Below, piece after piece: positions 1 to 64,000 of a stretch of 64,000 nucleotides of DNA. Source of the DNA: Geotoga petraea (lineage in GTDB: Bacteria; Thermotogota; Thermotogae; Petrotogales; Petrotogaceae); contig NZ_FMYV01000002.1 of the NCBI RefSeq assembly GCF_900102615.1, positions 124,001-188,000 on the forward strand. The letters are read 5' to 3'. The translations under genes were made by a program, and so were the position numbers. The notes under the pieces are model-generated. The model had not been told where the DNA came from, did not search any database, and saw nothing but the letters and a program-made list of their open reading frames with translations. Positions within the stretch are counted from its first letter, which is position 1. Every line of letters starts with the position of its first letter.

Positions 1-2
1 TG

Positions 3-1694
3 ATATCTTTTTTTGTATTTTTTTTCAGTTTCTTTCAATTCAATGAGAATGAAAAAATTAATATAGTTATAGACGAAAATATAAGTGATGTAAATTCCAT
101 AATTTCGAACCTTTATTATATTAGGGACAATGAAGTATCTCCAGGCGATAAGAGACTAGATGATATATTAAATTTATTAAGAGAAATAAAAAATCAAAAT
201 CAAAATTTAAACATAGAATATAGCTTCTATATTACGGATAGTTTTTTAAAGGATTTTAATTCACAACCAGTAGAAGATGTAATTAATGAAATTTCAAAAT
301 ACGCAAGATATATTAGAGATTATAAACAAGAAAGAATAGACCAGGCCTTTCAATTCAACAGATTTTCTTTGGTATTTCTTATGCTATCCATAGGGGTATT
401 GACTGTTTTAGTTACATATCAAAGATTTAATTTAAACAATTTTTTTGAAAAAATAAATAAAGGCGTTAAAGATATTGAACATATATTAAGTTATAAAAAG
501 ATAGACAAAAAAATAGATTATGAATGGCAAGAAGAAAAAATATTTATAAAAGAAATTGAAAAAATCGATGAAGAAATGAAAATAAACAAGAATTTATTAG
601 AAATTGGAAGATACAATTCTATGTATGAATTACTTAAAGAAATTATGGATACAGTAGATTCTAAACTTCCTATTGATAGGTTATCTTTTGCATTTATAGA
701 CACTACAGGAAATGTAATTGCCGAAACTGCTTCAACAAAACTTGGTAATATATTTTTAGATGCAGGATTTGCTGATAAATTAGACAACAGATCTTTAAAG
801 GAATTAGTCAAATCAAAGGAATATAGAATAATAAATGATTTGGAAGATCATTACCACAACAAAAGAAAATCTGAAGCAACAAGACTTTTATTAAAAGAAG
901 GTATAAGATCAAATTTAACCGCGCCAATTGAATTTAGTGACAAAGTGGTAGGATTCATTTTCTTTGCCTCATCAAAGAAAAATATATACAGCCAATACCA
1001 CATAAACCTTGCTAAAAGAATTGTGAACATATTAAAGCAAAATATTTTTAGCCATTATATCGTTCAACAAATCATAGCTTCAACATCAAATGGATTTGTT
1101 AAATTAGTTGAAGGGAAAGATAATGAAACCGGCGATCATATTTCAAGGGTTGCAAATGTTTCAGGACTAATAGCTAAAAAACTTTCTTTTATAAATTCAG
1201 ATATAACACCAAAATTTATAAGAGAACTCTATCTTTTTGCCCCATTACATGATATTGGAAAAGTTGGTATACCAGACGAAATTCTTTTAAAACCGGGTAA
1301 ATTAACTAAAGAAGAATACGATATTATGAAAAAACACGTAACTATTGGGGAAAATATTATAAATGATATGAATAAAAATATTGAAAATTTAAGCGATTTG
1401 AGCCTTTTAAATACTGCAATAAATATAATAAGCGGACATCATGAAAAATTTGATGGTTCTGGCTACCCAAGAGGGAAAAAGGGAAAGAATATATCTTTAG
1501 CTGGAAGAATAGTAGCAGTAGCTGATGTTTTTGATGCATTAATGAGCAAAAGACCTTACAAAGATGCTTTTAGTTTTGAAGAGTCTTTTAATTTAATTAA
1601 AAAAGGCTCGGGAAATCATTTTGACCCTGAAATAGTTGAAATGTTTGAATCTTCAATTAAAGAAGTTAAGGAAATTTATGGTCTTTACAATTAA
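3..1694 (+). CDS. HD-GYP domain sensor protein, 5' end cut by window edge
   Basis: Probable cyclic-di-GMP phosphodiesterase of the inner membrane. The frame is open without a stop from base 3, so the start lies outside the window; a TTG at 369 is internal. In order: end of a first hydrophobic segment (bases 3-45), an extracytoplasmic stretch of about 100 residues, a second membrane segment (around 366-420), a charged linker, a GAF-like domain (about 600-1060) and a C-terminal HD-GYP domain. The HD-GYP hallmarks are visible: ETGDHISRV, LHDIGKVGIP, GHHEKFDGSGYP and ADVFDALMSKRPY. Family knowledge says such proteins hydrolyse c-di-GMP to pGpG/GMP; the extracytoplasmic part probably senses an unknown ligand. 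The stop codon overlaps the putative trp promoter. Confidence 0.9.
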   Translation: MSFFVFFFSFFQFNENEKINIVIDENISDVNSIISNLYYIRDNEVSPGDKRLDDILNLLREIKNQNQNLNIEYSFYITDSFLKDFNSQPVEDVINEISKYARYIRDYKQERIDQAFQFNRFSLVFLMLSIGVLTVLVTYQRFNLNNFFEKINKGVKDIEHILSYKKIDKKIDYEWQEEKIFIKEIEKIDEEMKINKNLLEIGRYNSMYELLKEIMDTVDSKLPIDRLSFAFIDTTGNVIAETASTKLGNIFLDAGFADKLDNRSLKELVKSKEYRIINDLEDHYHNKRKSEATRLLLKEGIRSNLTAPIEFSDKVVGFIFFASSKKNIYSQYHINLAKRIVNILKQNIFSHYIVQQIIASTSNGFVKLVEGKDNETGDHISRVANVSGLIAKKLSFINSDITPKFIRELYLFAPLHDIGKVGIPDEILLKPGKLTKEEYDIMKKHVTIGENIINDMNKNIENLSDLSLLNTAINIISGHHEKFDGSGYPRGKKGKNISLAGRIVAVADVFDALMSKRPYKDAFSFEESFNLIKKGSGNHFDPEIVEMFESSIKEVKEIYGLYN

Positions 1695-1712
1695 TCAATA
1701 TTGTGTTATTAT
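1684..1712 (+). promoter_or_regulatory. Putative trp leader promoter
   Basis: TTTACA at 1684-1689 and TATTAT at 1707-1712 with a 17-base spacer, each 5 of 6 to the sigma-70 consensus. The -35 box sits inside the last codons of the HD-GYP gene. Transcription would start near 1719, just before the SD (AGGGAG, 1728-1733) of the leader peptide. Confidence 0.6.
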
Positions 1713-1741
1713 TAAAATATAAAATTTAGGGAGTGGGTATC

Positions 1742-1795
1742 ATGTTTATTAACTCTTTAAATGTAAATAATAATTGGTGGTGGCATCTAACTTAG
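1742..1795 (+). CDS. trpL: trp operon leader peptide (17 aa, three consecutive Trp codons)
   Basis: Too short for normal gene calling. ATG at 1742 follows an AGGGAGTGGG ribosome binding site by about 8 bases; the peptide reads MFINSLNVNNNWWWHLT and ends in TAG at 1793-1795. Three adjacent TGG codons (1775-1783) lie exactly where an attenuator needs the ribosome to stall, at the start of the first of four pairing segments. It precedes trpB. By analogy with enterobacterial trpL, the peptide has no function beyond sensing charged tRNA-Trp. Confidence 0.9.
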   Translation: MFINSLNVNNNWWWHLT

Positions 1796-1861
1796 GATGT
1801 CATTTATCGCTATATAAAAAAATAAGCGAGGCATCCTATTTATATGGATGCCTCTTTTTTA
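1781..1861 (+). promoter_or_regulatory. trp transcription attenuator (pause, antiterminator and terminator hairpins)
   Basis: Four segments pair as in the classical attenuator. Segment 1 (1781-1787) pairs with segment 2 (1796-1802). Segment 2 (1794-1801) can instead pair with segment 3 (1830-1837, 8 pairs including one G-U), forming an antiterminator. Segment 3 (1828-1836, GAGGCATCC) pairs perfectly with segment 4 (1846-1854, GGATGCCTC) followed by a T run at 1855-1860, forming the terminator. A ribosome stalled on the Trp codons covers segment 1 and frees segment 2, allowing read-through into trpB. Confidence 0.9.
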
Positions 1862-1872
1862 TTGGGTATATA

Positions 1873-1908
1873 CCCCTTTCTCTATAAAAAGAGGAAGGGG
1901 ATTTTTTT
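1873..1908 (+). terminator. Second terminator-like hairpin between attenuator and trpB
   Basis: CCCCTTTCTC at 1873-1882 pairs with GAGGAAGGGG at 1891-1900 (10 pairs, one G-U), loop of 8, then A and seven T (1902-1908). It lies after the attenuator terminator and 27 bases before trpB. A 12-base palindrome GGGTATATACCC (1864-1875) overlaps its left arm and could compete with it. Confidence 0.65.
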
Positions 1909-1935
1909 ATATAAAATCAAAAGGAGTGAAAAAAA

Positions 1936-3093
1936 ATGTTGAAAACAAGTGGTATTTATTATGGTGAATTTGGTGGAAGATATGTTCCTGATCATTTGGA
2001 TAAAAAGTTGGAAATTTTAGAAGATGTTTTTAAAGAAATAAAAAATGATCCGGTTTTTATTTCTGAATATCAATATTATCTTAAAAACTATGTTGGAAGG
2101 CCTTCTGCACTTTATTATGCAAAAAATTTGAGCAAAATAATTGGTGTTAAAACATATCTAAAGAGAGAAGATCTAAATCATACTGGTGCTCACAAAATAA
2201 ACAACGCTATTGGACAAATTCTTATAGCAAAAAGAATGGGTAAGAAAGAGATAATAGCTGAAACAGGTGCAGGGCAACATGGTGTAGCAACTGCAACAGC
2301 TGCAGCATTATTTAATATGAAATGTAAAATATTCATGGGAGAAGAAGATATTAATAGGCAAAAAATGAACGTAGAGAGAATGAAGATATTAGGAGCAGAA
2401 ATTATACCGGCAACAAATGGGACAAAAACCTTAAAAGAAGCTGTTGATAAGGCACTTGAATATTATGTTGATAATCCAGAGAGCTATTACTTGCTTGGCT
2501 CAGCTGTAGGGCCCTCACCTTATCCAGAAATGGTTAAGTTTTTTCAATCTGTTATTGGGCAAGAAGCTAAAAAGCAATTTTTTGATTTTGAAGGGGAATT
2601 ACCAGATGGAATATTTGCTTGTATAGGTGGGGGCTCGAATTCTATTGGCATTTTTAATGATTTTATAAAAGATGAAGTAAAACTTTATGCAGCAGAAGGT
2701 GGTGGAGAGGGTATAAACTCTGGAAGGACGGCAGCCACACTTTCAAGTAAAAGTCAACCTATAATATTCCAAGGCTCATTCTCTTATTGCCTAACAGATC
2801 AAGAATCAAATCCTATAGAGGCATATTCTATTTCAGCAGGTTTAGACTATCCAGGTATAGGACCTGAACATGCTTTTTTCAAAGAATCAAATAGAATTAT
2901 GTATTATCCAATAAATGATGATGAAGCTATAGAATCATTTAAAATTCTTTCAAAAGAAGAAGGTATAATTCCAGCTATAGAATCTGCCCATGCAATTGCT
3001 TTAGCAAAGAAAATTGCAAAAGTAGAAGGTTTAAAAAAGATAATCGTTAACTTATCTGGTAGAGGAGATAAAGATGTAGGAAGATTCTTATAA
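1936..3093 (+). CDS. trpB: Tryptophan synthase beta chain
   Basis: Catalyses the PLP-dependent joining of indole and serine to tryptophan in the cytosol. 385 residues, the usual TrpB1 length. Visible: N-terminal GEFGGRYVP, the PLP-lysine motif HTGAHKINNA, AETGAGQHGVA, the phosphate-binding GGGSNSIG, and the C-terminal LSGRGDKDV. SD AAAGGAGTG precedes the ATG. It stands alone: no trpA or other trp gene follows (the next gene is a metalloprotease), so the partner TrpA must lie elsewhere, or the enzyme salvages indole. The leader-peptide attenuator upstream indicates control by tRNA-Trp charging. Confidence 0.96.
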   Translation: MLKTSGIYYGEFGGRYVPDHLDKKLEILEDVFKEIKNDPVFISEYQYYLKNYVGRPSALYYAKNLSKIIGVKTYLKREDLNHTGAHKINNAIGQILIAKRMGKKEIIAETGAGQHGVATATAAALFNMKCKIFMGEEDINRQKMNVERMKILGAEIIPATNGTKTLKEAVDKALEYYVDNPESYYLLGSAVGPSPYPEMVKFFQSVIGQEAKKQFFDFEGELPDGIFACIGGGSNSIGIFNDFIKDEVKLYAAEGGGEGINSGRTAATLSSKSQPIIFQGSFSYCLTDQESNPIEAYSISAGLDYPGIGPEHAFFKESNRIMYYPINDDEAIESFKILSKEEGIIPAIESAHAIALAKKIAKVEGLKKIIVNLSGRGDKDVGRFL

Positions 3094-3121
3094 AAATGGT
3101 AAAATACTTTTGGTGATAATT

Positions 3122-3823
3122 TTGATAAGTAGAATAAAAATCCAAAATATAGAAATGGATCTTCTTATAAAGAACATAACTAAAAAAAGTTTAAAGATAT
3201 ATGTTTCCGAAGATAAAAAACTGGTTATACATAAACCAAAAGATTACCCTATGGCAAAGGTTAAAAATTTTATATTAAAAAATGAAAAAAACATTATAGA
3301 AGAATTCAATAAAGAAAAAGAAATTACTAATGATTTTCATTTTTTGGGTGAAGAAATTGATTATGCTTACAAAGAAAATTCACAAGTTATGAACGTTGAT
3401 GTAAAAAAATTGGGGAATAATTTATTGGTAGTATACAATAAAAATCTTCCAGAAAATATTAAAAAAGAAATTATTGAAAAAGAACAGATAAACTTCTTTT
3501 ACAAAGAACTGGGAGATTTGATATTAAAATATGTTGAAAAACATAAAATTCATATACAAAAAAATATAAATATTATAAAAATAAAAAATTTAAAGTCAAG
3601 ATGGGGAAGTTGTTCATCAAAAAACAACTTGAACTTCAACATAAAGCTTATATGTTTTAGAGAAGAAGTAATAGAGTATGTTGTAGTACATGAGATGTGC
3701 CATTTAGTTCATATGGATCATTCAAAAGAATTTTGGCGATTAGTGGAAAAGATTTTGCCAGATTATAGAGTAAGAAAAAGCGAATTATCTAAAAAAATAA
3801 AAATTCCGGAGCTTTTAAAATAG
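3122..3823 (+). CDS. YgjP-like (DUF45/M48-type) zinc metallopeptidase
   Basis: Predicted zinc-dependent peptidase of the YgjP/SprT-like group, cytosolic, substrate unknown. The C-terminal half carries LKSRWGSCSSKNNLNFN and the zinc motif VVHEMCHLVHMDHSKEFW (HExxH plus a third His), diagnostic of this family. About 233 residues, as usual. The start is uncertain: TTG at 3122 follows a weak TGGTGAT at a good distance; TTG 3110 and GTG 3113 are in frame. It sits 28 bases after trpB and probably shares its transcript, though no functional tie is known. Confidence 0.85.
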   Translation: MISRIKIQNIEMDLLIKNITKKSLKIYVSEDKKLVIHKPKDYPMAKVKNFILKNEKNIIEEFNKEKEITNDFHFLGEEIDYAYKENSQVMNVDVKKLGNNLLVVYNKNLPENIKKEIIEKEQINFFYKELGDLILKYVEKHKIHIQKNINIIKIKNLKSRWGSCSSKNNLNFNIKLICFREEVIEYVVVHEMCHLVHMDHSKEFWRLVEKILPDYRVRKSELSKKIKIPELLK

Positions 3824-3838
3824 CTCCGGAAATATTTT
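3804..3838. terminator. Convergent bidirectional terminator
   Basis: TTCCGGAGC (3804-3812) and GCTCCGGAA (3823-3831) form a 9-pair stem overlapping the stop of the metallopeptidase, with an AT-rich tract after it. It serves the converging ends of the plus-strand trpB cluster and the minus-strand envelope cluster. Confidence 0.75.
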
Positions 3839-4539
3839 TAGTAATCTGTATCTATTTCAAACATCATAGATATTAAAAATCCTTCTAATTTGTTATCTAT
3901 TGCGCTATTTTCTAAGAAGTTTGGAAACATAGAAACAAAGTTGTTAGTCCAACCAATATTTGCAATGTTGAAGAAGTAATCAGTTTTTAAAACCATATTT
4001 ATAGAAGTATATCTATTTTTATTTATATTAAAGCCTAAGTCAACACCAATTTTAAGAGGAACTTCCATAGAATATAAAATTGTACTGTTACCAGGATTAT
4101 CTAACACATTTTGAACATTTTCAACAGATTTTTCTTGAATCAAAAATATTTGAGACCCTATTCCCATACCAAAATTTGGCATAAGGCTAATTGTTCCAAA
4201 TTCTAAATTATAGCCAACACCACCAGTAAAAGTAGTGCCAACAAACCTATTTTTGTAGTTATTATTTTCATTACTTAAATTCATAAAAATATTTGTATCC
4301 ATTATTAGTGCCAAATTGTTATCCAGAATAAAACTATTAGAATTAGCCATGTTGAAAATAGGTGTATTTATTGTTGGAAGATCATGTTCTTGAAATGTAG
4401 AATTTATGGCTTCTACGTCTAATAAAGCTACACCTCCGCCAAAACTACTTTTCATTGAATAAGTTTTTTCGTTATTTGAAGCACTAAAAACAAGAGTAAA
4501 AGATAAAACCAATAAAAATACCAATAATGTTTTTTTCAT
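3838..4539 (-). CDS. Exported, probable outer-membrane beta-barrel protein
   Basis: No named family recognised. Starts with a typical signal peptide (MKKTLLVFLLVLSFTLVFSA). I chose the ATG at 4539 because AAGGAGGT lies just upstream and the signal peptide begins there; a longer in-frame start at 4575 would overlap the neighbour. The mature part of about 215 residues shows alternating polar/hydrophobic strands and Gly/Asn-rich turns (GGVGYNLEFGTISLMPNFGMGIG), suggesting a small barrel in the outer envelope (toga). It is the last gene of a three-gene run with two alpha/beta hydrolases, 13 bases after the second. Confidence 0.6.
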   Translation of the reverse strand: MKKTLLVFLLVLSFTLVFSASNNEKTYSMKSSFGGGVALLDVEAINSTFQEHDLPTINTPIFNMANSNSFILDNNLALIMDTNIFMNLSNENNNYKNRFVGTTFTGGVGYNLEFGTISLMPNFGMGIGSQIFLIQEKSVENVQNVLDNPGNSTILYSMEVPLKIGVDLGFNINKNRYTSINMVLKTDYFFNIANIGWTNNFVSMFPNFLENSAIDNKLEGFLISMMFEIDTDY

Positions 4540-4552
4540 TTTTACTACCTCC

Positions 4553-5572
4553 TTATTTGTGTATAAAATTATCAAAGTTATCAGAGATCTTATCTCTTTC
4601 GAGCAATCTGGTTCTAATCTTACTGTCTTTTATATTTAGTTTATTCAAAATATAATGTGCTAAAAGATATTCAAAGGGCAACCACGTAACGTGTCCAACT
4701 GGTATCATGTAATATTTACATCCTTTAAACTCTTTTAAAAGCATTTTTCTACTTTTCCTTGAGAGGGTGTTGTCAAAAATCGCTTCTATAAAAGTTATTA
4801 TTTTTGGGTCTACCAAATGAGCATAAGATAAAGGATCGATTTTAAAAAGAGGGTGAATATCTGATTCCATTATTTCTTGTGCACTCATGGTTTTAACTTT
4901 GTCTAAGTTTTTTTTGTAGATAGAATTTATGTATTCAACATCATGTAAGTTGTAATCAGTTTTAAAACCTTTATCTATTAACCTCCTTATAAACTTTGTT
5001 GTGGGAGAACGATACAATATCTCTGGTAGACTCCCGCCGGTAGTCATTAAAACAAGTTCACTAATCCTTTTATCTACAGCAGCTGTAATTGTAGAAACCA
5101 TTCCACCAAGGCAATATCCAATTACAATGTTATTTTCTTTCCAAAGGTCTAAAGATTCAAGTAGATCAAGCGTTGATCTTAAATCTACAACAGCATTTTC
5201 CCAAAATTGAACCAATTGATTCATTTCTGGCCAAAGAAAACTTCTTCCACTAACGGATGAGTCATCTACTCTGGTGTAATTACCGGGTAAAATTAGAATA
5301 GTAGAATTTATTCCAACAGAAGCCAAATGTCTTCCCATCCAGATCAAGAATTTTATATTTGAACTGCCCAAACCATGAACAATCAAAGAAGATGCGAATA
5401 TTTTCCCTTTTGGCTTAAAGTTATAAATCTGAACTTGTTCTGTTCCCATTTTTGGGTTTTTATATCTTGTTTTATAAGTTATATAGCTACATCTATAGTG
5501 TTTCCCTTTAAAAATATAACCAGAACTGTAATCAAAAGGATTCTTTTCATAGTTAAAGTTGACTTTCATCAT
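4553..5572 (-). CDS. Alpha/beta hydrolase with Cys at the nucleophile elbow
   Basis: Cytosolic alpha/beta-hydrolase-fold protein of 339 residues. SLIVHGLGSSNIKF supplies the oxyanion region; the nucleophile elbow reads GYCLGGM with Cys154 where most esterases have Ser, as in dienelactone-hydrolase-like enzymes; the C-terminal PVGHVTWLPFEY holds the likely catalytic His. No signal peptide. The start overlaps the TGA of the upstream esterase (ATGATGA), implying translational coupling. It vaguely resembles ABHD18-type proteins. Substrate unknown. Confidence 0.75.
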   Translation of the reverse strand: MMKVNFNYEKNPFDYSSGYIFKGKHYRCSYITYKTRYKNPKMGTEQVQIYNFKPKGKIFASSLIVHGLGSSNIKFLIWMGRHLASVGINSTILILPGNYTRVDDSSVSGRSFLWPEMNQLVQFWENAVVDLRSTLDLLESLDLWKENNIVIGYCLGGMVSTITAAVDKRISELVLMTTGGSLPEILYRSPTTKFIRRLIDKGFKTDYNLHDVEYINSIYKKNLDKVKTMSAQEIMESDIHPLFKIDPLSYAHLVDPKIITFIEAIFDNTLSRKSRKMLLKEFKGCKYYMIPVGHVTWLPFEYLLAHYILNKLNIKDSKIRTRLLERDKISDNFDNFIHK

Positions 5573-6567
5573 TTATTCATCCTTTTCAAAAAATTTATCG
5601 TTCTTTTTATTATTTTAATAGTTTGATAATCGTTCATATAGAATTCAAAAGTATGGCCGCCTTTTTTGTGTACTAAAAATTCATAAGGAACATTTAAATG
5701 CTTTAGTTTTTTAGCTATTTTTACAGAAGAACAAAAAGGGACCGTATCGTCCAATTTTCCATGAGCTATCAAAACAGGAGGCAGATTCTCGTTCATCCAA
5801 TGTTTTGGTGAGTAAAATTCATAATCTAACTCATTTGCCTCAGGCATCGATTTCATAGTTGAAAGTACTGCAAATTTAGCAAAAAGAGACTTTACATCTT
5901 TATTGAAAATATCTTTAAGGTCGTAAGGAGTGTAATAAATTATTAGACTTTTAATACCTTTCATCTCTTCTTCATGCATCATTGCCGAATGGTAAGCAGC
6001 ATAAAGGAAACTTAAATGTCCTCCAGCTGAAAGCCCCATTAGGTTAATTTTTGATTTGTCTACTTTTAGTTCATTATTATTATTTTTTATATATTTAAGT
6101 GCATCTTCGTAATCTTCAAGAATTTCATCCATAGTGTTGGATATTCCCAATCTGTAATCAATAGAACAAACTAAAAAACCATTAACAGCTAAATATTTAC
6201 ACCACGAAACGTTGTTAGCTTGTCTTCTAAAACCTGATATCCATCCACCCCCATGGGCAAACAAAACTGTTGGATATTTTTCTTGTTTTTTTTCAGGGTA
6301 ATAAATATCCATTTTTAGTTTTTTCTTGTTTTTTGTTGTTTTATAGTGTACTGTTTTAACTTTTACATCTTTTTTTATATTAAGTGGTAGCTTTCTAAAT
6401 AACAAGTTTAAGATATATATCGTTGAATAAGTGAAAAAAGCTATAACAAGAACTATTCCACCATAGATAAAAGAAAATATTAAAATAAAAAACACATAGA
6501 TGAATCTAAAAAAACTTTTGGATTTGTGGAGAAAAGCAACAAAATTGTTGTATTTTTTCATAAGCAC
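5569..6567 (-). CDS. Membrane-anchored carboxylesterase/lipase (alpha/beta hydrolase)
   Basis: Esterase of the HSL/carboxylesterase (Aes-like) group. A hydrophobic segment near residues 20-50 (FFRFIYVFFILIFSFIYGG and on) should anchor it in the inner membrane. The catalytic part has the oxyanion motif HGGGWISG, the nucleophile elbow GLSAGGH (Ser180), an acid in HGKLDDTVPF and His in KKGGHTFEF. First gene of a run with the Cys-type hydrolase (4-base overlap) and the barrel protein, so the three may handle one envelope-derived ester. Substrate cannot be told from sequence. Confidence 0.88.
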   Translation of the reverse strand: MLMKKYNNFVAFLHKSKSFFRFIYVFFILIFSFIYGGIVLVIAFFTYSTIYILNLLFRKLPLNIKKDVKVKTVHYKTTKNKKKLKMDIYYPEKKQEKYPTVLFAHGGGWISGFRRQANNVSWCKYLAVNGFLVCSIDYRLGISNTMDEILEDYEDALKYIKNNNNELKVDKSKINLMGLSAGGHLSFLYAAYHSAMMHEEEMKGIKSLIIYYTPYDLKDIFNKDVKSLFAKFAVLSTMKSMPEANELDYEFYSPKHWMNENLPPVLIAHGKLDDTVPFCSSVKIAKKLKHLNVPYEFLVHKKGGHTFEFYMNDYQTIKIIKRTINFLKRMNK

Positions 6568-6631
6568 CTCTAAAAAGTATAAAAATAAATAATTAAAATA
6601 AATTTTTAAGTCTATATAAATTATAACATAA

Positions 6632-6657
6632 TAAAAAATCCGGCCTAAGCCGGATTT
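6632..6657 (-). terminator. Intrinsic terminator of the exported-protein pair
   Basis: Arms AAATCCGGC (6636-6644) and GCCGGATTT (6649-6657), loop of four. On the minus strand the stem is followed by TTTTTAT. Ends the 7721-6675 transcript. Confidence 0.8.
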
Positions 6658-6674
6658 GATTTTTAATTTTTTTA

Positions 6675-7154
6675 TTAATTTATTTCAACAGGAATTTCGT
6701 TTGCAAAGTCAACCATTAAATTGTTTAAATTTAAAATATTGTCGTTAGAATTCATAAATTCTACTATGGCATTTGTAAATACCTGTGATTTAACATTTTT
6801 TACGGATTTAACTGTTAAATTTCTTGAAGAATTTGTCCCAAAATATTTGTTATTGGTATTTGCTTTAACAATATATCCGTTAGAAACCATTTGATTTAAC
6901 TTTTCTAATTTTTTATCTTCTAAAGGGCTGCTTGTAGAAATTTCAATTCCATTATTCGTTGAAGAATAAGAGCTACTTGATGTGCTGACCATAGAAAGAA
7001 TAATGGCATCACTTGTTATTTCTATTGAATCAAAATGGTCTAAATTATACATAATTGAACCACTTCCGTCAAAATTACCTACAAATAAGAATTTAGCTGA
7101 AAAAGAAATCAAAGTTAACGCAATTAGAGTTACTATTAGTAAAGTTTTTTTCAT
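6675..7154 (-). CDS. Small exported protein of unknown function
   Basis: 159 residues with an N-terminal signal peptide (MKKTLLIVTLIALTLISFSA) and no recognised domain. The mature protein is rich in Ser, Asn and Thr with a low-complexity run STSSSSYSSTNNG near residue 60, typical of extracytoplasmic proteins. SD AGGAGG precedes the ATG. It follows a lipoprotein gene by 21 bases and the two form one transcript (promoter near 7800, terminator at 6632). Function not assignable. Confidence 0.65.
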   Translation of the reverse strand: MKKTLLIVTLIALTLISFSAKFLFVGNFDGSGSIMYNLDHFDSIEITSDAIILSMVSTSSSSYSSTNNGIEISTSSPLEDKKLEKLNQMVSNGYIVKANTNNKYFGTNSSRNLTVKSVKNVKSQVFTNAIVEFMNSNDNILNLNNLMVDFANEIPVEIN

Positions 7155-7175
7155 TCAAATAACCTCCTATAGTTA

Positions 7176-7721
7176 TTAGTCTTTTGTTGCTATCCATTTA
7201 TTAACATAATTATCAAAACCATTATACGTTATTTTAATAGTTTCTGTTGGTGTTCCTTCTAAAGTTAAATTAGATAATTCATTTATTATATCGCCTTTTA
7301 ATCTAAAAAGGCCACTGTATGTCTCAGCATTTAGGTTTTGATAATTTACATTAAAAATAAAACTAACAGTATTTTCATCATAATTTATTGTGAATTCTGG
7401 TTCATCATCGAAATAAACAAAATTACCATCACCTGAAGAGTCATAGTCATTAGGCCAATCGTATAATTTCGCTATCATTTTATATCTATTATCATAATTT
7501 GGCTCCAAGTAAAATTTAAAAGGTATCTCATCAATTGCAGTTTTAGGATCTGCGTTTGTTGCTTTTACATTATTTGAAGTTTCTACTGTGAAATTTAATG
7601 TATAAGTACCTTCTAAAGTTTCCTGTAATTGAGTCGCGTTTACCTGTCCTTCATATGGAACACAACTTGCAAAAACTAACAAAGTAATTACTAATAGCCC
7701 GGAAAAAATTGTTTTTTTCAT
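7176..7721 (-). CDS. Hypothetical lipoprotein
   Basis: 181 residues. The signal peptide ends in a lipobox (VFASC, Cys19 as the lipidated residue), followed by an acidic, Asn/Tyr-rich, strand-rich domain of about 160 residues with no recognised family. Expected in the outer envelope. SD is a GGGGGG run before the ATG. It has its own clear promoter and is co-transcribed with the exported protein at 6675. No function proposed. Confidence 0.7.
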   Translation of the reverse strand: MKKTIFSGLLVITLLVFASCVPYEGQVNATQLQETLEGTYTLNFTVETSNNVKATNADPKTAIDEIPFKFYLEPNYDNRYKMIAKLYDWPNDYDSSGDGNFVYFDDEPEFTINYDENTVSFIFNVNYQNLNAETYSGLFRLKGDIINELSNLTLEGTPTETIKITYNGFDNYVNKWIATKD

Positions 7722-7776
7722 AAAATCCCCCCTTCATTGGTTTAAAAATTTAATCACAATCATTTATTACATTTTT

Positions 7777-7805
7777 ATTATAGAATATTTTTGTTAAATC
7801 TACAA
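7777..7805 (-). promoter_or_regulatory. Promoter of the lipoprotein/exported protein pair
   Basis: On the minus strand TTGTAG (complement of 7800-7805) and TATAAT (complement of 7777-7782) are separated by exactly 17 bases. The perfect -10 and correct spacing support it; start near 7770. Confidence 0.65.
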
Positions 7806-7871
7806 CTAAGAAGTGACAACTTGCCATATTTTGGAATAAAAAGTCAAAATCTGCATAAACTTAGTTAAAGC

Positions 7872-9152
7872 CTATCCAGATATTATGTCTAAAGTATCTC
7901 GATTTATAGAGTTTTTAAAAGAATCTTCTGTTGATTTAAAAGCTTTTTTTGTTTTTTCGGATGAATCGTAAAAAATAACAAAACTAAGTTTTTCTTGATT
8001 ATTTAGATAGTATTTAACAAAATCATCTGGTTTCATATAGTATTTACCCATTGAATAATATGGTTTAAAGTCTAATAATTCTGTTTTAGTATAAGCTACA
8101 TATAATAATTCAGAACAGACTAAATCTTGATCATCTTTAAAATTGAATTTATAATCATAACTTTTACCAAAATAGTTGAAGGAGTTTTTAATGGCTAAAA
8201 ACTTTTCTGATTTGGATAAATTTGGTCTTAAAGCTGAAAAATAATCAGACTCTCCCATTGAGTCAAATTCGTTTAAAACAACTCCCTTGTAATTAGATTC
8301 ATAAAGAATTAGTTCAGGGTTTCTTTTCATCAAATCATATATCAAAGGGTACTCTTGCTTTAACCATTGGGAATAAATTGTATTATTTAATTCTTCTATG
8401 CCTTCAAAATACTTATCTAACTCTTCTAAGGTTCCAAGGTACATTCCTGAGTGAGTCCAAAAACCGCCTACTCCAATATTCGTCATCTGCCAGTTCATTC
8501 TTCTGAGCAATATATCTCCTGGTTCTAAATGTTTTATTATGTCTTTTTTTTGTTCATCGTTTATAAATTTATCTTCTCGCGTTGTCAATTCTCTGCCTGT
8601 TATAAACTTTGCCATATATTCTATTATAAAATCAAAAGAATTTTTTGATATTTTTGAATAATTTTCATAATAATCAAAGACTGGATTGTAAATTATATTT
8701 ATATTTTCAATTGGATTAGAGAAAGAAAACAATGAAAAAGAAAAAACTATAAAAATACTAATAATATTTTTTAGATATTTCAATTTAGTGGAAAGCATTA
8801 TGGATAGCTTTGTTAATAGTAAGACAATTAACAGATTAAAATATGTGAAAAGAGAAATATTCAAAATAAAACTATATTCTCCAAATATATCAGATCCAAA
8901 GGTAATCAAAGATAGTAAAAAAGTCTTTAGCACACTTAATAGATAAAATTTTAGAGTATTGTATTCTTTGAATTTTTTGGCTAATTTTAGTGAAGAAAAG
9001 TAAAGAGATTTTAGTATATAAATGCCCCATCCACTGAACAAAAAGAATGTTGATATTTCGTATGAACTTTCTCCAAATAAAGTAAATTTGTTTATTATTA
9101 TGCTTATGATATGCATAATAATAGCGTTGATTATAAAAAAATATTTTTTCAT
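7872..9152 (-). CDS. Multi-pass membrane protein with C-terminal YiiX/C92-like peptidase domain
   Basis: About 426 residues. The first half has roughly four or five hydrophobic membrane segments; the second half is a permuted NlpC/P60-like cysteine hydrolase (YiiX, peptidase C92). Visible: GDILLRR, WTHSGMYLG with the catalytic His, LYESNYKGVVLNEF, and DLVCSELLYVAY with the catalytic Cys. Start chosen at 9152, where a GGGGGAT SD precedes the ATG; an in-frame ATG at 9173 lacks one. Such domains hydrolyse amide or thioester bonds in cell-wall or lipid substrates; joining one to a membrane bundle is less usual. Substrate unknown. Confidence 0.75.
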   Translation of the reverse strand: MKKYFFIINAIIMHIISIIINKFTLFGESSYEISTFFLFSGWGIYILKSLYFSSLKLAKKFKEYNTLKFYLLSVLKTFLLSLITFGSDIFGEYSFILNISLFTYFNLLIVLLLTKLSIMLSTKLKYLKNIISIFIVFSFSLFSFSNPIENINIIYNPVFDYYENYSKISKNSFDFIIEYMAKFITGRELTTREDKFINDEQKKDIIKHLEPGDILLRRMNWQMTNIGVGGFWTHSGMYLGTLEELDKYFEGIEELNNTIYSQWLKQEYPLIYDLMKRNPELILYESNYKGVVLNEFDSMGESDYFSALRPNLSKSEKFLAIKNSFNYFGKSYDYKFNFKDDQDLVCSELLYVAYTKTELLDFKPYYSMGKYYMKPDDFVKYYLNNQEKLSFVIFYDSSEKTKKAFKSTEDSFKNSINRDTLDIISG

Positions 9153-9315
9153 CTTATATCCCCCATTACACAATCCATAATATAACTGTTATAAAATTAA
9201 AATACACAATAAAACATTAATCAAGTTAAAATATCGTAAATTTATAATAATATAGCAAAAAAATATTTATTTTTATTTACGTTAAAGTAATAAATATAAT
9301 CATATAAAAATAGAG

Positions 9316-10065
9316 TTATTTAATTGCTACTACATACATTCTATTAGACTCTTCTAAATCAGGTAACAAAGGGTTTAAACTACTATAAAAGTATATTTCG
9401 TTAAATCCAACAGAAGTCAACAAATCCTTGATTTCTATTTTTTTATATCCTTTTTCAACATGTTCTTCTTCATATTTTTGCCATTGATTATTTCCTTGTC
9501 TTAAGAAGAAACTTATTTTCATGTATGCTAAATTGTTTTCGTAATCATAATTAGACTGATGAACTTCAAATAAATCTTTTGTATCTTCAAAAATATAATA
9601 AGGCAAGTCATTCCAAACAGTAATCAATCCGTGAATAGTGTTCATATCAAACATAAAAACTCCATCATCATTCAACATATAATAAGCATTTTCAAAGACC
9701 TTTTTGAGATTATTTTTATCAATGATATAATTTAAAGAATCGAACCAACTGGTTATAATGTCGTATTTCTTATCAATTTTAAATTTTATTATATCTTGGA
9801 CATAAAATTTTATATTGAGATTTTCTTCAAAAGATTTTTTTTTAGCGTTATCTATTTGCCCCTTGGATAAATCTACTCCTTCAACGTTAAAACCTTTTTT
9901 TGTTAATTCTCTACAAAAAGTACCTTCACCACAAGCAAGATCAAGAATACTATCGCATTTTTCTATGTAATTTTTTATTAAAAATGGAAAAATATCCGCA
10001 ATATTTTTGCTGAATTTTAAATAATCTTTTTTATAAATTTTTGAAAAATTATCGTATAGATTCAT
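9316..10065 (-). CDS. Class I SAM-dependent methyltransferase
   Basis: Cytosolic methyltransferase of 249 residues with the Rossmann SAM-binding motif ILDLACGEGTFCREL and the acidic loop VEGVDLS, then DIITSWFDSLNYI and FMFDMN as later strands. Resembles small-molecule methyltransferases of the Methyltransf_25/11 type. A G-rich SD precedes the ATG. It stands alone between a membrane peptidase and a divergent ferredoxin-type gene, so context gives no substrate. Confidence 0.85.
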   Translation of the reverse strand: MNLYDNFSKIYKKDYLKFSKNIADIFPFLIKNYIEKCDSILDLACGEGTFCRELTKKGFNVEGVDLSKGQIDNAKKKSFEENLNIKFYVQDIIKFKIDKKYDIITSWFDSLNYIIDKNNLKKVFENAYYMLNDDGVFMFDMNTIHGLITVWNDLPYYIFEDTKDLFEVHQSNYDYENNLAYMKISFFLRQGNNQWQKYEEEHVEKGYKKIEIKDLLTSVGFNEIYFYSSLNPLLPDLEESNRMYVVAIK

Positions 10066-10145
10066 TTATTATACCCCCTATAAAATATTGATTAAATATA
10101 TTATAATATATAATGGTTTAATTTAGAATACTTGGAGGTGTTAAT

Positions 10146-11252
10146 ATGGCAGCTGAAGTTTATTTTGCAGATTTGAATGCAAGAAAACCACAAGATAACA
10201 AAGTTAATAAAATAAAAAAACTTTTTGAAAGGGCTGGTTTTGCTGATTTAATAGACGAAAACGATTTAACCGCTATTAAAATTCATTTTGGCGAAAGGGG
10301 AAATGATGGTTTTATTAACCCTATTTTTGTTAGACCTGTTGTGGATAAAATAAAAGAAGCAGGAGGTAAGCCTTTTGCTACTGATACAAATACTTTGTAT
10401 AAAGGTGAAAGAAAAAATTCTGTAGATCATCTTGTTACTGCTACAGAACACGGTTTTGTTTATTCTGTTATTGGAGCCCCTATTATTATCGCTGATGGAA
10501 TGTTGAGTAAAAATATTTCAGATGTAGAAATAAATCAAAAGCATTTTAAAACTGTTAAAATCGCTAGAGATATTGAAAATGCTGATAGCATGATTGTGAT
10601 GTCTCATTTTAAAGGCCATAATTTAGCAGGTTTTGGTGGGGCTTTAAAAAACTTAGCTATGGGTTGTGCCCCAAGAGTAGGGAAGATGCAAGAACATTCT
10701 ATGAGACCAAAAGTAGATAAAGAATTTTGTACTGGATGCCAAACATGTTTTAGGAATTGCCCTGAAGATGCTATACAAATGATTAATAGAAAAGCTCAAA
10801 TTGATGTAAGAAAATGTATAGGCTGTGGAGAGTGCATGCAGGTTTGTCCTGAAGACGCTATCGGAGTTAACTGGAAAACTGAGGTAAAAGGTTTTATGGA
10901 AAGAATGACAGAATATGCTTATGGAGCAATAAAAAATAAAAAAGATAAAGTTGGATTCATAAACTTTGTTATGAAAGTTACTCCTGATTGTGATTGTGCA
11001 CCTTGGTCAGATGCCCCAATAGTTCCAGATATTGGAATATTAGCTTCTAAAGACCCAATAGCATTGGACAAAGCTTGTTATGATCTTGTAAATAATCAAC
11101 ATGGTTTTGAAGGATCACAATTAAAATCTAATTTTGAGCCTGGAAAAGACAAGTTTGTAGGAATGAGAGAGGACTCTCAAGGGTATATTCAAATAAGCTA
11201 TGGTGAAGAAATGGGAATAGGTACAACAGATTATAATCTTATAAAAATTTAA
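10146..11252 (+). CDS. DUF362 iron-sulfur protein with two 4Fe-4S clusters
   Basis: 368 residues. N-terminal and C-terminal parts form the DUF362 domain (start AAEVYFADLNARK; middle DSMIVMSHFKGHNLAGFGGALKNLAMGC; end IALDKACYDL). Between them sits a two-cluster ferredoxin module, CTGCQTCFRNCP and CIGCGECMQVCP. Widespread in anaerobes and likely an electron-transfer or flavin/metal-handling protein; its reaction is not established. SD TTGGAGGTG precedes the ATG. The kinase gene starts two bases after the stop, so they are co-transcribed. Confidence 0.92.
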   Translation: MAAEVYFADLNARKPQDNKVNKIKKLFERAGFADLIDENDLTAIKIHFGERGNDGFINPIFVRPVVDKIKEAGGKPFATDTNTLYKGERKNSVDHLVTATEHGFVYSVIGAPIIIADGMLSKNISDVEINQKHFKTVKIARDIENADSMIVMSHFKGHNLAGFGGALKNLAMGCAPRVGKMQEHSMRPKVDKEFCTGCQTCFRNCPEDAIQMINRKAQIDVRKCIGCGECMQVCPEDAIGVNWKTEVKGFMERMTEYAYGAIKNKKDKVGFINFVMKVTPDCDCAPWSDAPIVPDIGILASKDPIALDKACYDLVNNQHGFEGSQLKSNFEPGKDKFVGMREDSQGYIQISYGEEMGIGTTDYNLIKI

Positions 11253-11253
11253 A

Positions 11254-12003
11254 ATGATAGACGTTTACGGAGGTATATTTTTAGATATTTATGTAAATGG
11301 AGAAAAACCTCACGAAAAAAACATTGACATTTTTCCCGGAGGATCAGGATTCAATATCGCATTGGGATTATCTATATTGAATAATGATGTTAGATTTATT
11401 GGCAATATAGGTAATGATTTATTTAAAACAAAAATAAATGAAGAATTTGAGAAAAATAATATAAATATCGATTATCTGAAAATAAATGATGGGAAATCGG
11501 ACGTTTTTATAAGTGAGAATGAAAAACCATTTGCTGTACAAAGAAAAAATAATGATTTAGAGATTGATATTCCAAAAAAATTATCCGAATATGCTTTTGT
11601 CAACTCAGAGATAAATCCTAAATCTTTGAACAGAATATTAGAATTAGATTATAGAATAATTTTTATAGATACTGGGCCAAGACATTTTTTATTAAATGAA
11701 TATTATAAAAAGAAAAACCACTTTCTTATATCTAATTCTAACAATAATAATATAACCCATGAAAAATGTGATCTTTTAAAAATGGATTTAAAAGGATTCT
11801 GTTATAATAATAAATTTTATTCCAGTAATGGGAAAGAACTAACTTATAAATTTGGTACTGGTGATTTATTAGATGTTTTGGTAATTGATTCATTAATAAA
11901 GAATAATCTTAGTCACGAAAAACTAATGTCTTTTACAAAAATAATTGAAAATACTAACAAAATTAAAGGTGCGTTTAATAAAATATTATTATTAACCAAA
12001 TAG
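11254..12003 (+). CDS. Short PfkB-family carbohydrate kinase
   Basis: 249 residues, well below the usual 300 or so. N-terminal PGGSGFNIALGLSIL is the PfkB glycine motif (normally PGGxxxN); the C-terminal catalytic motif reads FGTGDLLDVL instead of GAGD, keeping the catalytic Asp. The lid and mid region look shortened. Expected to phosphorylate a sugar or nucleoside with ATP; the substrate cannot be inferred. Coupled to the DUF362 gene and ends in the terminator at 12002. Confidence 0.75.
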   Translation: MIDVYGGIFLDIYVNGEKPHEKNIDIFPGGSGFNIALGLSILNNDVRFIGNIGNDLFKTKINEEFEKNNINIDYLKINDGKSDVFISENEKPFAVQRKNNDLEIDIPKKLSEYAFVNSEINPKSLNRILELDYRIIFIDTGPRHFLLNEYYKKKNHFLISNSNNNNITHEKCDLLKMDLKGFCYNNKFYSSNGKELTYKFGTGDLLDVLVIDSLIKNNLSHEKLMSFTKIIENTNKIKGAFNKILLLTK

Positions 12004-12028
12004 AGATGGTAAACCATCTCTATTTTTT
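12002..12028 (+). terminator. Intrinsic terminator
   Basis: AGAGATGG (12002-12009) pairs with CCATCTCT (12014-12021), loop TAAA, then ATTTTTT. It overlaps the kinase stop codon and separates it from the Liv/CoA operon. Confidence 0.85.
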
Positions 12029-12139
12029 ATGAGAAATATAATGAGAACCGAATTATTTCAAAAATGCTTAATCTTTAATTTTATTAATCTATTTAATAAT
12101 AATTAAAGTTCATTATCTCTAAACCATTAAAAATCGCTC

Positions 12140-12168
12140 TTGAAAAATATATTAAAATATATTAAAAT
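12140..12168 (+). promoter_or_regulatory. Promoter of the KASIII-thiolase-Liv operon
   Basis: TTGAAA (12140-12145) and TAAAAT (12163-12168) with a 17-base spacer. The leader to the GTG at 12231 is about 55 bases and contains no clear terminator. The stretch 12030-12130 is AT-rich with nothing else recognised; the operon's TetR-type regulator may bind nearby, but no convincing palindrome was found. Confidence 0.55.
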
Positions 12169-12230
12169 GAGAAGTGATTCAGAATATAATTTGTTCTTTT
12201 ATTTAGATTAATTAAAGAGGTGATTTTAAA

Positions 12231-13244
12231 GTGAACGTTGGAATAATGGGAATGGGAATTTATATTCCAGATAATTATATTACATCAGATGAAATTGCTG
12301 AAAAAACTGGTATACCAGAATGGGTTATAAGAGAAAAATTTGGAGTTACAAAAAAACCTATTCCTGGTCAAAAAGATACAACAAGTTATATGGGAATTCA
12401 AGCAGCAAAAGAAGCCATTGAAGATGCTGGAATCAATCCTGAAGAAATCGACATAGTAATTTGGAATGGAGCACAGCATAAAGACTATCCTTGTTGGTTA
12501 GCGAGTTTGAAAGTTGCCGATGAAATAGGTGCAAAAAATGCTTGGGGTTTTGACATGGAAGCAATGTGTGGATCTATGATGGCTGGTATGGAGACAGCAA
12601 AATCACTATTATTGGGAAATAAAAAGTATAAAACTGCTTTATTAGTTAGTGGTTATAGAAATGGAGATTTAATAGATTACAATGTACCAGAAACATCTTT
12701 TATGTTTGATCTTGGAGCTGGCGGTGCAGCTATGGTTCTTAAAAAAGATTATAATAAGAACGTAATTTTAGGGACTGCATTTAAAGGAGACGGTGATTTT
12801 TCTGAAGATTGTGTGGTACCAGTTGGAGGAACAAAAAATTGGCCAATGAAGCCTGAAGATACAGACAAAATGCATTTTGTTATAGATGATGTTGACTCTT
12901 TTAAACAAAAACTTGGTGAAAGAACAATGCCTAACTTCTACTCTGTAATCAGAGAAGCTTTGGCAGAATCTGATAAAACCGATAAAGATATCGACTATTT
13001 AGCTATTTTGCATTTCAAAAAATCTTCTCATGATGCAGTTGTTAAAGAATTTAACCTAAATGAAGATCAAACTACTTATCTTCAAAATTATGGTCATATT
13101 GGACAGAACGATCAAATTTTATCATTGAAAATAGCACTTGAAGAAGGAAGACTTCATGATGGAGATAATGTAGTAATGGTTGGAGCAGGAATAGGTTTTG
13201 TTTGGGCTGCAGCTCATGTTCATTGGGGAGAATATAAAGGTTAA
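12231..13244 (+). CDS. KASIII-like 3-oxoacyl synthase (thiolase superfamily)
   Basis: 337 residues, FabH length. Would condense an acyl thioester with a second acyl unit, or catalyse acyl exchange. N-terminal GIMGMGIYIPDNYITSDEIA and EWVIREKFGV are FabH-like; the nucleophile is Cys113 (EAMCGSMMAG); His261 (ILHFKKSS) matches FabH His244. The third position, normally Asn in GNTSAAS, reads YGHIGQND, putting His289 in its place. GTG start with SD AAAGAGGTGAT. First gene of a ten-gene operon of CoA enzymes and a Liv importer rather than of fatty acid synthesis genes, so a catabolic or branch-specific role is likelier than housekeeping FabH. Confidence 0.85.
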   Translation: MNVGIMGMGIYIPDNYITSDEIAEKTGIPEWVIREKFGVTKKPIPGQKDTTSYMGIQAAKEAIEDAGINPEEIDIVIWNGAQHKDYPCWLASLKVADEIGAKNAWGFDMEAMCGSMMAGMETAKSLLLGNKKYKTALLVSGYRNGDLIDYNVPETSFMFDLGAGGAAMVLKKDYNKNVILGTAFKGDGDFSEDCVVPVGGTKNWPMKPEDTDKMHFVIDDVDSFKQKLGERTMPNFYSVIREALAESDKTDKDIDYLAILHFKKSSHDAVVKEFNLNEDQTTYLQNYGHIGQNDQILSLKIALEEGRLHDGDNVVMVGAGIGFVWAAAHVHWGEYKG

Positions 13245-13276
13245 TTAAAAATTAAAATACATTAGGAGGCATAATC

Positions 13277-14017
13277 ATGAATAGAATGAAAGGTAAAGTT
13301 TGTGTAGTTACAGGTGGAGCAAGAGGAATTGGTTTATCAATAGTGACTAAAATGGCAAATGAAGAGGCTAAAGTAGTTTATGCAATTGATATGAATGGAG
13401 AAGCTTTAAAAGAAGTGGAGAAAGAATTTTCTAATGTAAAAGGATATGTTCTTGATGTTACTGATAGAAATTCAATTAAAGAATTTGTAGAAAATGTTAA
13501 AAATGAATATGGAAAAATAGATGTGTTGGTAAATAATGCAGGAGTTACAAGAGATGCATTGATTCAAAAAATGTCGGAAGAAGATTGGGATTTTGTTTTA
13601 AACGTTAATCTTAAAGGTGTTTTCAACATGACTCAAGCCATTGCACCAATAATGATTGAAAATGGTGAAGGGAACATTGTTAATATTTCTTCTATAGTTG
13701 GAGAAAGAGGAAATATTGGACAAACAAATTACGCAGCAACAAAAGGCGGAGTTATTTCAATGACATATACTTGGGCTAAAGAATTTGCAAGAAAAGGTGC
13801 AAATGTTAGAGTAAATGCTGTAGCTCCTGGATTTATAAAAACTCCTATGACAGAAAAAATGCCTGAAAAAGTATTAGACGCTATTACTAAAAAAGTAACT
13901 TTAGGTAGAATGGGAGAATCATCAGAAGTAGCAGATGCAGTATTTTTCTTAGCTTCAGATGAAGCGTCATATATTACAGGCCATGTATTAAGCGTAAACG
14001 GAGGAACAATATTATAA
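13277..14017 (+). CDS. SDR-family oxidoreductase (FabG/3-hydroxyacyl dehydrogenase-like)
   Basis: NAD(P)-dependent short-chain dehydrogenase, 246 residues. Nucleotide motif TGGARGIG, structural NNAG, catalytic Ser in NISSIVGE, YAATK (YxxxK) and C-terminal GHVLSVNGG are all present. The sequence is FabG-like. Beside a CoA-transferase and a thiolase it could oxidise a 3-hydroxyacyl-CoA or free 3-hydroxybutyrate to the 3-oxo compound; this role is inferred from context. SD AGGAGG. The acidic end of beta-2 (YAIDMNG) suggests NAD preference. Confidence 0.9.
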   Translation: MNRMKGKVCVVTGGARGIGLSIVTKMANEEAKVVYAIDMNGEALKEVEKEFSNVKGYVLDVTDRNSIKEFVENVKNEYGKIDVLVNNAGVTRDALIQKMSEEDWDFVLNVNLKGVFNMTQAIAPIMIENGEGNIVNISSIVGERGNIGQTNYAATKGGVISMTYTWAKEFARKGANVRVNAVAPGFIKTPMTEKMPEKVLDAITKKVTLGRMGESSEVADAVFFLASDEASYITGHVLSVNGGTIL

Positions 14018-14037
14018 GAATTGCGAGGGGATAATGT

Positions 14038-15354
14038 ATGTGGAAAAACGTATATAACGAAAAATTAGAGTCAATTGAAGAAGCAATATTATCACTACCA
14101 AAAACAGTTACTGTAGTCGTAGGGTTAGCAGCTTCAGAAGCACAAGGCTTTTTAAGTAATGTTCATAAATATAAAGACCATTTTGATTCATTAAGAGTTT
14201 TAACATGTTTAGATATGAAAGAATATCCTTTTTTCGAAAATAAAGAGTACGAAGGAAAGATGGTTAATCACTCATGGTTTTTTAGCCCTCCAACAAGGAA
14301 AGCAAGGGAAAATGGGCTTAAAACAGTAGACTATATTCCAAATAATCTTCACATGGCTGGAACAGATAAATTAGTTGCCGAGAAGAATGAAGGCAGAACA
14401 TTGGTTTTTTGGGGAACTGTTTCACCAATGCATGAAGATAATGGTTTTTTCAGTTTAGGAATTTCTAATGTTTATGAAATGGAAGTTTTTGAACAAGCCG
14501 ATAGAGTTATACTTGAGGTTAATGATCAAATGCCTTTTCTCCATGGTGAAACAGGAATACACATAAACCAAGCAGATGCTGTAGTTGAAAACAGTTGGGA
14601 AGTTCCTACACTACCTGCTGTGGAACCGACAGAAACAGAAGAAACAATTGCTCAATACATTGCTGATTTAGTTGAAGATGGTTCTACTATTCAAATTGGT
14701 ATAGGTGGTATACCTAATGCTGTTGCAAAACTTTTGGACAATAAAAAAGATCTTGGAGTTCATACAGAAATGTTTACAGAATCTATGATAGATCTCTTTG
14801 AATGCGGAGCAATTAACAACACCAAAAAGACTCTTTGGAGAGGTAAATCAGTTTGCGCTTTTGCTTTAGGTTCTAAGAGAATGTACAAGTGGTTAAATGA
14901 TAATCCGGGTGTATGGTTTATGAAAGGTCATTATGTTAATGATCCTTATGTAATAGCTCAAAATGATAACATGATTTCAATAAATACTGCTATTTCTGTT
15001 GATTTACAAGGACAAGTAGTTAGTGAAGCAATAGGGGCTAGACAATTTTCTGGAACTGGTGGACAACTTGACACGCATAGAGGAGCTATAAAAAGTAAAA
15101 ATGGAAAAGGTATAATTGCTCTAAGATCAACAGCTAAAAATGGAAAAATTTCTACAATCACCGTTGCTCACCCAAAAGGTGCTACAATATCAGTGCCAAG
15201 ACATGACGTAGACTATGTAGTAACAGAATTTGGGGTAGCACATTTAAGAGGTAAAAGTTTATCTGAAAGAGTTAAATTATTGATTAGCATTGCTCATCCG
15301 AATTACAGAGAACAATTGAAACGAGAAGCAAAGGAAATTGGTTACATATTATAA
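14038..15354 (+). CDS. Acetyl-CoA hydrolase/CoA-transferase family protein (Cat/4-hydroxybutyrate type)
   Basis: 438 residues, typical for this family, which moves CoA between acetyl-CoA and butyrate, 4-hydroxybutyrate or similar acids. Motifs: IQIGIGGIPNAVA (CoA-binding glycine loop), HTEMFTES with the likely catalytic Glu244, FSGTGGQLD, and the C-terminal VTEFGVAHLRGKS. It probably activates the acid delivered by the adjacent importer. SD GAGGGG, ATG at 14038. The thiolase gene begins 13 bases after its stop, with its SD overlapping the stop region. Confidence 0.88.
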   Translation: MWKNVYNEKLESIEEAILSLPKTVTVVVGLAASEAQGFLSNVHKYKDHFDSLRVLTCLDMKEYPFFENKEYEGKMVNHSWFFSPPTRKARENGLKTVDYIPNNLHMAGTDKLVAEKNEGRTLVFWGTVSPMHEDNGFFSLGISNVYEMEVFEQADRVILEVNDQMPFLHGETGIHINQADAVVENSWEVPTLPAVEPTETEETIAQYIADLVEDGSTIQIGIGGIPNAVAKLLDNKKDLGVHTEMFTESMIDLFECGAINNTKKTLWRGKSVCAFALGSKRMYKWLNDNPGVWFMKGHYVNDPYVIAQNDNMISINTAISVDLQGQVVSEAIGARQFSGTGGQLDTHRGAIKSKNGKGIIALRSTAKNGKISTITVAHPKGATISVPRHDVDYVVTEFGVAHLRGKSLSERVKLLISIAHPNYREQLKREAKEIGYIL

Positions 15355-15367
15355 AGGAGGAATTGCT

Positions 15368-16576
15368 TTGAGAAAAGTATACATAGTTGCCGCCAAAAGA
15401 ACTGCTATAGGAACATTTGGTGGAACACTAAAAAATGAACCAGCCACAAAATTAGGGGCTCATGTTGTAAAAACAATTTTAGAAGAAGCTAATGTAAAAC
15501 CAGAATATGTAGATAAAACAATAGTTGGAAATGTTTTACAAGCAGGCCAAGGAATGGGGCCAGGAAGGCAAGTAGCTTTATATGCTGGAATTCCAGAAAG
15601 CAAACCAGCTTATGCAGTAAACATGCTTTGCGGAAGTGGGATGAAATCTGTAATGATTGGAGCTACAGATATTAAAGTAGGAGATGCAGAAATAGTAGTT
15701 GCTGCAGGAATGGAGAGCATGTCTCAAGCTCCACTGTTAATCGATGCTAAAAATAGATTTGGAAGTAAATTTGGAAATCAAAAAATATATGACCATATGA
15801 TTTTAGACGGATTAACAGATGTATTTAACAACTACCATATGGGTGTGACTGCTGAAAACATTGCTGAAAAACATGGTATAACCAGAGAAGAACAAGATGA
15901 GTTTGCAGTTAATTCTCAAAATAGAGCCCAAAAATCTATTGAAGAAGGAAGATTTAAAAACGAAATAATTCCTTATGAAATAAAAACAAGAAAAGGTACA
16001 ATTGTTTTTGATACTGATGAACATCCAAGATTCAATGCAACAGTTGAAGGTTTAGGGAAATTAAGACCAGCATTTAAAAAAGATGGCTCTGTTACAGCTG
16101 GTAACGCTTCTGGTATAAATGATGGGGCAAGTGGTATAATATTAGCATCAGAAGATGCTGTTGAAAAATACAATTTAAAACCTATAGCTGAGTTAATTGC
16201 GTATGATGAAGCTGGTGTAGATCCTGCATACATGGGATTAGGGCCAGTACCAGCAATTAAAAATGTTCTAAGTAAAAACAATATTTCTATAGATGATATA
16301 GAATTAATAGAGTTAAACGAAGCTTTTGCTTCACAATCACTGGGAGTCATCAAAGAGCTTGGTGATGAATACGGAAAATCAAAAGATTGGTTTATAGAAA
16401 GAACTAATGTAAATGGAGGAGCTATTGCATTAGGGCATCCAATCGGAGCTTCTGGAAATAGAATTATAGTAACTTTATTGCACGAAATGAAGAAACAAGG
16501 AAAAGAAATTGGATTGGCTTCTCTCTGTATCGGGGGAGGCATGGGTACTGCAGTTGTAGTACGTAATATAAAATAA
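15368..16576 (+). CDS. Acetyl-CoA acetyltransferase (thiolase II type)
   Basis: Cleaves acetoacetyl-CoA, or another 3-oxoacyl-CoA, with CoA to acetyl-CoA, or runs in reverse. About 402 residues. Motifs: RTAIGTFGG at the start, nucleophile Cys in NMLCGSGMKS, NEAFASQ, the His motif GHPIGASGNRI and the second Cys in LCIGGGMG. I chose the TTG at 15368, 10 bases after AAAGGAGG; an earlier in-frame start at 15338 lies inside the CoA-transferase and gives a non-family N-terminus. Between the CoA-transferase and the Liv importer, it is likely the last step of degradation. Confidence 0.93.
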   Translation: MRKVYIVAAKRTAIGTFGGTLKNEPATKLGAHVVKTILEEANVKPEYVDKTIVGNVLQAGQGMGPGRQVALYAGIPESKPAYAVNMLCGSGMKSVMIGATDIKVGDAEIVVAAGMESMSQAPLLIDAKNRFGSKFGNQKIYDHMILDGLTDVFNNYHMGVTAENIAEKHGITREEQDEFAVNSQNRAQKSIEEGRFKNEIIPYEIKTRKGTIVFDTDEHPRFNATVEGLGKLRPAFKKDGSVTAGNASGINDGASGIILASEDAVEKYNLKPIAELIAYDEAGVDPAYMGLGPVPAIKNVLSKNNISIDDIELIELNEAFASQSLGVIKELGDEYGKSKDWFIERTNVNGGAIALGHPIGASGNRIIVTLLHEMKKQGKEIGLASLCIGGGMGTAVVVRNIK

Positions 16577-16588
16577 AGGGGTGATCTT

Positions 16589-17758
16589 ATGAAAAAAGTA
16601 TTAACACTTTTGGTAGCTTTACTTATGGTAGTAGGGCTTTTTGCCGAAGTTGGAGTAACAGATGACGAAATATTGATAGGTTCTTTCCAAGCTTTGTCTG
16701 GCCCTATTTCTTCTATTGGACAACCAATGACAAAAGGTATGCAAGCATACTTTGATTGGGTAAACGACAATGGAGGAGTAAATGGAAGAAAAATTAACTT
16801 GTTAGTTGCAGATGACCAATTTAATCCAGCAAAAACAACAGTTGAAGTAAAAAGATTAGTAGAAAGCGATAAAGTATTTTCTATTGTTGGTGGCTTAGGA
16901 ACTCCAGGTGTATTAGCTGTTATGGATTACTTGAATTCAAATAAAGTTCCGTTTGTTTATCAAGGTTCAGGTACATCATTATTGAGTTTTCCACCAAAAG
17001 AATTCGTTTTCCCAGTACAACCAAACTACACAGTAGAAGGAAACATCGTTGCCAACTATTTTGCTGACGTTGGTTACACAAAGATTGCAATTGTTTACAG
17101 AAATGCTGATGATGGTAAAGAATTCAGAGAAGCTGCACAAGAATTATTAGAATCAAGAGGGATAAAAGCAACATACATTCCTATTAATCCTTCAGCAGAA
17201 GATTTCTCTGCAGAAGTAACAAGATTGTTAACAAATAGACCTGAAGCAATTGGAGTTATGCTTTATGGAACACAAGCTCCTAACTTCATAAAACAAGCAA
17301 AACAATATGGTTTAAGAGATGTTGAATACGTTACTTCTTATGCTAATGCAAGTGTAACTTTCATTGATATGTTAGGAAATGCCGCTGAAGGTGTTAGATC
17401 AATGGCATGGGTTGATGTAGACTTTACTGATCCTGAAACACCAGCATTAAAAATTTATGGTGAATACAACAATGGAGAAATCCCTAATGCATACGCTGTT
17501 GCTGGTTTAATCGCTGCTGAAACATTTACAGAAGCAGTAAGAAGAGCTGGAGACAACTTAACTAGAGAATCATTGGTAAATGCATTAGAAACCTTCGATG
17601 ATTGGCAAGGAGATATTGCTTCTGGAATAACTTATTACGACTTTGAAGGGTCAAACAAAGATATCTCAAGAATTGGTAAAGATTCTATGTACATACTGGA
17701 AGTTAAAGACGGTGTATTTGAGAGATTTACTGATTGGCTTTACTACATGGAATATTAA
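16589..17758 (+). CDS. Liv-type ABC transporter substrate-binding protein
   Basis: Periplasmic binding protein of the branched-chain amino acid/amide-type (HAAT) family, 389 residues. Signal peptide MKKVLTLLVALLMVVGLFAE, then the type I fold with the typical VTDDEILIGSFQALSGPISSIG start and GGVNGRKI. Liv-family receptors also bind aromatic acids, amides, urea and other carboxylates, and the acyl-CoA gene neighbours suggest a carboxylate or ester ligand rather than an amino acid. SD AGGGGTGAT. Followed by a hairpin terminator at 17774 that probably sets a high receptor-to-transporter ratio. Confidence 0.93.
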   Translation: MKKVLTLLVALLMVVGLFAEVGVTDDEILIGSFQALSGPISSIGQPMTKGMQAYFDWVNDNGGVNGRKINLLVADDQFNPAKTTVEVKRLVESDKVFSIVGGLGTPGVLAVMDYLNSNKVPFVYQGSGTSLLSFPPKEFVFPVQPNYTVEGNIVANYFADVGYTKIAIVYRNADDGKEFREAAQELLESRGIKATYIPINPSAEDFSAEVTRLLTNRPEAIGVMLYGTQAPNFIKQAKQYGLRDVEYVTSYANASVTFIDMLGNAAEGVRSMAWVDVDFTDPETPALKIYGEYNNGEIPNAYAVAGLIAAETFTEAVRRAGDNLTRESLVNALETFDDWQGDIASGITYYDFEGSNKDISRIGKDSMYILEVKDGVFERFTDWLYYMEY

Positions 17759-17773
17759 CAATATTTAAATAAT

Positions 17774-17800
17774 GCGGGGAATAAATTTCCCCGCTTTTTT
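17774..17800 (+). terminator. Intra-operon, probably leaky terminator
   Basis: GCGGGGAA (17774-17781) pairs with TTCCCCGC (17787-17794), loop of five, then six T. It lies between the receptor and ATPase genes; partial read-through would give excess binding protein, a common ABC operon arrangement. Confidence 0.8.
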
Positions 17801-17818
17801 AAAGGGGTGTAATAATAG

Positions 17819-18574
17819 ATGTTAGAAGTTAAAAATGTTACGGTATCCTTTGGTGGTTTAATAGCTGTAAAAGATATGACAATGAATGTGAAAAAAGGAA
17901 TTATTCATTCGCTTATAGGACCCAATGGAGCGGGTAAAACAACTCTGTTTAACGTAATTACAAGAGTTATCCAACCTGTTAAGGGAAGTGTGTCATATGA
18001 AGAAAATTCTCTTATGGATTTAAGGCCAGAACAAATTATATATAAAGGAATTAGTAGAACATTCCAAAATCTTCAGTTGTTTAGCGGAATGAACGTTTAT
18101 GATAATATCTTGTCCGGATATATACATAATTATGACAAAAATATATTTTACCTTTTTTCAAAAAATAGATCACATTTTGAATCAGAAGCTAGAGAAAGAA
18201 TACTGGAAATTTCTGAGTTATTACAAATAAAGAATAGGTTGAGTTCTTATCCAGCATCGTTATCTTATGGAATTTTAAAAAGAGTAGAAATAGCTAGAGC
18301 TATAGTATCCAATCCAAAATTATTGTTGTTTGATGAGCCTGCTGCAGGGCTTAATCATAACGAGACTTCTGAAATAAGAGATATTATGAGACTTTTAAAA
18401 AATCAAGGAAAAACAATTTTGTTGGTTGAACATGATATGAATTTGGTTATGAAAATTTCAGATAGAATTACTGTAATGAGTTTCGGAGAAAAAATTGCTG
18501 AAGGAACTCCTGAAGAGGTTGGAAATAATGAAGAAGTAATAAAAGTTTATTTGGGGGAGAGTGAAAATGCTTAA
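17819..18574 (+). CDS. livG: Liv-type ABC transporter ATP-binding protein (LivG-like)
   Basis: Cytosolic ATPase of the importer, 251 residues. Walker A GPNGAGKTT, LivG-type RTFQNLQLF Q-loop, signature LSYGILKRVEIARA (the LSYG variant is usual for LivG), Walker B LLLFDEPAAGLN, and H-loop LVEHDMNLV. AAAGGGGTG SD. Overlaps the second ATPase gene, indicating coupled translation. The liv name marks the family; the substrate is probably not leucine here. Confidence 0.92.
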   Translation: MLEVKNVTVSFGGLIAVKDMTMNVKKGIIHSLIGPNGAGKTTLFNVITRVIQPVKGSVSYEENSLMDLRPEQIIYKGISRTFQNLQLFSGMNVYDNILSGYIHNYDKNIFYLFSKNRSHFESEARERILEISELLQIKNRLSSYPASLSYGILKRVEIARAIVSNPKLLLFDEPAAGLNHNETSEIRDIMRLLKNQGKTILLVEHDMNLVMKISDRITVMSFGEKIAEGTPEEVGNNEEVIKVYLGESENA

Positions 18575-19259
18575 AGTAGAGAATTTAAAAGTAAATTACG
18601 GACACGTTAGCGCTGTGAAAGATATTTCCTTTAAAATAGATAAAGGTGAAATTGTTAGCATTCTTGGTGCTAATGGAGCTGGAAAAACATCTACTCTTTT
18701 TGGCACTATGGGAATAGTAAAATCTACATCAAAAATAAATTTTCAAGGAGAAGATTTGAGTAAGGCTTCTACTGAAGAAAAAGTAAAAAAAGGGCTTGTT
18801 TTAGCTCCTGAAGACAGAAGAGTTTTTCCTCAATTATCGGTAGAAGAGAATTTAAAATTGGGAAGTTTTGCCAGAGGTAATGAGAAAGAAAACTTTGAAA
18901 AGGTTTATGACCTATTTCCAGTTTTAAAAGAAAGAAAGAGACAACAAGCTGGTTCGTTATCTGGAGGAGAACAACAAATGCTTGCAGTTGGAAGGGCGTT
19001 AATGAGCTCTCCAGAGATTTTGATGTTAGACGAACCTTCTTTGGGATTAGCTCCTCTAATAACTGACGAGATATTTGATGTTTTAGTTCAGTTAAAGGAA
19101 ACAGGAGTTGGAATTTTACTTGTTGAACAAAATGCTTTAAGATCACTAAAAATAAGTGATAGAGCATATATATTAGAGATTGGAAGAATAGCAATTCAAG
19201 GTGATGCTAAAGATTTATTGAATGATGAATCAGTTAAAAAAGCGTATTTAGGAATATAG
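18567..19259 (+). CDS. livF: Liv-type ABC transporter ATP-binding protein (LivF-like)
   Basis: Second ATPase of the importer, about 230 residues. Walker A GANGAGKTS, APEDRRVFPQLSVEENL (LivF hallmark), signature LSGGEQQMLAVGRAL, Walker B ILMLDEPSLGLAP, and LVEQNA in place of the H-loop His, which is usual in LivF. I prefer ATG 18567, spaced correctly from GGGGGAG; a GTG at 18561 is too close to that SD. Overlaps livG by eight bases. Confidence 0.92.
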   Translation: MLKVENLKVNYGHVSAVKDISFKIDKGEIVSILGANGAGKTSTLFGTMGIVKSTSKINFQGEDLSKASTEEKVKKGLVLAPEDRRVFPQLSVEENLKLGSFARGNEKENFEKVYDLFPVLKERKRQQAGSLSGGEQQMLAVGRALMSSPEILMLDEPSLGLAPLITDEIFDVLVQLKETGVGILLVEQNALRSLKISDRAYILEIGRIAIQGDAKDLLNDESVKKAYLGI

Positions 19260-19269
19260 GGGTGATTTG

Positions 19270-20151
19270 ATGGCATTTATACAAAATGTATTATTAGGAA
19301 TACCTCAGGGTGCTCTTTATGGATTGATGGCTTTTGGTATTGCTTTAATATTTAAAACAGTGTTTGTAATGAATTTTGCCCATGGATCATCTGGTATGAT
19401 GGCAGCATTTTTCGCATTTTCAGTATATTCATGGACACAAAATTTGTTCATAGCAATAATTGGAGCTTTAATATTTGGATTTATCTTAGCTCAATTAATA
19501 GAAAGATTTTTAATGAGACCAGTTAAACATCTTTCTCATGCTGCTATGATCATAATAACTCTCGGTTTGTTGATGATTTTCGAAGGTCTTTCCATAATAA
19601 TTTGGGGAACTGATTACCAACAATTTCCGCAAATTGCAGAAGGTGCCCCATTTCTAATGAATTTAGGAGATAATTTATTAGTTTTACCTCTAAACGATTT
19701 GGTTAATATGGTAATTGCCTTATCAGTTACTGTTGCATTGGCATTGTTCCTTAAATTTACTAAGTTAGGAACAGCTATAAGAGCGAGATCACAGGATGAA
19801 GTTGGAGCTTCTGTAGTTGGTATTAATATAAATAAAGTAGATGCATTAGTTTGGGGAATTGGTATTTCATTAGCAGCATTGGTTGCTGTTTTAGCTGCAC
19901 CTAGAACTTATGTTCATCCACAGATGATGACTAATTATCAACTATATGGTTTCACAGCAGGTGTATTAGGTGGTTTTTATAACCTATTTGGTGCTATTGC
20001 TGGTGGACTTTTGCTTGGTATTATGGAAAAATTAGTTGGATATTACATATCACCAGACTATCAATTATCTATTATCCTAATATTAATTATAGTAGTGCTT
20101 GTTGTTAAGCCTACAGGCCTCTTTGGATCTAAATTTGAAGGGAGAGTCTGA
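19270..20151 (+). CDS. livH: Liv-type ABC transporter permease (LivH-like)
   Basis: Inner-membrane permease, 293 residues, about eight hydrophobic segments. Visible LivH features: GIPQGALYGLMAFGIALIF at the start, NFAHGSSGMMAAF, the ATPase-coupling stretch TKLGTAIRARSQDEVGASVVGIN, and GGLLLGIMEKLVG near the end. ATG 19270 follows GGGGTGATTTG; a TTG three bases earlier is less likely. Three bases separate it from the fused permease gene. Confidence 0.93.
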   Translation: MAFIQNVLLGIPQGALYGLMAFGIALIFKTVFVMNFAHGSSGMMAAFFAFSVYSWTQNLFIAIIGALIFGFILAQLIERFLMRPVKHLSHAAMIIITLGLLMIFEGLSIIIWGTDYQQFPQIAEGAPFLMNLGDNLLVLPLNDLVNMVIALSVTVALALFLKFTKLGTAIRARSQDEVGASVVGININKVDALVWGIGISLAALVAVLAAPRTYVHPQMMTNYQLYGFTAGVLGGFYNLFGAIAGGLLLGIMEKLVGYYISPDYQLSIILILIIVVLVVKPTGLFGSKFEGRV

Positions 20152-20153
20152 GT

Positions 20154-21860
20154 ATGAAAAAATCAATACTTTTATTAATAGCTGGACTTTTATTGGGAGT
20201 AGTATTTATAAATCAATCATTTTTCTTGATGATATTATCTACAGTGTTAGTATGGGGTATAGCTTCAATGGGATTAAATATATTGATGGGTTATACTGGT
20301 CAGATATCTATAGGTCATGCTGCATTTATGGCCATAGGAGCTTATACAACGTCTTATTTATCAATAAACTTTGGTACACCTTTTATTTTAAACTTAATTA
20401 TAGCTATAGTTCTTTCTGCTGTCCTTGGTGTAATAATATCATTACCAGCCTTAAGACTGAAAGGTTTTTATTTGGCTATAGCTACAATGGCTTTTGGTAT
20501 AACAGTAGAGCAATTAATAGCTTCTTTTGATATTTTTGGAGGTCATATAGGGCTTAGAAATATTCCTGATATTCTGCCAAATGATTTTTGGATGTATATA
20601 TTAAATTTAGCTTTTTATGTAGTTCTTTCTTTTATAGCAACAAAATTAATAAAGTCTCCGAATGGTATTTCATACCAAATGATTAGAGATAGTGAATATG
20701 CATCAAGATCTTTTGGTAAGAGAATTTCTTTTGTTAAACTCGAAGCTTTTGTTGTTTCAGCGGTTTATGGAGGAATTGCAGGTACTTTATACGCGCATAC
20801 AATTGGTTATATAGGTCCAAGTGATTTTGGATTAAATGCTTCTCTTAATATTTTAGCAATGATTGTTATTGGCGGCTTAGCTTCTGTTGATGGTGGATTA
20901 GTTGGTGCTGTTATAATAACAGGTATGCCTTTCTTATTCTCAAGAACTGATATACCTATGTCCATAATTTTTGGTTCATTGTTAATTATATTTGTTTTGT
21001 TCTTCCCAAGAGGATTAATATATGGAATAATGATGGGATATTACAAATACTTTGAAAGACCGTTTGTAGCTCTAAGCAGAATTTTGTGGAAGAGAAAGTC
21101 TTTTCCAACTGGAAAAGTTAATGTTAAAGGTAAAGATCTTTACTATAATGTTAAAGGAGAAGGCGAACCTGTTATAATGATACATGGGAACTATGGATCG
21201 CATAGATGGTTTGATAAAGTAAATGATTTAGAAGGATATAAGACTTACGCCTTAGATCTTCCTAATTTTGGGCATTCAGATAGAATAGAAGAAATAAACA
21301 TCGATACTTACGCAGAATATGTTAAAGAATTTATGGAAAAATTAAATATTGAGAGTGCTTATATAGTTGCTCATTCCTTAGGAGGAGCTGTTGCTCAATC
21401 ACTCGCATATAATAATCCAGATATGGTTAAAAAATTAGTTTTAGTTGATTCAGCACCTATTGATGGGTTAAATACTCCTGAAGAAAACTATAACGGATTG
21501 CAATTACTAAAAACGAGTAAAACACTTTTAAAAACATCCTTAAAATCTATTATGCCCACAGCTGAAGACAGAAAAATGCTGAATATATTAACAAATGAAG
21601 GCTTATTAATGAATCCAAAATGTTTTACAGAAAATGCAAGGGCATTAGAATCGTATGATTATTCTGATTTAGCTAAAAAATTTAAAAATCCTGTGCTATT
21701 CTTTGTTGGTAAAAAAGATTTATTAATAACAAGGGACATGGCAGAAAAAACATTAGAAGTTCTAAATGGCGAATTAAAATATTTTGACCATGTAGGGCAT
21801 TCAATAATAATAGAAGATCCAGAATTATTTAAAAAGGAATTAACTAGTTTTTTAGCTTAA
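20154..21860 (+). CDS. LivM-like ABC permease fused to a C-terminal alpha/beta hydrolase
   Basis: 568 residues in one uninterrupted frame. Residues 1 to about 300 are a full LivM permease (GLNILMGYTGQISIGHAAFMAIGAY, ALRLKGFYLAIATMAFG, IGGLASVDGGLVGA, FFPRGLIYG). After a basic linker, residues about 322-568 form a complete alpha/beta hydrolase: HGNYGS (His344), nucleophile elbow AHSLGGA with Ser408, acid Asp522 (GKKDLL), His549 (HVGHS). LivM C-termini face the cytosol, so the hydrolase should sit at the inner mouth of the channel. This predicts import coupled to hydrolysis of an ester, lactone or thioester. The domain resembles the separate hydrolase at 23047-23826. Confidence 0.93.
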   Translation: MKKSILLLIAGLLLGVVFINQSFFLMILSTVLVWGIASMGLNILMGYTGQISIGHAAFMAIGAYTTSYLSINFGTPFILNLIIAIVLSAVLGVIISLPALRLKGFYLAIATMAFGITVEQLIASFDIFGGHIGLRNIPDILPNDFWMYILNLAFYVVLSFIATKLIKSPNGISYQMIRDSEYASRSFGKRISFVKLEAFVVSAVYGGIAGTLYAHTIGYIGPSDFGLNASLNILAMIVIGGLASVDGGLVGAVIITGMPFLFSRTDIPMSIIFGSLLIIFVLFFPRGLIYGIMMGYYKYFERPFVALSRILWKRKSFPTGKVNVKGKDLYYNVKGEGEPVIMIHGNYGSHRWFDKVNDLEGYKTYALDLPNFGHSDRIEEINIDTYAEYVKEFMEKLNIESAYIVAHSLGGAVAQSLAYNNPDMVKKLVLVDSAPIDGLNTPEENYNGLQLLKTSKTLLKTSLKSIMPTAEDRKMLNILTNEGLLMNPKCFTENARALESYDYSDLAKKFKNPVLFFVGKKDLLITRDMAEKTLEVLNGELKYFDHVGHSIIIEDPELFKKELTSFLA

Positions 21861-21874
21861 AAGGAGCCATTTAA

Positions 21875-22999
21875 ATGTCAAAGAGAAGAACTAAGACTTT
21901 AGAAAAGTTGATAGATACCTCGAGAGATTTATTTTCCTCAAAATGGTTTGAAACTGTATCAGTAGCTGAAATTTGTAGAGAAGCAGGAGTGTCTAATGGA
22001 GTTTTTTATAGATATTTTAAAAATAAAAAAGGAATTTTCGAATATCAACTAAATGAATTAATAAAATTTTTTGATAGAGAATTTAATTCAATAAGAGGTG
22101 TTACTATAGAAGATAGATTGAATAAATTCTTAGATATTGTAATTGAAAGTTCTTTAAAGTATAAAAAGCAAATTACCATCTATAGAGAAGCTCAGTATAG
22201 ATTTCCTGAATATGAAAAAAGATTGAGAAGAATCTACATAACAGGCATTTCAAGAATTTTTAATAGGGATATTTCAGAAGCAGAATATTTATATATTGCT
22301 GGTGCAGCCAGATTTATTAATATTAGAAACCTTTTTAATGGAAAAGAATATCAGAAAGAACAATTAAAAGATATAATATTGAATGGAATATTTTATAATG
22401 ATGAGGTAAATTTTGAAAGCGTTTTTAATAAAGAATTAGTAAATGTAGATAAAAAAGAGAGAGACGATACAAGAAACAGATTATTGAACTCTGGAATTCA
22501 GTTGTTTGGAAGTAAGGGTTATTATAATGTCAATATTTACGATATAGTTAAAGAAGCTGGATATGCAATTGGAACATTTTATATTTACTTTAATTCAAAA
22601 GAAGAATTTTTATCCACTATAGTTAAAAAAATTAGTAAATTAACGAGAAGATTCATTACTAAAAATTCAGAATTTTCTAAAAATCGACTTGAAAGAGAGT
22701 TAAGAGGTATCTATCTATTTTTGAAGTTTTTCTCTGAAAACAAGAATTACTATGAAATTGTAAGAGAAGCAGAATTTGTGGTAAATAAAGACGTTAGAGA
22801 TTATTATGAAAGTTTTGAAAAAGGTTATTTGAAAAATTTGGTAAATATAAAATATGATGCTGATATTCTTGTATCAAATATTTTGATGGGTATATCTCAT
22901 TACATGGGTATTGAAAAATTTTTCTTACAAAAAATAGATGATGAAAAAATGATTATTAAAGAACTTAAAATATATATGACAAATGGAATTAAAAAATAA
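21875..22999 (+). CDS. Double TetR-family regulator (two complete HTH domains in one chain)
   Basis: 374 residues, about twice a normal TetR protein. The first DNA-binding domain is at about residues 8-54 (FETVSVAEICREAGVSNGVFYRYFKNKKGIF) and a second at about 196-240 (YYNVNIYDIVKEAGYAIGTFYIYFNSKEEF), each followed by an all-alpha ligand/dimer domain of about 120-140 residues. No frameshift or stop lies between them. Last gene of the Liv/CoA operon, 14 bases after the fused permease, so probably an autoregulatory ligand sensor for the pathway, with an acyl-CoA or the imported compound as possible effector. AAAGGAG SD. Confidence 0.9.
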   Translation: MSKRRTKTLEKLIDTSRDLFSSKWFETVSVAEICREAGVSNGVFYRYFKNKKGIFEYQLNELIKFFDREFNSIRGVTIEDRLNKFLDIVIESSLKYKKQITIYREAQYRFPEYEKRLRRIYITGISRIFNRDISEAEYLYIAGAARFINIRNLFNGKEYQKEQLKDIILNGIFYNDEVNFESVFNKELVNVDKKERDDTRNRLLNSGIQLFGSKGYYNVNIYDIVKEAGYAIGTFYIYFNSKEEFLSTIVKKISKLTRRFITKNSEFSKNRLERELRGIYLFLKFFSENKNYYEIVREAEFVVNKDVRDYYESFEKGYLKNLVNIKYDADILVSNILMGISHYMGIEKFFLQKIDDEKMIIKELKIYMTNGIKK

Positions 23000-23010
23000 A
23001 TAAAAAATTA

Positions 23011-23040
23011 AAGGCGGATAATTTTTAAATTATCCGCCTT
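23011..23040. terminator. Convergent terminator after the Liv/CoA operon
   Basis: AAGGCGGATAA (23011-23021) pairs perfectly with TTATCCGCCTT (23030-23040), an 11-pair stem flanked by A and T tracts on both sides, so it can act for both strands. Confidence 0.85.
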
Positions 23041-23046
23041 TTAATA

Positions 23047-23826
23047 TTACAAAAAATCATTTATTATTTCCATGAAATCGTTAAGTTTTTCGAAAAATAG
23101 TGCATGTCCAGTTCCGTTTAATTTTATCAAAGTGGAGTTCTCAATTTTTTCATGCATTTCCATCATATGACTGTGAGGAGTTAAGATATCTTCTTCACCA
23201 GATATAAAAAGAACTTCTTTATCGATCTTGGATATTTTATCTCTAACATCATAATCGGCGTTTGAACATGCTAACCTATATAATCCATCAAACCATGGTT
23301 TTGTTAGGGTCTCTTTAAACATTTTTCTTCGATTTAAAAGCCATTCCAAATTAGTATCATAAAAAGGTCTTGAATAAATAAAGGGAAGAGCTAAATCAAA
23401 AAATTTTTCACCATCATACGATCTAGCTGCAATTTTCCAAACTTCTCCAACTGCTTGAAGATAGTTATCAATATAGTCAGTTGCATTTGGTAAAATCATC
23501 CTATTTACTCTTTCAGGATATTTTAAAACAAATAACAAAGCTACTTGTGAGCCATAAGAAACACCTAATAAATTTACTTTATCAATTTTCAAATAATCCA
23601 AGAGTTTCTTTAAATCTTCTACATGAACATCAATAGTATATCCTTCTTCTAACCTTGCGGATTGCCCTTGATCTCTCATATCATACGTGATAATTTGGTA
23701 TCCTTCTTTAAATTTAGGGACATGATCTTTCCAGCTTAAAGCACTCATCATGATACCGTTCAAAAGAATCAATGGTTCTCCTTCACCGTGAACTTCATAA
23801 TGCATTCCAAGATCTTCAAAAATCAA
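23047..23826 (-). CDS. Alpha/beta hydrolase (lactonase/esterase-like)
   Basis: About 260 residues, cytosolic. HYEVHGEGEPLILLNGI, nucleophile elbow GVSYGSQ, acid in ISGEEDILTP, His in GTGHALFFE: a full triad of the 3-oxoadipate enol-lactonase/haloperoxidase-like group. I chose TTG 23826, correctly spaced from GAGAGGTGAT; the GTG at 23835 overlaps that SD. It faces the Liv/CoA operon and shares its terminator. Its start resembles the hydrolase fused to the permease (VKGEGEPV against VHGEGEPL), so the two may act on related substrates. Confidence 0.85.
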   Translation of the reverse strand: MIFEDLGMHYEVHGEGEPLILLNGIMMSALSWKDHVPKFKEGYQIITYDMRDQGQSARLEEGYTIDVHVEDLKKLLDYLKIDKVNLLGVSYGSQVALLFVLKYPERVNRMILPNATDYIDNYLQAVGEVWKIAARSYDGEKFFDLALPFIYSRPFYDTNLEWLLNRRKMFKETLTKPWFDGLYRLACSNADYDVRDKISKIDKEVLFISGEEDILTPHSHMMEMHEKIENSTLIKLNGTGHALFFEKLNDFMEIINDFL

Positions 23827-23968
23827 CTGAATCACCTCTCATTGTATTCTATATTAATTATAACACTTTTTTTGTATAAAAATAATAGCAATAAGGGGTA
23901 AATTTATCGTTTTAATAACATTTATTTGGATAAAATACTTAAAATTAGGATTTCTTATAAAAATCATC

Positions 23969-24012
23969 AATACTTGAACGAAATATAATTTTTCATATAA
24001 AAAATTATTCTT
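23969..24012 (+). repeat. Copy A of an approximately 44-base imperfect direct repeat
   Basis: Begins AATACTTGAACGA and continues through an AT-rich ATAATTTTT-CAT-ATAAAAAATTATT block; copy B is at 27799-27842 in the same orientation. Within it TTGAAC (23974-23979) and TATAAA (23996-24001) have a 16-base spacer, so it may be a promoter pointing into the 3' end of the FliK-like gene. The rest of 23840-24012 shows nothing recognised. Confidence 0.5.
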
Positions 24013-25986
24013 TTAGGAGACAGAAATCTCTTTTTCAATATTGATAAGTTCTGTATCTTGTTTTATTGATAATGAATTTAAATTGATGTTATGGCTTTCT
24101 ATATTCTTTTTCAATTTCTCAATTTCGGTTTCAAATATCTCTGTATTCTTTTGCATCTTTATATTTACAAAGGCATCTCTCTCATTTACAAATAAATTAA
24201 TATCAGTAACTCCAAATGATTCTGTTGGTAATATTAGTCTAATTTTTCCATAAGTTTTTGAGCTCTTTTTATTTTCATTTTGAACAATTTCTTCTTTGTT
24301 AAAAGAAAGATAAACAGGTAAACCAAACATATTAAACATCATGTAACTCGTATCACTAATATTTTTCATTCCTTCCATGTTTTGATAGGCTGAAATAGCT
24401 TTATCTATTACATTGTTAAACAAAACATTATTTTGATTGGAAGATGAGTTATCTTTTTGACTTATTGAATCTACAATTTCCTTAATGTTTTTATCTATAT
24501 TTATTAAGGTATCATGATTAAATAATAAATTAAAATTGTTTTTGATTGGTTTTGCTAATTGATTAGGTATTTCTGCCCTTATTACTATTATATTTTTCAT
24601 ATTTTTTGTAGTTATATTTTGCTTTTGTATATTTTTTGATAGTTTTTGAAAAAATTCTTTTATTGAATATTCAACCTTTTCACTCTTAGTAAAATTTTCA
24701 AAATTGACGAATATTTTATTTATAGGTTTATCAGATTTGATAATTGGATTTTTTCCATTTAGATTTTTTAATAGAAATGGTTCGTTTTTTATAGTAGTTT
24801 TTAAAATTATTTTTGGATTAATATTAAGTATAAAATTTGGTTTTTGTTTTGGTATGAGTGGCTTTATACTCGGTTTGTTATTTTTTGATTGTAATAAAAA
24901 ATTAGATTTATTAAGAAAAATTTTTTCATTCTTATCTTGAAAATTCATTAAAAATTTTGTTAAAGAATCCATGTAAGTTTTATTAAAATTTTTACTATTA
25001 GAAATTAAGAAAATATTTTTTGATTTGTCATTACTTTTTATAAAATTGTCAAAAATATTTTTTAAATTATTAGTTCTTAAGATCTTATCATTGTTTGAAC
25101 TATCAGTTTTTAGTAGAGTTATGATTTTTTTGTTGTTTAAAGGCTTATTGGTATAATTATTTTTTATCATCTCATCATTAGATTTTTTGGATAATTCTCT
25201 ATTAAATTCTTTAATATTTTGAAGGTTGTTAATTGCTTTATTTGAAGAACTATTGACTTTTTTTTGATCAATAATATTAGGCTTAATTTCAGAAGTTTGA
25301 TTTTTAGAAAAGTTTTTTTTCTCATTGAGATTATTTTTAGATGTGGTAAAGTTATTTTTTTGAAAAATATTTTCATTAGATATATTTTTATAAGTATTTG
25401 TACTGGTTTTATTTTGGAAATACGAAAAGAGTTTCTTAGCTATATTTTTTGCAAACTGTATAGGATCTGGATTTATAGATTTATTTTTTGTAAAATTTTT
25501 ACCTATATCTTCAATTATATTTTTTAAAATAAATTTTATTTTATCATTTGAAAGTGATGGCACGCTATTAGCTGGTTTTTCAGGTATATTTTTGTCTAAA
25601 GTAGTGAAAAAATCACTCAACCATTTTATAAAAGATGCTTTTTTGTTATCTGGAATATTGGTTAATTCTATATCAAAATTCATTGGGCTGTCATTAATCA
25701 TCAAACTCAAATTGAACATATTTTCAACAATCTGTCCCAGAGCTTTAGTTAATATTTGATTTTTTGAATTATTTTGTACTTGATCAAAAGATAAATATAT
25801 AATCATACCTGGTTTTAGTGGTACATTAGATTTGTTTTCTAATAAAAGGACTTTCCCCCTATAATTTACTATTAAAGAGTCTTTATTAGCAAAAAGAACC
25901 TTTGCTTTTACTTTATTGTTTTCTTCACTTTTTATGGTACTGTTGAAATTTTTTATTAAATTAGAATTAATGTTTAAAAAATCCAT
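24013..25986 (-). CDS. Large Asn/Lys-rich protein with FliK-like C-terminus
   Basis: 657 residues. The N-terminal 80 residues form a small beta-rich domain (VKAKVLFANKDSLIVNYRGKVLL). Residues about 150-480 are low complexity, extremely rich in Asn, Lys and Ser. The last 110 residues (YGKIRLILPTESFGVTDINLFVNERDAFVNIKMQ...LKKNIESHNINLNSLSI) match the pattern of the flagellar hook-length control C-terminal domain: strand, helix, final strand. I therefore suggest a FliK-type hook ruler, exported through the flagellar apparatus, but similarity is weak and no other hook gene is adjacent. SD GAGGTGAT. Confidence 0.5.
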   Translation of the reverse strand: MDFLNINSNLIKNFNSTIKSEENNKVKAKVLFANKDSLIVNYRGKVLLLENKSNVPLKPGMIIYLSFDQVQNNSKNQILTKALGQIVENMFNLSLMINDSPMNFDIELTNIPDNKKASFIKWLSDFFTTLDKNIPEKPANSVPSLSNDKIKFILKNIIEDIGKNFTKNKSINPDPIQFAKNIAKKLFSYFQNKTSTNTYKNISNENIFQKNNFTTSKNNLNEKKNFSKNQTSEIKPNIIDQKKVNSSSNKAINNLQNIKEFNRELSKKSNDEMIKNNYTNKPLNNKKIITLLKTDSSNNDKILRTNNLKNIFDNFIKSNDKSKNIFLISNSKNFNKTYMDSLTKFLMNFQDKNEKIFLNKSNFLLQSKNNKPSIKPLIPKQKPNFILNINPKIILKTTIKNEPFLLKNLNGKNPIIKSDKPINKIFVNFENFTKSEKVEYSIKEFFQKLSKNIQKQNITTKNMKNIIVIRAEIPNQLAKPIKNNFNLLFNHDTLINIDKNIKEIVDSISQKDNSSSNQNNVLFNNVIDKAISAYQNMEGMKNISDTSYMMFNMFGLPVYLSFNKEEIVQNENKKSSKTYGKIRLILPTESFGVTDINLFVNERDAFVNIKMQKNTEIFETEIEKLKKNIESHNINLNSLSIKQDTELINIEKEISVS

Positions 25987-26114
25987 ATAATCACCTCACA
26001 GTAATGTTATCGGTTATTTATTAAAAATAAACATAAATAAATTAATTATAAAAAAATATATTTTTATTATATAATATTAGTGAAAAATAATTTCATCAAA
26101 TGGGGTAGATAATC

Positions 26115-26957
26115 ATGATTAAAACATATATAAAAGGAATATATGATAGCTTATCATTAAAAGAAAAAGAAATTGCTGACTATATTATAAATAACTCTGA
26201 AACTGTTATAAATTCAACTATTTCAGAATTGGCAAAAAATATTGGAATTAGTGATTCGACAGTTTATAGGTTTATTAGGAAGATAGGTTTTATTGGTTAT
26301 AATGACTTTAAAATTAAGTTGACTCAAGAATTATCTTTCAAAAAGAAAAAAAGAAATATGGATGATAACATTCCAAGTTATGCAAAAATAATTGTTGAAA
26401 ATAACATCAACTTAATTGAAGACTCTTTAAACTTGCTTAATTATGATGATTTACAAAGAGTTATAGACGAAATTTATGAAACAGAAAGAGTTTTCTTTTT
26501 AGGAGTAGGCAGTTCATCTTTTGTATGTGAATACTTCGCAAAAAAGTTGAATGTTTTGGGCAAATATTCTTTATATTATAGCGATACACATATGATGAAC
26601 TCAATAATTCCCACTTTAAATTCTAATGATCTCATTATTGTTATATCTCATACTGGAGTAACCAAAGATATAGTGATTTTAAGTGAAGCTATAAGAGAGT
26701 ATTCAAGAAATATAGTTTCAATAACTTCGGGGATAGAATCACCTTTGGCTAAATTAAGTAAAATTGTTCTCACAACTGCGTATGCTAAAGATACTTCGAA
26801 GATTGAATTTTTAAGTTCAAGAATTAGTGAATTTATTGTATCTGAAATAATTATAAACGGTTACTATGAAAAGTTAGAAAAGGATAATCCTCTTTATCTA
26901 AAAAATTTATTAAGTAAGATTGATGCTCAAAGATTGTCTGAAAAAGGGCTTAAATAA
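26115..26957 (+). CDS. RpiR/MurR-family transcriptional regulator
   Basis: 280 residues: N-terminal RpiR helix-turn-helix (ISELAKNIGISDSTVYRFIRKIGFIGYNDFK) and C-terminal SIS sugar-phosphate-binding domain (VFFLGVGSSSFVCEYFAKKL, IVISHTGVTKDIV). Such proteins repress or activate sugar or amino-sugar genes according to a phosphosugar. GGGGTAGAT SD. Transcribed alone; its stop abuts the stop of the convergent gene with no spacer. The nearest sugar gene is glgX at 27885, but a link is speculative. Confidence 0.9.
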   Translation: MIKTYIKGIYDSLSLKEKEIADYIINNSETVINSTISELAKNIGISDSTVYRFIRKIGFIGYNDFKIKLTQELSFKKKKRNMDDNIPSYAKIIVENNINLIEDSLNLLNYDDLQRVIDEIYETERVFFLGVGSSSFVCEYFAKKLNVLGKYSLYYSDTHMMNSIIPTLNSNDLIIVISHTGVTKDIVILSEAIREYSRNIVSITSGIESPLAKLSKIVLTTAYAKDTSKIEFLSSRISEFIVSEIIINGYYEKLEKDNPLYLKNLLSKIDAQRLSEKGLK

Positions 26958-27449
26958 TTATTCTTTATCAAAAAGCCCTAATTTTAGTGAATCCCTGACA
27001 CTTTTATATCTTTTTATTTTAGATTCAACGATTTTGTCTGAGGTAACTAATTTTTCTTTCATCATTAAATATCTCACCATTTCAGGTTCTGTAAAGTACC
27101 AATTCCCCGTAGAAGAAAATTCTGGAACATTTACCTTGAATTTGGTACCTATAACAGCCTTTGATTCAATTTTAACTAATCCATTTAACTTTTTAAAATA
27201 TGAGATTGCATTATGTGTTCTTCCAACAGATATATTTAGGTTTCTTGCAATCTCCCTTACAGAAGTATACATAACATTATAATTCTTTCCCGCTCCATAA
27301 CTAATATTATATAAATATAAATAGACTTTTGAAAAAGAACTTGGTGTTAACTGTAATATGTACATTAAAACCTTTTCAGGTATTTGTATAAAAGGTCTAA
27401 CAGGTCTATATTCAAATGCATTTATACTTTTGTCCTTATTATTACTCAT
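26958..27449 (-). CDS. Winged-helix protein of unknown function (replication-initiator or DnaD-like style)
   Basis: 163 residues. The middle part (MYTSVREIARNLNISVGRTHNAISYFKKLNGLVKIESK) reads as a winged helix like those in plasmid or phage replication initiators and DnaD-type proteins; the start (FIQIPEKVLMYILQL) fits that style. No named family assigned. ATG 27449 overlaps the upstream gene by eight bases, with its SD (AAGAGTGGG) inside it. Its stop directly abuts that of rpiR. It lies within the segment flanked by the direct repeats at 23969 and 27799. Confidence 0.6.
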   Translation of the reverse strand: MSNNKDKSINAFEYRPVRPFIQIPEKVLMYILQLTPSSFSKVYLYLYNISYGAGKNYNVMYTSVREIARNLNISVGRTHNAISYFKKLNGLVKIESKAVIGTKFKVNVPEFSSTGNWYFTEPEMVRYLMMKEKLVTSDKIVESKIKRYKSVRDSLKLGLFDKE

Positions 27450-27753
27450 TTTCCCACTCTTCTTTTGAAATAACTTTTGCTCCAGTCAATTCGTAATTTA
27501 AAACTTTATAACCCTCATTAAAATTAGCAGTTAAATTAATTTTTTTATAACATTTGCTACCTACAAATTCTTTGTTTATAACATAACCACCATTTTCATA
27601 ATCTCTTGAAAAATCGTATCCTCTTCTTAAATGAGTTCTAAATTTTTCTCCACAATTATCACATTTAAAGTATACAACTATATTTTTCCCTTCATTATAA
27701 AAATCTCCATTCTTAGATATTCTATCTTTGACTTTTTTAAATAAATTAAACAT
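27442..27753 (-). CDS. Small zinc-ribbon-like conserved hypothetical protein
   Basis: 103 residues. YFKCDNCGEKFRTHLRRGYD holds a CxxC pair that may bind metal, with a further Cys in FVGSKCYKKINLTANF. Proteins of this pattern occur in clostridia and related anaerobes without known function (from memory). ATG 27753 follows GGGAGGTG; the GTG nine bases earlier is part of that SD. Co-transcribed with the winged-helix gene. Confidence 0.65.
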   Translation of the reverse strand: MFNLFKKVKDRISKNGDFYNEGKNIVVYFKCDNCGEKFRTHLRRGYDFSRDYENGGYVINKEFVGSKCYKKINLTANFNEGYKVLNYELTGAKVISKEEWENE

Positions 27754-27798
27754 TAATAACACCTCCCTAAATAATTATATCATTTTTTGTTATTATAT

Positions 27799-27842
27799 AA
27801 TACTTGAACGAGCATAATTTTTTTCATATTAAAAAAATTATT
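27799..27842 (+). repeat. Copy B of the imperfect direct repeat, with possible glgX promoter
   Basis: Starts AATACTTGAACGA like copy A at 23969 and shares the downstream ATAATTTTT/CATAT/AAAAAATTATT block with one- to two-base indels. TTGAAC (27804-27809) and TATTAA (27827-27832), 17 bases apart, could be the glgX promoter. An alternative -10, TATAAT, sits at 27862-27867. Confidence 0.5.
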
Positions 27843-27884
27843 AAAAAATGTGCCATTCATGTATAATTTATATGAGGTGATATT

Positions 27885-30005
27885 ATGGCAAAACTAAAAA
27901 TTGAAATAGGAGAGCCAATTTTTGGCCCTAAATTTATGGATGGGGGGGTTAATTTTGGGCTTTTTTCAAGAAATGCAAGTAAAGTTATTTTAGAGTTATA
28001 TGAAAATTTTTATGATGAAAAACCTTTTTTCAGTTATGAATTAGATAAAGAAGATAATAAAACAGGAGATATATGGCATGTATATATAAAAAATATTAAA
28101 GATAGGACATATTATGGATGGCGAGTTGATGGTGAATACAATCCAAAAATAGGGAAAAAATTTAATAAAAACAAACTTCTTATTGATCCATATTCAATTG
28201 CTGTATCAGGAACTTACGATTTTAGCGAACATCAAATATATGGATATGATAAATCAACTGAAAACGATTTAACGTTTTCAAATAAAAATTCTTCAAGTTG
28301 TTCTTGTAAAAGTATTATTGTAGAAGATAAAAATTATAATTGGGAAGGAATAAAAAATCCAAGAATAAAGTTTAATGATACTATAATATATGAAATGCAT
28401 GTAAGGTTATTTACAATGAATCCAAATTCAGGGGTTGAAAATAGAGGAACTTTTAATGGCTTAATTGAAAAATTGGATTATCTTAGAAATCTGGGAGTTA
28501 CTTCACTTGAATTGATGCCTGTTTTTGAATTTAATCCAGATTCTAATATAAATAAAAATCCTAAAACTGGTGAAAAATTAAAAGATGTATGGGGATATAA
28601 CCCCTTAAATTTTTTTGCTGTTACTGGAAATTATACTACAGGGTTAAGATTAGGAGAACAAGTCTTTGAATTTAAAAACTTTGTTAAAGAAGTCCACAAA
28701 AGAAATATGGAAGTTATTTTAGATGTTGTATATAATCATACTGGTGAAGGAAATCATTATGGCCCAACAATATCCTTTAGAGGAATTGATAATGAAATTT
28801 ATTATATATTAGAAAAAGACAAGCGCTATTATGCAAATTATTCTGGCACTGGTAATACTTTAAATTGCTCTCATACTGTTGTAAAAGAAATGATAACTGA
28901 TTCACTAAGATATTGGGTAAAAGATATGCATGTGGATGGTTTTAGATTTGATTTAGCTGCAATTTTGGGTAGAGATTCTAATGGAAACTGGATAGGAGAT
29001 TTATCTCTTTTGAAAGACATTGCTGATGACCCAATAATTTCTGGTTCAAAACTAATTGCAGAAGGTTGGGATGCTGCAGGGGGTTATTACGTAGGAGAAT
29101 TTCCTACAGGTTGGGCTGAATGGAATGGTAAATATAGAGACACGGTAAGAAAATTTGTTAGAGGAGATAAAGGACAAGTCGGAGATTTAGCAACAAGAAT
29201 AGCCGGAAGTCCTGATTTATTTAAAAAAGACGGAAGGAACCCAACAAATAGTGTTAACTTTATTACTGCTCATGATGGTTTTACAATGTGGGATTTGGTT
29301 TCTTACAATAGAAAACACAATTATTTGAATGGTGAAAATAATAATGATGGGACAAACGATAACTTTTCTTTCAACCATGGTATTGAAGGAAACACAGATG
29401 ACATTGGTATACTAAATTTAAGAAAAAAACAGATTAAGAATTTTTTGGTGATACTTATGACTTCACAGGGAACTCCGATGTTACTTATGGGTGATGAACT
29501 TTTAAGATCACAAAATGGAAATAACAATGCTTATTGTCATGATAATGAACTTACTTGGGTTGATTGGTCTTTGGAAAAAAAGAATAAAGATATACTTAAT
29601 TTTTATAAAAAGATCATACAATTTAGAAAAGATCATTTTTGTTTAAGAAGAGAACATTTTTTCACCGGACAAGATTATACAGGAGATGGAATAGCTGATG
29701 TTACATGGCATGGTGTAAAGCCATATAGTCCAGATTTTAGTTATGATTCCCACACTCTTGCTTATATGGTTAGCGGTGAAGATTTTTTGGATCCAGAGCA
29801 TTTAATAGATAATGATGTATATGTTGCTTTAAATTCTTATACAAAACCCTTAGAGTTTGAATTGCCACGCCTTAAAAATAAATCATGGTATTTAATAGCA
29901 GATACGTCTAAAAATTCACCTAATGATATCCTTGATAAACCCGTTAAAGTTGATTTAAAATATATGGTAGATGCTAAAAGTTCTATTATATTAATTAGTA
30001 AATAA
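27885..30005 (+). CDS. glgX: Glycogen debranching enzyme (isoamylase/GlgX type)
   Basis: GH13 enzyme that cleaves alpha-1,6 branches of glycogen. 706 residues: N-terminal CBM48 domain (GVNFGLFSRNASKVILELY), then the catalytic barrel with DVVYNHTGEGNH, DGFRFDLAAILGRD (nucleophile Asp), IAEGWDAAGGYYVGEFP (acid Glu), FITAHDGFTMWDLV (third Asp) and MGDELLRSQNGNNNAYC. No signal peptide, so it acts in the cytosol on stored glycogen. SD GAGGTGAT. Fhs follows 24 bases downstream and may share the transcript. Confidence 0.95.
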   Translation: MAKLKIEIGEPIFGPKFMDGGVNFGLFSRNASKVILELYENFYDEKPFFSYELDKEDNKTGDIWHVYIKNIKDRTYYGWRVDGEYNPKIGKKFNKNKLLIDPYSIAVSGTYDFSEHQIYGYDKSTENDLTFSNKNSSSCSCKSIIVEDKNYNWEGIKNPRIKFNDTIIYEMHVRLFTMNPNSGVENRGTFNGLIEKLDYLRNLGVTSLELMPVFEFNPDSNINKNPKTGEKLKDVWGYNPLNFFAVTGNYTTGLRLGEQVFEFKNFVKEVHKRNMEVILDVVYNHTGEGNHYGPTISFRGIDNEIYYILEKDKRYYANYSGTGNTLNCSHTVVKEMITDSLRYWVKDMHVDGFRFDLAAILGRDSNGNWIGDLSLLKDIADDPIISGSKLIAEGWDAAGGYYVGEFPTGWAEWNGKYRDTVRKFVRGDKGQVGDLATRIAGSPDLFKKDGRNPTNSVNFITAHDGFTMWDLVSYNRKHNYLNGENNNDGTNDNFSFNHGIEGNTDDIGILNLRKKQIKNFLVILMTSQGTPMLLMGDELLRSQNGNNNAYCHDNELTWVDWSLEKKNKDILNFYKKIIQFRKDHFCLRREHFFTGQDYTGDGIADVTWHGVKPYSPDFSYDSHTLAYMVSGEDFLDPEHLIDNDVYVALNSYTKPLEFELPRLKNKSWYLIADTSKNSPNDILDKPVKVDLKYMVDAKSSIILISK

Positions 30006-30029
30006 AAAATTAGAAAGTGAGGGATATTT

Positions 30030-31700
30030 TTGAAAACAGATATACAAATAGCAAAAGAAGCTAAACTTGAAAAGATCGAGAAAATAGCAGAACAACTAAA
30101 CATACCAGAAGAATACTTAAATCCTTATGGAAAATATATAGGAAAAGTGTCTTCGAGGTATTATGAAGAAATAAAAGATAACAAAGACGGAAATCTAATT
30201 TTGGTTACTGCAATAACGCCAACCCCAGCCGGAGAAGGTAAAACAACAACTTCCATTGGTCTTTCCATGGGGTTAAATAAAATGGGGAAAAAATCAATCG
30301 TTGCCTTGAGAGAACCTTCCTTGGGACCAGTAATGGGAATAAAAGGTGGTGCAGCAGGTGGAGGCTATTCACAGGTATTACCAATGGAAGACATAAACCT
30401 TCATTTTACTGGAGATATTCATGCAATTACAACGGCTCATAATTTGGTTAGTGCTGTAATAGACTCTCATATAAAATTTAAAAATGATTTAGAAATAGAT
30501 TCAACTCAAGTATTTTGGAAAAGAGCTCTCGATATGAACGACAGGGCCTTGAGGAATATTGTTGTTGGGCTTGGTGGAAAAACTAATGGTTTAGTTAGAG
30601 AAGATGGATTTATCATTACTGCCGCCTCAGAGATCATGGCCGTTTTATGTTTATCTGAAAACATTGATGATTTAAAAGAAAAATTATCTAAAATAGTAAT
30701 AGCAAGAAATATGGATAGAAAACCAATAACAATAGGTGATCTTAAAATTGAAGGAGCTTTAGCTTTGATTTTAAAAGATGCCCTAAATCCAAATTTAGTT
30801 CAAACCATAGATGGAACACCAGCATTTATTCACGGTGGACCATTTGCAAATATCGCACATGGAACTAATTCAATAATAGCAACAAAAATGGCAATTAAAA
30901 TGTCAGATTATACAGTTACAGAAGCCGGGTTTGGCTCAGATTTGGGAGCTGAAAAGTTTTTAGACTTCGTTAGTCCAAACTATGGCTTAGATCCAAAAGT
31001 AGTGGTTATTGTAGCAACTGTAAGAGCATTAAAATATCATGGTGGAATGTCTTTAAAGGAATTAAAAAAAGAAAGTATATACCATCTAAGAAAAGGCTTA
31101 GAAAACTTGAGAGTTCATATAGAAAATATGAGAAAATACGATATCCCAGTAGTAGTTGCGATCAATAAATTTGATTCTGATTCCGAAGAAGAAATCCAAA
31201 TGGTCGAAAACTTTTCTGAAGATATGGGAGTAGAAGTGAGTGTTAATGAAGCCTTTCTAAAAGGTTCAGATGGTACGATTGATTTAGCCGAAAAAGTAGT
31301 AAAAACTGTTGAAAATTCAAATACTAAATTCAAACCAATTTACAACCCTGAAGATGATATAGAAGAAAAAATCGAAAAGATAGCGACAAAAATATATAGA
31401 GCTGGCAATGTTGAATTTACTCTACAAGCTAAAAAAATGATAAAATTTTTTGAAAAATATGGTTTTGATCATTTACCTATTATAATAGCAAAAACACAAT
31501 CATCTATTTCTGATGATAAAAAGAAATTAGGAGCGCCAAGTGGATATGAGTTTACTATAAGAGATTTCGAGCTTTCTGCAGGTGCTGGATTTATTGTTGC
31601 GTTATCTGGTGAGATAATGAGGATGCCTGGTTTATCAAAAATACCGAATGCTGTTAATCTTGATATAGATAACGAAGGAAATATAAAAGGTTTATCATAA
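30030..31700 (+). CDS. fhs: Formate-tetrahydrofolate ligase
   Basis: ATP-dependent formation of 10-formyl-THF from formate. 556 residues, the family length. Motifs: [21 protein letters not shown] (P-loop), [23 protein letters not shown], and C-terminal [26 protein letters not shown] style (here [12 protein letters not shown]). TTG start after GTGAGGG. Followed 25 bases later by a divergent FolD; together they connect formate to 5,10-methylene-THF if the FolD partner works. Confidence 0.97.
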
Positions 31701-31725
31701 TATAATATCTGGGGTGAAAAAATAG

Positions 31726-32535
31726 ATGGTAATAGATGTAGAGAACACTGTTAAAGAAGTTGAAAAAGAAATTGAATATCTGAAAAGTAAAACAGAAAAA
31801 CCAAAGCTTCTAAGTTTAACTACAAAATTAAACGGTTCGATTAAAGCTTACCTAAATTCACAAGCAGAAATAGCAAAAAAATATGGTATAGATTTTGAGT
31901 ATATCAAATCAGATAACCTTTATGAGGATATAAAAAAATACAACAAAGATATTTCTGTTGATGCACTTTTTATAGCAAAACCTTTGAAAAAAGATTATGA
32001 CGATAAACAAGTTGCAAAATTGATAAACCCTAAAAAAGATATAGAAGGGATCAGCTATCATAACATAGCAGCAATGTTTTACGAAGATGAATACTTCATT
32101 CCTTGTACTGCAGAATCAGCGGTCAAAATATTAGAGGATAATTTGAACATAACAGGTAAAAAAATTGCTTTAATGGGTAGATCTTATACTGTTGGTAAAC
32201 CTATTTCGATTCTTTTACAGAAAAAAGGAAGGGACGCAACTTTAACTTTGATAAATTCAAAGACCAAAGGTCAAAAAGAAATTACAAAATCTGCAGATGC
32301 TATAATTATAGCTATAGGTATTGCTGAATACTTGAACGAGGATTTTGTATCAAAAGGACAAAAAGTTATTGATGTAGGAATAAATGTTGAAAACGGTAAA
32401 TTAGTTGGAGATGCAAAAAAAACAATTTCAAAAATTTGTGATGTTACTCCCGTTCCAGGAGGAGTTGGAAATGTAACTTCTACAATATTAATGAGAAATG
32501 TTTATAGAGCAAAAATTTTAAACAGGGGGTTCTAA
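31726..32535 (+). CDS. folD: Divergent FolD (methylene-THF dehydrogenase/cyclohydrolase-like)
   Basis: 269 residues, slightly short for FolD. The C-terminal Rossmann half is canonical: PCTAESAV, GKKIALMGRSYTVGKP, VIDVGIN, DVTPVPGGVGNVTS. The catalytic N-terminal half is not. Where E. coli has YxxxK (Lys54) this has Y42-L-N-S-Q46; the QLPLP motif is A84-K-P-L-K; KDVDG is KDIEG (Glu107). Family work shows the Lys is essential for cyclohydrolase, so this may be only a dehydrogenase. It is directly coupled to fhs and, one base after its stop, to an M42 peptidase. Confidence 0.85.
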   Translation: MVIDVENTVKEVEKEIEYLKSKTEKPKLLSLTTKLNGSIKAYLNSQAEIAKKYGIDFEYIKSDNLYEDIKKYNKDISVDALFIAKPLKKDYDDKQVAKLINPKKDIEGISYHNIAAMFYEDEYFIPCTAESAVKILEDNLNITGKKIALMGRSYTVGKPISILLQKKGRDATLTLINSKTKGQKEITKSADAIIIAIGIAEYLNEDFVSKGQKVIDVGINVENGKLVGDAKKTISKICDVTPVPGGVGNVTSTILMRNVYRAKILNRGF

Positions 32536-32536
32536 A

Positions 32537-33565
32537 ATGGAAGAATATTTCGACTATGCAGTAGAACAGATTATATCATTGTGTAAAATTCCTAGTCCTA
32601 CTGGCTACACCAAAAAAGTTATAGAGTATTTAAAAAGAGAATTTGATAATCTGGGATTTAAATATGAGATCACCAATAAAGGTGCTTTTCTCACTGACTT
32701 AGGTGGAGAAGGTAATCCATTACTATTAGCAGCTCATATAGATACTTTGGGGGCTATGGTTAGATCGATAAAATCAAATGGAAGGATAAGACTGACAAAG
32801 ATTGGTGGATATCCAGAGAATAATATAGAGGGGGAAAACTGTATTATTCATACAAGGGATGGAAAAAATTATACAGGAACTATTCAATTAAATCATCCAT
32901 CAACACATGTTTATAAAGATATAAAAACTATGGAAAGAAATGATGAAAATATAGAAGTTGTTATAGATGAAAAAGTAGAATCAAAAGAAGATGTGGAAAA
33001 ACTGGGTATCAAAACGGGAGATTTTATTTCATTTGATGCAAGAACAATTTATACCAATTCGGGTTTTATTAAAAGTAGACACTTAGATGATAAAGCCAGT
33101 GCGGGTATTTTAATTGCAATAGCTAAAATGATAAAAGATGATAAATTGAAATTAAAAAGAAAAGTGTATATTATGTTCACATCTTATGAAGAAGTTGGAC
33201 ATGGAGGATCTGCTGGTATCCCTTCTGATGTAAAAGAAATGATCTCAGTTGATATGGGAGCCATAGGAGACGATTTAAACTGTAATGAATATCAGGTCAG
33301 TATTTGTGCAAAAGACTCAGGTGGGCCGTATGATTACGATGTGACTAACGATTTAATAGATATAGCTGGTTATAGTAATATAGATCATGCAGTTGATATT
33401 TATCCCATGTATGGTTCTGATGTTGAAGCTACTTTAAGGGCTGGTTATGACATTAAACATGGATTAATAGGCCCAGGTGTGTTTGCTTCTCACGGATACG
33501 AAAGAACTCATAAGGATGCGATTAAAAATACAACAAAATTACTGTTTAATTATATTTCAAAATAA
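32537..33565 (+). CDS. M42-family metallo-aminopeptidase
   Basis: Cytosolic, dinuclear-metal aminopeptidase of the tetrahedral (TET) type; 342 residues. LLAAHIDTLGAMV gives the first metal His and Asp, SRHLDDKASAGILIA the bridging Asp, TSYEEVGHGG the catalytic and metal Glu, SVDMGAIGD another metal Asp, and the final metal His lies in the C-terminal part. SD GGGGG. Last gene of the glgX-fhs-folD run; terminator at 33571. Confidence 0.93.
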   Translation: MEEYFDYAVEQIISLCKIPSPTGYTKKVIEYLKREFDNLGFKYEITNKGAFLTDLGGEGNPLLLAAHIDTLGAMVRSIKSNGRIRLTKIGGYPENNIEGENCIIHTRDGKNYTGTIQLNHPSTHVYKDIKTMERNDENIEVVIDEKVESKEDVEKLGIKTGDFISFDARTIYTNSGFIKSRHLDDKASAGILIAIAKMIKDDKLKLKRKVYIMFTSYEEVGHGGSAGIPSDVKEMISVDMGAIGDDLNCNEYQVSICAKDSGGPYDYDVTNDLIDIAGYSNIDHAVDIYPMYGSDVEATLRAGYDIKHGLIGPGVFASHGYERTHKDAIKNTTKLLFNYISK

Positions 33566-33570
33566 TAACG

Positions 33571-33595
33571 AGGCACTCCTATAAATGGAGTGCCT
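33571..33595. terminator. Convergent terminator (M42 peptidase / nadE)
   Basis: AGGCACTCC (33571-33579) pairs with GGAGTGCCT (33587-33595), loop of seven, then TTAATTCTTTTTTT on the plus strand. The last codons of nadE lie within the hairpin. Confidence 0.8.
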
Positions 33596-34427
33596 TAATT
33601 CTTTTTTTATTAGAATTTTTTAATATTTTTTCTACTCTTTCTACCTTGGCCTTATCAAAATCATTTAAGTTGCCATTATTTTCTTTTGCATATAATATTT
33701 GGTCTAATTCTTTATAGCTTATTCCCATGGCAAATTCATCTGTTATTCCTGGAATTAAATCGGGTGAAGGGGATTTATCTATTATTTTGTTAGGTATTTT
33801 CAAATATTTAGCCATTTCAATAACTTCTGTTTTATATAGGTGAAAAAGTGGCTCTATTTCAACTGCATCATCTCCGTATTTAACAAAAAATCCAGTTTTA
33901 TATTCTGATTTGTTTGTCGTTCCACAAACAAAATAATTTCTCTTTTCTGCTTCGAAATATAGTTGTGTCATTCTTATTCTGTGCTTTATTCTATAAAAAG
34001 CCAGCCCTTTTAAAAAATCTTCGTCTCCATCCCCTTTCAAATCATCGATAAAAGTGTCATCAGAAGATTCTTCCCACCTCTTTTTTACATATTTGTTCTG
34101 TATTGATCTTGGTATTAAAAAAGTAGGAGGCTCTAATCTATAAACACCTGACTTTCTTAATATAGGAGTGATATCTTTTTTAACGTATTCTATTCCCAAA
34201 AAATCACAAACGATTTTAGAATCTTTTACAGTTTCAGAAGATGAGTCCCTTTCAGGTAACAATACCCCAAACACTTTATTTTTTCCTAAAGAATCAACCA
34301 GTATTTTTGCTGCAACAGCAGAATCCAATCCACCACTTATACCTATTAAGGCACCTTTATAGTTATATTCTTTATAAAAATTGTTAATAAAATTCTTAAT
34401 CTTTTTCAATTCTTCTTTTATAATCAT
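33579..34427 (-). CDS. nadE: NH3-dependent NAD+ synthetase
   Basis: Amidates nicotinate adenine dinucleotide to NAD+. 282 residues, the ammonia-type length without a glutaminase domain. P-loop-type pyrophosphatase motif GISGGLDSAVAAKI near residue 27, then RIRMTQLYFEAEKRNYFVCGTTNKSE and KSPSPDL. SD GGGGG with ATG 34427. The C-terminus is encoded inside the terminator hairpin. Lies 12 bases after a recombinase gene, probably co-transcribed. Confidence 0.95.
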   Translation of the reverse strand: MIIKEELKKIKNFINNFYKEYNYKGALIGISGGLDSAVAAKILVDSLGKNKVFGVLLPERDSSSETVKDSKIVCDFLGIEYVKKDITPILRKSGVYRLEPPTFLIPRSIQNKYVKKRWEESSDDTFIDDLKGDGDEDFLKGLAFYRIKHRIRMTQLYFEAEKRNYFVCGTTNKSEYKTGFFVKYGDDAVEIEPLFHLYKTEVIEMAKYLKIPNKIIDKSPSPDLIPGITDEFAMGISYKELDQILYAKENNGNLNDFDKAKVERVEKILKNSNKKRIKALHL

Positions 34428-34439
34428 TTTTAACCCCCG

Positions 34440-35300
34440 TTATATTTCATCCAGTAATGATGTATGTTGTTCAGACCTCAAATAAATACCAGTAGTTTGA
34501 ATACTCGTATGACCCAGAATATACCTGACCTCTTCTATATTTTTACCAGAATTCAACAATTTTTTTGCACACGTGTGTCTCAAAGCATGAGGAGTTGCAT
34601 TTATCAAATTTATGTTGGCACCATTTTCATTCATTTTTTTGATTTCTTCGTTGGATATTTGTACATATTTCTTGAATCTTCTTTGCATAGTTCTGGAAGT
34701 GGGTACATTTTTATTCTTCAAAAGTTTATCAAAGATGAAAGTATCTGTTAGACTTAAAATATTTTTGGCATAATCAAAAGAAATTTTTAGTATTCTTTCT
34801 TTTGAGCCTTTACCATTAACAATTATTTCTGCATAATTTTTGTGAACAATAAAGTTTTCTCTTTTCAAATTTAGAGCTTCAGAAATACGCAACCCTATTT
34901 TTAAAAGCAATCCAAAAAAATTCTTGTCATATTCGTTTTTGCTTATGTGCTTGAATATTATTTCCAATTGATCTTCAGTTAAGCCTTTTGGGACTTGATT
35001 TGGACTTTCAGTGTATGCATCTTTCCAATATTGAATTCCATCTATGTATTGATTTTCATAAAGATAGTTTAAAAAAGATCTTATAACAACAACTCTCAAT
35101 CTTATGGTCCTTTTAGAAAGTTTGGAATTATCCTCTAAATATTTCAGAAAAGCTATTTTATTTATACCCATCTCATCTATATATGCTTTATAAGAATTGA
35201 GTATTTTTCTGTATTCTTTTATTGTTGAATCTGCCCTTCTTTTTATGTATTTTAAATGAGAAAGAAATTCTTCTATATATTTTTCTGTATTATTTAACAT
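34440..35300 (-). CDS. XerC/XerD-type tyrosine recombinase
   Basis: Site-specific recombinase of 286 residues. N-terminal SAM-like domain (YIEEFLSHLKYIKRRADSTIKEYRKIL), then the catalytic domain with Arg in LKIGLRISEALNLK, Lys in GKGSKERIL, HALRHTCAKKLL, LGHTSIQTT and the nucleophile Tyr in GIYLR, all expected residues present. Length and lack of phage neighbours suggest a chromosomal Xer enzyme for dimer resolution at dif, perhaps the single-recombinase kind, but no dif site was recognised here. Confidence 0.9.
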   Translation of the reverse strand: MLNNTEKYIEEFLSHLKYIKRRADSTIKEYRKILNSYKAYIDEMGINKIAFLKYLEDNSKLSKRTIRLRVVVIRSFLNYLYENQYIDGIQYWKDAYTESPNQVPKGLTEDQLEIIFKHISKNEYDKNFFGLLLKIGLRISEALNLKRENFIVHKNYAEIIVNGKGSKERILKISFDYAKNILSLTDTFIFDKLLKNKNVPTSRTMQRRFKKYVQISNEEIKKMNENGANINLINATPHALRHTCAKKLLNSGKNIEEVRYILGHTSIQTTGIYLRSEQHTSLLDEI

Positions 35301-35398
35301 GCATATCCCTCCAAATTAATTATATCATCAATAAGATTTAATGGACATATAGTTTTTTTGTGATAAAATATTTTAGATTAAAAATTCAGAGGTGAATT

Positions 35399-36337
35399 AT
35401 GGGAGAAAAACATATATTAGAAAACAAATATATTATATTTTTTGTAGCCCTATTGGCATGTGTACTATGGGGATCAGCTTTTCCAACTTTAAAAGTTTCA
35501 TTTCAAGAGTTAAATTTGTCAAATAATGATATATGGTCAAAAGTGCTTTTTGCAGGCTTTAGATTTTTTGGATCCAGTATATTATTGTTTATATTTTTGT
35601 TATTCAGAAAAGAAAAGATGAGAATTAAATTAAATCCTTTATATAAGATTTTTATTCTGGGGTTATTACAAACTACTTTACAATATTTTTTCTTCTACAA
35701 TGGGTTGGCAAACACTTCTGGGATGAAGGCGGCGATACTACAATCAAGTTCAACTTTTTTTGTAGTTATATTGGCTCATTTTATATACAATGATGATAAA
35801 ATCAACAACAGAAAAATTATTGGTTTGACAACTGGTTTTTTGGGAATAATATTGGCAAATTGGGGGAGCGGGTTCAACCTTGATTTTTCATTTAACGGGG
35901 AAGGATTTTTATTGATAGCCGGGTTAGTTGCCTCATTTGGAACTATTTTGGCAAAATATCTTACTATTAACCTAAACCCTTTTTTGATTACAGCAATTCA
36001 AATGCTTTTTGGTTCAACGATATTAATTGTTATTGGTTCTTTTAAAGTAGGATTTTTTTCTCTTGATTTCAATTTATTGAGTTTTTCTTTACTTATTTAC
36101 AGTTCTCTTTTATCAGCTGTTGCCTTTAGCCTTTGGTATTCACTTTTAAAATACAATAAAGCTGGAGAAGTTACCATATATAGATTTATGATACCAATAT
36201 CAGGCTCAGTTTTATCCAGTATTTTTATACCAGGTGAAAAACTGAACATTCAGATATTGTTTGCTTTACTTATGGTTGCAATAGGTATAATATCTATTAA
36301 TTATAGAAAAAGAAATAACACAGAGACATCTATATGA
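35399..36337 (+). CDS. DMT-superfamily (EamA) transporter
   Basis: Inner-membrane permease of 312 residues with about ten hydrophobic helices in two EamA repeats; the first starts LLACVLWGSAFPTLKVSF. Such proteins usually export metabolites or amino acids; the substrate is not predictable. SD AGAGGTGAA. Monocistronic, divergent from the recombinase gene, ending in the terminator at 36318. Confidence 0.9.
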   Translation: MGEKHILENKYIIFFVALLACVLWGSAFPTLKVSFQELNLSNNDIWSKVLFAGFRFFGSSILLFIFLLFRKEKMRIKLNPLYKIFILGLLQTTLQYFFFYNGLANTSGMKAAILQSSSTFFVVILAHFIYNDDKINNRKIIGLTTGFLGIILANWGSGFNLDFSFNGEGFLLIAGLVASFGTILAKYLTINLNPFLITAIQMLFGSTILIVIGSFKVGFFSLDFNLLSFSLLIYSSLLSAVAFSLWYSLLKYNKAGEVTIYRFMIPISGSVLSSIFIPGEKLNIQILFALLMVAIGIISINYRKRNNTETSI

Positions 36338-36348
36338 TATCTCTGTGT
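36318..36348 (+). terminator. Intrinsic terminator of the DMT transporter gene
   Basis: ACACAGAGACATC (36318-36330) and GATATCTCTGTGT (36336-36348) pair over 13 positions with one mismatch; the stop codon is in the loop region. Followed by TATTAATTTTATAATAATTTTT. Confidence 0.7.
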
Positions 36349-36414
36349 TATTAATTTTATAATAATTTTTCTATTTCATAGTACAATTTTACTTTATCTA
36401 ATTATCGTTTATTT

Positions 36415-38139
36415 TTATACCATGTCAAAAATTTCTTTTATTTTTGAGTTTATCTGATCTAATTTTTGTTCTGATCTCTTCCTGTCCTTATCCTTTGAAT
36501 AAATATAGATCTTTATTTTTGGTTCAGTCCCCGAAGGCCTAATTGAATACCAAGAACCGTCATCAAACCAAAATCTCAAAACATTTGAAGTTGGAATTTC
36601 TGATTTTTCTTCTTTTCCTGTTTTCACATCTACCTCTTTATTCTCGAGATAATCTGCATATTTTATTAGTTTCATATCTTCTATTCTTTCAGGGTAGTTC
36701 TCTCTATAATACTCCATGATCCTTTCAATTCTTTTTTTACCTTCAATTCCTTCTAAGATCATAGAATAATTGTTCTCAAGCTGATAACCATGTTCATCAT
36801 ATATATCTTGAATGACATCTAATAATGTCTTATTTTTAGTTTTGTAAAAAGCAGCCGCCTCTGCTAATAACATTGCTGCAATAACTCCATCTTTATCTCT
36901 TACAAAAGTACCAGCAACAAAACCAATACTTTCTTCATAGCCAAAAATGAATTCTCCAGCACCTTTTTCAAGTAATTCATTTTCTTTTCCACAAATATTC
37001 TTAAACCCAGTTAAAGCTTCATAAGTATCAATTCCATATTTTTCACCGATAGATTTTCCTAAATTTCCTGTAACAACAGATTTTACTATAAAACCTTTCT
37101 CTGGCAATTTGTTTTCTTCTTTTCTTGATTCTAAGATATAGTTAATAAGTACCGCCCCAGTTTGGTTACCAGTTAAAGCTATATATTTTCCCTCTTGATT
37201 TTTAACTTCAACAGCTAACCTATCACAATCTGGATCTGTTGCTATTAATATATCAGCATTTTTTTCTTTGCCTAATTCTTCGGAAAGTTTAAACGCTTTT
37301 GTATCTTCAGGATTTGGATATCCAACAGTTGAAAAATCTGGATCAGGATGTTCTTGCTCAGGAACTACAAAAACATTTTTAAATCCTCTTCTTTTCAATA
37401 CGTCTCTAACTGGTTTGTTTCCAGTTCCGTTTAATGGTGTGTATATTATGTTAATGTTTTTGTCTATATTTTCTTTAATAGCTAAATTAAGAACTTCTTT
37501 TTTATATTTTTCTTTTATATCTTGACCAATATATTCAATCAAGCCTTTATCAACAGCTTCTTTTAAATTCATAGGATTAATATCTTTAAAATAATCTAAT
37601 TTTTCAATTTCAGAGGTAATGGCTTCTGCAATATCTGCCATAATTTGGCTTCCTTCTTCCCAATAAACTTTATAACCATTATACTCTCTTGGATTATGAC
37701 TTGCTGTTATTACAATTCCTGATATAGCATTTAATTCTCTAACTGAATAAGAAAGAATAGGAGTTGCAGTAATATCATCATGTAAATAAACTTTTATGCC
37801 CTTATTAGCTAAAATCCTCGCGGCTAATTCAGAAAATTCTTTTGAAAAGTACCTTACATCGTAAGCTATAGCTACTCCTCTTTTTTTTGCTTCATCACCT
37901 TTGGATTCAATGAAATTAGCTAATCCCTGAGAAGCTCTTCCAACAGTAAAAACATTCATTCTATTTGTTCCCATCCCAAGTTTACCTCTTAAACCAGCTG
38001 TTCCAAACTTAAGGTCTTCATAAAATCTATCTTGTATTTCTTCCTGGTTATCCTTCAAATTAAGTAGTTCTTCTTTTTCTTTTTGTGATAGTTGATCTGA
38101 ATTTAACCATTCGTTGTAGATTTTCAAAAAATCTCTCAT
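36415..38139 (-). CDS. Phosphoglucomutase/phosphomannomutase (PgcA-type phospho-sugar mutase)
   Basis: Interconverts glucose-1- and glucose-6-phosphate or mannose equivalents; 574 residues, the long PgcA-like form. Phosphoserine loop TASHNPREYNGYKVYW, metal loop ATDPDCDRLAV, sugar-specificity loop FGYEESIGF and phosphate loop IRPSGTEPKIKIY are all present. SD AAGGAGG. Follows the PatB gene by 12 bases. With glgX, PPi-PFK and MalK in the window it belongs to central sugar and glycogen metabolism. Confidence 0.95.
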   Translation of the reverse strand: MRDFLKIYNEWLNSDQLSQKEKEELLNLKDNQEEIQDRFYEDLKFGTAGLRGKLGMGTNRMNVFTVGRASQGLANFIESKGDEAKKRGVAIAYDVRYFSKEFSELAARILANKGIKVYLHDDITATPILSYSVRELNAISGIVITASHNPREYNGYKVYWEEGSQIMADIAEAITSEIEKLDYFKDINPMNLKEAVDKGLIEYIGQDIKEKYKKEVLNLAIKENIDKNINIIYTPLNGTGNKPVRDVLKRRGFKNVFVVPEQEHPDPDFSTVGYPNPEDTKAFKLSEELGKEKNADILIATDPDCDRLAVEVKNQEGKYIALTGNQTGAVLINYILESRKEENKLPEKGFIVKSVVTGNLGKSIGEKYGIDTYEALTGFKNICGKENELLEKGAGEFIFGYEESIGFVAGTFVRDKDGVIAAMLLAEAAAFYKTKNKTLLDVIQDIYDEHGYQLENNYSMILEGIEGKKRIERIMEYYRENYPERIEDMKLIKYADYLENKEVDVKTGKEEKSEIPTSNVLRFWFDDGSWYSIRPSGTEPKIKIYIYSKDKDRKRSEQKLDQINSKIKEIFDMV

Positions 38140-38151
38140 ACTTTTTCCTCC

Positions 38152-39321
38152 TTAATTGTTAAATGCTTCATTCATATTATTTAAAGCTTTTTCTATAATT
38201 TTTCTTGTTGTAGCTATATTCATTCTAAAAAATCCTTTTCCCCCTTCACCAAAAATACTACCTTCTTCCAATCCAACTCCAGCTTTATTTATCAGAATAT
38301 CTTTTACCGTTTCTTCATCGCCCAATTCTCTCATGTCTAACCATAAAAGATATGTTCCTTCGGGTTTAAAAAATTTAATTTGTGGAATGTTGGATTTAAA
38401 ATACTCATCAATGAAGTCTATGTTTTCTTCTAAATACCAAATCAATTCATCAAGCCAATCCCTTCCGTAATTGTATGCTGCTTCTAAACCCCTGATACCA
38501 AATATGTTTGTTAAGTCTGAACTATAACGTGTTTTGGTTTTTTCAAATAATTCCTTTAGTTCCTTATTTGGTATAATAGCATTAGCAGTTTCTAACCCAG
38601 CAATATTAAAAGTTTTACTTGGTGCAGTAAAAGTGATAGTGTTGTTTTTTACATATTCACTTATCTTTTGAAAGGGTATATGTTTAAACCCTTTATAAAC
38701 AAGATCAGCATGAATTTCATCAGAAATTACAATTTTACCATATTTTTCAGCGAGATCTGCAATTTTTTTCAGTTCTTCTTTTTTCCAAACTCTTCCAACA
38801 GGGTTGTGTGGAGAGCAAAGTATGAAAAGCTTCATTTTATCATCTTTAAATTTATCTTCGAGATCTTCAAAATCCATTATATATCCGCTATCTGTATAGA
38901 TCATTTCATTTTTAACAATTTTTCTTTCATTATTTTTAATAACTTCATAAAAAGGGTAATAAACAGGTGTTTGGATTAGGATTTTATCTCCAGGATTTGT
39001 AAGGGCATTTATTGCAATTTTCAAACCTGGGACTACTCCTGGCGAAAAAGATATCCAGTTTTTTTCTATTTTCCATTCATGATAAATTCCAAACCATCTT
39101 ATTATGGCATTATAATAACTATCAGTTCTGGTTGGATAACCAAAAACTCCGTGATCTACTACTTCTTTTAGAGCATTTAAAACTTCTTCAGGGGCTTTGA
39201 AATCCATATCTGCCACCCACATAGGGATTACGTCGCTTTTTCCAAAAATAGTTTCGTTTAAATCCCATTTAACTGAATTAGTGTTTTTTCTATTTACAAT
39301 GTTTTCAAAAATATTAACCAT
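38152..39321 (-). CDS. MalY/PatB-type aminotransferase (cystathionine beta-lyase)
   Basis: PLP fold type I enzyme, 389 residues. N-terminal VIPMWVADMDFKAPEEV is the MalY/PatB hallmark; VISDEIHADLVY and the PLP-lysine stretch FTAPSKTFNIAGLETAN follow. Likely cleaves cystathionine or cysteine with beta-lyase chemistry. The ATG at 39321 directly follows AAAGGAG with no spacer, an unusual arrangement; the next in-frame codons are GTT, AAT, ATT, so no better standard start is evident. Confidence 0.92.
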   Translation of the reverse strand: MVNIFENIVNRKNTNSVKWDLNETIFGKSDVIPMWVADMDFKAPEEVLNALKEVVDHGVFGYPTRTDSYYNAIIRWFGIYHEWKIEKNWISFSPGVVPGLKIAINALTNPGDKILIQTPVYYPFYEVIKNNERKIVKNEMIYTDSGYIMDFEDLEDKFKDDKMKLFILCSPHNPVGRVWKKEELKKIADLAEKYGKIVISDEIHADLVYKGFKHIPFQKISEYVKNNTITFTAPSKTFNIAGLETANAIIPNKELKELFEKTKTRYSSDLTNIFGIRGLEAAYNYGRDWLDELIWYLEENIDFIDEYFKSNIPQIKFFKPEGTYLLWLDMRELGDEETVKDILINKAGVGLEEGSIFGEGGKGFFRMNIATTRKIIEKALNNMNEAFNN

Positions 39322-39410
39322 CTCCTTTGAATTATGTTAACTTTTATAAAAGTAAGAATATTTTATATATATAAGTTTATTTAGGCATAAATGATGTTAA
39401 ATAGTTATAA

Positions 39411-39438
39411 TTGTCTTTGAAGAAATTTAATTTATACT
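39411..39438 (+). promoter_or_regulatory. Putative promoter upstream of psuK
   Basis: TTGTCT (39411-39416) and TATACT (39433-39438), 16-base spacer. It would give a leader of about 100 bases that runs into the terminator at 39511 before psuK. Confidence 0.4.
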
Positions 39439-39510
39439 TAAAAAAGTGATAATATATATGTGTAGTTGTTTTATCAAGTTTTTCTCTCTATGTTCATAAA
39501 ATCATTAGAT

Positions 39511-39535
39511 GGTGCTGAAAAGCACCTTTTTTTTT
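39511..39535 (+). terminator. Leader terminator 20 bases before psuK
   Basis: GGTGCT (39511-39516) pairs with AGCACC (39521-39526) around a GAAA tetraloop, then nine T. It points toward psuK and has no gene upstream on its strand, so it either ends a small RNA or attenuates psuKG. Confidence 0.8.
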
Positions 39536-39554
39536 ATATCAAAGAGGTGACAAA

Positions 39555-40487
39555 ATGAAAGTGACGATTATTGGCGGAATAAATTATGATTTAACAATCA
39601 CTTCTCTTAATAAGATTATACCATTTGATTCTAATCCTTCAAAAATTAATTACTCTCCGGGAGGAGTAGGCAGAAATATAGCGGAAGTTTTGGGAAAGGC
39701 GTTTTATAAAAATCACAAACATGAAATTACAATGCTTGGAGCAGTTGGGTTGGATTTTGAAGGTGAATTTGTTTTAAAAGAAACAGAGAATGCTGGAGTG
39801 AACTGTAAAAATGTAAAAAAAGATAAAAAAATAAGTACAGGCAAGTATATAACCTTTAATGATGTAAACAACGATATGTATGTAGCGGCCAATGATATGA
39901 GTATATATGATCATATTAGTAAAGAAGATATATTATTATGGGAAAATATTCTAAAAAGCACAGAAATTTTGTTAATAGATACTAATTTAAATATTGAGAT
40001 TATAAATAAAGTTTTGTCTTTAACACCAAAAAATATAATTACAATTATAGAAACAGTATCTATGAACAAAATTTTGAAACTAAAAGGATTAAGATATGAT
40101 GTTGATATTCTCAAGACTAACAAGAACGAGTTTATGTATTTTTACAATTTAGATGAAGAACATCAAATTTTCGAAAAATGTAAAAATATAAAATCATTTC
40201 ATGATATAATTATAACTAATAAAGAAAAAGAAGTTTTATATTATTCAGACCAAAAGATGGACTATATTAAAACAATTAGTTCAGATGTTATCAATTCAAA
40301 TGGAGCTGGAGATTCTTTTACAGCAGGGTTAGTTTACGGCCTTATGAATAATTTTAGTATAATAAAGTCTATTGAATATGGTAATGTTTTTGCCAGTCTA
40401 TCTTTGAGATCAGAGAAAATATTTCCCAGTATTTTAAAAATAGAAAAAATTAATGAAATATACAGGAGGAGTTATGATGAAGATTAA
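39555..40487 (+). CDS. psuK: PfkB-family kinase, probable pseudouridine kinase
   Basis: Phosphorylates pseudouridine to its 5'-phosphate. 310 residues, PfkB fold: VTIIGGINYDLTIT, YSPGGVGRNIAEVLG, and the catalytic NGAGDSFTAGLVYG. The assignment rests mainly on the next gene being a clear PsuG; the start of PsuG lies inside this gene's end, so the two are translationally coupled. SD AAAGAGGTGA. Confidence 0.88.
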   Translation: MKVTIIGGINYDLTITSLNKIIPFDSNPSKINYSPGGVGRNIAEVLGKAFYKNHKHEITMLGAVGLDFEGEFVLKETENAGVNCKNVKKDKKISTGKYITFNDVNNDMYVAANDMSIYDHISKEDILLWENILKSTEILLIDTNLNIEIINKVLSLTPKNIITIIETVSMNKILKLKGLRYDVDILKTNKNEFMYFYNLDEEHQIFEKCKNIKSFHDIIITNKEKEVLYYSDQKMDYIKTISSDVINSNGAGDSFTAGLVYGLMNNFSIIKSIEYGNVFASLSLRSEKIFPSILKIEKINEIYRRSYDED

Positions 40488-41394
40488 GTTTGATTTTTTG
40501 GATATTAAACCAGAAGTAAAGGAAGCTATAGATGAAGGGAAACCTATTATCTCTTTGGAGTCAACAATTATTTCACATGGCATGCCGTACCCGCAAAACG
40601 TAGAAACCGCTAAAATGTTAGAAAATTTAGCAAGAGAAAAAAATGTAGTGCCAGCCACTATAGCCGTTATTGGCGGAAAAATTAAAATTGGGTTAAATGA
40701 AGATGATCTTGAATTTATTGCAAAAACTAAAAATATCGTTAAAGCAAGCAGAAGAGATATATCATATGTTATATCCCAAAAATTGAATGCAGCAACTACT
40801 GTATCAGCTACTATGATCTTTTCTGCAATGGCAGGGATAAAGATTTTTGCTACAGGTGGTATAGGAGGAGTTCACAGAGGAGCAGAAAAAAATTTTGATA
40901 TATCTGCCGATCTACAAGAACTTTCTAGAACAAATGTAGCTGTAGTATGTGCTGGGGCTAAGGCTATATTAGATCTAAAACTAACAATGGAGTATTTAGA
41001 AACAATGGGAGTACCAGTAATTGGCTATAGGACAGATCAGCTACCTGCTTTTTATTCTAAAGATTCAGGACTAAAAGTTCCTTTTAGGTTAGATTCTGTT
41101 GCAGATATTGCCGGTTTGATGAAAACAAAATGGGATTTAGGTCTTTCTGGAGGAGTTTTAATAACAAACCCAATTCCTGAAGAATTTTCAATGGATAGTT
41201 CTTATATTAATAAATCTATTGATAAAGCATTAATAAAAGCAAAAGAGCTTAATATAGAAGGCAAACAATTAACTCCATTTTTATTGGAAGAGATAAAAAA
41301 TATAACCGAAGGTAAGAGTTTAGATTCTAACATAGAGTTAGTAAAAAACAACGTATTATTAGCTTGTGAAATTTCTAAACAGTATTATAGTTGA
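40477..41394 (+). CDS. psuG: Pseudouridine-5'-phosphate glycosidase
   Basis: Splits pseudouridine 5'-phosphate into uracil and ribose 5-phosphate (reversibly), finishing RNA-derived pseudouridine salvage. About 305 residues. Motifs: ISLESTIISHGMPYPQN (active-site Glu), ATIAVIGGKIKIGL, ASRRDISYV, GIKIFATGGIGGVHRG and VLITNPIPEE. Two adjacent ATGs (40474, 40477) follow AGGAGG; the second has the better spacing. Overlaps psuK by 11 bases. Confidence 0.96.
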   Translation: MKIKFDFLDIKPEVKEAIDEGKPIISLESTIISHGMPYPQNVETAKMLENLAREKNVVPATIAVIGGKIKIGLNEDDLEFIAKTKNIVKASRRDISYVISQKLNAATTVSATMIFSAMAGIKIFATGGIGGVHRGAEKNFDISADLQELSRTNVAVVCAGAKAILDLKLTMEYLETMGVPVIGYRTDQLPAFYSKDSGLKVPFRLDSVADIAGLMKTKWDLGLSGGVLITNPIPEEFSMDSSYINKSIDKALIKAKELNIEGKQLTPFLLEEIKNITEGKSLDSNIELVKNNVLLACEISKQYYS

Positions 41395-41424
41395 TTTATC
41401 TGGGAGAAATAAGGGGTGATAAAG

Positions 41425-42090
41425 TTGGATATTAAAATCAAAGAAACTTTTAATGGTATGATGAAAAAATTACAAAGAGAGAAAGTGATAACTTTTATTA
41501 AAAGTAAGATCGAAAATGGTGAAGTTACTTATAAAGAACTATATCAGGAACTATTAATACCATATCTATCGAATTGGCATTGTGATGAGGACATTCAGGA
41601 ATTATGTATTTTTAAAGAGCACGTTTCTACATCTATAATAAGATCAATAATAGAAATAAACTATCCTTATATTGTGCAGAACAGGATGAAATTGATTGAA
41701 GAAGGTACTATAACAGAATTAAGAAAGAAAGTTTTTATAGCTTGTCCCGCAGGAGAATATCATGAAATAGGCGCAAGGATAGTTTCAGATATTTTTTATC
41801 TTAACGGGTATGATGTTTTATATGTTGGGGCTAATACTCCGCTTAATGAAATAATTAAAATGACAAAAGTATATGTACCTGATTATATAGCGTTAAGCGT
41901 CAGCGATCCTTATAACATAATATCTGCAAAAAAAGTTATTCAAAAATTAAAAGAAAACAATTCACAATCAAAGATAATTGTTGGTGGTAGAGCTTTTAGA
42001 TTAAATCCCCATATTTTTAGTCAAATTAAAGCTGACTTTTTGCTTGATACTTTTCATGAAATAGAAAAGCTTGCTGAAGGTGATAAATAA
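41425..42090 (+). CDS. Cobalamin-binding sensor-like protein (CarH-type effector without DNA-binding domain)
   Basis: About 221 residues. N-terminal helical B12-binding-2-like domain with a Trp (LSNWHCDED) and EHVSTS, resembling the W..EHxxS signature of CarH/LitR photoreceptors though spaced wider (13 residues between W and EH). C-terminal Rossmann B12 domain with ACPAGEYHEIGARIV (ExHxxG for DxHxxG), DVLYVGANTP and KIIVGGRAF. No MerR helix-turn-helix. TTG 41425 follows AAGGGGTGAT. Its stop shares a base with the next start (TAATG), tying it to the FtsX/LolD pair. Likely a B12- or light-dependent partner protein; function unproven. Confidence 0.75.
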   Translation: MDIKIKETFNGMMKKLQREKVITFIKSKIENGEVTYKELYQELLIPYLSNWHCDEDIQELCIFKEHVSTSIIRSIIEINYPYIVQNRMKLIEEGTITELRKKVFIACPAGEYHEIGARIVSDIFYLNGYDVLYVGANTPLNEIIKMTKVYVPDYIALSVSDPYNIISAKKVIQKLKENNSQSKIIVGGRAFRLNPHIFSQIKADFLLDTFHEIEKLAEGDK

Positions 42091-43256
42091 TGGCTTTTTT
42101 ATCAAAAATAGCGTTTAGGTTTATGAAAAAAGGTGGAGGACAGACTATATTGATTATATCAGCTATAGCTATTGGAGTAGCCATACAGATTTTTCTTGGT
42201 CTTTTGATTCAAGGGCTCCAAGACAGCCTTGTAAATGAAACTATAGGAGACTCATCACACATTTCAGTATCTTCAAAATTAGAAAATGGAAGCATACAAG
42301 ATTATGAAAATATTACTAAACAAATACAAAAATCTAATTCTAATAATGAAATTAAAGTTGTTAATCCAGTGATTTCAAAACCTTCAACTCTACAATTTGA
42401 ATCAGTAAATAAAAATATATTTATAAAAGGAATGCCTATTGATTCAGGAGAAAAGATTTATGAATTTTCTCAAAAGTTGTTAGAAGGTAAAACTCCAGTT
42501 GATGGAGAAGTCATTTTGGGTGATTATTATAGAGAAAAATTTGGCCTTAAAATTGGAGATGAAATTAGCATCTTTATTTTTGAAAAATTTAAAACTGAAA
42601 CACTGAAAATCTCTGGTTTCTTTAAATTTGGAGTTCAAAATATCAACGAAAGTTGGCTTATTACTAATTTGGACACAGCACAAAATCTCTTTGAAACAAA
42701 TTCTGTTACTAATATAGAAATGCAAGTTGATAAACCATTAGAAGTTGAAACTGTACAATCCAATTTAATTGAATCACTATCTCTTGATGAACAATTAAAA
42801 ATAGTAACCTGGAAGGAGTTAAATGCTGATTTATTAACAGCTTTGAGTAGTCAGTCTCTTTCCAGTATATTAATACAAGTTTTTGTAATTATATCTGTTT
42901 CTTTAGCGATTGCCTCTGTTTTGATAGTATCTGTTTTACAAAAATCGCGAGAAATAGGCATCTTAAAAGCTATGGGTATAAAAAATTATCAATCGAGTTT
43001 AATTTTTGTACTTGAAGGTTTATTTCTTGGTGTTATCGGTGCAATTATAGGAGTTGTATTAGGAGTTGGACTTATTTTATCTTTTACCACATTTGCTATT
43101 AATGCAGATGGGACCCCAGTAATTCCTCTTACTTTTAATTACGGATTTATTCTTTTATCTTTTACCATAGCAGTTTCTTCTGCTCTTATTGCATCTATTA
43201 TTGCTGGAAGAAAATCTTCTAAATTAAATCCTATTGAGGTGATTAAGAATGGATAA
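42090..43256 (+). CDS. FtsX/LolC-type ABC transporter permease
   Basis: Inner-membrane MacB/LolC-like permease, 388 residues. One N-terminal membrane helix (TILIISAIAIGVAIQIFLGL), a periplasmic domain of about 220 residues, then three C-terminal helices with the FtsX motif EIGILKAMGIKNYQ and C-terminal GRKSSKLNPIEVIKNG. Such exporters move lipoproteins, lipids or peptides outward. Overlaps its ATPase gene by eight bases. Confidence 0.92.
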   Translation: MAFLSKIAFRFMKKGGGQTILIISAIAIGVAIQIFLGLLIQGLQDSLVNETIGDSSHISVSSKLENGSIQDYENITKQIQKSNSNNEIKVVNPVISKPSTLQFESVNKNIFIKGMPIDSGEKIYEFSQKLLEGKTPVDGEVILGDYYREKFGLKIGDEISIFIFEKFKTETLKISGFFKFGVQNINESWLITNLDTAQNLFETNSVTNIEMQVDKPLEVETVQSNLIESLSLDEQLKIVTWKELNADLLTALSSQSLSSILIQVFVIISVSLAIASVLIVSVLQKSREIGILKAMGIKNYQSSLIFVLEGLFLGVIGAIIGVVLGVGLILSFTTFAINADGTPVIPLTFNYGFILLSFTIAVSSALIASIIAGRKSSKLNPIEVIKNG

Positions 43257-43941
43257 TTACTTAATTAAAATGGAAAAGATAAACAAAATATACGGAGATA
43301 AAATAAAAAATCATGTAATACACGACCTTGATTTGGAGATAAGAGAAAATTCTTTTGTTTCAATTATTGGGCAATCAGGTAGTGGTAAAACTACACTTCT
43401 CAATCTAATGGGAACATTGGATACTCAAACTTCAGGAGAAATAATTATAGATGGAATTAACACAGGGAATATGAGTAAAAAAGAATTAGCAGAATTAAGA
43501 AATAAAAAAATTGGATTCATATTTCAATTTCATTATCTTTTAAATGAGTTTACTGTTTTAGAGAATGTGTTAATACCTTATCAGATTTCTGGTAACAAAA
43601 TAAATCAAAAAGTAAAGAATAAAGCAAAAGAATTGTTAGAGTTAGTTGGTTTAAAAAACGTTATTAATTCGAATTCTAACAAAATATCTGGTGGTCAGCA
43701 ACAAAGAACTGCAATAGCAAGAAGCTTGATAAATGATCCGCCAATTATACTTGCAGATGAACCTACTGGTAACTTGGATTCAGATACAACAGAAGGTATA
43801 TACAATTTGTTTAGAAAAATACATAAAGAGTTAAACACTACCTTTGTGATAATAACTCATGATCAACATGTTGCTGAAAAAACGGATAGAATTATAGAAT
43901 TAAAAGATGGAAGAATTGAATCAGATATATATACTACATAA
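43249..43941 (+). CDS. LolD/MacB-type ABC transporter ATP-binding protein
   Basis: 230 residues, cytosolic partner of the FtsX permease. Walker A GQSGSGKTT, FIFQFHYLLNEFTVLENV (LolD-type), signature ISGGQQQRTAIARSL, Walker B IILADEPTGNLD and ITHDQHVAEKTDRI. SD GAGGTGATT. Last gene of the run starting at psuK; no clear terminator follows, only the AT-rich spacer. Confidence 0.94.
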   Translation: MDNYLIKMEKINKIYGDKIKNHVIHDLDLEIRENSFVSIIGQSGSGKTTLLNLMGTLDTQTSGEIIIDGINTGNMSKKELAELRNKKIGFIFQFHYLLNEFTVLENVLIPYQISGNKINQKVKNKAKELLELVGLKNVINSNSNKISGGQQQRTAIARSLINDPPIILADEPTGNLDSDTTEGIYNLFRKIHKELNTTFVIITHDQHVAEKTDRIIELKDGRIESDIYTT

Positions 43942-44553
43942 TAATATATCTGTTATATATTGTATATCTATATAATAATATTATTTTATTATTAATATAT
44001 AGCTATATATAATATCACATTTATATATAGCTATAATTTTATGTATAATATATAAATATTTATACACTATATTATAAAGTCTTTTTAATTTTTAATATCA
44101 AATTTTTTATTATGTGTGTAATATCAAAATGGTATAATATTTTTTGAGATGAAATTAATTTATTAAAAATAAATTTTTATTGATCTTGATTTTATTGACA
44201 AAAGAGCATAATTATTGTCGGAAAACCTAAGTTTTCCGACATATATTAAAAATATTTTGAAATAAAGCTTTAGAAAGGTGATTATATAAAGGGTTCAGAG
44301 GCCTCCTTTCAAAATCCTTTGTGTGGTGATTGTCATTTTAAAATGAACAAATACATTATTTAGTTTTTAAAAGCGTTTCTATGGCTAAAATACAAAGAGG
44401 GTATATTACAAAAAATATGTATATGAACAATATAAATATAAATATGCAAGATATAGTATATTATGATTTACTAAAAATAAATAAATTTATGAAACAATAA
44501 TAGTAATATAATGCAGTGTAAAATATAATATAAAATATATAAAAATATATACG
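43942..44553. other. 610-base AT-rich intergenic region with palindromes
   Basis: No credible gene. 43942-44060 is almost pure A/T with two AGCT-centred palindromes (ATATATAGCTATATAT at 43995-44010; TATAGCTATA at 44026-44035). An extended -10 (TGGTATAAT, 44131-44139) points right. A near-perfect operator-like inverted repeat is at 44217-44240. 44270-44340 holds a GC-richer patch around GAGGCCTC. The longest spacer in the window. Confidence 0.6.
44217..44240. repeat. Perfect inverted repeat, candidate TetR operator
   Basis: GTCGGAAAAC (44217-44226) and GTTTTCCGAC (44231-44240) around CTAA. Ten-base arms with a four-base centre suit a TetR-type operator, and a TetR gene starts 310 bases downstream. 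No T run follows directly, so a terminator is less likely. Confidence 0.5.
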
Positions 44554-45156
44554 ATGATAAATGAGGTGTTTTTTATAAAAATTAAAAAAAGTACTGAAAA
44601 GAAAATTGAAATATTATTAGATATTGCAAAAGCAGAAATGTTAGAAAAAGGTATATCAAATTTTAGTTTTGATAAAGTGATTTCTTCAACATCACTTAGT
44701 AAAGCTACAGTTTATAAAATATTTATAAATAAAGATGGTTTTATAAAAGCAGTTATAAGCTCTACTCTTGAGGATATTATTCCTCCTTTTAAAGAGTTAT
44801 TAAATAAATACAAATCTTTATCAGATGCTCTAAATGATTTGGAAAATATTAATTTTGACGCTAAAGCATGGATAGAACAATATCGCATAGAAGATCTTAT
44901 GGCACATAAAGAATATACAGAATTCATTAATAATTTTTATTATAAACATTTTGGACATTTGATAATGAATAAAATTAAAGAATTCCAAGATGATGGAGAT
45001 ATTAGGAATGATATAGAACCTATATATATATTTGAGTTTATTACTTCAGTTACTAAAGGAATGGGGATAATGTTGAAAGATAAAGATTACAAAAAAGTAG
45101 TTAATAATTACAGTAAATTAATAAAAAGTTCTTTGACTAATACAAGGGAGTTATGA
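44554..45156 (+). CDS. TetR-family transcriptional regulator
   Basis: About 200 residues. N-terminal TetR helix-turn-helix (ISNFSFDKVISSTSLSKATVYKIFINKDGFIKAV), then a helical ligand domain. The start is uncertain: ATG 44554 has no SD, whereas a good SD (GAGGTG, 44563-44568) is followed at ideal spacing by ATA (44575) rather than a standard start codon; GTG 44566 is part of the SD. Two bases separate it from the RNA methyltransferase gene. May bind the inverted repeat at 44217. Confidence 0.85.
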   Translation: MINEVFFIKIKKSTEKKIEILLDIAKAEMLEKGISNFSFDKVISSTSLSKATVYKIFINKDGFIKAVISSTLEDIIPPFKELLNKYKSLSDALNDLENINFDAKAWIEQYRIEDLMAHKEYTEFINNFYYKHFGHLIMNKIKEFQDDGDIRNDIEPIYIFEFITSVTKGMGIMLKDKDYKKVVNNYSKLIKSSLTNTREL

Positions 45157-45157
45157 A

Positions 45158-46264
45158 ATGTTACTATTAGCAAACACTTCACTGGGTTTAGAAAAAATAT
45201 TAAAACAAGAATTGAAAGAATTGAACTTCAAAATTAAAGATGTTAAAAATGGAATGGTTTATTTCAATGTAGAAGAAGAGAAAGTAAAAGATGTTAAAAA
45301 GATCAGAACGGCAGAAAGAATTTATTTAATTATGAAAGAGTTTAAGTTTAAAAAATTAGATGATTATTTTGAAAATATATACAGAATTAGGTGGAATGAA
45401 TATTTTGATATTAAAGACAGGGTTATTATCGATAAAGTCATATTGAACAGTAAATATCATAAATCACAAAAAACCTTTCAATCTCTAACCCAAAAAGCTG
45501 TCTATAAAAGTATGATGGATGAGTATAAAATAGATTTTATGATGGAGAGTAAAAATACATACAAATTAAGAGTCTTTATCTTTGGTATAAAAGCAGTTGT
45601 TGCAATGGACTTATCTGGGGATCCTTTACACAAGAGAAATTATAGAAAGTTTATTTCCAAAGCCCCTTTAAAAGAACATATAGCTTCTGCGCTTATAATA
45701 AACTCTGGCTGGAATAAAAAATCTCCGTTAATAGATCCTTTTTGTGGAAGTGGAACAATTCCTTTAGAAGCAGGATTAATTGCTGCAGGTATACCAGCTG
45801 GGTTCTTAAGAGAATATGACTTTGAGAAGATGAAAAAGTTCAAGGAAATAATTGAAAACAATAAAATTAATGAAGAAAATAAGATATTTAATAATCCGAA
45901 AATAATAGGAACAGATAAAGAAGACGATATGATAGAAACATCAAGAAAAAATTATGATAACATAGGTTTAAATTTGAACATATCCTTTTATAAATCAAGT
46001 ATGGAAAAAGTAAAAAATGATTTTGATGAAAAGGGAGTTATAATTACCAATCCACCATATGGAGTCAGGTTAGAAGATAATAAACAAGCTATTAAATTGG
46101 TTAATCAGATGCGATACTTAAAAAAAGAATTTTCTGGTTGGGGACTTACCGTGATAACTAGTTTAAAAGATTTTGAAAAATATTTTGACATGAAGGCCTA
46201 TTCAAAAATAGACATATTAAATGGAAAAATAAAATCTTATATTTTCACTTATAAGGAGATATAA
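45158..46264 (+). CDS. THUMP-domain class I RNA methyltransferase (RlmL/Trm14-like)
   Basis: 368 residues. N-terminal THUMP region (residues about 40-150) and C-terminal Rossmann methyltransferase with DPFCGSGTIPLEAGLIAAGIPAG and the N6/N2-type motif NPPYGVRL. This COG0116 architecture makes m2G in 23S rRNA (RlmL N-half) or in tRNA (TrmN/Trm14). Which one cannot be decided from sequence. SD GGGAG. Coupled to TetR upstream and the peptidase gene downstream. Confidence 0.92.
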   Translation: MLLLANTSLGLEKILKQELKELNFKIKDVKNGMVYFNVEEEKVKDVKKIRTAERIYLIMKEFKFKKLDDYFENIYRIRWNEYFDIKDRVIIDKVILNSKYHKSQKTFQSLTQKAVYKSMMDEYKIDFMMESKNTYKLRVFIFGIKAVVAMDLSGDPLHKRNYRKFISKAPLKEHIASALIINSGWNKKSPLIDPFCGSGTIPLEAGLIAAGIPAGFLREYDFEKMKKFKEIIENNKINEENKIFNNPKIIGTDKEDDMIETSRKNYDNIGLNLNISFYKSSMEKVKNDFDEKGVIITNPPYGVRLEDNKQAIKLVNQMRYLKKEFSGWGLTVITSLKDFEKYFDMKAYSKIDILNGKIKSYIFTYKEI

Positions 46265-46265
46265 C

Positions 46266-47510
46266 ATGAAAATAAAAGTTTTTATCTTAATATCTTTAAT
46301 TTTATCTATTCTTATTTTTTCTGCTACAGGAGAATTCTACTATAATTACAAGCCCAAAAATGAATCAACAGATATTACTAATGTGTTAGCTAATGAAGAT
46401 CTTTTGAATAGATTAGAAGAAATTATTGAAAAAAATAATTATTTTATTGGCATTGATATAGATGATATTAAAGGAAATGATGTTGTATCTATAAATTCTG
46501 AAAAATATTTTCGTCCAGCTTCTTTAACAAAATTGATAACCACATATCTGTCAATAGATGAATTTGGTTTGGATAAGAATTTTTATACTTATATCTATTT
46601 AGAAGAAACTCCAAAAAGTCAGCTAAATTCTAATGTATATATACAAGGGAAAGGAGATCCTTTTTTAACTGTTGAAGAGTATAAAAGCTTTCTTAACAAG
46701 CTTAAATTAAGTGGTGTTGATACTATATATGGTGACCTAATATTTGACTTTACTTATTTTAAAAAAGTTGGATATGGAGAGGGTTGGATATGGAACGACC
46801 CACAACCACAAATCCTTCCATTAAATATCTGGACTAATAACAATGCCATATCAAAAGAAACAACATACGAAAGTCAAAAAGATAGAATAAAGTATTTAAC
46901 AGTATATCTACTAAATGATTTAGGAATAAATTTTCAAGGCGAAATATATGAAGATAAAGTCCCAGAAAATTACAATCCCTTTTTTACTAACAGTTCTGAA
47001 AAATTGGAAAGTATTTTAGAATTTATGAATAGAGAAAGTGATAATTTCATATCAGAACATTTATTCAGATATTTACTAAACGAATGGGATATGGGAATGA
47101 ATTATTCATATAAAGACATAATAAACAAAATCAATGAAAAAATAGAATTTATAAATAAAGAGTTTATAATAACTGATGGCACAGGGCTATCTACATATAA
47201 TTTAGTAACCCCATCGATAATGAATAAAATTATCTTAAAAATCGTGGATGAAGTTTCACTTGAAAAAACAAAATATTTATTAACAACTTCTTTTGAAAAA
47301 GGTGTTTTTTATAATAGATATAATAAATCGAATTTATGGGTAAAAACCGGCACATTGTTCACTGATTCTGCAATATCGGGAATTCTCGAAAGTTCTAATA
47401 ATAATTTTTACATTTTTACCATATTAATAAATAATTCAGTACAAGACATGAATGACATAAAAGATTTGGAGATAAAATTAATTGAAATTATTTATAAATA
47501 CTTAAACTAA
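46266..47510 (+). CDS. D-alanyl-D-alanine carboxypeptidase/endopeptidase (PBP4, S13 family)
   Basis: Periplasmic peptidoglycan-editing serine peptidase, 414 residues with a signal peptide (MKIKVFILISLILSILIFSA). Penicillin-binding motifs in order: SxxK in RPASLTKLITT, SxN in ESDNFISEHLF, KTG in WVKTGTLF. The insert between SxxK and SxN is shorter than in E. coli DacB (477 residues). AAGGAG SD; one base after the methyltransferase stop. Transcript ends at 47507-47534. Confidence 0.93.
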   Translation: MKIKVFILISLILSILIFSATGEFYYNYKPKNESTDITNVLANEDLLNRLEEIIEKNNYFIGIDIDDIKGNDVVSINSEKYFRPASLTKLITTYLSIDEFGLDKNFYTYIYLEETPKSQLNSNVYIQGKGDPFLTVEEYKSFLNKLKLSGVDTIYGDLIFDFTYFKKVGYGEGWIWNDPQPQILPLNIWTNNNAISKETTYESQKDRIKYLTVYLLNDLGINFQGEIYEDKVPENYNPFFTNSSEKLESILEFMNRESDNFISEHLFRYLLNEWDMGMNYSYKDIINKINEKIEFINKEFIITDGTGLSTYNLVTPSIMNKIILKIVDEVSLEKTKYLLTTSFEKGVFYNRYNKSNLWVKTGTLFTDSAISGILESSNNNFYIFTILINNSVQDMNDIKDLEIKLIEIIYKYLN

Positions 47511-47534
47511 AACCAGCTAAAGAGCTGGTTTTAG
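47507..47534. terminator. Convergent terminator
   Basis: CTAAAACCAGCT (47507-47518) pairs perfectly with AGCTGGTTTTAG (47523-47534), loop AAAG; the A and T runs are part of the stem, so it can serve both converging genes. Confidence 0.8.
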
Positions 47535-47535
47535 T

Positions 47536-48753
47536 TTATTGATAAATATTTAATTTTAAATAATCAGGAATTCCATTTTTATATGGAGGTGTGAATTCTC
47601 CTTCTATTAGAGGTTTACAATATTCTAAAAACTTTTCAGTTACATATAAACCATCTTCAGAAATAAATTCTTTTGGAAGGTATTTAGTACCATTTGCAAT
47701 TTTATTCAATTTTTCTAACTTGAAGTCTATCTTGTATGGGTTATTTGATACTCTTTCAAAGATCACCATATAACCACTTATTCCATTAGTGGCAAACTCT
47801 ACAGCTTTTTCTCCAGCTTTTATAGCTTCTTCTACATCGGTTAAAGAAGATAAATGTCTTCCGCTCCTCTGTAGATAGTCTGGGATTGCAGTATGAACTT
47901 TAAGCCCCAATTCGTTATGGACCATATCAGATATAACTTTTCCTGCGTATCCTAATTGTTTATTACCAAAATTATCTTTGTATCCTAAATCAGAAACAAA
48001 ATTATTGTCAGGATATTTTATTCCTTCTGATACAGCAATAGAGCAGTAACCATCATCATTTATAAAGTCGTTTATCTTATTGAAAAATTTTACTTTATCA
48101 AAAGGTACTTCTGGAAGAAGTATTATATGTGGCCCAAATTTGTTGTTTATATTAGCCATAGCAGTTGATGCAGCTAACCAACCTGCATGCCTTCCCATTG
48201 TTTCAAGAACAAATACTTTAGTTGAATCTTTAGACATGCTTTTTACATCTATGCTTCCTTCTAAAATGGAAGTAGCTAAATATTTTGCAGACGAACCAAA
48301 ACCAGGAGTATGATCCGTATAAGGAAGATCATTATCTACTGTCTTGGGAATACCAATAACTTTTAAATCATAATTAATTGATTTAGCATAATTAGATATT
48401 TTATTTGCGGTATCCATAGAATCATTACCCCCGTTATAAAAGAAAAAACCTATATTATACTTTTTAAAAATTTCAAAAATTGTGGTAAAAATTGGATCGT
48501 TATCGTCTTTAATTTTTCTTCTACATGAACCAAAAGTACTTGAAGGAGTATATTTGAGTAATTCAATTTCTTTATTTGGTAAATTTTTCATGTTAATTAA
48601 ATTCTCACCAATTATTCCGTTAATTCCGTTAATAGCAACATAAATGTTGTCAATGCTTGACGATTTAAAAGAACTTCTAACTACACCATAAGCAGAAGCA
48701 TTTATAACACTTGTTACTCCACCGGATTGAGCATAAACCGCGTTCTTCCCCAT
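47536..48753 (-). CDS. 6-phosphofructokinase, probably pyrophosphate-dependent
   Basis: Phosphorylates fructose 6-phosphate in glycolysis. 405 residues, long PFK form. The phosphoryl-donor loop reads NGGNDSMDTA (Asp where ATP enzymes have Gly) and the catalytic loop PKTVDNDLPYTDHTPGFGS has Lys before TxDND, both marks of PPi-dependent PFK. ETMGRHAGWLAAST binds the sugar phosphate. Donor choice is inferred from these residues. The gene starts 22 bases after the Cas6 gene, so the two appear to share a transcript. Confidence 0.92.
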   Translation of the reverse strand: MGKNAVYAQSGGVTSVINASAYGVVRSSFKSSSIDNIYVAINGINGIIGENLINMKNLPNKEIELLKYTPSSTFGSCRRKIKDDNDPIFTTIFEIFKKYNIGFFFYNGGNDSMDTANKISNYAKSINYDLKVIGIPKTVDNDLPYTDHTPGFGSSAKYLATSILEGSIDVKSMSKDSTKVFVLETMGRHAGWLAASTAMANINNKFGPHIILLPEVPFDKVKFFNKINDFINDDGYCSIAVSEGIKYPDNNFVSDLGYKDNFGNKQLGYAGKVISDMVHNELGLKVHTAIPDYLQRSGRHLSSLTDVEEAIKAGEKAVEFATNGISGYMVIFERVSNNPYKIDFKLEKLNKIANGTKYLPKEFISEDGLYVTEKFLEYCKPLIEGEFTPPYKNGIPDYLKLNIYQ

Positions 48754-48774
48754 TATTATAACCCCCCTACTATT

Positions 48775-49563
48775 TTATCTAAAAGCAAATTTCTCTTCTT
48801 GGCTTAATTGTGTAGTATAATTGTCTTTATCAGCTGGAATTACCATTCCAAAACCTTGTGCATTTTTGGCTCCTAACCCTGAGTTGAGAGTCAATGATAT
48901 TAGTTCTTTGTTTCCTTTTAACTTAAAATACCCTGTCCAGCCTTTGATGATTATTCCTTTATAAAAAAGGAGTTTTTCATTTTTTTCAGTAATACCATAA
49001 GGTTCTATTGATAAACATTTTCTTTTAGTTTCTATTCCAAGGGCGTTGGCTTTTCTTTTTAAATTTTCTTCTACAAGCTTCTTAAAATCGGTAGAGTATG
49101 GCGAAAAGTAGTGCGTGTATCTATTTCCATTAGGTAAAATTATAGTAGAATAAGTTGTAATAGGAGAAAGTGTTTTAACTAATAGGGTTTCATTAGTGGT
49201 TTCGATAACCATTTCAGTCTTTTTCAAAGTAAAATAGTTTCTCTCAACTCTAAATACTTCTTCAGATTCAATAGATTTGAATATTGCATCGATAATCTCT
49301 TGCATAGGTGATGCAAAATAGACTACAAAAGAACCATAGAATTTCATTCTTTTATGCTCTACCTTGAAAGAGCTCAAAGGGTAAATCCTTGAAAATGTGA
49401 AGAGTTTAAGCTTCTTATTATCAATCAAAGTCCCATCATCATGGTATTCAGGAATAGCGTCTGACATTAAATTGTAAAACATCCCTTGTAGTGGTCTGTT
49501 ATAATGAACAGGTAAATCAACCATTTCGTTATTAACCGGCTTGAACTCCAACTTAATTACCAT
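48775..49563 (-). CDS. cas6: CRISPR-associated endoribonuclease Cas6 (orphan in this window)
   Basis: Processes pre-crRNA repeats. About 262 residues. Start LPVHYNRPLQGMFYNLMSD and LKLFTFSRIYPLSSF are typical Cas6 RAMP features; His41 (PEYHDDG) fits the catalytic His position; the C-terminal glycine-rich loop GLGAKNAQGFGMV is diagnostic. ATG 49563 follows TTGGGGGGAT; an earlier in-frame ATG at 49578 lacks an SD. No other cas gene or repeat array lies within the window on either side; its neighbours are PPi-PFK and MalK. Confidence 0.92.
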   Translation of the reverse strand: MVIKLEFKPVNNEMVDLPVHYNRPLQGMFYNLMSDAIPEYHDDGTLIDNKKLKLFTFSRIYPLSSFKVEHKRMKFYGSFVVYFASPMQEIIDAIFKSIESEEVFRVERNYFTLKKTEMVIETTNETLLVKTLSPITTYSTIILPNGNRYTHYFSPYSTDFKKLVEENLKRKANALGIETKRKCLSIEPYGITEKNEKLLFYKGIIIKGWTGYFKLKGNKELISLTLNSGLGAKNAQGFGMVIPADKDNYTTQLSQEEKFAFR

Positions 49564-49672
49564 TAAAAATCCCCCCAAACCAAATTTAACATTTTTATAC
49601 TTTACAATTTTATTTAAAAATAACGTAATTATTATATCAAAATCATTAAAATAAAAAAAATATAATTATTAA

Positions 49673-49703
49673 TTAAAAATAAACCCGGGAATTCCGGGTT
49701 TAT
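49673..49703 (-). terminator. Intrinsic terminator of the yefM-malK transcript
   Basis: ATAAACCCGG (49679-49688) pairs with CCGGGTTTAT (49694-49703), loop GAATT. On the minus strand it is followed by TTTTTAATT. Separates malK from cas6. Confidence 0.75.
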
Positions 49704-49716
49704 TATTTATTTCAAT

Positions 49717-50826
49717 CTAAAATATAGCTTCTTCAGTTTCTTTATCGAAAGCATGCATTGCATTCATATCAAAAACTAATTCCATTTCTTGCATTGCTTC
49801 CGCTTCTGTTCTTGGGGTAACTTTTGCTGTAAATGATTGATCTGATATCGCAGCATGTAATAAAGTTTCAGCGCCAAGAGGTTCAACAACTTCTATTTTT
49901 GCTTTTAAAACGTTGCCTTCGTGATTTCCTTCTTTTTCTTCATAGAAAGCTTTATCATATATATCTTCAGGCCTAATTCCAAAAAGAACTTCTTTATCAA
50001 TATAATCTTCAAAATGGTTTTCGTATTGTTCAGGTACTTTAAGATTTATGCCTTCATGCTTTAACCATATTCCGTTTTCTCTTATAACTTTTACAGTCAT
50101 AAAATTCATAGCAGGTGTACCAATAAAACCGGCAACAAAAACATTTCTTGGTTGATGATAAACTTCGTGTGGTGTACCGATTTGTTGTACCCAACCATCT
50201 TTTAAAATAACAATCTTGTCTGCCATTGTCATAGCTTCAACTTGATCGTGAGTAACATATGCTATTGTTGCATTTAATCTTAAATGAAGTTTTTTAAGCT
50301 CAGCTCTCATTTGAACTCTTAATTTAGCATCTAAGTTAGATAAAGGTTCATCAAACAAAAACACTTTAGGGTCTCTAACAATAGCTCTACCAACTGCAAC
50401 CCTCTGCCTTTGACCACCTGAAAGTTGTTTTGGTTTATTTTCTAATAAATGTTCAATATCTAAAATTTTCGCAGCATTTTTAACTCTTTTATCAATTACG
50501 GATTTATCCATTTTTCTTAATTTTAAACCAAAAGCCATGTTATCATATACTGACATATGAGGATATAAAGCATAGTTCTGAAAAACCATAGCAATGTCTC
50601 TATCTTTAGGTTCTACATCGTTAACAACATTTCCATCGATTTTAATTGTACCTTTTGAAATATCTTCTAACCCCGCAATCATTCTCAATGTTGTTGTTTT
50701 ACCACATCCAGAAGGACCCAACAAAACTACAAATTGTTTGTCTCCAATTGTAAATTCAGCATCTTTAACAGCGTGAAATCCATTAGGATAAATCTTGTTT
50801 ACTTTTGTTAATACAACGTCTCCCAT
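49717..50826 (-). CDS. Sugar ABC transporter ATP-binding protein (MalK/UgpC/MsmX type)
   Basis: Cytosolic ATPase energising carbohydrate importers; about 369 residues. Walker A GPSGCGKTT, signature LSGGQRQRVAVGRAI, Walker B VFLFDEPLSNLDAKLR, H-loop YVTHDQVEAMTMADKI, and the C-terminal MalK-type OB/TOBE regulatory domain (FGIRPEDI). ATG 50826 follows GGAGGTG. No permease or binding protein adjoins it, so it is probably a shared MsmX-like ATPase. It follows the yefM-like gene by 18 bases with no promoter of its own visible. Confidence 0.95.
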   Translation of the reverse strand: MGDVVLTKVNKIYPNGFHAVKDAEFTIGDKQFVVLLGPSGCGKTTTLRMIAGLEDISKGTIKIDGNVVNDVEPKDRDIAMVFQNYALYPHMSVYDNMAFGLKLRKMDKSVIDKRVKNAAKILDIEHLLENKPKQLSGGQRQRVAVGRAIVRDPKVFLFDEPLSNLDAKLRVQMRAELKKLHLRLNATIAYVTHDQVEAMTMADKIVILKDGWVQQIGTPHEVYHQPRNVFVAGFIGTPAMNFMTVKVIRENGIWLKHEGINLKVPEQYENHFEDYIDKEVLFGIRPEDIYDKAFYEEKEGNHEGNVLKAKIEVVEPLGAETLLHAAISDQSFTAKVTPRTEAEAMQEMELVFDMNAMHAFDKETEEAIF

Positions 50827-50844
50827 TTTCAGCACCTCCGAGTG

Positions 50845-51099
50845 TTATAAATCAAAATCTTTAAAAAACTTTTTGAAATTTTTATATTCCTCAAGATCAT
50901 CTATTTCTAAAAGAGATAAATCCTTTATTTCATCTATAAACTTAAGAATATTGTTATACTTTTCGTAGTTAACAATAATAGATTCAGGTTTTCCATTTTT
51001 TGTAATAATTATATCTGATTTTTTTGATTTTTCAATTACTTCGGAAAATTTTGCTTTTGCTATGGCAATGCTATAAAATTTTATGTCATCTAAATTCAT
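50845..51099 (-). CDS. Phd/YefM-family antitoxin-like protein without an adjacent toxin
   Basis: 84 residues. The N-terminal Phd/YefM fold is clear (AIAKAKFSEVIEKSKKSDIIITKNGKPESIIVNYEKY); the acidic, Phe-rich C-terminus (EEYKNFKKFFKDFDL) resembles a toxin-neutralising tail. No RelE/YoeB, Doc or PIN-type toxin gene lies beside it: malK is downstream and a terminator upstream. YefM proteins repress their own promoter by binding palindromes, and a perfect one overlaps the -10 box here. Confidence 0.82.
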   Translation of the reverse strand: MNLDDIKFYSIAIAKAKFSEVIEKSKKSDIIITKNGKPESIIVNYEKYNNILKFIDEIKDLSLLEIDDLEEYKNFKKFFKDFDL

Positions 51100-51111
51100 A
51101 TTTCACCTCTC

Positions 51112-51129
51112 TGACTATAATTATAGTCA
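51112..51129. promoter_or_regulatory. 18-bp perfect palindrome, probable YefM operator
   Basis: TGACTATAATTATAGTCA, wholly symmetric. It contains the -10 box of the minus-strand promoter and ends 12 bases before the yefM start, a position suited to autorepression. Confidence 0.75.
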
Positions 51130-51148
51130 AAATAAAAATAAAAGTCAA
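51120..51148 (-). promoter_or_regulatory. Consensus promoter of yefM-malK
   Basis: On the minus strand TTGACT (complement of 51143-51148) and a perfect TATAAT (complement of 51120-51125) with exactly 17 bases between. One of the strongest promoters in the window. Confidence 0.8.
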
Positions 51149-51170
51149 ATCTTCATTAATTCTTATATAT

Positions 51171-51208
51171 AAAAAAATAAAGCATAATTGGTAATAATTA
51201 TGCTTTAT
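51171..51208 (-). terminator. Intrinsic terminator after the coiled-coil gene
   Basis: ATAAAGCATAATT (51177-51189) pairs with AATTATGCTTTAT (51196-51208), 13 pairs; on the minus strand a run of seven T follows. It isolates yefM-malK from the upstream operon. Confidence 0.8.
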
Positions 51209-51223
51209 TGGTGATAATTGTTT

Positions 51224-51574
51224 TTATCCGCTTTTATCTATTTTTTTTCTTCTTAATCCTTCTTGAACATTATAATACCCTTTTTTAATCGCGTTTTTAC
51301 CCTTTTGTAAATTCATTTGATCTTTTTTTAAGTTTGAGATTTTTTCTTCAACAATTTTTTTTCTTTCTTCATCTTTTTTGATTATGTCTTTTAATATATT
51401 TTTTACTTTTTCATCATCAAAAAAGTTTTCTAATTTTTTAAAAGTTTTCATTCTTGAATCCATGATAGAGTTGTACTTTATAAAATCATCACTTTTAATG
51501 GCATCATCAAGGCTTTTTTCTATGTTTGATAGTTCTTCTATTAATAAGTTTAGTTCTTGTTTAAATTCGCTCAT
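51224..51574 (-). CDS. Coiled-coil protein of unknown function
   Basis: About 116 residues, strongly helical and charged (ELNLLIEELSNIEKSLDDAI; KDEERKKIVEEKISNLKKDQ), with a basic C-terminus. The pattern resembles small flagellar export chaperones (FliT/FlgN type), but I cannot confirm this. ATG 51574 lies inside the end of the radical SAM gene, overlapping by 14 bases, so the two are translationally coupled. Last gene of the holding operon, ended by the terminator at 51171. Confidence 0.6.
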   Translation of the reverse strand: MSEFKQELNLLIEELSNIEKSLDDAIKSDDFIKYNSIMDSRMKTFKKLENFFDDEKVKNILKDIIKKDEERKKIVEEKISNLKKDQMNLQKGKNAIKKGYYNVQEGLRRKKIDKSG

Positions 51575-52907
51575 TCTCAATCGCCTTCTTTTTTTGTTTG
51601 AGATATAACTTCACTTTTTCAAGTTCTTGTTTACTTATTCCTTTTTCCCACCAATAGGGAATATAAGTATTGTTTAACAAAAGAGGATCAGTATTTTTAG
51701 GTAAAATATTCTTTTCAATTAATTCTAAATAATCTTTGGTACCAGGTATAGGTGTATATTCATTAATGTTTGGATTTATACCTAAATCCAAACAAAAGTC
51801 TATGGCTTCATATAATTCATTGATTTTTTGGCCAGGCAGATTAGAAATTATATAAGCACCAATATTTTTCATATCAAATCCTGATTGTTTAAAACATTTA
51901 ACAGCGTTCATTAAATCTAAATTAGTAACTTTATTTCCTGTTTTCTTTTGCATATCTGGATTTGAAGTCTCATAACCAAGTTTTATTATTTTAAAACCGG
52001 CTTCTTTTAGAAGATCGGATAATTTTTGGTTTATTCTATGAGCATGGATCCCATTTGGTAGATGGTAGTTAACATTGAAATCCTTTAACATAAAAAGCAT
52101 ATCTTCAAGATCAGGTCTTAATAGAAAAGCATCATCAAAAAACACTATGTTTTTAATGTTTGGGTGGTTTTTCAGTATCATTCCGAGTTCTTGTCTTATT
52201 TTATCAAGGGATTTATATTTGAACCTCCACATATTTGGAGTTGAACAATAAGTACATTTGTAAGGACAACCAATAGAAGATAATATAACAGCATAAGATA
52301 TTTTTTTATATTCAGAATAATCCAGCAATATTTCTTCAAACCAATCATAATCATTTATCATTTCAGTGTTATAATATTTTAATACTTGGTTTAACGATTG
52401 AACACCATTACCGTTTATAATATGTGTATTTAGATCATTGAATGTTTTTCTAGAATGATCTGGATATAAGTTAGCATAAATGCCCCCTAAAAACAAAGGT
52501 GTATCGGGATAGAATTCTCTAATTTTTTCAACAGTTTTTTTCCCACCATAATACCAGTAAGTAAGTGTTATGCCAGTTATTATTCCATCAATTCTACCTA
52601 TCGATTTTAACTTTTCTTCAAACAATTCTTCTGGCATACCGTATTTTTTGAATTTTCGGTCAATAAAATTTATTATTTTTGGTTTTTCAACAGTTTTTGT
52701 GTAGAACTTTCCAGTTCCATAATATTTGTCTTTTGGTTTTTTATATTTTTCTATACCTTTAGTATGTCTATCTAAATTATCTATAAATTGAACTTGATGG
52801 CCTTGCTTTTTCAACATAGCAGAAATATAGAGCAACCCCATAGGTTTTAGCCAAAAATCATATGCGGCGGAATCATAAATCCAGGGATTTACAATTAGAA
52901 ATTTCAC
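51561..52907 (-). CDS. B12-binding-domain radical SAM protein
   Basis: 448 residues. N-terminal cobalamin-binding-like Rossmann domain (FLIVNPWIYDSAAYDFWLKPMGLLYISAMLKKQGHQVQFID, then FLGGIYANLYPD) and a radical SAM domain with the cluster motif CPYKCTYC and FFDDAF. Enzymes of this class methylate or rearrange unactivated carbons; the reaction is unknown. GTG start overlapping the CoaX stop (GTGA), SD in the end of coaX. Loop residues of canonical B12 binding (DxHxxG) are not evident, so cobalamin binding is uncertain. Confidence 0.85.
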   Translation of the reverse strand: MKFLIVNPWIYDSAAYDFWLKPMGLLYISAMLKKQGHQVQFIDNLDRHTKGIEKYKKPKDKYYGTGKFYTKTVEKPKIINFIDRKFKKYGMPEELFEEKLKSIGRIDGIITGITLTYWYYGGKKTVEKIREFYPDTPLFLGGIYANLYPDHSRKTFNDLNTHIINGNGVQSLNQVLKYYNTEMINDYDWFEEILLDYSEYKKISYAVILSSIGCPYKCTYCSTPNMWRFKYKSLDKIRQELGMILKNHPNIKNIVFFDDAFLLRPDLEDMLFMLKDFNVNYHLPNGIHAHRINQKLSDLLKEAGFKIIKLGYETSNPDMQKKTGNKVTNLDLMNAVKCFKQSGFDMKNIGAYIISNLPGQKINELYEAIDFCLDLGINPNINEYTPIPGTKDYLELIEKNILPKNTDPLLLNNTYIPYWWEKGISKQELEKVKLYLKQKKKAIENERI

Positions 52908-53689
52908 TTTAGTTCACCTTTTTCACTCATCATGTAGTAATAAATTCCCTTAAGAGTAAGATCAGGAACGTAATTATTAAACAATTTTGATTTCCCTTTT
53001 AAGTTTTTAGCCATGCCACCTGTTGTTATTATTTTGTAAATATTTTGATCTTCATTTTGAATTTCTTCAATTAATTTTTCTAAGCCATAAATTGTGGTTT
53101 TTATAATACCTATTTGTAAATTATCTATTGTATTAATACCTTTATTGTAATTAGGTATATCTAACTCTATTTGCGGAAGTTTAGCTGTATTAGAAAATAA
53201 AGCTTGCATAGATATTTTAAAGCCTGGAGTTATTGAGCCACCTACAAAATCACCGTTTTGTATTATGTCTACTGTTATAGCGGTTCCAAAATCAATCGCA
53301 ATTACATTTTCACCATATTCCTTTCTTGCAGCAATAACATTTGCTATTCTGTCAGGACCTATTTCATGTGGATATTGTGCTTTGTATTCTATATTAAATA
53401 CCCTTTTAGTGTGATCAACAAAATATGTTTTTGAATTAAAGTACTTTTCTCCCATCTTTTTGATTATATAGTTTACAGATGGAACAACTGAAGCGACTGA
53501 TATTGAATCAATACTTTCAATGTTTATATCATTTATTTTTAATAAGTTGTATATATGAGAAAACAATTCATCTTCAGTTTCAAACCCATGAGTCCCAAGT
53601 CTGATAGTTTTTAGATTATCAAAGCCACTTTTATTTTCATATAATCCTATAACCATATTAGTATTTCCTACATCAATTAGTAAAAACAT
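52904..53689 (-). CDS. coaX: Type III pantothenate kinase
   Basis: First step of coenzyme A synthesis, ATP-dependent and not inhibited by CoA. About 261 residues. ASKHA-fold motifs: LIDVGNTNMVIGLYE (phosphate 1), GPDRIANVIAA (substrate), VIAIDFGTAITVDII (phosphate 2), GGSITPGF and TGGMA (adenosine). ATG 53689 chosen, eight bases after GGAGG; the GTG at 53695 is too near. Follows the Sua5 gene by 14 bases. Confidence 0.95.
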   Translation of the reverse strand: MFLLIDVGNTNMVIGLYENKSGFDNLKTIRLGTHGFETEDELFSHIYNLLKINDINIESIDSISVASVVPSVNYIIKKMGEKYFNSKTYFVDHTKRVFNIEYKAQYPHEIGPDRIANVIAARKEYGENVIAIDFGTAITVDIIQNGDFVGGSITPGFKISMQALFSNTAKLPQIELDIPNYNKGINTIDNLQIGIIKTTIYGLEKLIEEIQNEDQNIYKIITTGGMAKNLKGKSKLFNNYVPDLTLKGIYYYMMSEKGELK

Positions 53690-53703
53690 ACTCACTTCCT
53701 CCG

Positions 53704-54708
53704 TTATATTTTTTTATTAGCAGCTTTTCTTAGCCTGTTCATTATAGCAATACCAATACCTTTATCTTCAATAGATTGGACCATAATATTTTTATATTTT
53801 TTATCGTATTTTCTTAACATATAAAAAAGATTTATAGCAAATTCATAATGATTTTCATCGGTTGATATTATATCATAATTCAATTTTTTTGATTTAGCCA
53901 ATTTTTCATTCGATTTTAAAATTAAAAAAATTGAATTCTCCTTATATTTATCAATATTTATGTCTAAATCATTAAATATTACAACATTACTCTCTGGGGC
54001 ATAATGACGGTATTTCATCCCTGGTGCAATCGCAATATCAGCATCAGCTTTGCCATAAACAAAATCAGGTATCTTTATATCTCCAAATATTTCCTTAATT
54101 TTTTCTGGAGATATGGGCCCTGGTCTTAATAAAGTAGGAATTTTTTCTGTCAAATTTATTATTGTGGATTCTATACCAAACTCAAGTTTTCCTGATGAAA
54201 TGATGTAATCTACTCTTCCATCCATATCTTCTATAACATGATCTGGATAGGTCGGAGAAGGTTTACCAGATAAATTAGCACTGGGAGCGGCTATGGGTAA
54301 ATCAGAAAATTCTATTATTTTATTTGCTACTGGATGAGCAGGTATTCTTATTGCGACTGTATCTCTACCAGCAGTAACAATATCAGGTACTACATTTTTT
54401 TTCTTCAAAACAAAAGTTATAGGCCCTGGTACAAGAGATTCAACCTTTTCAAATAATTCATATGGAAAATAAGTATATTTTAAAATATCTTCTAATTTTG
54501 CTATGTGTAAAATTAATGGATTGTCTGATGGTCTTCCTTTTGCCTGATATATTTTTTCTACAGCATTTACAGACAAACCATTTGCACCTAATCCATAAAC
54601 AGTTTCTGTGGGAAATATCACAGTTTCATCATTTTTAAGCGCTTCTGCTGCTTCATTTATTATTTTTAGATCAATATTAAAAGTATCAATGTTAAATATT
54701 TTAGTCAT
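53704..54708 (-). CDS. L-threonylcarbamoyladenylate synthase (Sua5 type)
   Basis: Makes threonylcarbamoyl-AMP for the t6A37 modification of ANN-decoding tRNAs. 334 residues, with the YrdC catalytic domain (FPTETVYGLGANG, KGRPSDNPLILHI, APSANLSGKPSPT) and the extra C-terminal Sua5 domain (about residues 220-334) joined by the PGMKYRHYAPES linker, typical for Sua5 rather than TsaC. First gene of a five-gene minus-strand run. Confidence 0.94.
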   Translation of the reverse strand: MTKIFNIDTFNIDLKIINEAAEALKNDETVIFPTETVYGLGANGLSVNAVEKIYQAKGRPSDNPLILHIAKLEDILKYTYFPYELFEKVESLVPGPITFVLKKKNVVPDIVTAGRDTVAIRIPAHPVANKIIEFSDLPIAAPSANLSGKPSPTYPDHVIEDMDGRVDYIISSGKLEFGIESTIINLTEKIPTLLRPGPISPEKIKEIFGDIKIPDFVYGKADADIAIAPGMKYRHYAPESNVVIFNDLDINIDKYKENSIFLILKSNEKLAKSKKLNYDIISTDENHYEFAINLFYMLRKYDKKYKNIMVQSIEDKGIGIAIMNRLRKAANKKI

Positions 54709-54876
54709 TTTGTACCTTCCTTCTTATTATTGTGTATTAATATTTTAACAGATTAAAAAAACAAAAATATTAAATTTATATACTTTATTAAAATCTGTTT
54801 TTAATAAAATAAGAAAATAATTTCATTATATCCATCTCATCGCTTTAGAAAAACTATAAGCTATATTAAATTGAGT

Positions 54877-54904
54877 TTGAAAAATATTTCATATTTGATA
54901 AAAT
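54877..54904 (+). promoter_or_regulatory. Putative glutamine synthetase promoter
   Basis: TTGAAA (54877-54882) and TAAAAT (54899-54904), 16-base spacer, 30 bases before the ATG. The remainder of 54720-54870 is AT-rich without a recognised element. Confidence 0.5.
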
Positions 54905-54934
54905 TTCTATATAATGAGAAATAGGAGGGATTAT

Positions 54935-56293
54935 ATGATTTTAAAAAAGTATGATGGAGATTTATCAAGTGTTGATTTTTTAGACATGATGATGATTGAT
55001 ATATCAGGAAATATGAGACATGTATCCATAGCAAAAAGTTATATTACTGATAATATTTTTGAAGAAGGTATAGGTTTTGATGCTTCAAATTTAGGTTTTG
55101 CTAAAGTTACCAAATCTGATATGGTGGCTATACCTGATATGAATAAAGCTTTTGTTGAGGAAAAAGATGGGTTTAAAATTCTTCATGTTTTTTGTGATGT
55201 TGTAGATCCTTTTGATAACGAAAGATCTTTTGAACATTATCCAAGAAATGTTATCAAAAACACAGTTAAATATTTAAATGAATTAGGCATTGCAGATACT
55301 GCAAAACTACTTGTTGAATTAGAATTTCATGTTTTTGATGAAGTTAGATATTCGTCAGCGCATAATCACTCTTATTATTCTTTGAACAGCTCAGAAGGAA
55401 TAGGTGAGTCTTTTGGATCCTTACCCAGAATGCCGCACGATTCTGGTTACCATAAACTCTATCCAGAAGAAAAATATTTTACCTATAGAAATACAATAGT
55501 AAGTATATTAGAAGGTTTGGGTATACCTATTAAATATCATCATCATGAGGTTGGTATAGCTCAACTTGAAATTGAAGTGAATTTTATGGACCTCGAAGAA
55601 GTTGCTGACAATATAAGTATCGCTAAATGGGTGATCAAACAAGTTGCCAATGAGATGAATTTGTATGTTACTTTTATGCCAAAGCCAATTTACAAAATGC
55701 CAGGAAATGGTATGCATGTTCACCAATTTTTAGTAAAAGATGGTAAATCCCTATTTGTTGGTGACAAAGAACATGGATTAAGCGATATTGGATTAAATTA
55801 TATTTGTGGAATACTTGATCATGCTTTGTCTGGATCTTTATTAGCCTTTACAAATCCAAGTACAAACTCATATAAAAGATTAGTACCAGGATTTGAAGCT
55901 CCAATTAGCGCAACTTACGCAAAAGGAAGTAGATCTGCAGCAATTAGAGTTCCTGGATACTTGAAGAAAAATGCAGTTAGAATTGAATATAGAACAGGAG
56001 ATGCAACTAGTAATTTCTATTATTCTTTTGCAGCAATGGTGCTCGCTGGAGTAGATGGGATTTTAAATAAATTAGACCCCAAAGAAAGAGGTTACAATTC
56101 TACAGATAATATGGAAGATAAGATATTTCCGTTAGATTTAGATGCAGTTTTAAATGGATTAAAACAAGATCATAAATATTTAGAAAAGGTATTCCCTGAA
56201 TCTTTGATAGAAGAATGGATAAAAATAAAAAGGAAAGAAGCTAACTACGTTTATAATGCACCCACTCCTCAAGAGTATGAGTTATATTTCTAA
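54935..56293 (+). CDS. glnA: Glutamine synthetase, type I
   Basis: Forms glutamine from glutamate, ammonia and ATP. About 452 residues. Family sites: LVELEFHVFD (metal Glu), HHHEVGIAQLEIE, GNGMHVHQFL (metal His), NPSTNSYKRLVPGFEAP and RIEYRTGD. Length and the absence of an NLY-type adenylylation loop point to the GSI-alpha form, controlled by feedback or binding proteins rather than adenylylation. ATG 54935 follows AGGAGGG; an upstream in-frame ATG at 54914 lacks an SD. Monocistronic with its own promoter and terminator. Confidence 0.95.
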   Translation: MILKKYDGDLSSVDFLDMMMIDISGNMRHVSIAKSYITDNIFEEGIGFDASNLGFAKVTKSDMVAIPDMNKAFVEEKDGFKILHVFCDVVDPFDNERSFEHYPRNVIKNTVKYLNELGIADTAKLLVELEFHVFDEVRYSSAHNHSYYSLNSSEGIGESFGSLPRMPHDSGYHKLYPEEKYFTYRNTIVSILEGLGIPIKYHHHEVGIAQLEIEVNFMDLEEVADNISIAKWVIKQVANEMNLYVTFMPKPIYKMPGNGMHVHQFLVKDGKSLFVGDKEHGLSDIGLNYICGILDHALSGSLLAFTNPSTNSYKRLVPGFEAPISATYAKGSRSAAIRVPGYLKKNAVRIEYRTGDATSNFYYSFAAMVLAGVDGILNKLDPKERGYNSTDNMEDKIFPLDLDAVLNGLKQDHKYLEKVFPESLIEEWIKIKRKEANYVYNAPTPQEYELYF

Positions 56294-56327
56294 AAATCAA
56301 GAGGGCTTTATTAGCCCTCTTGATTTT
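56293..56327. terminator. Convergent terminator glnA / fliJ
   Basis: AAAATCAAGAGGGCT (56293-56307) pairs with AGCCCTCTTGATTTT (56313-56327) over 15 positions, loop TTATT. The symmetric A and T ends allow use by both strands. Confidence 0.88.
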
Positions 56328-56760
56328 TGTTTAAATACATAGTTTGTGCTATTTCATCCAATTCTTTGATATCATTTTTTTTCTGTTCAATATCGTATTC
56401 TTCTTTTTTTCTTATTTTTAGTTTGTTTAATATGTCTTTATCCATTTTTTTCTCTAAATAAATGTTTCTGGATTTGTCTTCTTCTAAAAGAGACTTTTGA
56501 TAAATTCTAACTTGTAAATCTCTCTTATTGTTCAAAGATTGTCGGTATCTTATCATCTCTTGAATCTTAGCTGATGATATTTGGGATTTAAGATATAAGT
56601 CAAAGAGTTTATTGTATTCTTTTATCTCATTGTTGATCTCTTCTAACCTATTTTCTTCTATCAATCTTTGTTGTATTTTTTTACCCAATTCTTCTTTTGC
56701 ATTTTCTTCTAATTTTTCTCTTAAATCTTGAACTTTTTGTAAAGAAAATTTAAATTTCAT
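56311..56760 (-). CDS. fliJ: Flagellar export protein FliJ
   Basis: 149 residues, almost entirely coiled coil, starting MKFKFSLQKVQDLREKLEENA, the characteristic FliJ start. FliJ is the central stalk of the flagellar export ATPase and helps load substrates. Its usual partner fliI is not next to it; the upstream gene is the PAS-AAA regulator, 14 bases away. The C-terminus is encoded within the terminator stem. Confidence 0.8.
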   Translation of the reverse strand: MKFKFSLQKVQDLREKLEENAKEELGKKIQQRLIEENRLEEINNEIKEYNKLFDLYLKSQISSAKIQEMIRYRQSLNNKRDLQVRIYQKSLLEEDKSRNIYLEKKMDKDILNKLKIRKKEEYDIEQKKNDIKELDEIAQTMYLNKNQEG

Positions 56761-56774
56761 AGAAATCGCCTCAA

Positions 56775-58412
56775 TTATTTTATTCCATATCGATCTAGTT
56801 TATAGTAAAGATTTCTAACTGTTAATCCTAATTTTTTGGAAGCTTCTGTTTTATTGCCATGACAGACTTCTAATATTTCCATAATAATTCTTTTTTCAAA
56901 GTCTTCAACTAATTCTTTCAATGTTCCCGAATTATTTTCTTTATTTTCTGTTATTTCAGGAACATGAGAAGATGTAATTATAGAATCATTACTTTCAAGG
57001 TTTAAAATTGATCTGTCAATTACATTTTCGAGTTCTCTAATATTACCATTCCACGAATAATCTTTCAATTTGTTAATAGCATCATCAGTAAAGTCGTAAA
57101 TAACCCTACCATATTTCTGATTTAAAGAATATAATATTTGTCTTGCCAATTTTGGGATGTCTTCTGTTCTCTCTCTTAATGGAGGAATGTTAATGGTAAC
57201 AACTGAAATTTTGTAAAATAATTCTTTTGAAAATTTTCCGAGGCTTATCAAAGTTTTTAAGTCTTCTGTTGTTGAAAAGATAAACCTTACATCAGGTTTT
57301 ACGCTGAAATATTCGCTTTCAAACTCGTTATCTCTAATAAATTTTAGGAGTTTTTCTTGAATTTCTTCTGAAGCTTCATGTATATTTTCTATAAACAAAG
57401 TCCCTTTATCTGACAAAGCTATATAACTTTTATCTCCAAACAACATTTGATTTTGTTTGTTTTTCTGAATCATTGATAAATTAAGTTTTAAATACGTATT
57501 ATTTTTTCTTTCAGAATAGTTATGTATTGCTTGAGCCAATATTTCCTTTCCTACACCGTACTCTCCGTGTATTAATACATTAACTTTTGTTAGCGATGCT
57601 TTCTGTGCTTGTTTAATAACATTTTTCATTTCATTAGATTCACTTATTATATCATCAAAAGTGTATCTAGCCTTTTCTTTTTTAAGCATCCTTTTTGTAG
57701 CCTCAAGTTCATTCATCAATCTTTGTATTTCTGATACATCATGAATAACAGCCACAGACCCTTTAAATTCATTTTTTACAAAATATGGGGTTACAGATGC
57801 GAGTACATCTTTCTTGCTTCCAGCTACTTTTTTTCTCACGTTGAAAATAGGTTTTTTCTCTCTGGCACATTTTATGTGAAGACTTTCCCCTTCTTCAATA
57901 TCTATAGAAGCGGGTTTACCAATGACTTCTCTTGGAGTTAGCCCAGTTATTTTGGTGTAGGCCCTATTTACCATAATGACTCTACCTTCTTGATCTGCTA
58001 CCGAAATTGCATCAGTAGTTGAATCAATAATTGAGGTAAGCATAGCTTCAATTTCTCTAAGATTGGTAACTTCTTCAGCTAACTTTTGAATTGTTGTTAC
58101 ATCTCTAAATACAGCTGCCGCTGCAATTGTTTCGTTATTATCGTTTTTTATAGGAAATCTGGATGTAATTATCACTTTATTTCCAAGATTTTGCAATCTA
58201 TCTAATTCAGATTCACCTGTTCGTAAAATAATGTGTAATCTGGTGTTTGGAACAGTTTCTACAACATTTTTGTTCAAAACATTTTCTCGTTCTAAATCTA
58301 AAATTCTACAAGCAGAATCATTGACAAAAAACAAATTTTCATGCTCATCAACCGCGATTACTCCTTCTTGTAATTGGTCTAGTATAGATTTTATCAACTC
58401 ATTATTATTCAT
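56775..58412 (-). CDS. PAS-PAS-AAA+-Fis regulator lacking the sigma-54 GAFTGA loop
   Basis: About 545 residues. Two PAS domains (about 5-110, ILDQLQEGVIAVDEHENLFFVN; and 118-235, IIDSTTDAISVADQEGRVIMVN), an AAA+ domain with Walker A GEYGVGKE near residue 286, and a C-terminal Fis helix-turn-helix (GNKTEASKKLGLTVRNLYYKL). The GAFTGA loop is absent (NQMLFGDKSYIALSDKGTLFIENIH), Walker B is degenerate (FIENI for FLDEI) and YYRLNV is FYKISV. Probably a TyrR-like regulator that does not drive sigma-54. ATG 58412 chosen over GTG 58421, which lies in the SD. Confidence 0.88.
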   Translation of the reverse strand: MNNNELIKSILDQLQEGVIAVDEHENLFFVNDSACRILDLERENVLNKNVVETVPNTRLHIILRTGESELDRLQNLGNKVIITSRFPIKNDNNETIAAAAVFRDVTTIQKLAEEVTNLREIEAMLTSIIDSTTDAISVADQEGRVIMVNRAYTKITGLTPREVIGKPASIDIEEGESLHIKCAREKKPIFNVRKKVAGSKKDVLASVTPYFVKNEFKGSVAVIHDVSEIQRLMNELEATKRMLKKEKARYTFDDIISESNEMKNVIKQAQKASLTKVNVLIHGEYGVGKEILAQAIHNYSERKNNTYLKLNLSMIQKNKQNQMLFGDKSYIALSDKGTLFIENIHEASEEIQEKLLKFIRDNEFESEYFSVKPDVRFIFSTTEDLKTLISLGKFSKELFYKISVVTINIPPLRERTEDIPKLARQILYSLNQKYGRVIYDFTDDAINKLKDYSWNGNIRELENVIDRSILNLESNDSIITSSHVPEITENKENNSGTLKELVEDFEKRIIMEILEVCHGNKTEASKKLGLTVRNLYYKLDRYGIK

Positions 58413-59355
58413 TTTCTTCACCCCGAAAAGATTTTAATTTATGATGTTGAACCCAACCTTTGTTAAGTTCTAATTCCCCCATATATTGAACAACTTCTTC
58501 ATATTCTTCTTTGTACAGAAATCTATTTAATTTTGGATATTTTTTAATTTCATTTACAGGTACATATTGATCCATTAGGCTAATATGTATTTCATCAGAT
58601 AATTCATATTTGATAAATTTCAAAGCTTCTTTTGCTTGGTTTGTAAGATTTGGTAAAACTAAAATTCTTATTATTAACCCCCTTAATAGCACTCCTTCTT
58701 CGTTAGTATGAAAAATATTTCCTATTTGATTATACATCATTTTAATCGATTTTTTGGCATAATCCCAATAGTTTTTTACATTAGAATATCTTTTACCTAA
58801 AATATTACTGGTATATCTTATATCTGGTAGGTATATATCAACTACGCCATCTAATAAATCTAAAGTTTCAGGATTTTCAAATGAACTTGTATTCCATACA
58901 ATTGGTAAGTTAAAACCTTTTTCTATTGCAATGATCAATGCATCAAAAATAAAAGGAAGATATGGAGTGGCAGTTATCAAATCTAAGTTTTTAGCTTTTT
59001 TAACTTCCTGTATATTAATAAAAATATCTGCTAATTCGTCAACAGTTCTTTCCTTGCCGTTACCTTTTTGAGAAAATAAAAAGTTTTGACAGTAAACACA
59101 CCTCATATTGCAATTACTAAAAAATACTCCTCCTGCACCTGTGTCACCAGTTATTGGTGGTTCTTCTCCAGGATATAAAACGTATTCAGAAATTTTTATC
59201 TTGTCGTTAGCGCCACATACTCCGTTATTAACATTTCTATTAGCATTGCATTTCATAGGGCACAATGTACATTTATATATATGATTATATAATATATCTC
59301 TTCTTTTATGCAATTCACCATTTTCATATAATTTTATATAAGAAGGTTGGTACAT
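58405..59355 (-). CDS. Radical SAM protein (COG1313/PflA-like)
   Basis: About 316 residues. N-terminal CTLCPMKCNANR and GVCG supply extra cysteines; the radical SAM cluster motif is NCNMRCVYCQN; later WNTSSFENPETLDLLDGVVDIYLPDIRY. This matches the COG1313 group of uncharacterised PFL-activase-related proteins. ATG 59355 follows GGAGGAATTTTAT; an ORF extending to 59400 would have a non-family N-terminus and overlap the neighbour. It overlaps the regulator gene by eight bases. Confidence 0.9.
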   Translation of the reverse strand: MYQPSYIKLYENGELHKRRDILYNHIYKCTLCPMKCNANRNVNNGVCGANDKIKISEYVLYPGEEPPITGDTGAGGVFFSNCNMRCVYCQNFLFSQKGNGKERTVDELADIFINIQEVKKAKNLDLITATPYLPFIFDALIIAIEKGFNLPIVWNTSSFENPETLDLLDGVVDIYLPDIRYTSNILGKRYSNVKNYWDYAKKSIKMMYNQIGNIFHTNEEGVLLRGLIIRILVLPNLTNQAKEALKFIKYELSDEIHISLMDQYVPVNEIKKYPKLNRFLYKEEYEEVVQYMGELELNKGWVQHHKLKSFRGEENE

Positions 59356-59384
59356 ATAAAATTCCTCCATTTGATTTTTCAACG

Positions 59385-60206
59385 TTATAAAGCACAGCAT
59401 TCAAAAGAATATTCTATTTTATAGTTATTTTCTTCTGCAAGTTTTATTGTATGTTGTAAGGGCTGGGTTATCTTATCTAAATATTTAAGGGACATAACCT
59501 GTAACTCTTTTCTATAAAACCCTTTAGGCTGCATGCAGCCAAGAGTTAGATTTGTGTTTGGCATTTCTTTTTTAAATGTTTTAAAAATATCTTCTATCTC
59601 TTTTAAATTTGGTGGTTTTTTGTTTTCAAAAAATGTATCTTTCGTAGGTATAAAAACAATGAATATTACATTCTTAATTTTATTTGCATTTTTTTTCAAA
59701 ATATTTAATGAATTGAATTCATGTTCTATTTTTCCACCATTTAAGCCTAATGTTATATGTGGTTTGACATTAAAGTTTTCACTTATGAGAGTATCAAAAC
59801 TTGAGATCATTTCTTTATAAAAATTATTTCCGTAAACATTTTTATATGCTTCTTCTTTACCTACAATATCAAAAGAAATAGAATCATGAAGATCCCTTAA
59901 TTTAGAAAGGTATTCATATGAATTTTCAACAATTCCAGTATGTATGTTATATCTTAAATTGTACTTATTTTTTAAATATTTTAGTTTTTCGTAAAAAGGA
60001 ATAATAGGAACTTCTATATTGCTATTCATACCACCACTAATTAAGAATGATTTTATACCTTCTTTTGCAAGTTCTTCTATTTCATCAACTGACTTCATAT
60101 TTTTTAAATAATGCTTATTGCAGTGTTTACAATTTAAAAAGCAATAATTTTTTGTTGTAGAAATTGATTTGGTATGAGTTAACTTAACAAATTCAATATT
60201 TTTCAT
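59385..60206 (-). CDS. Radical SAM protein, COG1856-like (BioB homologue)
   Basis: About 273 residues. Cluster motif CFLNCKHCNKHYLKNM, then ISGGMNSNIEVPIIPF, YNIHTGIVENSYEYL, FDIVGKEEAYKNVYG, FIPTKDTFFENKKPP, LGCMQPKGFYR and a cysteine-containing C-terminus FECCAL. This layout fits the uncharacterised biotin-synthase-homologue group. From memory one member of a two-protein archaeal-type lipoyl synthase belongs near this group, but I am not certain and no partner of that kind is adjacent. Start 60206 overlaps rnc by 14 bases, SD GGAAG. Confidence 0.82.
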   Translation of the reverse strand: MKNIEFVKLTHTKSISTTKNYCFLNCKHCNKHYLKNMKSVDEIEELAKEGIKSFLISGGMNSNIEVPIIPFYEKLKYLKNKYNLRYNIHTGIVENSYEYLSKLRDLHDSISFDIVGKEEAYKNVYGNNFYKEMISSFDTLISENFNVKPHITLGLNGGKIEHEFNSLNILKKNANKIKNVIFIVFIPTKDTFFENKKPPNLKEIEDIFKTFKKEMPNTNLTLGCMQPKGFYRKELQVMSLKYLDKITQPLQHTIKLAEENNYKIEYSFECCAL

Positions 60207-60945
60207 TTTTATTACTTCCATTTAAAAATTTTTCACAGGCTTCCTTTGCTGCTAATTGTTCAGCAATTTTTTTTGAATGCCCTTCTCCAACTCCAAGTGT
60301 TTCATTGTTAATTTTTACAGCAACTTTATAATATTTTATATGGGATGGGCCTTGAGAGTTTAGAACTTCATATACTGGTAATGCTTTATAAACTTCTTGA
60401 GTAATTTCCTGTAATTTTGTTTTATGATCTAAAAATAGTTCTCCTTTAATAGCTTTTTTTATATAAGGGGTTAATCTTTTTAAAATGTATTCTTTTGCAT
60501 AGTCAAAACCTAAAGATAGATATATCGAAGCAAACAACGATTCAGTTGCATCAGCTAAAATAGAATGTTTTTGTCTACCACCATGTTTTTCTTCACCAGT
60601 ACCTAAGAATAAAAATTTATCTAAATGAATTTTTTTGGCTACTTCGGTTAAAATTAATTCAGAGGCAACAGTTGCCCTTATCTTCGACATATCTCCCTCA
60701 GAAAGATTATATTTATTAAAAAGGAACTCGGAGATCGAGAGTTCCAATACTGAATCTCCGAGAAATTCTAATCTTTCATTTGAATTTAGTTTTCTTCCTT
60801 TATTTTCTTTTTCAAAAACAAAAGATGTATGACTTAAAGCAGTAAAAAGAATATTTTTATCCATATTTTCTGGAAGTTTTAACGATTTTATTGCTTTGTT
60901 TACTATATTTTTTTCTTTTTTTGTCATTACATCGTTTTGATTCAT
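60193..60945 (-). CDS. rnc: Ribonuclease III
   Basis: Double-strand RNA endonuclease for rRNA and mRNA processing. 250 residues: catalytic domain with the signature NERLEFLGDSVLELSIS, LADATESLFASIYL (second metal Glu), and the C-terminal dsRBD (TKLQEITQEVYKALPVYEV to AEQLAAKEACEKFL). Starts one base after the transketolase stop and overlaps the radical SAM gene downstream. Confidence 0.96.
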   Translation of the reverse strand: MNQNDVMTKKEKNIVNKAIKSLKLPENMDKNILFTALSHTSFVFEKENKGRKLNSNERLEFLGDSVLELSISEFLFNKYNLSEGDMSKIRATVASELILTEVAKKIHLDKFLFLGTGEEKHGGRQKHSILADATESLFASIYLSLGFDYAKEYILKRLTPYIKKAIKGELFLDHKTKLQEITQEVYKALPVYEVLNSQGPSHIKYYKVAVKINNETLGVGEGHSKKIAEQLAAKEACEKFLNGSNKNEKY

Positions 60946-60946
60946 C

Positions 60947-62833
60947 CTAATATAACTCCTTAATCATTTTTGTTAAGCTGTCTACATCCAAACTATTTTG
61001 CTTTTGAATTAGCTTAGAAGAACCTGATGCAGCATAATCTTTATAACCAAGATTAATAAAATCTTTAACAGATACATTATTTTTAACTATAGTTTTTGAT
61101 AATTCATTTGCAATTCCATTTTCTAAATTATGATCTTCAAGTGTAATGATTATTTTATCTTTTAGAAATGGAAGAATTTTCTCTTCATCATAGTCTAAAG
61201 GAGTTGGAACTCCAATAACATTAATATTTATATTTTCCTTTCTTAGATTGTCTGCGGTTTTTACAGCGTTATTTGTATAAGTACCATATGTAATTATTGT
61301 AATATCTTCTCCATTTCTTAAAACATCTATATCTCCATAATTAAATTCGTAATTCTCTCCATAAAAGATATCTCCGTTTTCATCTAATATGATATCTAAT
61401 TTTGATCTACCCATTGTTATAATGATGTTCCCATCTGTGGAAGCTGCATATCTTACAACTTTATCAGTTTGATTTGGATCATTTGGAACTATGAGTTTGG
61501 TGTTGTATAAACTTCTTGTTAGTCCTATATAGTTAACTTCTTGATGGGTTTTACCATCTTCTCCAACATCTGTTCCTGAATGTGTAATCGCTGTTTTCAA
61601 ATTAGTATGATTAATATCATTTAACCTTTGTTGGTTAAATGGCTCGTCTAAACCAAAAACACCAAAATCAGCAAAAAACGTTAAAACACCAGAAGTTGAC
61701 AATGCGCCTGCAATTGTTGCGGCGTTGTGTTCTTGAATTCCAATTTGGATGTACCCTTCTGGATTAACTTCTTTAAAAGCTGCCAATTTTACAGAAGGAA
61801 AAAGATCACAGTCTAAAGCAGCAATAGGAAATTTATTTTTATTTTCTTTTGCTAAATCTGCTAATGCATTACCAAAAGCAGATCTATTATCAATTTTTTT
61901 ATCTTTGGGATAAATTCTTGGTTTCCCTTTTTCAACATCCAATTTTATATTTGGATAGCTAACTTTAGTTTTTGTTAAATCAAGGTTCTCTCTCATTTTT
62001 CTATATTTCTCGATATCATTTTCAATGTTTAATTCTTTTAATGCTTTGTCTAATTCATCATCGGATAAAGGCGAACCATGATATTCATGCCTATTTTTCA
62101 TGAATGAAACCCCTTTACCAATTATAGTTGAAGCAATAATGACTGTTGGCCCCATTTTATTATTTTCTGCAATCTCTAATGCTTCATTAATTTGAATTAA
62201 ATTGTGGCCATCTATTTCTAAAACATTCCATCCAGCAGATTTATATTCTTCCTTTATATTTACAGGAAGAACGTCTCTCGCTCTACCAGAAATTTGAATA
62301 TCATTGTAATCGACCAAAACAATTAAATTATTTAAATTTTCTTTTTTTGCAGTTCTTCTGGCTTCTGAAATCTGGCCTTTAGGACTTTCTCCATCGCTGG
62401 AAAAAACATAAACTTTTGAATCTTCATTTTTCATCTTAGCAGCCAATGCAAAGCCAACACCAGCTGATAAACCTTGACCAAGATTTCCAGTGGACCATTC
62501 AATGCCTGGTATTCCCCTTGTTACATGTCCCTCAAAAATTGAACCAGGATGTCTAAATCCTGAAATAACGTCATCTATAGCAAAAAAGCCTAACCTCGCT
62601 AAAGAAGAATAAACACCAGGAGAAGTATGACCATGAGAGACAACTGTTTTATCTCTTTTTTCATCAAAGGGGTTCTTTGGGTCAATATTTGCTCTATTAA
62701 AAACAGAAAGGTATAATTCTATTGATGACATTGAGCCACCTGGGTGGCCAGAAGAAGCTACCGATGTCATTTTTAAAATATCCCCTCTACATAATCTTGC
62801 TAATTCTTTTAATTCACTTAAGCTATTTTTCAA
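60947..62833 (-). CDS. tkt: Transketolase
   Basis: Thiamine-diphosphate enzyme of the non-oxidative pentose phosphate pathway. 628 residues in one chain. SSGHPGGSMSS, EWSTGNLGQGLSAGVGFALA, the ThDP motif SSDGESPKGQISEARR...VDYNDIQISG, and FADFGVFGLDEPFNQQRLNDINHTN with the catalytic-site residues of the Pyr domain. TTG start at 62833 after GGAGGTG. RicT lies 18 bases upstream. Confidence 0.94.
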   Translation of the reverse strand: MKNSLSELKELARLCRGDILKMTSVASSGHPGGSMSSIELYLSVFNRANIDPKNPFDEKRDKTVVSHGHTSPGVYSSLARLGFFAIDDVISGFRHPGSIFEGHVTRGIPGIEWSTGNLGQGLSAGVGFALAAKMKNEDSKVYVFSSDGESPKGQISEARRTAKKENLNNLIVLVDYNDIQISGRARDVLPVNIKEEYKSAGWNVLEIDGHNLIQINEALEIAENNKMGPTVIIASTIIGKGVSFMKNRHEYHGSPLSDDELDKALKELNIENDIEKYRKMRENLDLTKTKVSYPNIKLDVEKGKPRIYPKDKKIDNRSAFGNALADLAKENKNKFPIAALDCDLFPSVKLAAFKEVNPEGYIQIGIQEHNAATIAGALSTSGVLTFFADFGVFGLDEPFNQQRLNDINHTNLKTAITHSGTDVGEDGKTHQEVNYIGLTRSLYNTKLIVPNDPNQTDKVVRYAASTDGNIIITMGRSKLDIILDENGDIFYGENYEFNYGDIDVLRNGEDITIITYGTYTNNAVKTADNLRKENININVIGVPTPLDYDEEKILPFLKDKIIITLEDHNLENGIANELSKTIVKNNVSVKDFINLGYKDYAASGSSKLIQKQNSLDVDSLTKMIKELY

Positions 62834-62851
62834 TCAAAACACCTCCAATTT

Positions 62852-63697
62852 TTATTCTTTTACTATTTTTTCATCTAAATTATTAAAATACTGAAAAGGG
62901 ACTTTTATCAATATTGGCTGGTTTTCTTCAATAATTTGAAGAGTAACCTCTTTCAAAAAAACATTTACAGTTATTACTTTAGCAGGTTTATTGTCATATT
63001 CAATAGTTGAGTTTTCGTTCGGAACATTTCTCAACACTTCTTCATAAAACTCATTTTCATATTTTAAACAACATAATAATTTTCCGCATCTTCCAGATAT
63101 TTTTGCAGTATTAATCATCATTTGTTGAGTTTTAGCAAGTTCCATCTTAATTGATGAAAATTCCCTTAAGAATCTGGCACAACAAGCTACTTGTCCACAA
63201 AGCCCTAATGAACCTTTCATTTTAACTTCATCTCTAATGCCAACTTGTCTAAGCTCTATTCTTACTTTGTACTTTTTAGCAAGTATCTTAACCAATTCTC
63301 TAAAATCAACCCTTGAATCTGCACCGAAGAAGATGATCAATTTTGATTTATCAAATGTATATTTTGCTTTTAAAACTCTCATTTGTAAATTAAGTTCTTC
63401 TGATTTTTCTTGGGTGAATTTCTTAACCTCATTTGCGTCTTTCAAAATATTTTCATGAATTTCTTTATCTTCTTCAGTTAGCTTTCTTATTATAGGAGTT
63501 GGTTCATCATCTAAATCATCAAAATTTCTTTCTTTTAAAGGAGCTATAATCTTTCCAACTTCAAGACCTAAATCAGAGTTTACCAAAACAAGATCATTGA
63601 TATTGTATTCGTCTTCAGGTCCATTAGGTTGAAAAAAATACATTTTATCTTTCTTCATAAGCTCTACACCATAAACATTTATTTTCAATTCAGGCAT
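62852..63697 (-). CDS. ricT: PSP1-domain protein RicT (YaaT)
   Basis: 281 residues. In Bacillus RicT joins RicA and RicF in an iron-sulfur complex that stimulates RNase Y maturation of mRNAs. Recognisable VLKAKYTFDKSKLIIFFGADSRVDFRELVKILA, IGIRDEVK-like stretch (VGIRDEVKMKGSLGLCGQVACCARFL) and KISGRCGKLLCCLKYE, whose cysteines bind the cluster. It follows the partial holB-like gene by 12 bases, the same order as in many Firmicutes. SD GGAGG. Confidence 0.93.
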   Translation of the reverse strand: MPELKINVYGVELMKKDKMYFFQPNGPEDEYNINDLVLVNSDLGLEVGKIIAPLKERNFDDLDDEPTPIIRKLTEEDKEIHENILKDANEVKKFTQEKSEELNLQMRVLKAKYTFDKSKLIIFFGADSRVDFRELVKILAKKYKVRIELRQVGIRDEVKMKGSLGLCGQVACCARFLREFSSIKMELAKTQQMMINTAKISGRCGKLLCCLKYENEFYEEVLRNVPNENSTIEYDNKPAKVITVNVFLKEVTLQIIEENQPILIKVPFQYFNNLDEKIVKE

Positions 63698-63709
63698 TTT
63701 TTGTTCCTC

Positions 63710-64000
63710 CTAATTTTTTGAGTAGGTTTCTTTTATTCTTATGAAATGTGTAATAACTTCCAAAGTAAAATTGTGATTTGATACCGAAGAGTTAATAATC
63801 TTGTTATTATATTCAAAAGTATCAAATAATAATTCTAAATCAATTTTATAATCTTCTATTCCAAAGAATTCAATCAAATCATAATTATACATAAATTTCC
63901 ATTTGTTTGTCATTTTTGAAATTAAAGAATCGTGGATTAAAATATTAGATAAAAGCGATATCATTTTTAAAAATTCTATTGGATTATCTAAAGAATTCTT
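63710..64000 (-). CDS. holB: C-terminal part of probable DNA polymerase III delta-prime subunit, cut by window edge
   Basis: The frame is open to the window edge: 12 further codons lie upstream of the ATG at 63964 with no stop, so that ATG is probably internal. The visible 96 residues are helical and end NHNFTLEVITHFIRIKE, the style of the clamp-loader delta-prime C-terminus (NxNxxLxLE.L). The assignment rests mainly on the common holB-ricT gene order. Confidence 0.5.
   Translation of the reverse strand, partial: KNSLDNPIEFLKMISLLSNILIHDSLISKMTNKWKFMYNYDLIEFFGIEDYKIDLELLFDTFEYNNKIINSSVSNHNFTLEVITHFIRIKETYSKN

Follow-up and report, generated by a model that had tools for sequence, protein, structure and literature searches.

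To our knowledge, few ABC importers have an enzyme joined to their membrane subunit. The LivM and UrtC permeases of the HAAT importers end shortly past their last helix. Another point of comparison is the intracellular short-chain PHA depolymerases (NF050089; PhaZ, 8ynv). An ABC importer that does carry a fused domain acting on its cargo after import is IrtAB of mycobacteria, in which that domain controls the reduction of the cargo iron and is needed for uptake of one form of the cargo (PMC10246721).

Here we analyzed a 64,000-nucleotide stretch of the Geotoga petraea genome, hereafter, the window, in which a LivM-type permease continues in frame into a hydrolase. The encoded protein resembles the LivM and UrtC permeases over its whole permease domain and shares with their importers the LivH, LivG, LivF and substrate-binding protein (SBP) genes of its operon, but it adds a 250-residue hydrolase where those permeases stop. 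The hydrolase has PhaZ as its best match in both sequence and fold, with the catalytic triads aligned; however, it is only 23–24% identical to PhaZ, scores far below the family cut-off and is fused to a transporter, and PhaC_N is missing from all 41 genomes searched. The likeness to IrtAB, which for the window protein we put forward as a proposal, does not extend to ancestry: IrtAB is not homologous, and has an exporter-fold transporter, an N-terminal FAD domain and nucleotide domains in the same chains. A literature search, with most subscription papers outside its reach, returned no description of the LivM-hydrolase architecture.

Architecture of the fusion protein

The gene is a single frame of 568 codons (20154–21860, + strand), with an ATG start and no internal stops. 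It encodes a LivM-type permease domain (residues 1–285; 20154–21008), matched by Pfam BPD_transp_2 at residues 25–262 (E 2e-33), a basic helical linker of 33 residues (286–318; 21009–21107), and an alpha/beta hydrolase domain of about 250 residues (319–568; 21108–21857), matched by Pfam Abhydrolase_1 at residues 339–556 (E 4e-27). The open frame and the two Pfam domains bear out the claim of the initial annotation that a complete LivM permease and a complete hydrolase share one frame. That annotation had also singled out the interval between 21040 and 21120 as the place where a stop would mark two genes joined by error; none is present, and the fusion stands.

The predicted catalytic residues are likewise those named at the outset: Ser408 (codon TCC, 21375–21377, in the motif AHSLGG), Asp522 (GAT, 21717–21719) and His549 (CAT, 21798–21800). 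All three, together with an HGN motif, are invariant in the 27 fused and the 5 split homologues examined, among which mean pairwise identity is 52% for the permease and 41% for the hydrolase. The hydrolase fold and the Ser-Asp-His triad of the Abhydrolase_1 family are recovered by Pfam, AlphaFold2, Foldseek and alignment alike, and the domain is apparently a catalytic serine hydrolase.

An AlphaFold2 model built from an alignment of 20 orthologues, which describes the folds of the domains rather than their mutual orientation, contains two well-folded domains (mean pLDDT 89.8, pTM 0.70). Ten hydrophobic helices precede the linker, which itself forms helices at residues 288–300 and 302–315. Across all 27 fusions the linker is 29–36 residues long, with a mean identity of 33%. 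Lysine and arginine residues average 7.4 in the linker and 4.0 in the loop at residues 168–190, and together these two segments hold most of the positive charge. We take the loop to be the coupling-helix region, through which transporters of this fold touch their ATPases. Because the helix count from this loop and the charge of loop and linker agree, the C-terminus that bears the hydrolase is predicted to lie on the cytosolic side, where the initial annotation had also placed it.

Distribution and history in the Thermotogota

Liv-type importers that bear an apparently catalytic domain by fusion are found phylum-wide in the Thermotogota, in half of the genomes. A search for LivM-plus-hydrolase architectures, as the initial annotation had proposed, showed that 52 of the 103 Thermotogota genomes, representing 8 families and 23 genera, encode the two domains as a single frame (the count includes six proteins that lack one end, mostly at contig ends). 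The fusion was absent from the 449 genomes of other phyla, where one of the searches scored the three top candidates of each genome. The fusion recurs within the family and order of the window organism at 48–64% identity, and it is kept in distant relatives as well as close ones, so that the loss from close relatives considered in the annotation does not apply; conservation across 8 families also rules out chance neighbours in one frame. No plasmid record had one place covering 80% of the fusion protein, and a rare-peptide scan of genome contigs from the single sequence led to one relative, a Thermosipho MAG. Outside the Thermotogota, the nearest LivM orthologues are those in the phyla of genomes G138 and G263; they stop near residue 300 and belong to an operon of the same kind that has no hydrolase of the fused type.

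Split versions exist within the Thermotogota. In one genus, g21, LivM and hydrolase are separate adjoining genes and the triad is intact; in another, g11, a free hydrolase with its triad occurs at a locus without a LivM of the fused type. Damaged copies were also seen: in the fusion gene of G057 the reading frame is interrupted within the hydrolase part (locus L084, 9568–11773), and that of G082 is decayed (L093, 7557–9015).

Separate trees of the permease and hydrolase domains both recover the families. In the domain trees, the split hydrolases of g11 cluster with fused genera of family f2, and the split hydrolases and LivMs of g21 with a fused genus of family f5, in each case with strong support. 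Since the domain trees follow the families and the split versions nest beside fused ones, the data fit one old fusion, whose parts would later have come apart in g21, while g11 would have kept the hydrolase alone. Low resolution at the deepest forks leaves room for an ancestral state that was unfused.

Operon context and a probable substrate class

The importer genes lie directly upstream on the same strand and are all conserved neighbours: an SBP (16589–17758; Peripla_BP_6, E 3e-62), LivG-type and LivF-type ATPases (17819–18574 and 18561–19259), each with ABC ATPase motifs in its translation, and the partner permease, of LivH type (19267–20151; Pfam BPD_transp_2). With the BPD_transp_2 permease of the fusion, this set at 16589–20151 identifies a HAAT, or Liv-type, importer. 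The permease scores below the curated cut-offs for both LivM and UrtC, which leaves room for a cargo other than amino acids or urea; the binding protein is also below its cut-off. The solved structures related to the SBP are remote, many of them without a name, and because they do not fix the ligand we dropped the attempt to name the cargo from this protein. A phmmer search of the PDB with the permease alone matched nothing but repeat proteins, at a chance-like level. A strong terminator-like hairpin (GCGGGGAATAAATTTCCCCGC followed by a T-run) lies at 17774–17794, after the SBP gene and ahead of that for LivG; it is likely an attenuator, which would give SBP in excess. Additionally, the SBPs of unfused operons in two other phyla (L098, 12738–14309; L099, 6480–8096) carry some 150 additional residues at the N-terminal end.

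Farther upstream, also on the + strand, are a KASIII-like enzyme (12231–13244; a conserved neighbour, related by phmmer to solved KASIII enzymes), an SDR dehydrogenase of the FabG/acetoacetyl-CoA reductase type (13277–14017; profile matches), a CoA-transferase of the 4-hydroxybutyrate CoA-transferase family (14038–15354; profile matches), whose nearest solved structures are named 4-hydroxybutyrate CoA-transferase, and a thiolase (15338–16576; Thiolase_N and Thiolase_C). Downstream are a tandem TetR-type regulator with two TetR_N domains by Pfam (21875–22999, + strand) and Hyd2, a second, stand-alone alpha/beta hydrolase by Pfam (23047–23835, − strand), which recurs in the locus and forms a clade separate from the fused hydrolases. 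The whole set, from the KASIII-like gene to Hyd2, is kept across families with rearrangements, and the linkage to the CoA-transferase, noted at first in the window operon, holds across families together with that to the SDR and thiolase.

Two members of the set vary or extend beyond it. The tandem TetR regulator is conserved with the operon not only across the Thermotogota but in two other phyla. In some families a second KASIII-like type, 21–25% identical to that of the window, is present in place of the first or alongside it (L047, 14153–15136; L085, 13212–14195; L088–L092, L094 and L095); inspected by eye, this type seems to have other residues at the His and Asn positions of the active site.

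Both the profile searches and Foldseek (8ynv, E 1.4e-15) place the hydrolase domain nearest to PhaZ of Bacillus thuringiensis, with esterases and a lactonase close behind. The window protein scores 116 bits against the intracellular PHA depolymerase model NF050089, far below its cut-off of 300 bits, and the model is hit at E ≤ 1e-10 by every one of 20 orthologues. A role in PHA storage was rejected on the absence of PhaC_N from the 41 genomes searched. An extracellular Esterase_PHB partner was also rejected: there is none in the genome of the window, and elsewhere the matches are patchy and mostly weak (18 of 41 genomes, 17 above the cut-off). With an intracellular PHB depolymerase as the nearest solved enzyme, and with genes for a 4-hydroxybutyrate-type CoA-transferase, an SDR and a thiolase in the operon, the substrate is suggested to be a hydroxyacid ester, most likely a short ester or oligo-ester of the 3- or 4-hydroxyacyl type.

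A second Liv cassette (B), not orthologous to the fusion-bearing cassette (A), occurs in the same locus in some genomes of family f1 (L036, 821–5553; L038, 14062–18731), in family f3 and in genus g11 (L048, L049 and L096), and cassette B also lies at L047 (3563–8116), L085 (2626–7172) and L094 (2418–6966). The SBPs of cassette B are 66–94% identical among themselves and with those of g11, against 21–37%, in partial alignments, with the SBPs of cassette A. In g11 the locus holds no cassette but B, with the freed hydrolase next to it. In five g11 genomes the hydrolase frame starts as a hydrophobic leader, which exceeds the other five reading frames there in hydrophobicity (2.4–3.2 vs at most 2.2); in two more a similar leader lies farther upstream, and one g11 genome is without it. 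Just ahead of the hydrolase core is an ATG with a well-placed Shine-Dalgarno sequence, which leaves open an internal start downstream of the leader, and codon-position counts in the leader are even, with no sign of purifying selection. Given this internal start and the even codon-position change, the g11 hydrolase probably, though not certainly, carries an export signal. If export is real, the substrate would be a nutrient met outside the cell, and the same chemistry may take place before import too.

Proposed function of the tethered hydrolase

We favor the reading, to which we assign a probability of about 0.55, that the LivM subunit of this importer bears a serine hydrolase at its cytosolic C-terminus that cleaves an imported ester or lactone. 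The SBP would capture an organic acid containing an ester or lactone, and LivHM-GF would carry it inward; the tethered hydrolase would then cut it at the membrane to a hydroxyacid. Gene order suggests that the neighbouring CoA-transferase would activate this acid, which the SDR and thiolase could convert to acetyl-CoA. By keeping the enzyme at the point of entry, the tether would make uptake one-way. Cassette A may serve ester or lactone import with cleavage on arrival, and B uptake of the free acid. If export in g11 is real, the leader of the g11 hydrolase, in its cassette-B setting, is our strongest indication that the fused enzyme works on cargo brought in by the importer.

Although we infer that import and cleavage best explain the locus, both for the activity of the domain and for cleavage of the transported solute, several observations count against this reading. 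Split forms exist, and in other phyla the orthologous importers do without the hydrolase; it is hard to see what the KASIII-like gene would contribute to the suggested pathway; and the PhaZ likeness is weak, while the SBP relatives leave the ligand unfixed. Judging from the split forms, the fusion is not essential, and since the triad stays intact where the genes are split (g21) or the hydrolase stands alone (g11), tight physical channelling is not indispensable.

These same split forms feed the strongest rival, in which an ordinary pathway enzyme acting on a cytosolic intermediate was joined to LivM by loss of a stop codon, the tether having no role in transport. Intact triads in the persisting split forms and the maintenance of a second free hydrolase in the same locus agree with it, as does a property of the linkers. 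An in-frame ATG with a good Shine-Dalgarno site lies in the linker, shortly ahead of the hydrolase core, in 7 of 27 fusions (L003, L005, L017, L022, L023, L051 and L097, from families f1, f2, f4 and f5 and the Thermosipho MAG), the window gene not among them, and might release a free enzyme. Such sites are 7.5-fold more frequent there than elsewhere in the genes (Fisher p 0.00016, with no correction for relatedness); AGG-encoded basic residues may be their source, and some relatives may make the fused protein plus a free hydrolase. However, the fusion and its near-fixed linker length are kept in 23 genera, and the probably exported g11 homologue argues for an external substrate, which together leave this rival doubtful.

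It is improbable that the hydrolase fold is instead a non-enzymatic, ligand-sensing domain that gates the transporter. Some alpha/beta hydrolase proteins are receptors, KAI2 and DAD2 are among the Foldseek matches, and the domain sits at the predicted cytosolic face; yet the triad and HGN motif are invariant, and the triad is retained in the untethered, free forms of g21 and g11. We give slightly less credence to action on a membrane or lipid-linked ester with the permease as a mere anchor. The linker beside the membrane is basic and partly amphipathic, and a membrane phospholipase A (6i8w) is among the Foldseek matches, but the anchor is always one same importer subunit, in an operon for acyl-CoA breakdown, and the free forms of g21 have no anchor. 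A sequencing or assembly error that joined two genes, to which only the broken or split copies of a few relatives (G057, G082) and nothing in the window itself would lend color, is ruled out for practical purposes by recurrence of the same fusion in many independent assemblies, several of them single-contig genomes.

Returning to import with cleavage, a more ambitious form of this reading is tentative: the protein could represent a new class of SBP-dependent ABC importer, in which cargo would be hydrolysed at the channel exit, uptake of an ester or oligo-ester would be irreversible and the acid would pass straight to the CoA-transferase, with some relatives also making a free hydrolase from an internal start. 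The fusion points to a nutrient class of the Thermotogota, probably hydroxyacid esters, for which we found no published account. With its triad intact, it is a clean system for asking whether transport is physically coupled to the first step of catabolism, and the natural split versions provide controls for that question.

Follow-up and report, generated by a model that had tools for sequence, protein, structure and literature searches.

We infer from sequence comparison, as regards both the activities and the direction of flux, that the FolD protein of Geotoga petraea is very probably a dehydrogenase only, and that the cyclohydrolase step is carried out by a separate protein of the FTCD_C/FchA family, which in this genome is encoded in the hut operon. 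The folD gene lies in a 64,000-nucleotide stretch of the genome, here called the window. Its product would still interconvert methylene-THF and methenyl-THF with NAD(P), the methenyl-THF cyclohydrolase activity would have been lost along with the catalytic Lys, and methenyl-THF and 10-formyl-THF would be interconverted by the FTCD_C protein encoded after hutI (G000:C3:257448-257987). Together with Fhs, forming 10-formyl-THF from formate, these two proteins would complete the usual route by which formate is turned into methylene-THF. A first-pass annotation had put forward two alternatives for this FolD, a dehydrogenase accompanied by another cyclohydrolase or a new role in one-carbon metabolism. 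The former is well supported at the sequence level, with one FolD and one FTCD_C in the genome and the pairing found throughout the phylum and in Clostridia and Fusobacteriota; no support was found for the latter.

The folD gene and its catalytic site

PF00763 was detected in 97 of 103 Thermotogota genomes, in which 106 FolD copies were found and all were read. Residues were compared with the FolD of E. coli K-12, taken from NC_000913. The features of the window are given below, with the state of each position among the Thermotogota copies.

30030-31700, + strand: fhs, formate-THF ligase; start TTG as listed; PF01268 859.5 bits, NF010030 892.2 bits (cut-off 652)
31726-32535, + strand: folD, an ORF with ATG start, 269 aa, PF00763 and PF02882; predicted 5,10-methylene-THF dehydrogenase, predicted to be without cyclohydrolase activity
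31849-31851, + strand: Tyr42 codon (E. coli Tyr50); Y in 106/106 Thermotogota copies
31861-31863, + strand: Gln46 codon (E. coli catalytic Lys54); Q 69, I 35, M 2 and K 0 of 106
31975-31977, + strand: Ala84 codon (E. coli Gln98); Gln retained in 2/106 Thermotogota copies
31978-31980, + strand: Lys85 codon (E. coli Leu99); position mostly H or R in Thermotogota
32044-32046, + strand: Glu107 codon (E. coli Asp121); E in 105/106, Asp retained in 1

Alignment to E. coli FolD placed Gln46 at K54, Ala84 at Q98 and Glu107 at D121, with Y50 kept as Tyr42, so that all three key positions are changed, as the first-pass annotation had read them. The segment matching E. coli residues 46–60 is SIKAYLNSQAEIAKK, in which the nearest Lys downstream lies five residues past Gln46; no neighbouring Lys therefore replaces Lys54 within the helix. 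An AlphaFold2 model, computed from an alignment of the window FolD and 29 relatives, had a pLDDT of 93.8 and placed Tyr42 and Gln46 together in a predicted helix that spans residues 37–52. Misalignment is unlikely because Tyr42 is invariant, shares a confident helix with Gln46 and is followed by no Lys until five residues beyond the latter; from the alignments and the model, a misalignment concealing a catalytic Lys was ruled out. According to an excerpt from the study of E. coli FolD (PMC5688156), cyclohydrolase activity was undetectable in the K54N protein while dehydrogenase activity was ~19 %, and the Q98H protein kept ~8 % of the dehydrogenase activity, with cyclohydrolase estimated at 1 %.

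The NAD(P) half, which had been described as normal, is so for the most part. The exceptions are Asn177 (window 32254-32256), where E. coli has His190 and 93 of 106 Thermotogota copies keep His, and several columns that change together with the Lys-less clade.

Domain scores for the product were 50.4 bits for PF00763 and 147.1 bits for PF02882 (Pfam), and the best NCBIfam model, labelled bifunctional, gave 187.2 bits, well short of its cut-off of 392. All 50 PDB matches listed by Foldseek for the AlphaFold2 model were FolD/MTHFD proteins, with TMq of 0.80–0.91. A second FolD in the same genome was ruled out, PF00763 having exactly one match (on contig C2). The coupling of folD to fhs proposed in the first pass is real, the end of fhs at 31700 lying 25 bases upstream of the folD start, and common, with fhs found within the fetched flanks of 63 of 105 other Thermotogota FolD loci. 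On the other side, an M42 peptidase gene (32537-33565) begins one base past the folD stop codon. Of the NCBIfam models it matched the NAGGN-system M42 peptidase best, at a score of 310.3, which is below the cut-off of 397.75.

The first-pass annotation implied that this gene is an oddity, but the trait runs through the whole phylum and is no accident: none of the 106 copies has Lys at E. coli position 54 and in 103 of them all three positions are changed. With Tyr50 kept in every copy, the site is under constraint and not in decay. The motifs in the FolD of one further genome (G090), for example, read YLKSQ, ARPFP and KDVEG. E. coli position 99 was occupied by H in 63 copies, R in 23, K in 1, Q in 8 and Y in 8, with F, T and L also found.

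FTCD_C in Geotoga petraea and across Thermotogota

It had been suggested that the genome be searched for a second folD or an fchA gene. No second folD was present, and one FTCD_C/FchA-family gene was found: PF04961 matched exactly once in Geotoga petraea (G000:C3:257448-257987, 232 bits), outside the window and on contig C3, thus not adjacent to folD on contig C2. Directly before it stands a 421-codon gene which we take to be hutI and which also matches hutI of Peptoclostridium acidaminophilum, and just upstream of this pair is a glutamate formimidoyltransferase gene (PF07837). The order is the same as that annotated in Peptoclostridium acidaminophilum, ftcD-hutI-FTCD_C. Among PDB entries the best match of the Geotoga petraea FTCD_C was 7vg4 (140.7 bits), whose chain is named methenyltetrahydrofolate cyclohydrolase, followed by FTCD 1tt9 (91.5) and 1o5h (82.8). 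It thus resembles FchA/FTCD_C of the 7vg4 type in its PF04961 domain and best PDB match, and differs in sitting in a hut operon. Near-invariant residues are kept (64 aligned rows including itself, with seven second copies set aside). Given the hut-operon location and the presence of FTCD_N in 92 of 103 Thermotogota genomes, the protein could be mainly a formimino-THF cyclodeaminase.

Outside the window, and separate from the hut operon, there is a second glutamate formimidoyltransferase-like gene (G000:C2:320257-320778; PF07837, 197.9 bits). Proteins of this kind have a role in 5-formyl-THF salvage according to an extract of PMC3223725; to assign this gene to such salvage would be a guess.

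FTCD_C was detected in 99 of 103 Thermotogota genomes; among the 97 that have FolD, 95 contain it. One of the two exceptions (G073) is 60 % complete. The other (G044) is an assembly of 60 contigs, 99 % complete, with two Lys-less FolDs; an FTCD_C protein from its genus gave no match when searched against it, and the neighbouring tgt gene, present in the sister genome G043, was not found either. Since tgt is missing too, an assembly gap is suggested, although not proven.

Because one row of the FTCD_C profile was a fusion (L238), the profile matched tgt proteins as well, but no tgt match was counted as FTCD_C. FTCD_C lay beside folD at none of the 105 other Thermotogota FolD loci, and most of the copies examined were tgt-linked or beside hutI. 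In many Thermotogota FTCD_C stands directly before tgt, the gene for queuine tRNA-ribosyltransferase (L235-L240, L242-L247 and L250), and in G040 it is part of one 597-aa open frame that apparently runs on into tgt. Copies adjacent to hutI were those of Geotoga petraea, G052, G045, G053 and G054. No FTCD_C was found in the fetched flanks of tgt in Geotoga petraea, G052, G053 or G054; Geotoga petraea therefore lacks the tgt-linked copy that is usual in the phylum and has kept only the hut-operon copy. A phylogenetic tree of 71 FTCD_C sequences separated a mostly tgt-linked Thermotogota kind from a kind that groups with the hut-operon copies of other phyla, with weak support for the deepest splits.

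A second, tgt-linked FTCD_C accompanies another copy in genera g2, g3 and g6. The five such copies that were aligned have lost the otherwise invariant Asp79 and Asp146 and, in part, the PGGG motif, whereas the six copies from genus g4 (present in six of its seven genomes), whose genomes contain neither another FTCD_C nor FTCD_N, have kept the invariant residues. It therefore looks as if one working FTCD_C is held per genome, whatever its source. The second copy in G045 has kept both Asp79 and Asp146. The tgt-linked copies of g2, g3 and g6 (L242-L246) are still open frames of about 190–205 aa, and they may have another role.

Loss of the catalytic Lys outside Thermotogota

FolD loci from other named bacteria were obtained by a genome-contig scan led by an Acetoanaerobium query, and consisted of the best 80 of 590 confirmed candidates, which is not a random sample. 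Of these, 79 were counted; the remaining locus (L217) was left out as its FolD could not be aligned under table 11, and its genome is without FTCD_C. Lys54 was absent from 21 of the 79 readable loci (Ala in 16, Ile in 4, Val in 1) and present in 58. Within this set of the best 80 of 590, FTCD_C was found in the genome for 21 of 21 loci without Lys in comparison to 4 of 58 with Lys, and fchA was beside folD for 15 of 21 in comparison to 0 of 58. For Fusobacteriota, 69 of 70 genomes had FolD (omitting L329, which matched weakly as a second hit in G223 and gave no FolD ORF), with Gln in place of Lys in five of the 69; FTCD_C was present in all five of these and in 13 of the 64 with Lys. Fisher's exact test gave 1.7e-15 for the best 80 of 590 loci (21/21 vs 4/58) and 7.6e-4 for Fusobacteriota, both values ignoring relatedness. 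Acetoanaerobium noterae and Fusobacterium vincentii are among the species with the pairing, and in the latter the sole FTCD_C match adjoins hutI.

In a first tree of 123 rows, the Lys-less FolDs of Thermotogota and Clostridia fell on one branch with an SH-aLRT of 87, which is below the 95 mark. A tree of 161 FolDs was then reconstructed with the three catalytic columns removed; the Thermotogota representatives did not include copies from G044 or G073, and L224 was omitted as it comes from the same genome as L283. Among its rows FTCD_C accompanied 39 of 39 Lys-less FolDs and 16 of 122 with Lys. On this tree Lys was lost twice, once in Thermotogota together with Clostridia and once in Fusobacterium, while FTCD_C needs nine changes. 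With only two independent losses, shared ancestry explains much of the co-occurrence. An independent-pairs test had two contrasts only and hence no power, and the association is not claimed as a phylogenetically independent statistic.

There is about an even chance that the cyclohydrolase step passed from FolD to the hut-operon cyclodeaminase in the Geotoga petraea lineage and, separately, in Fusobacterium. Gain of a hut FTCD_C would make the FolD Lys dispensable, and subsequent loss of Lys would lock the cell to the hut enzyme.

It is improbable that a dehydrogenase-only FolD needs no partner, with methenyl-THF hydrolysing spontaneously fast enough and FTCD_C serving histidine breakdown alone. 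Such a reading is in keeping with the G044 assembly, in which FTCD_C was not found, with the placement of the Geotoga petraea FTCD_C in the hut operon, and with statements in the excerpt of PMC5688156 that methenyl-THF turnover can occur spontaneously and that E. coli K54 mutants are viable, with poor growth. The same excerpt, however, describes the K54N strain as growing very slowly, and the reading is at odds with the presence of FTCD_C in 95 of 97 genomes, among them six of the seven from genus g4, which is without FTCD_N, and with its position beside folD at 15 of 21 clostridial loci (best 80 of 590).

Retention of the cyclohydrolase activity of FolD through another residue, for example a basic one in the place of E. 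coli Leu99 (Lys85 in the window protein), is less probable again. A change from Leu to a basic residue does go with loss of Lys54 in Clostridia (R in 21 of 21 Lys-less FolDs among the best 80 of 590 loci) and, mostly as H or R, in Thermotogota. However, Q (8), Y (8), F, T and L also occur at this position in Thermotogota, the Lys-less FolDs of Fusobacteriota have retained Leu, and the FTCD_C that accompanies Lys loss would be left unexplained. That the window protein has taken on a different one-carbon role and is no longer a methylene-THF dehydrogenase is hardly credible. Changes at three positions of the substrate site and at several columns that shift in concert speak for this; against it, the genome has no other FolD, the protein is conserved through the phylum, its gene adjoins fhs, and the predicted structure is that of an ordinary FolD, with TMq reaching 0.91.

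Comparison with known systems

A dehydrogenase-only FolD with a stand-alone cyclohydrolase is a known arrangement, of which the present case is a variation and no new pathway. The FolD of Clostridium perfringens is said, in work attributed to Aluri et al. 2016, to be a dehydrogenase only, with separate FchA and Fhs. The likeness to Thermotogota lies in the separate genes for dehydrogenase and cyclohydrolase plus Fhs. In Clostridium formicoaceticum the cyclohydrolase and the dehydrogenase were reportedly purified in separate studies, and the same kind of pairing is described for fhs, fchA and folD of acetogens and their relatives. Thermotogota differ from Clostridia in that FTCD_C is not beside folD, and in having Glu at the E. 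coli Asp121 position, which is mostly Asp in Clostridia (best 80 of 590 loci). With the bifunctional FolD of E. coli and most bacteria the window protein has in common the domains, the fold, Tyr50 and most of the NAD(P) half, and differs from it in the absence of Lys54, Gln98 and Asp121.

The best NCBIfam models for Thermotogota FolDs are labelled bifunctional, whereas the evidence points to dehydrogenase activity only. In metabolic models of Thermotogota the cyclohydrolase step would be assigned to the wrong gene, and FTCD_C could be regarded as a dispensable part of histidine catabolism. The co-occurrence of Lys-less FolD with FTCD_C is a rule that can easily be applied in annotation. No published statement that Thermotogota FolD is monofunctional was found in the open-licence PMC literature. 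The control genome of T. maritima contains both PF00763 and PF04961.

Yeast MTD1 (1edz), reportedly a monofunctional NAD-dependent dehydrogenase described in a 1990 paper, has the same three positions changed on alignment, including Asp to Glu in KDVEG. A relationship of the window FolD to MTD1 was ruled out, 1edz being the last of 27 listed PDB matches with 32 bits in comparison to 123.9 for the best. A second FolD-like protein of 332–344 aa was found in G052 and in every one of the seven g4 genomes (L080:1923-2930 in G038 and L133:1356-2351 in G052; also L077, L092, L094, L099, L104 and L110). Its best PDB match was 1edz, with 112.6 bits for L080 (next 68.1) and 69.4 bits for L133 (next 56.1), and it looks like a bacterial MTD1-like dehydrogenase held alongside the Lys-less FolD.
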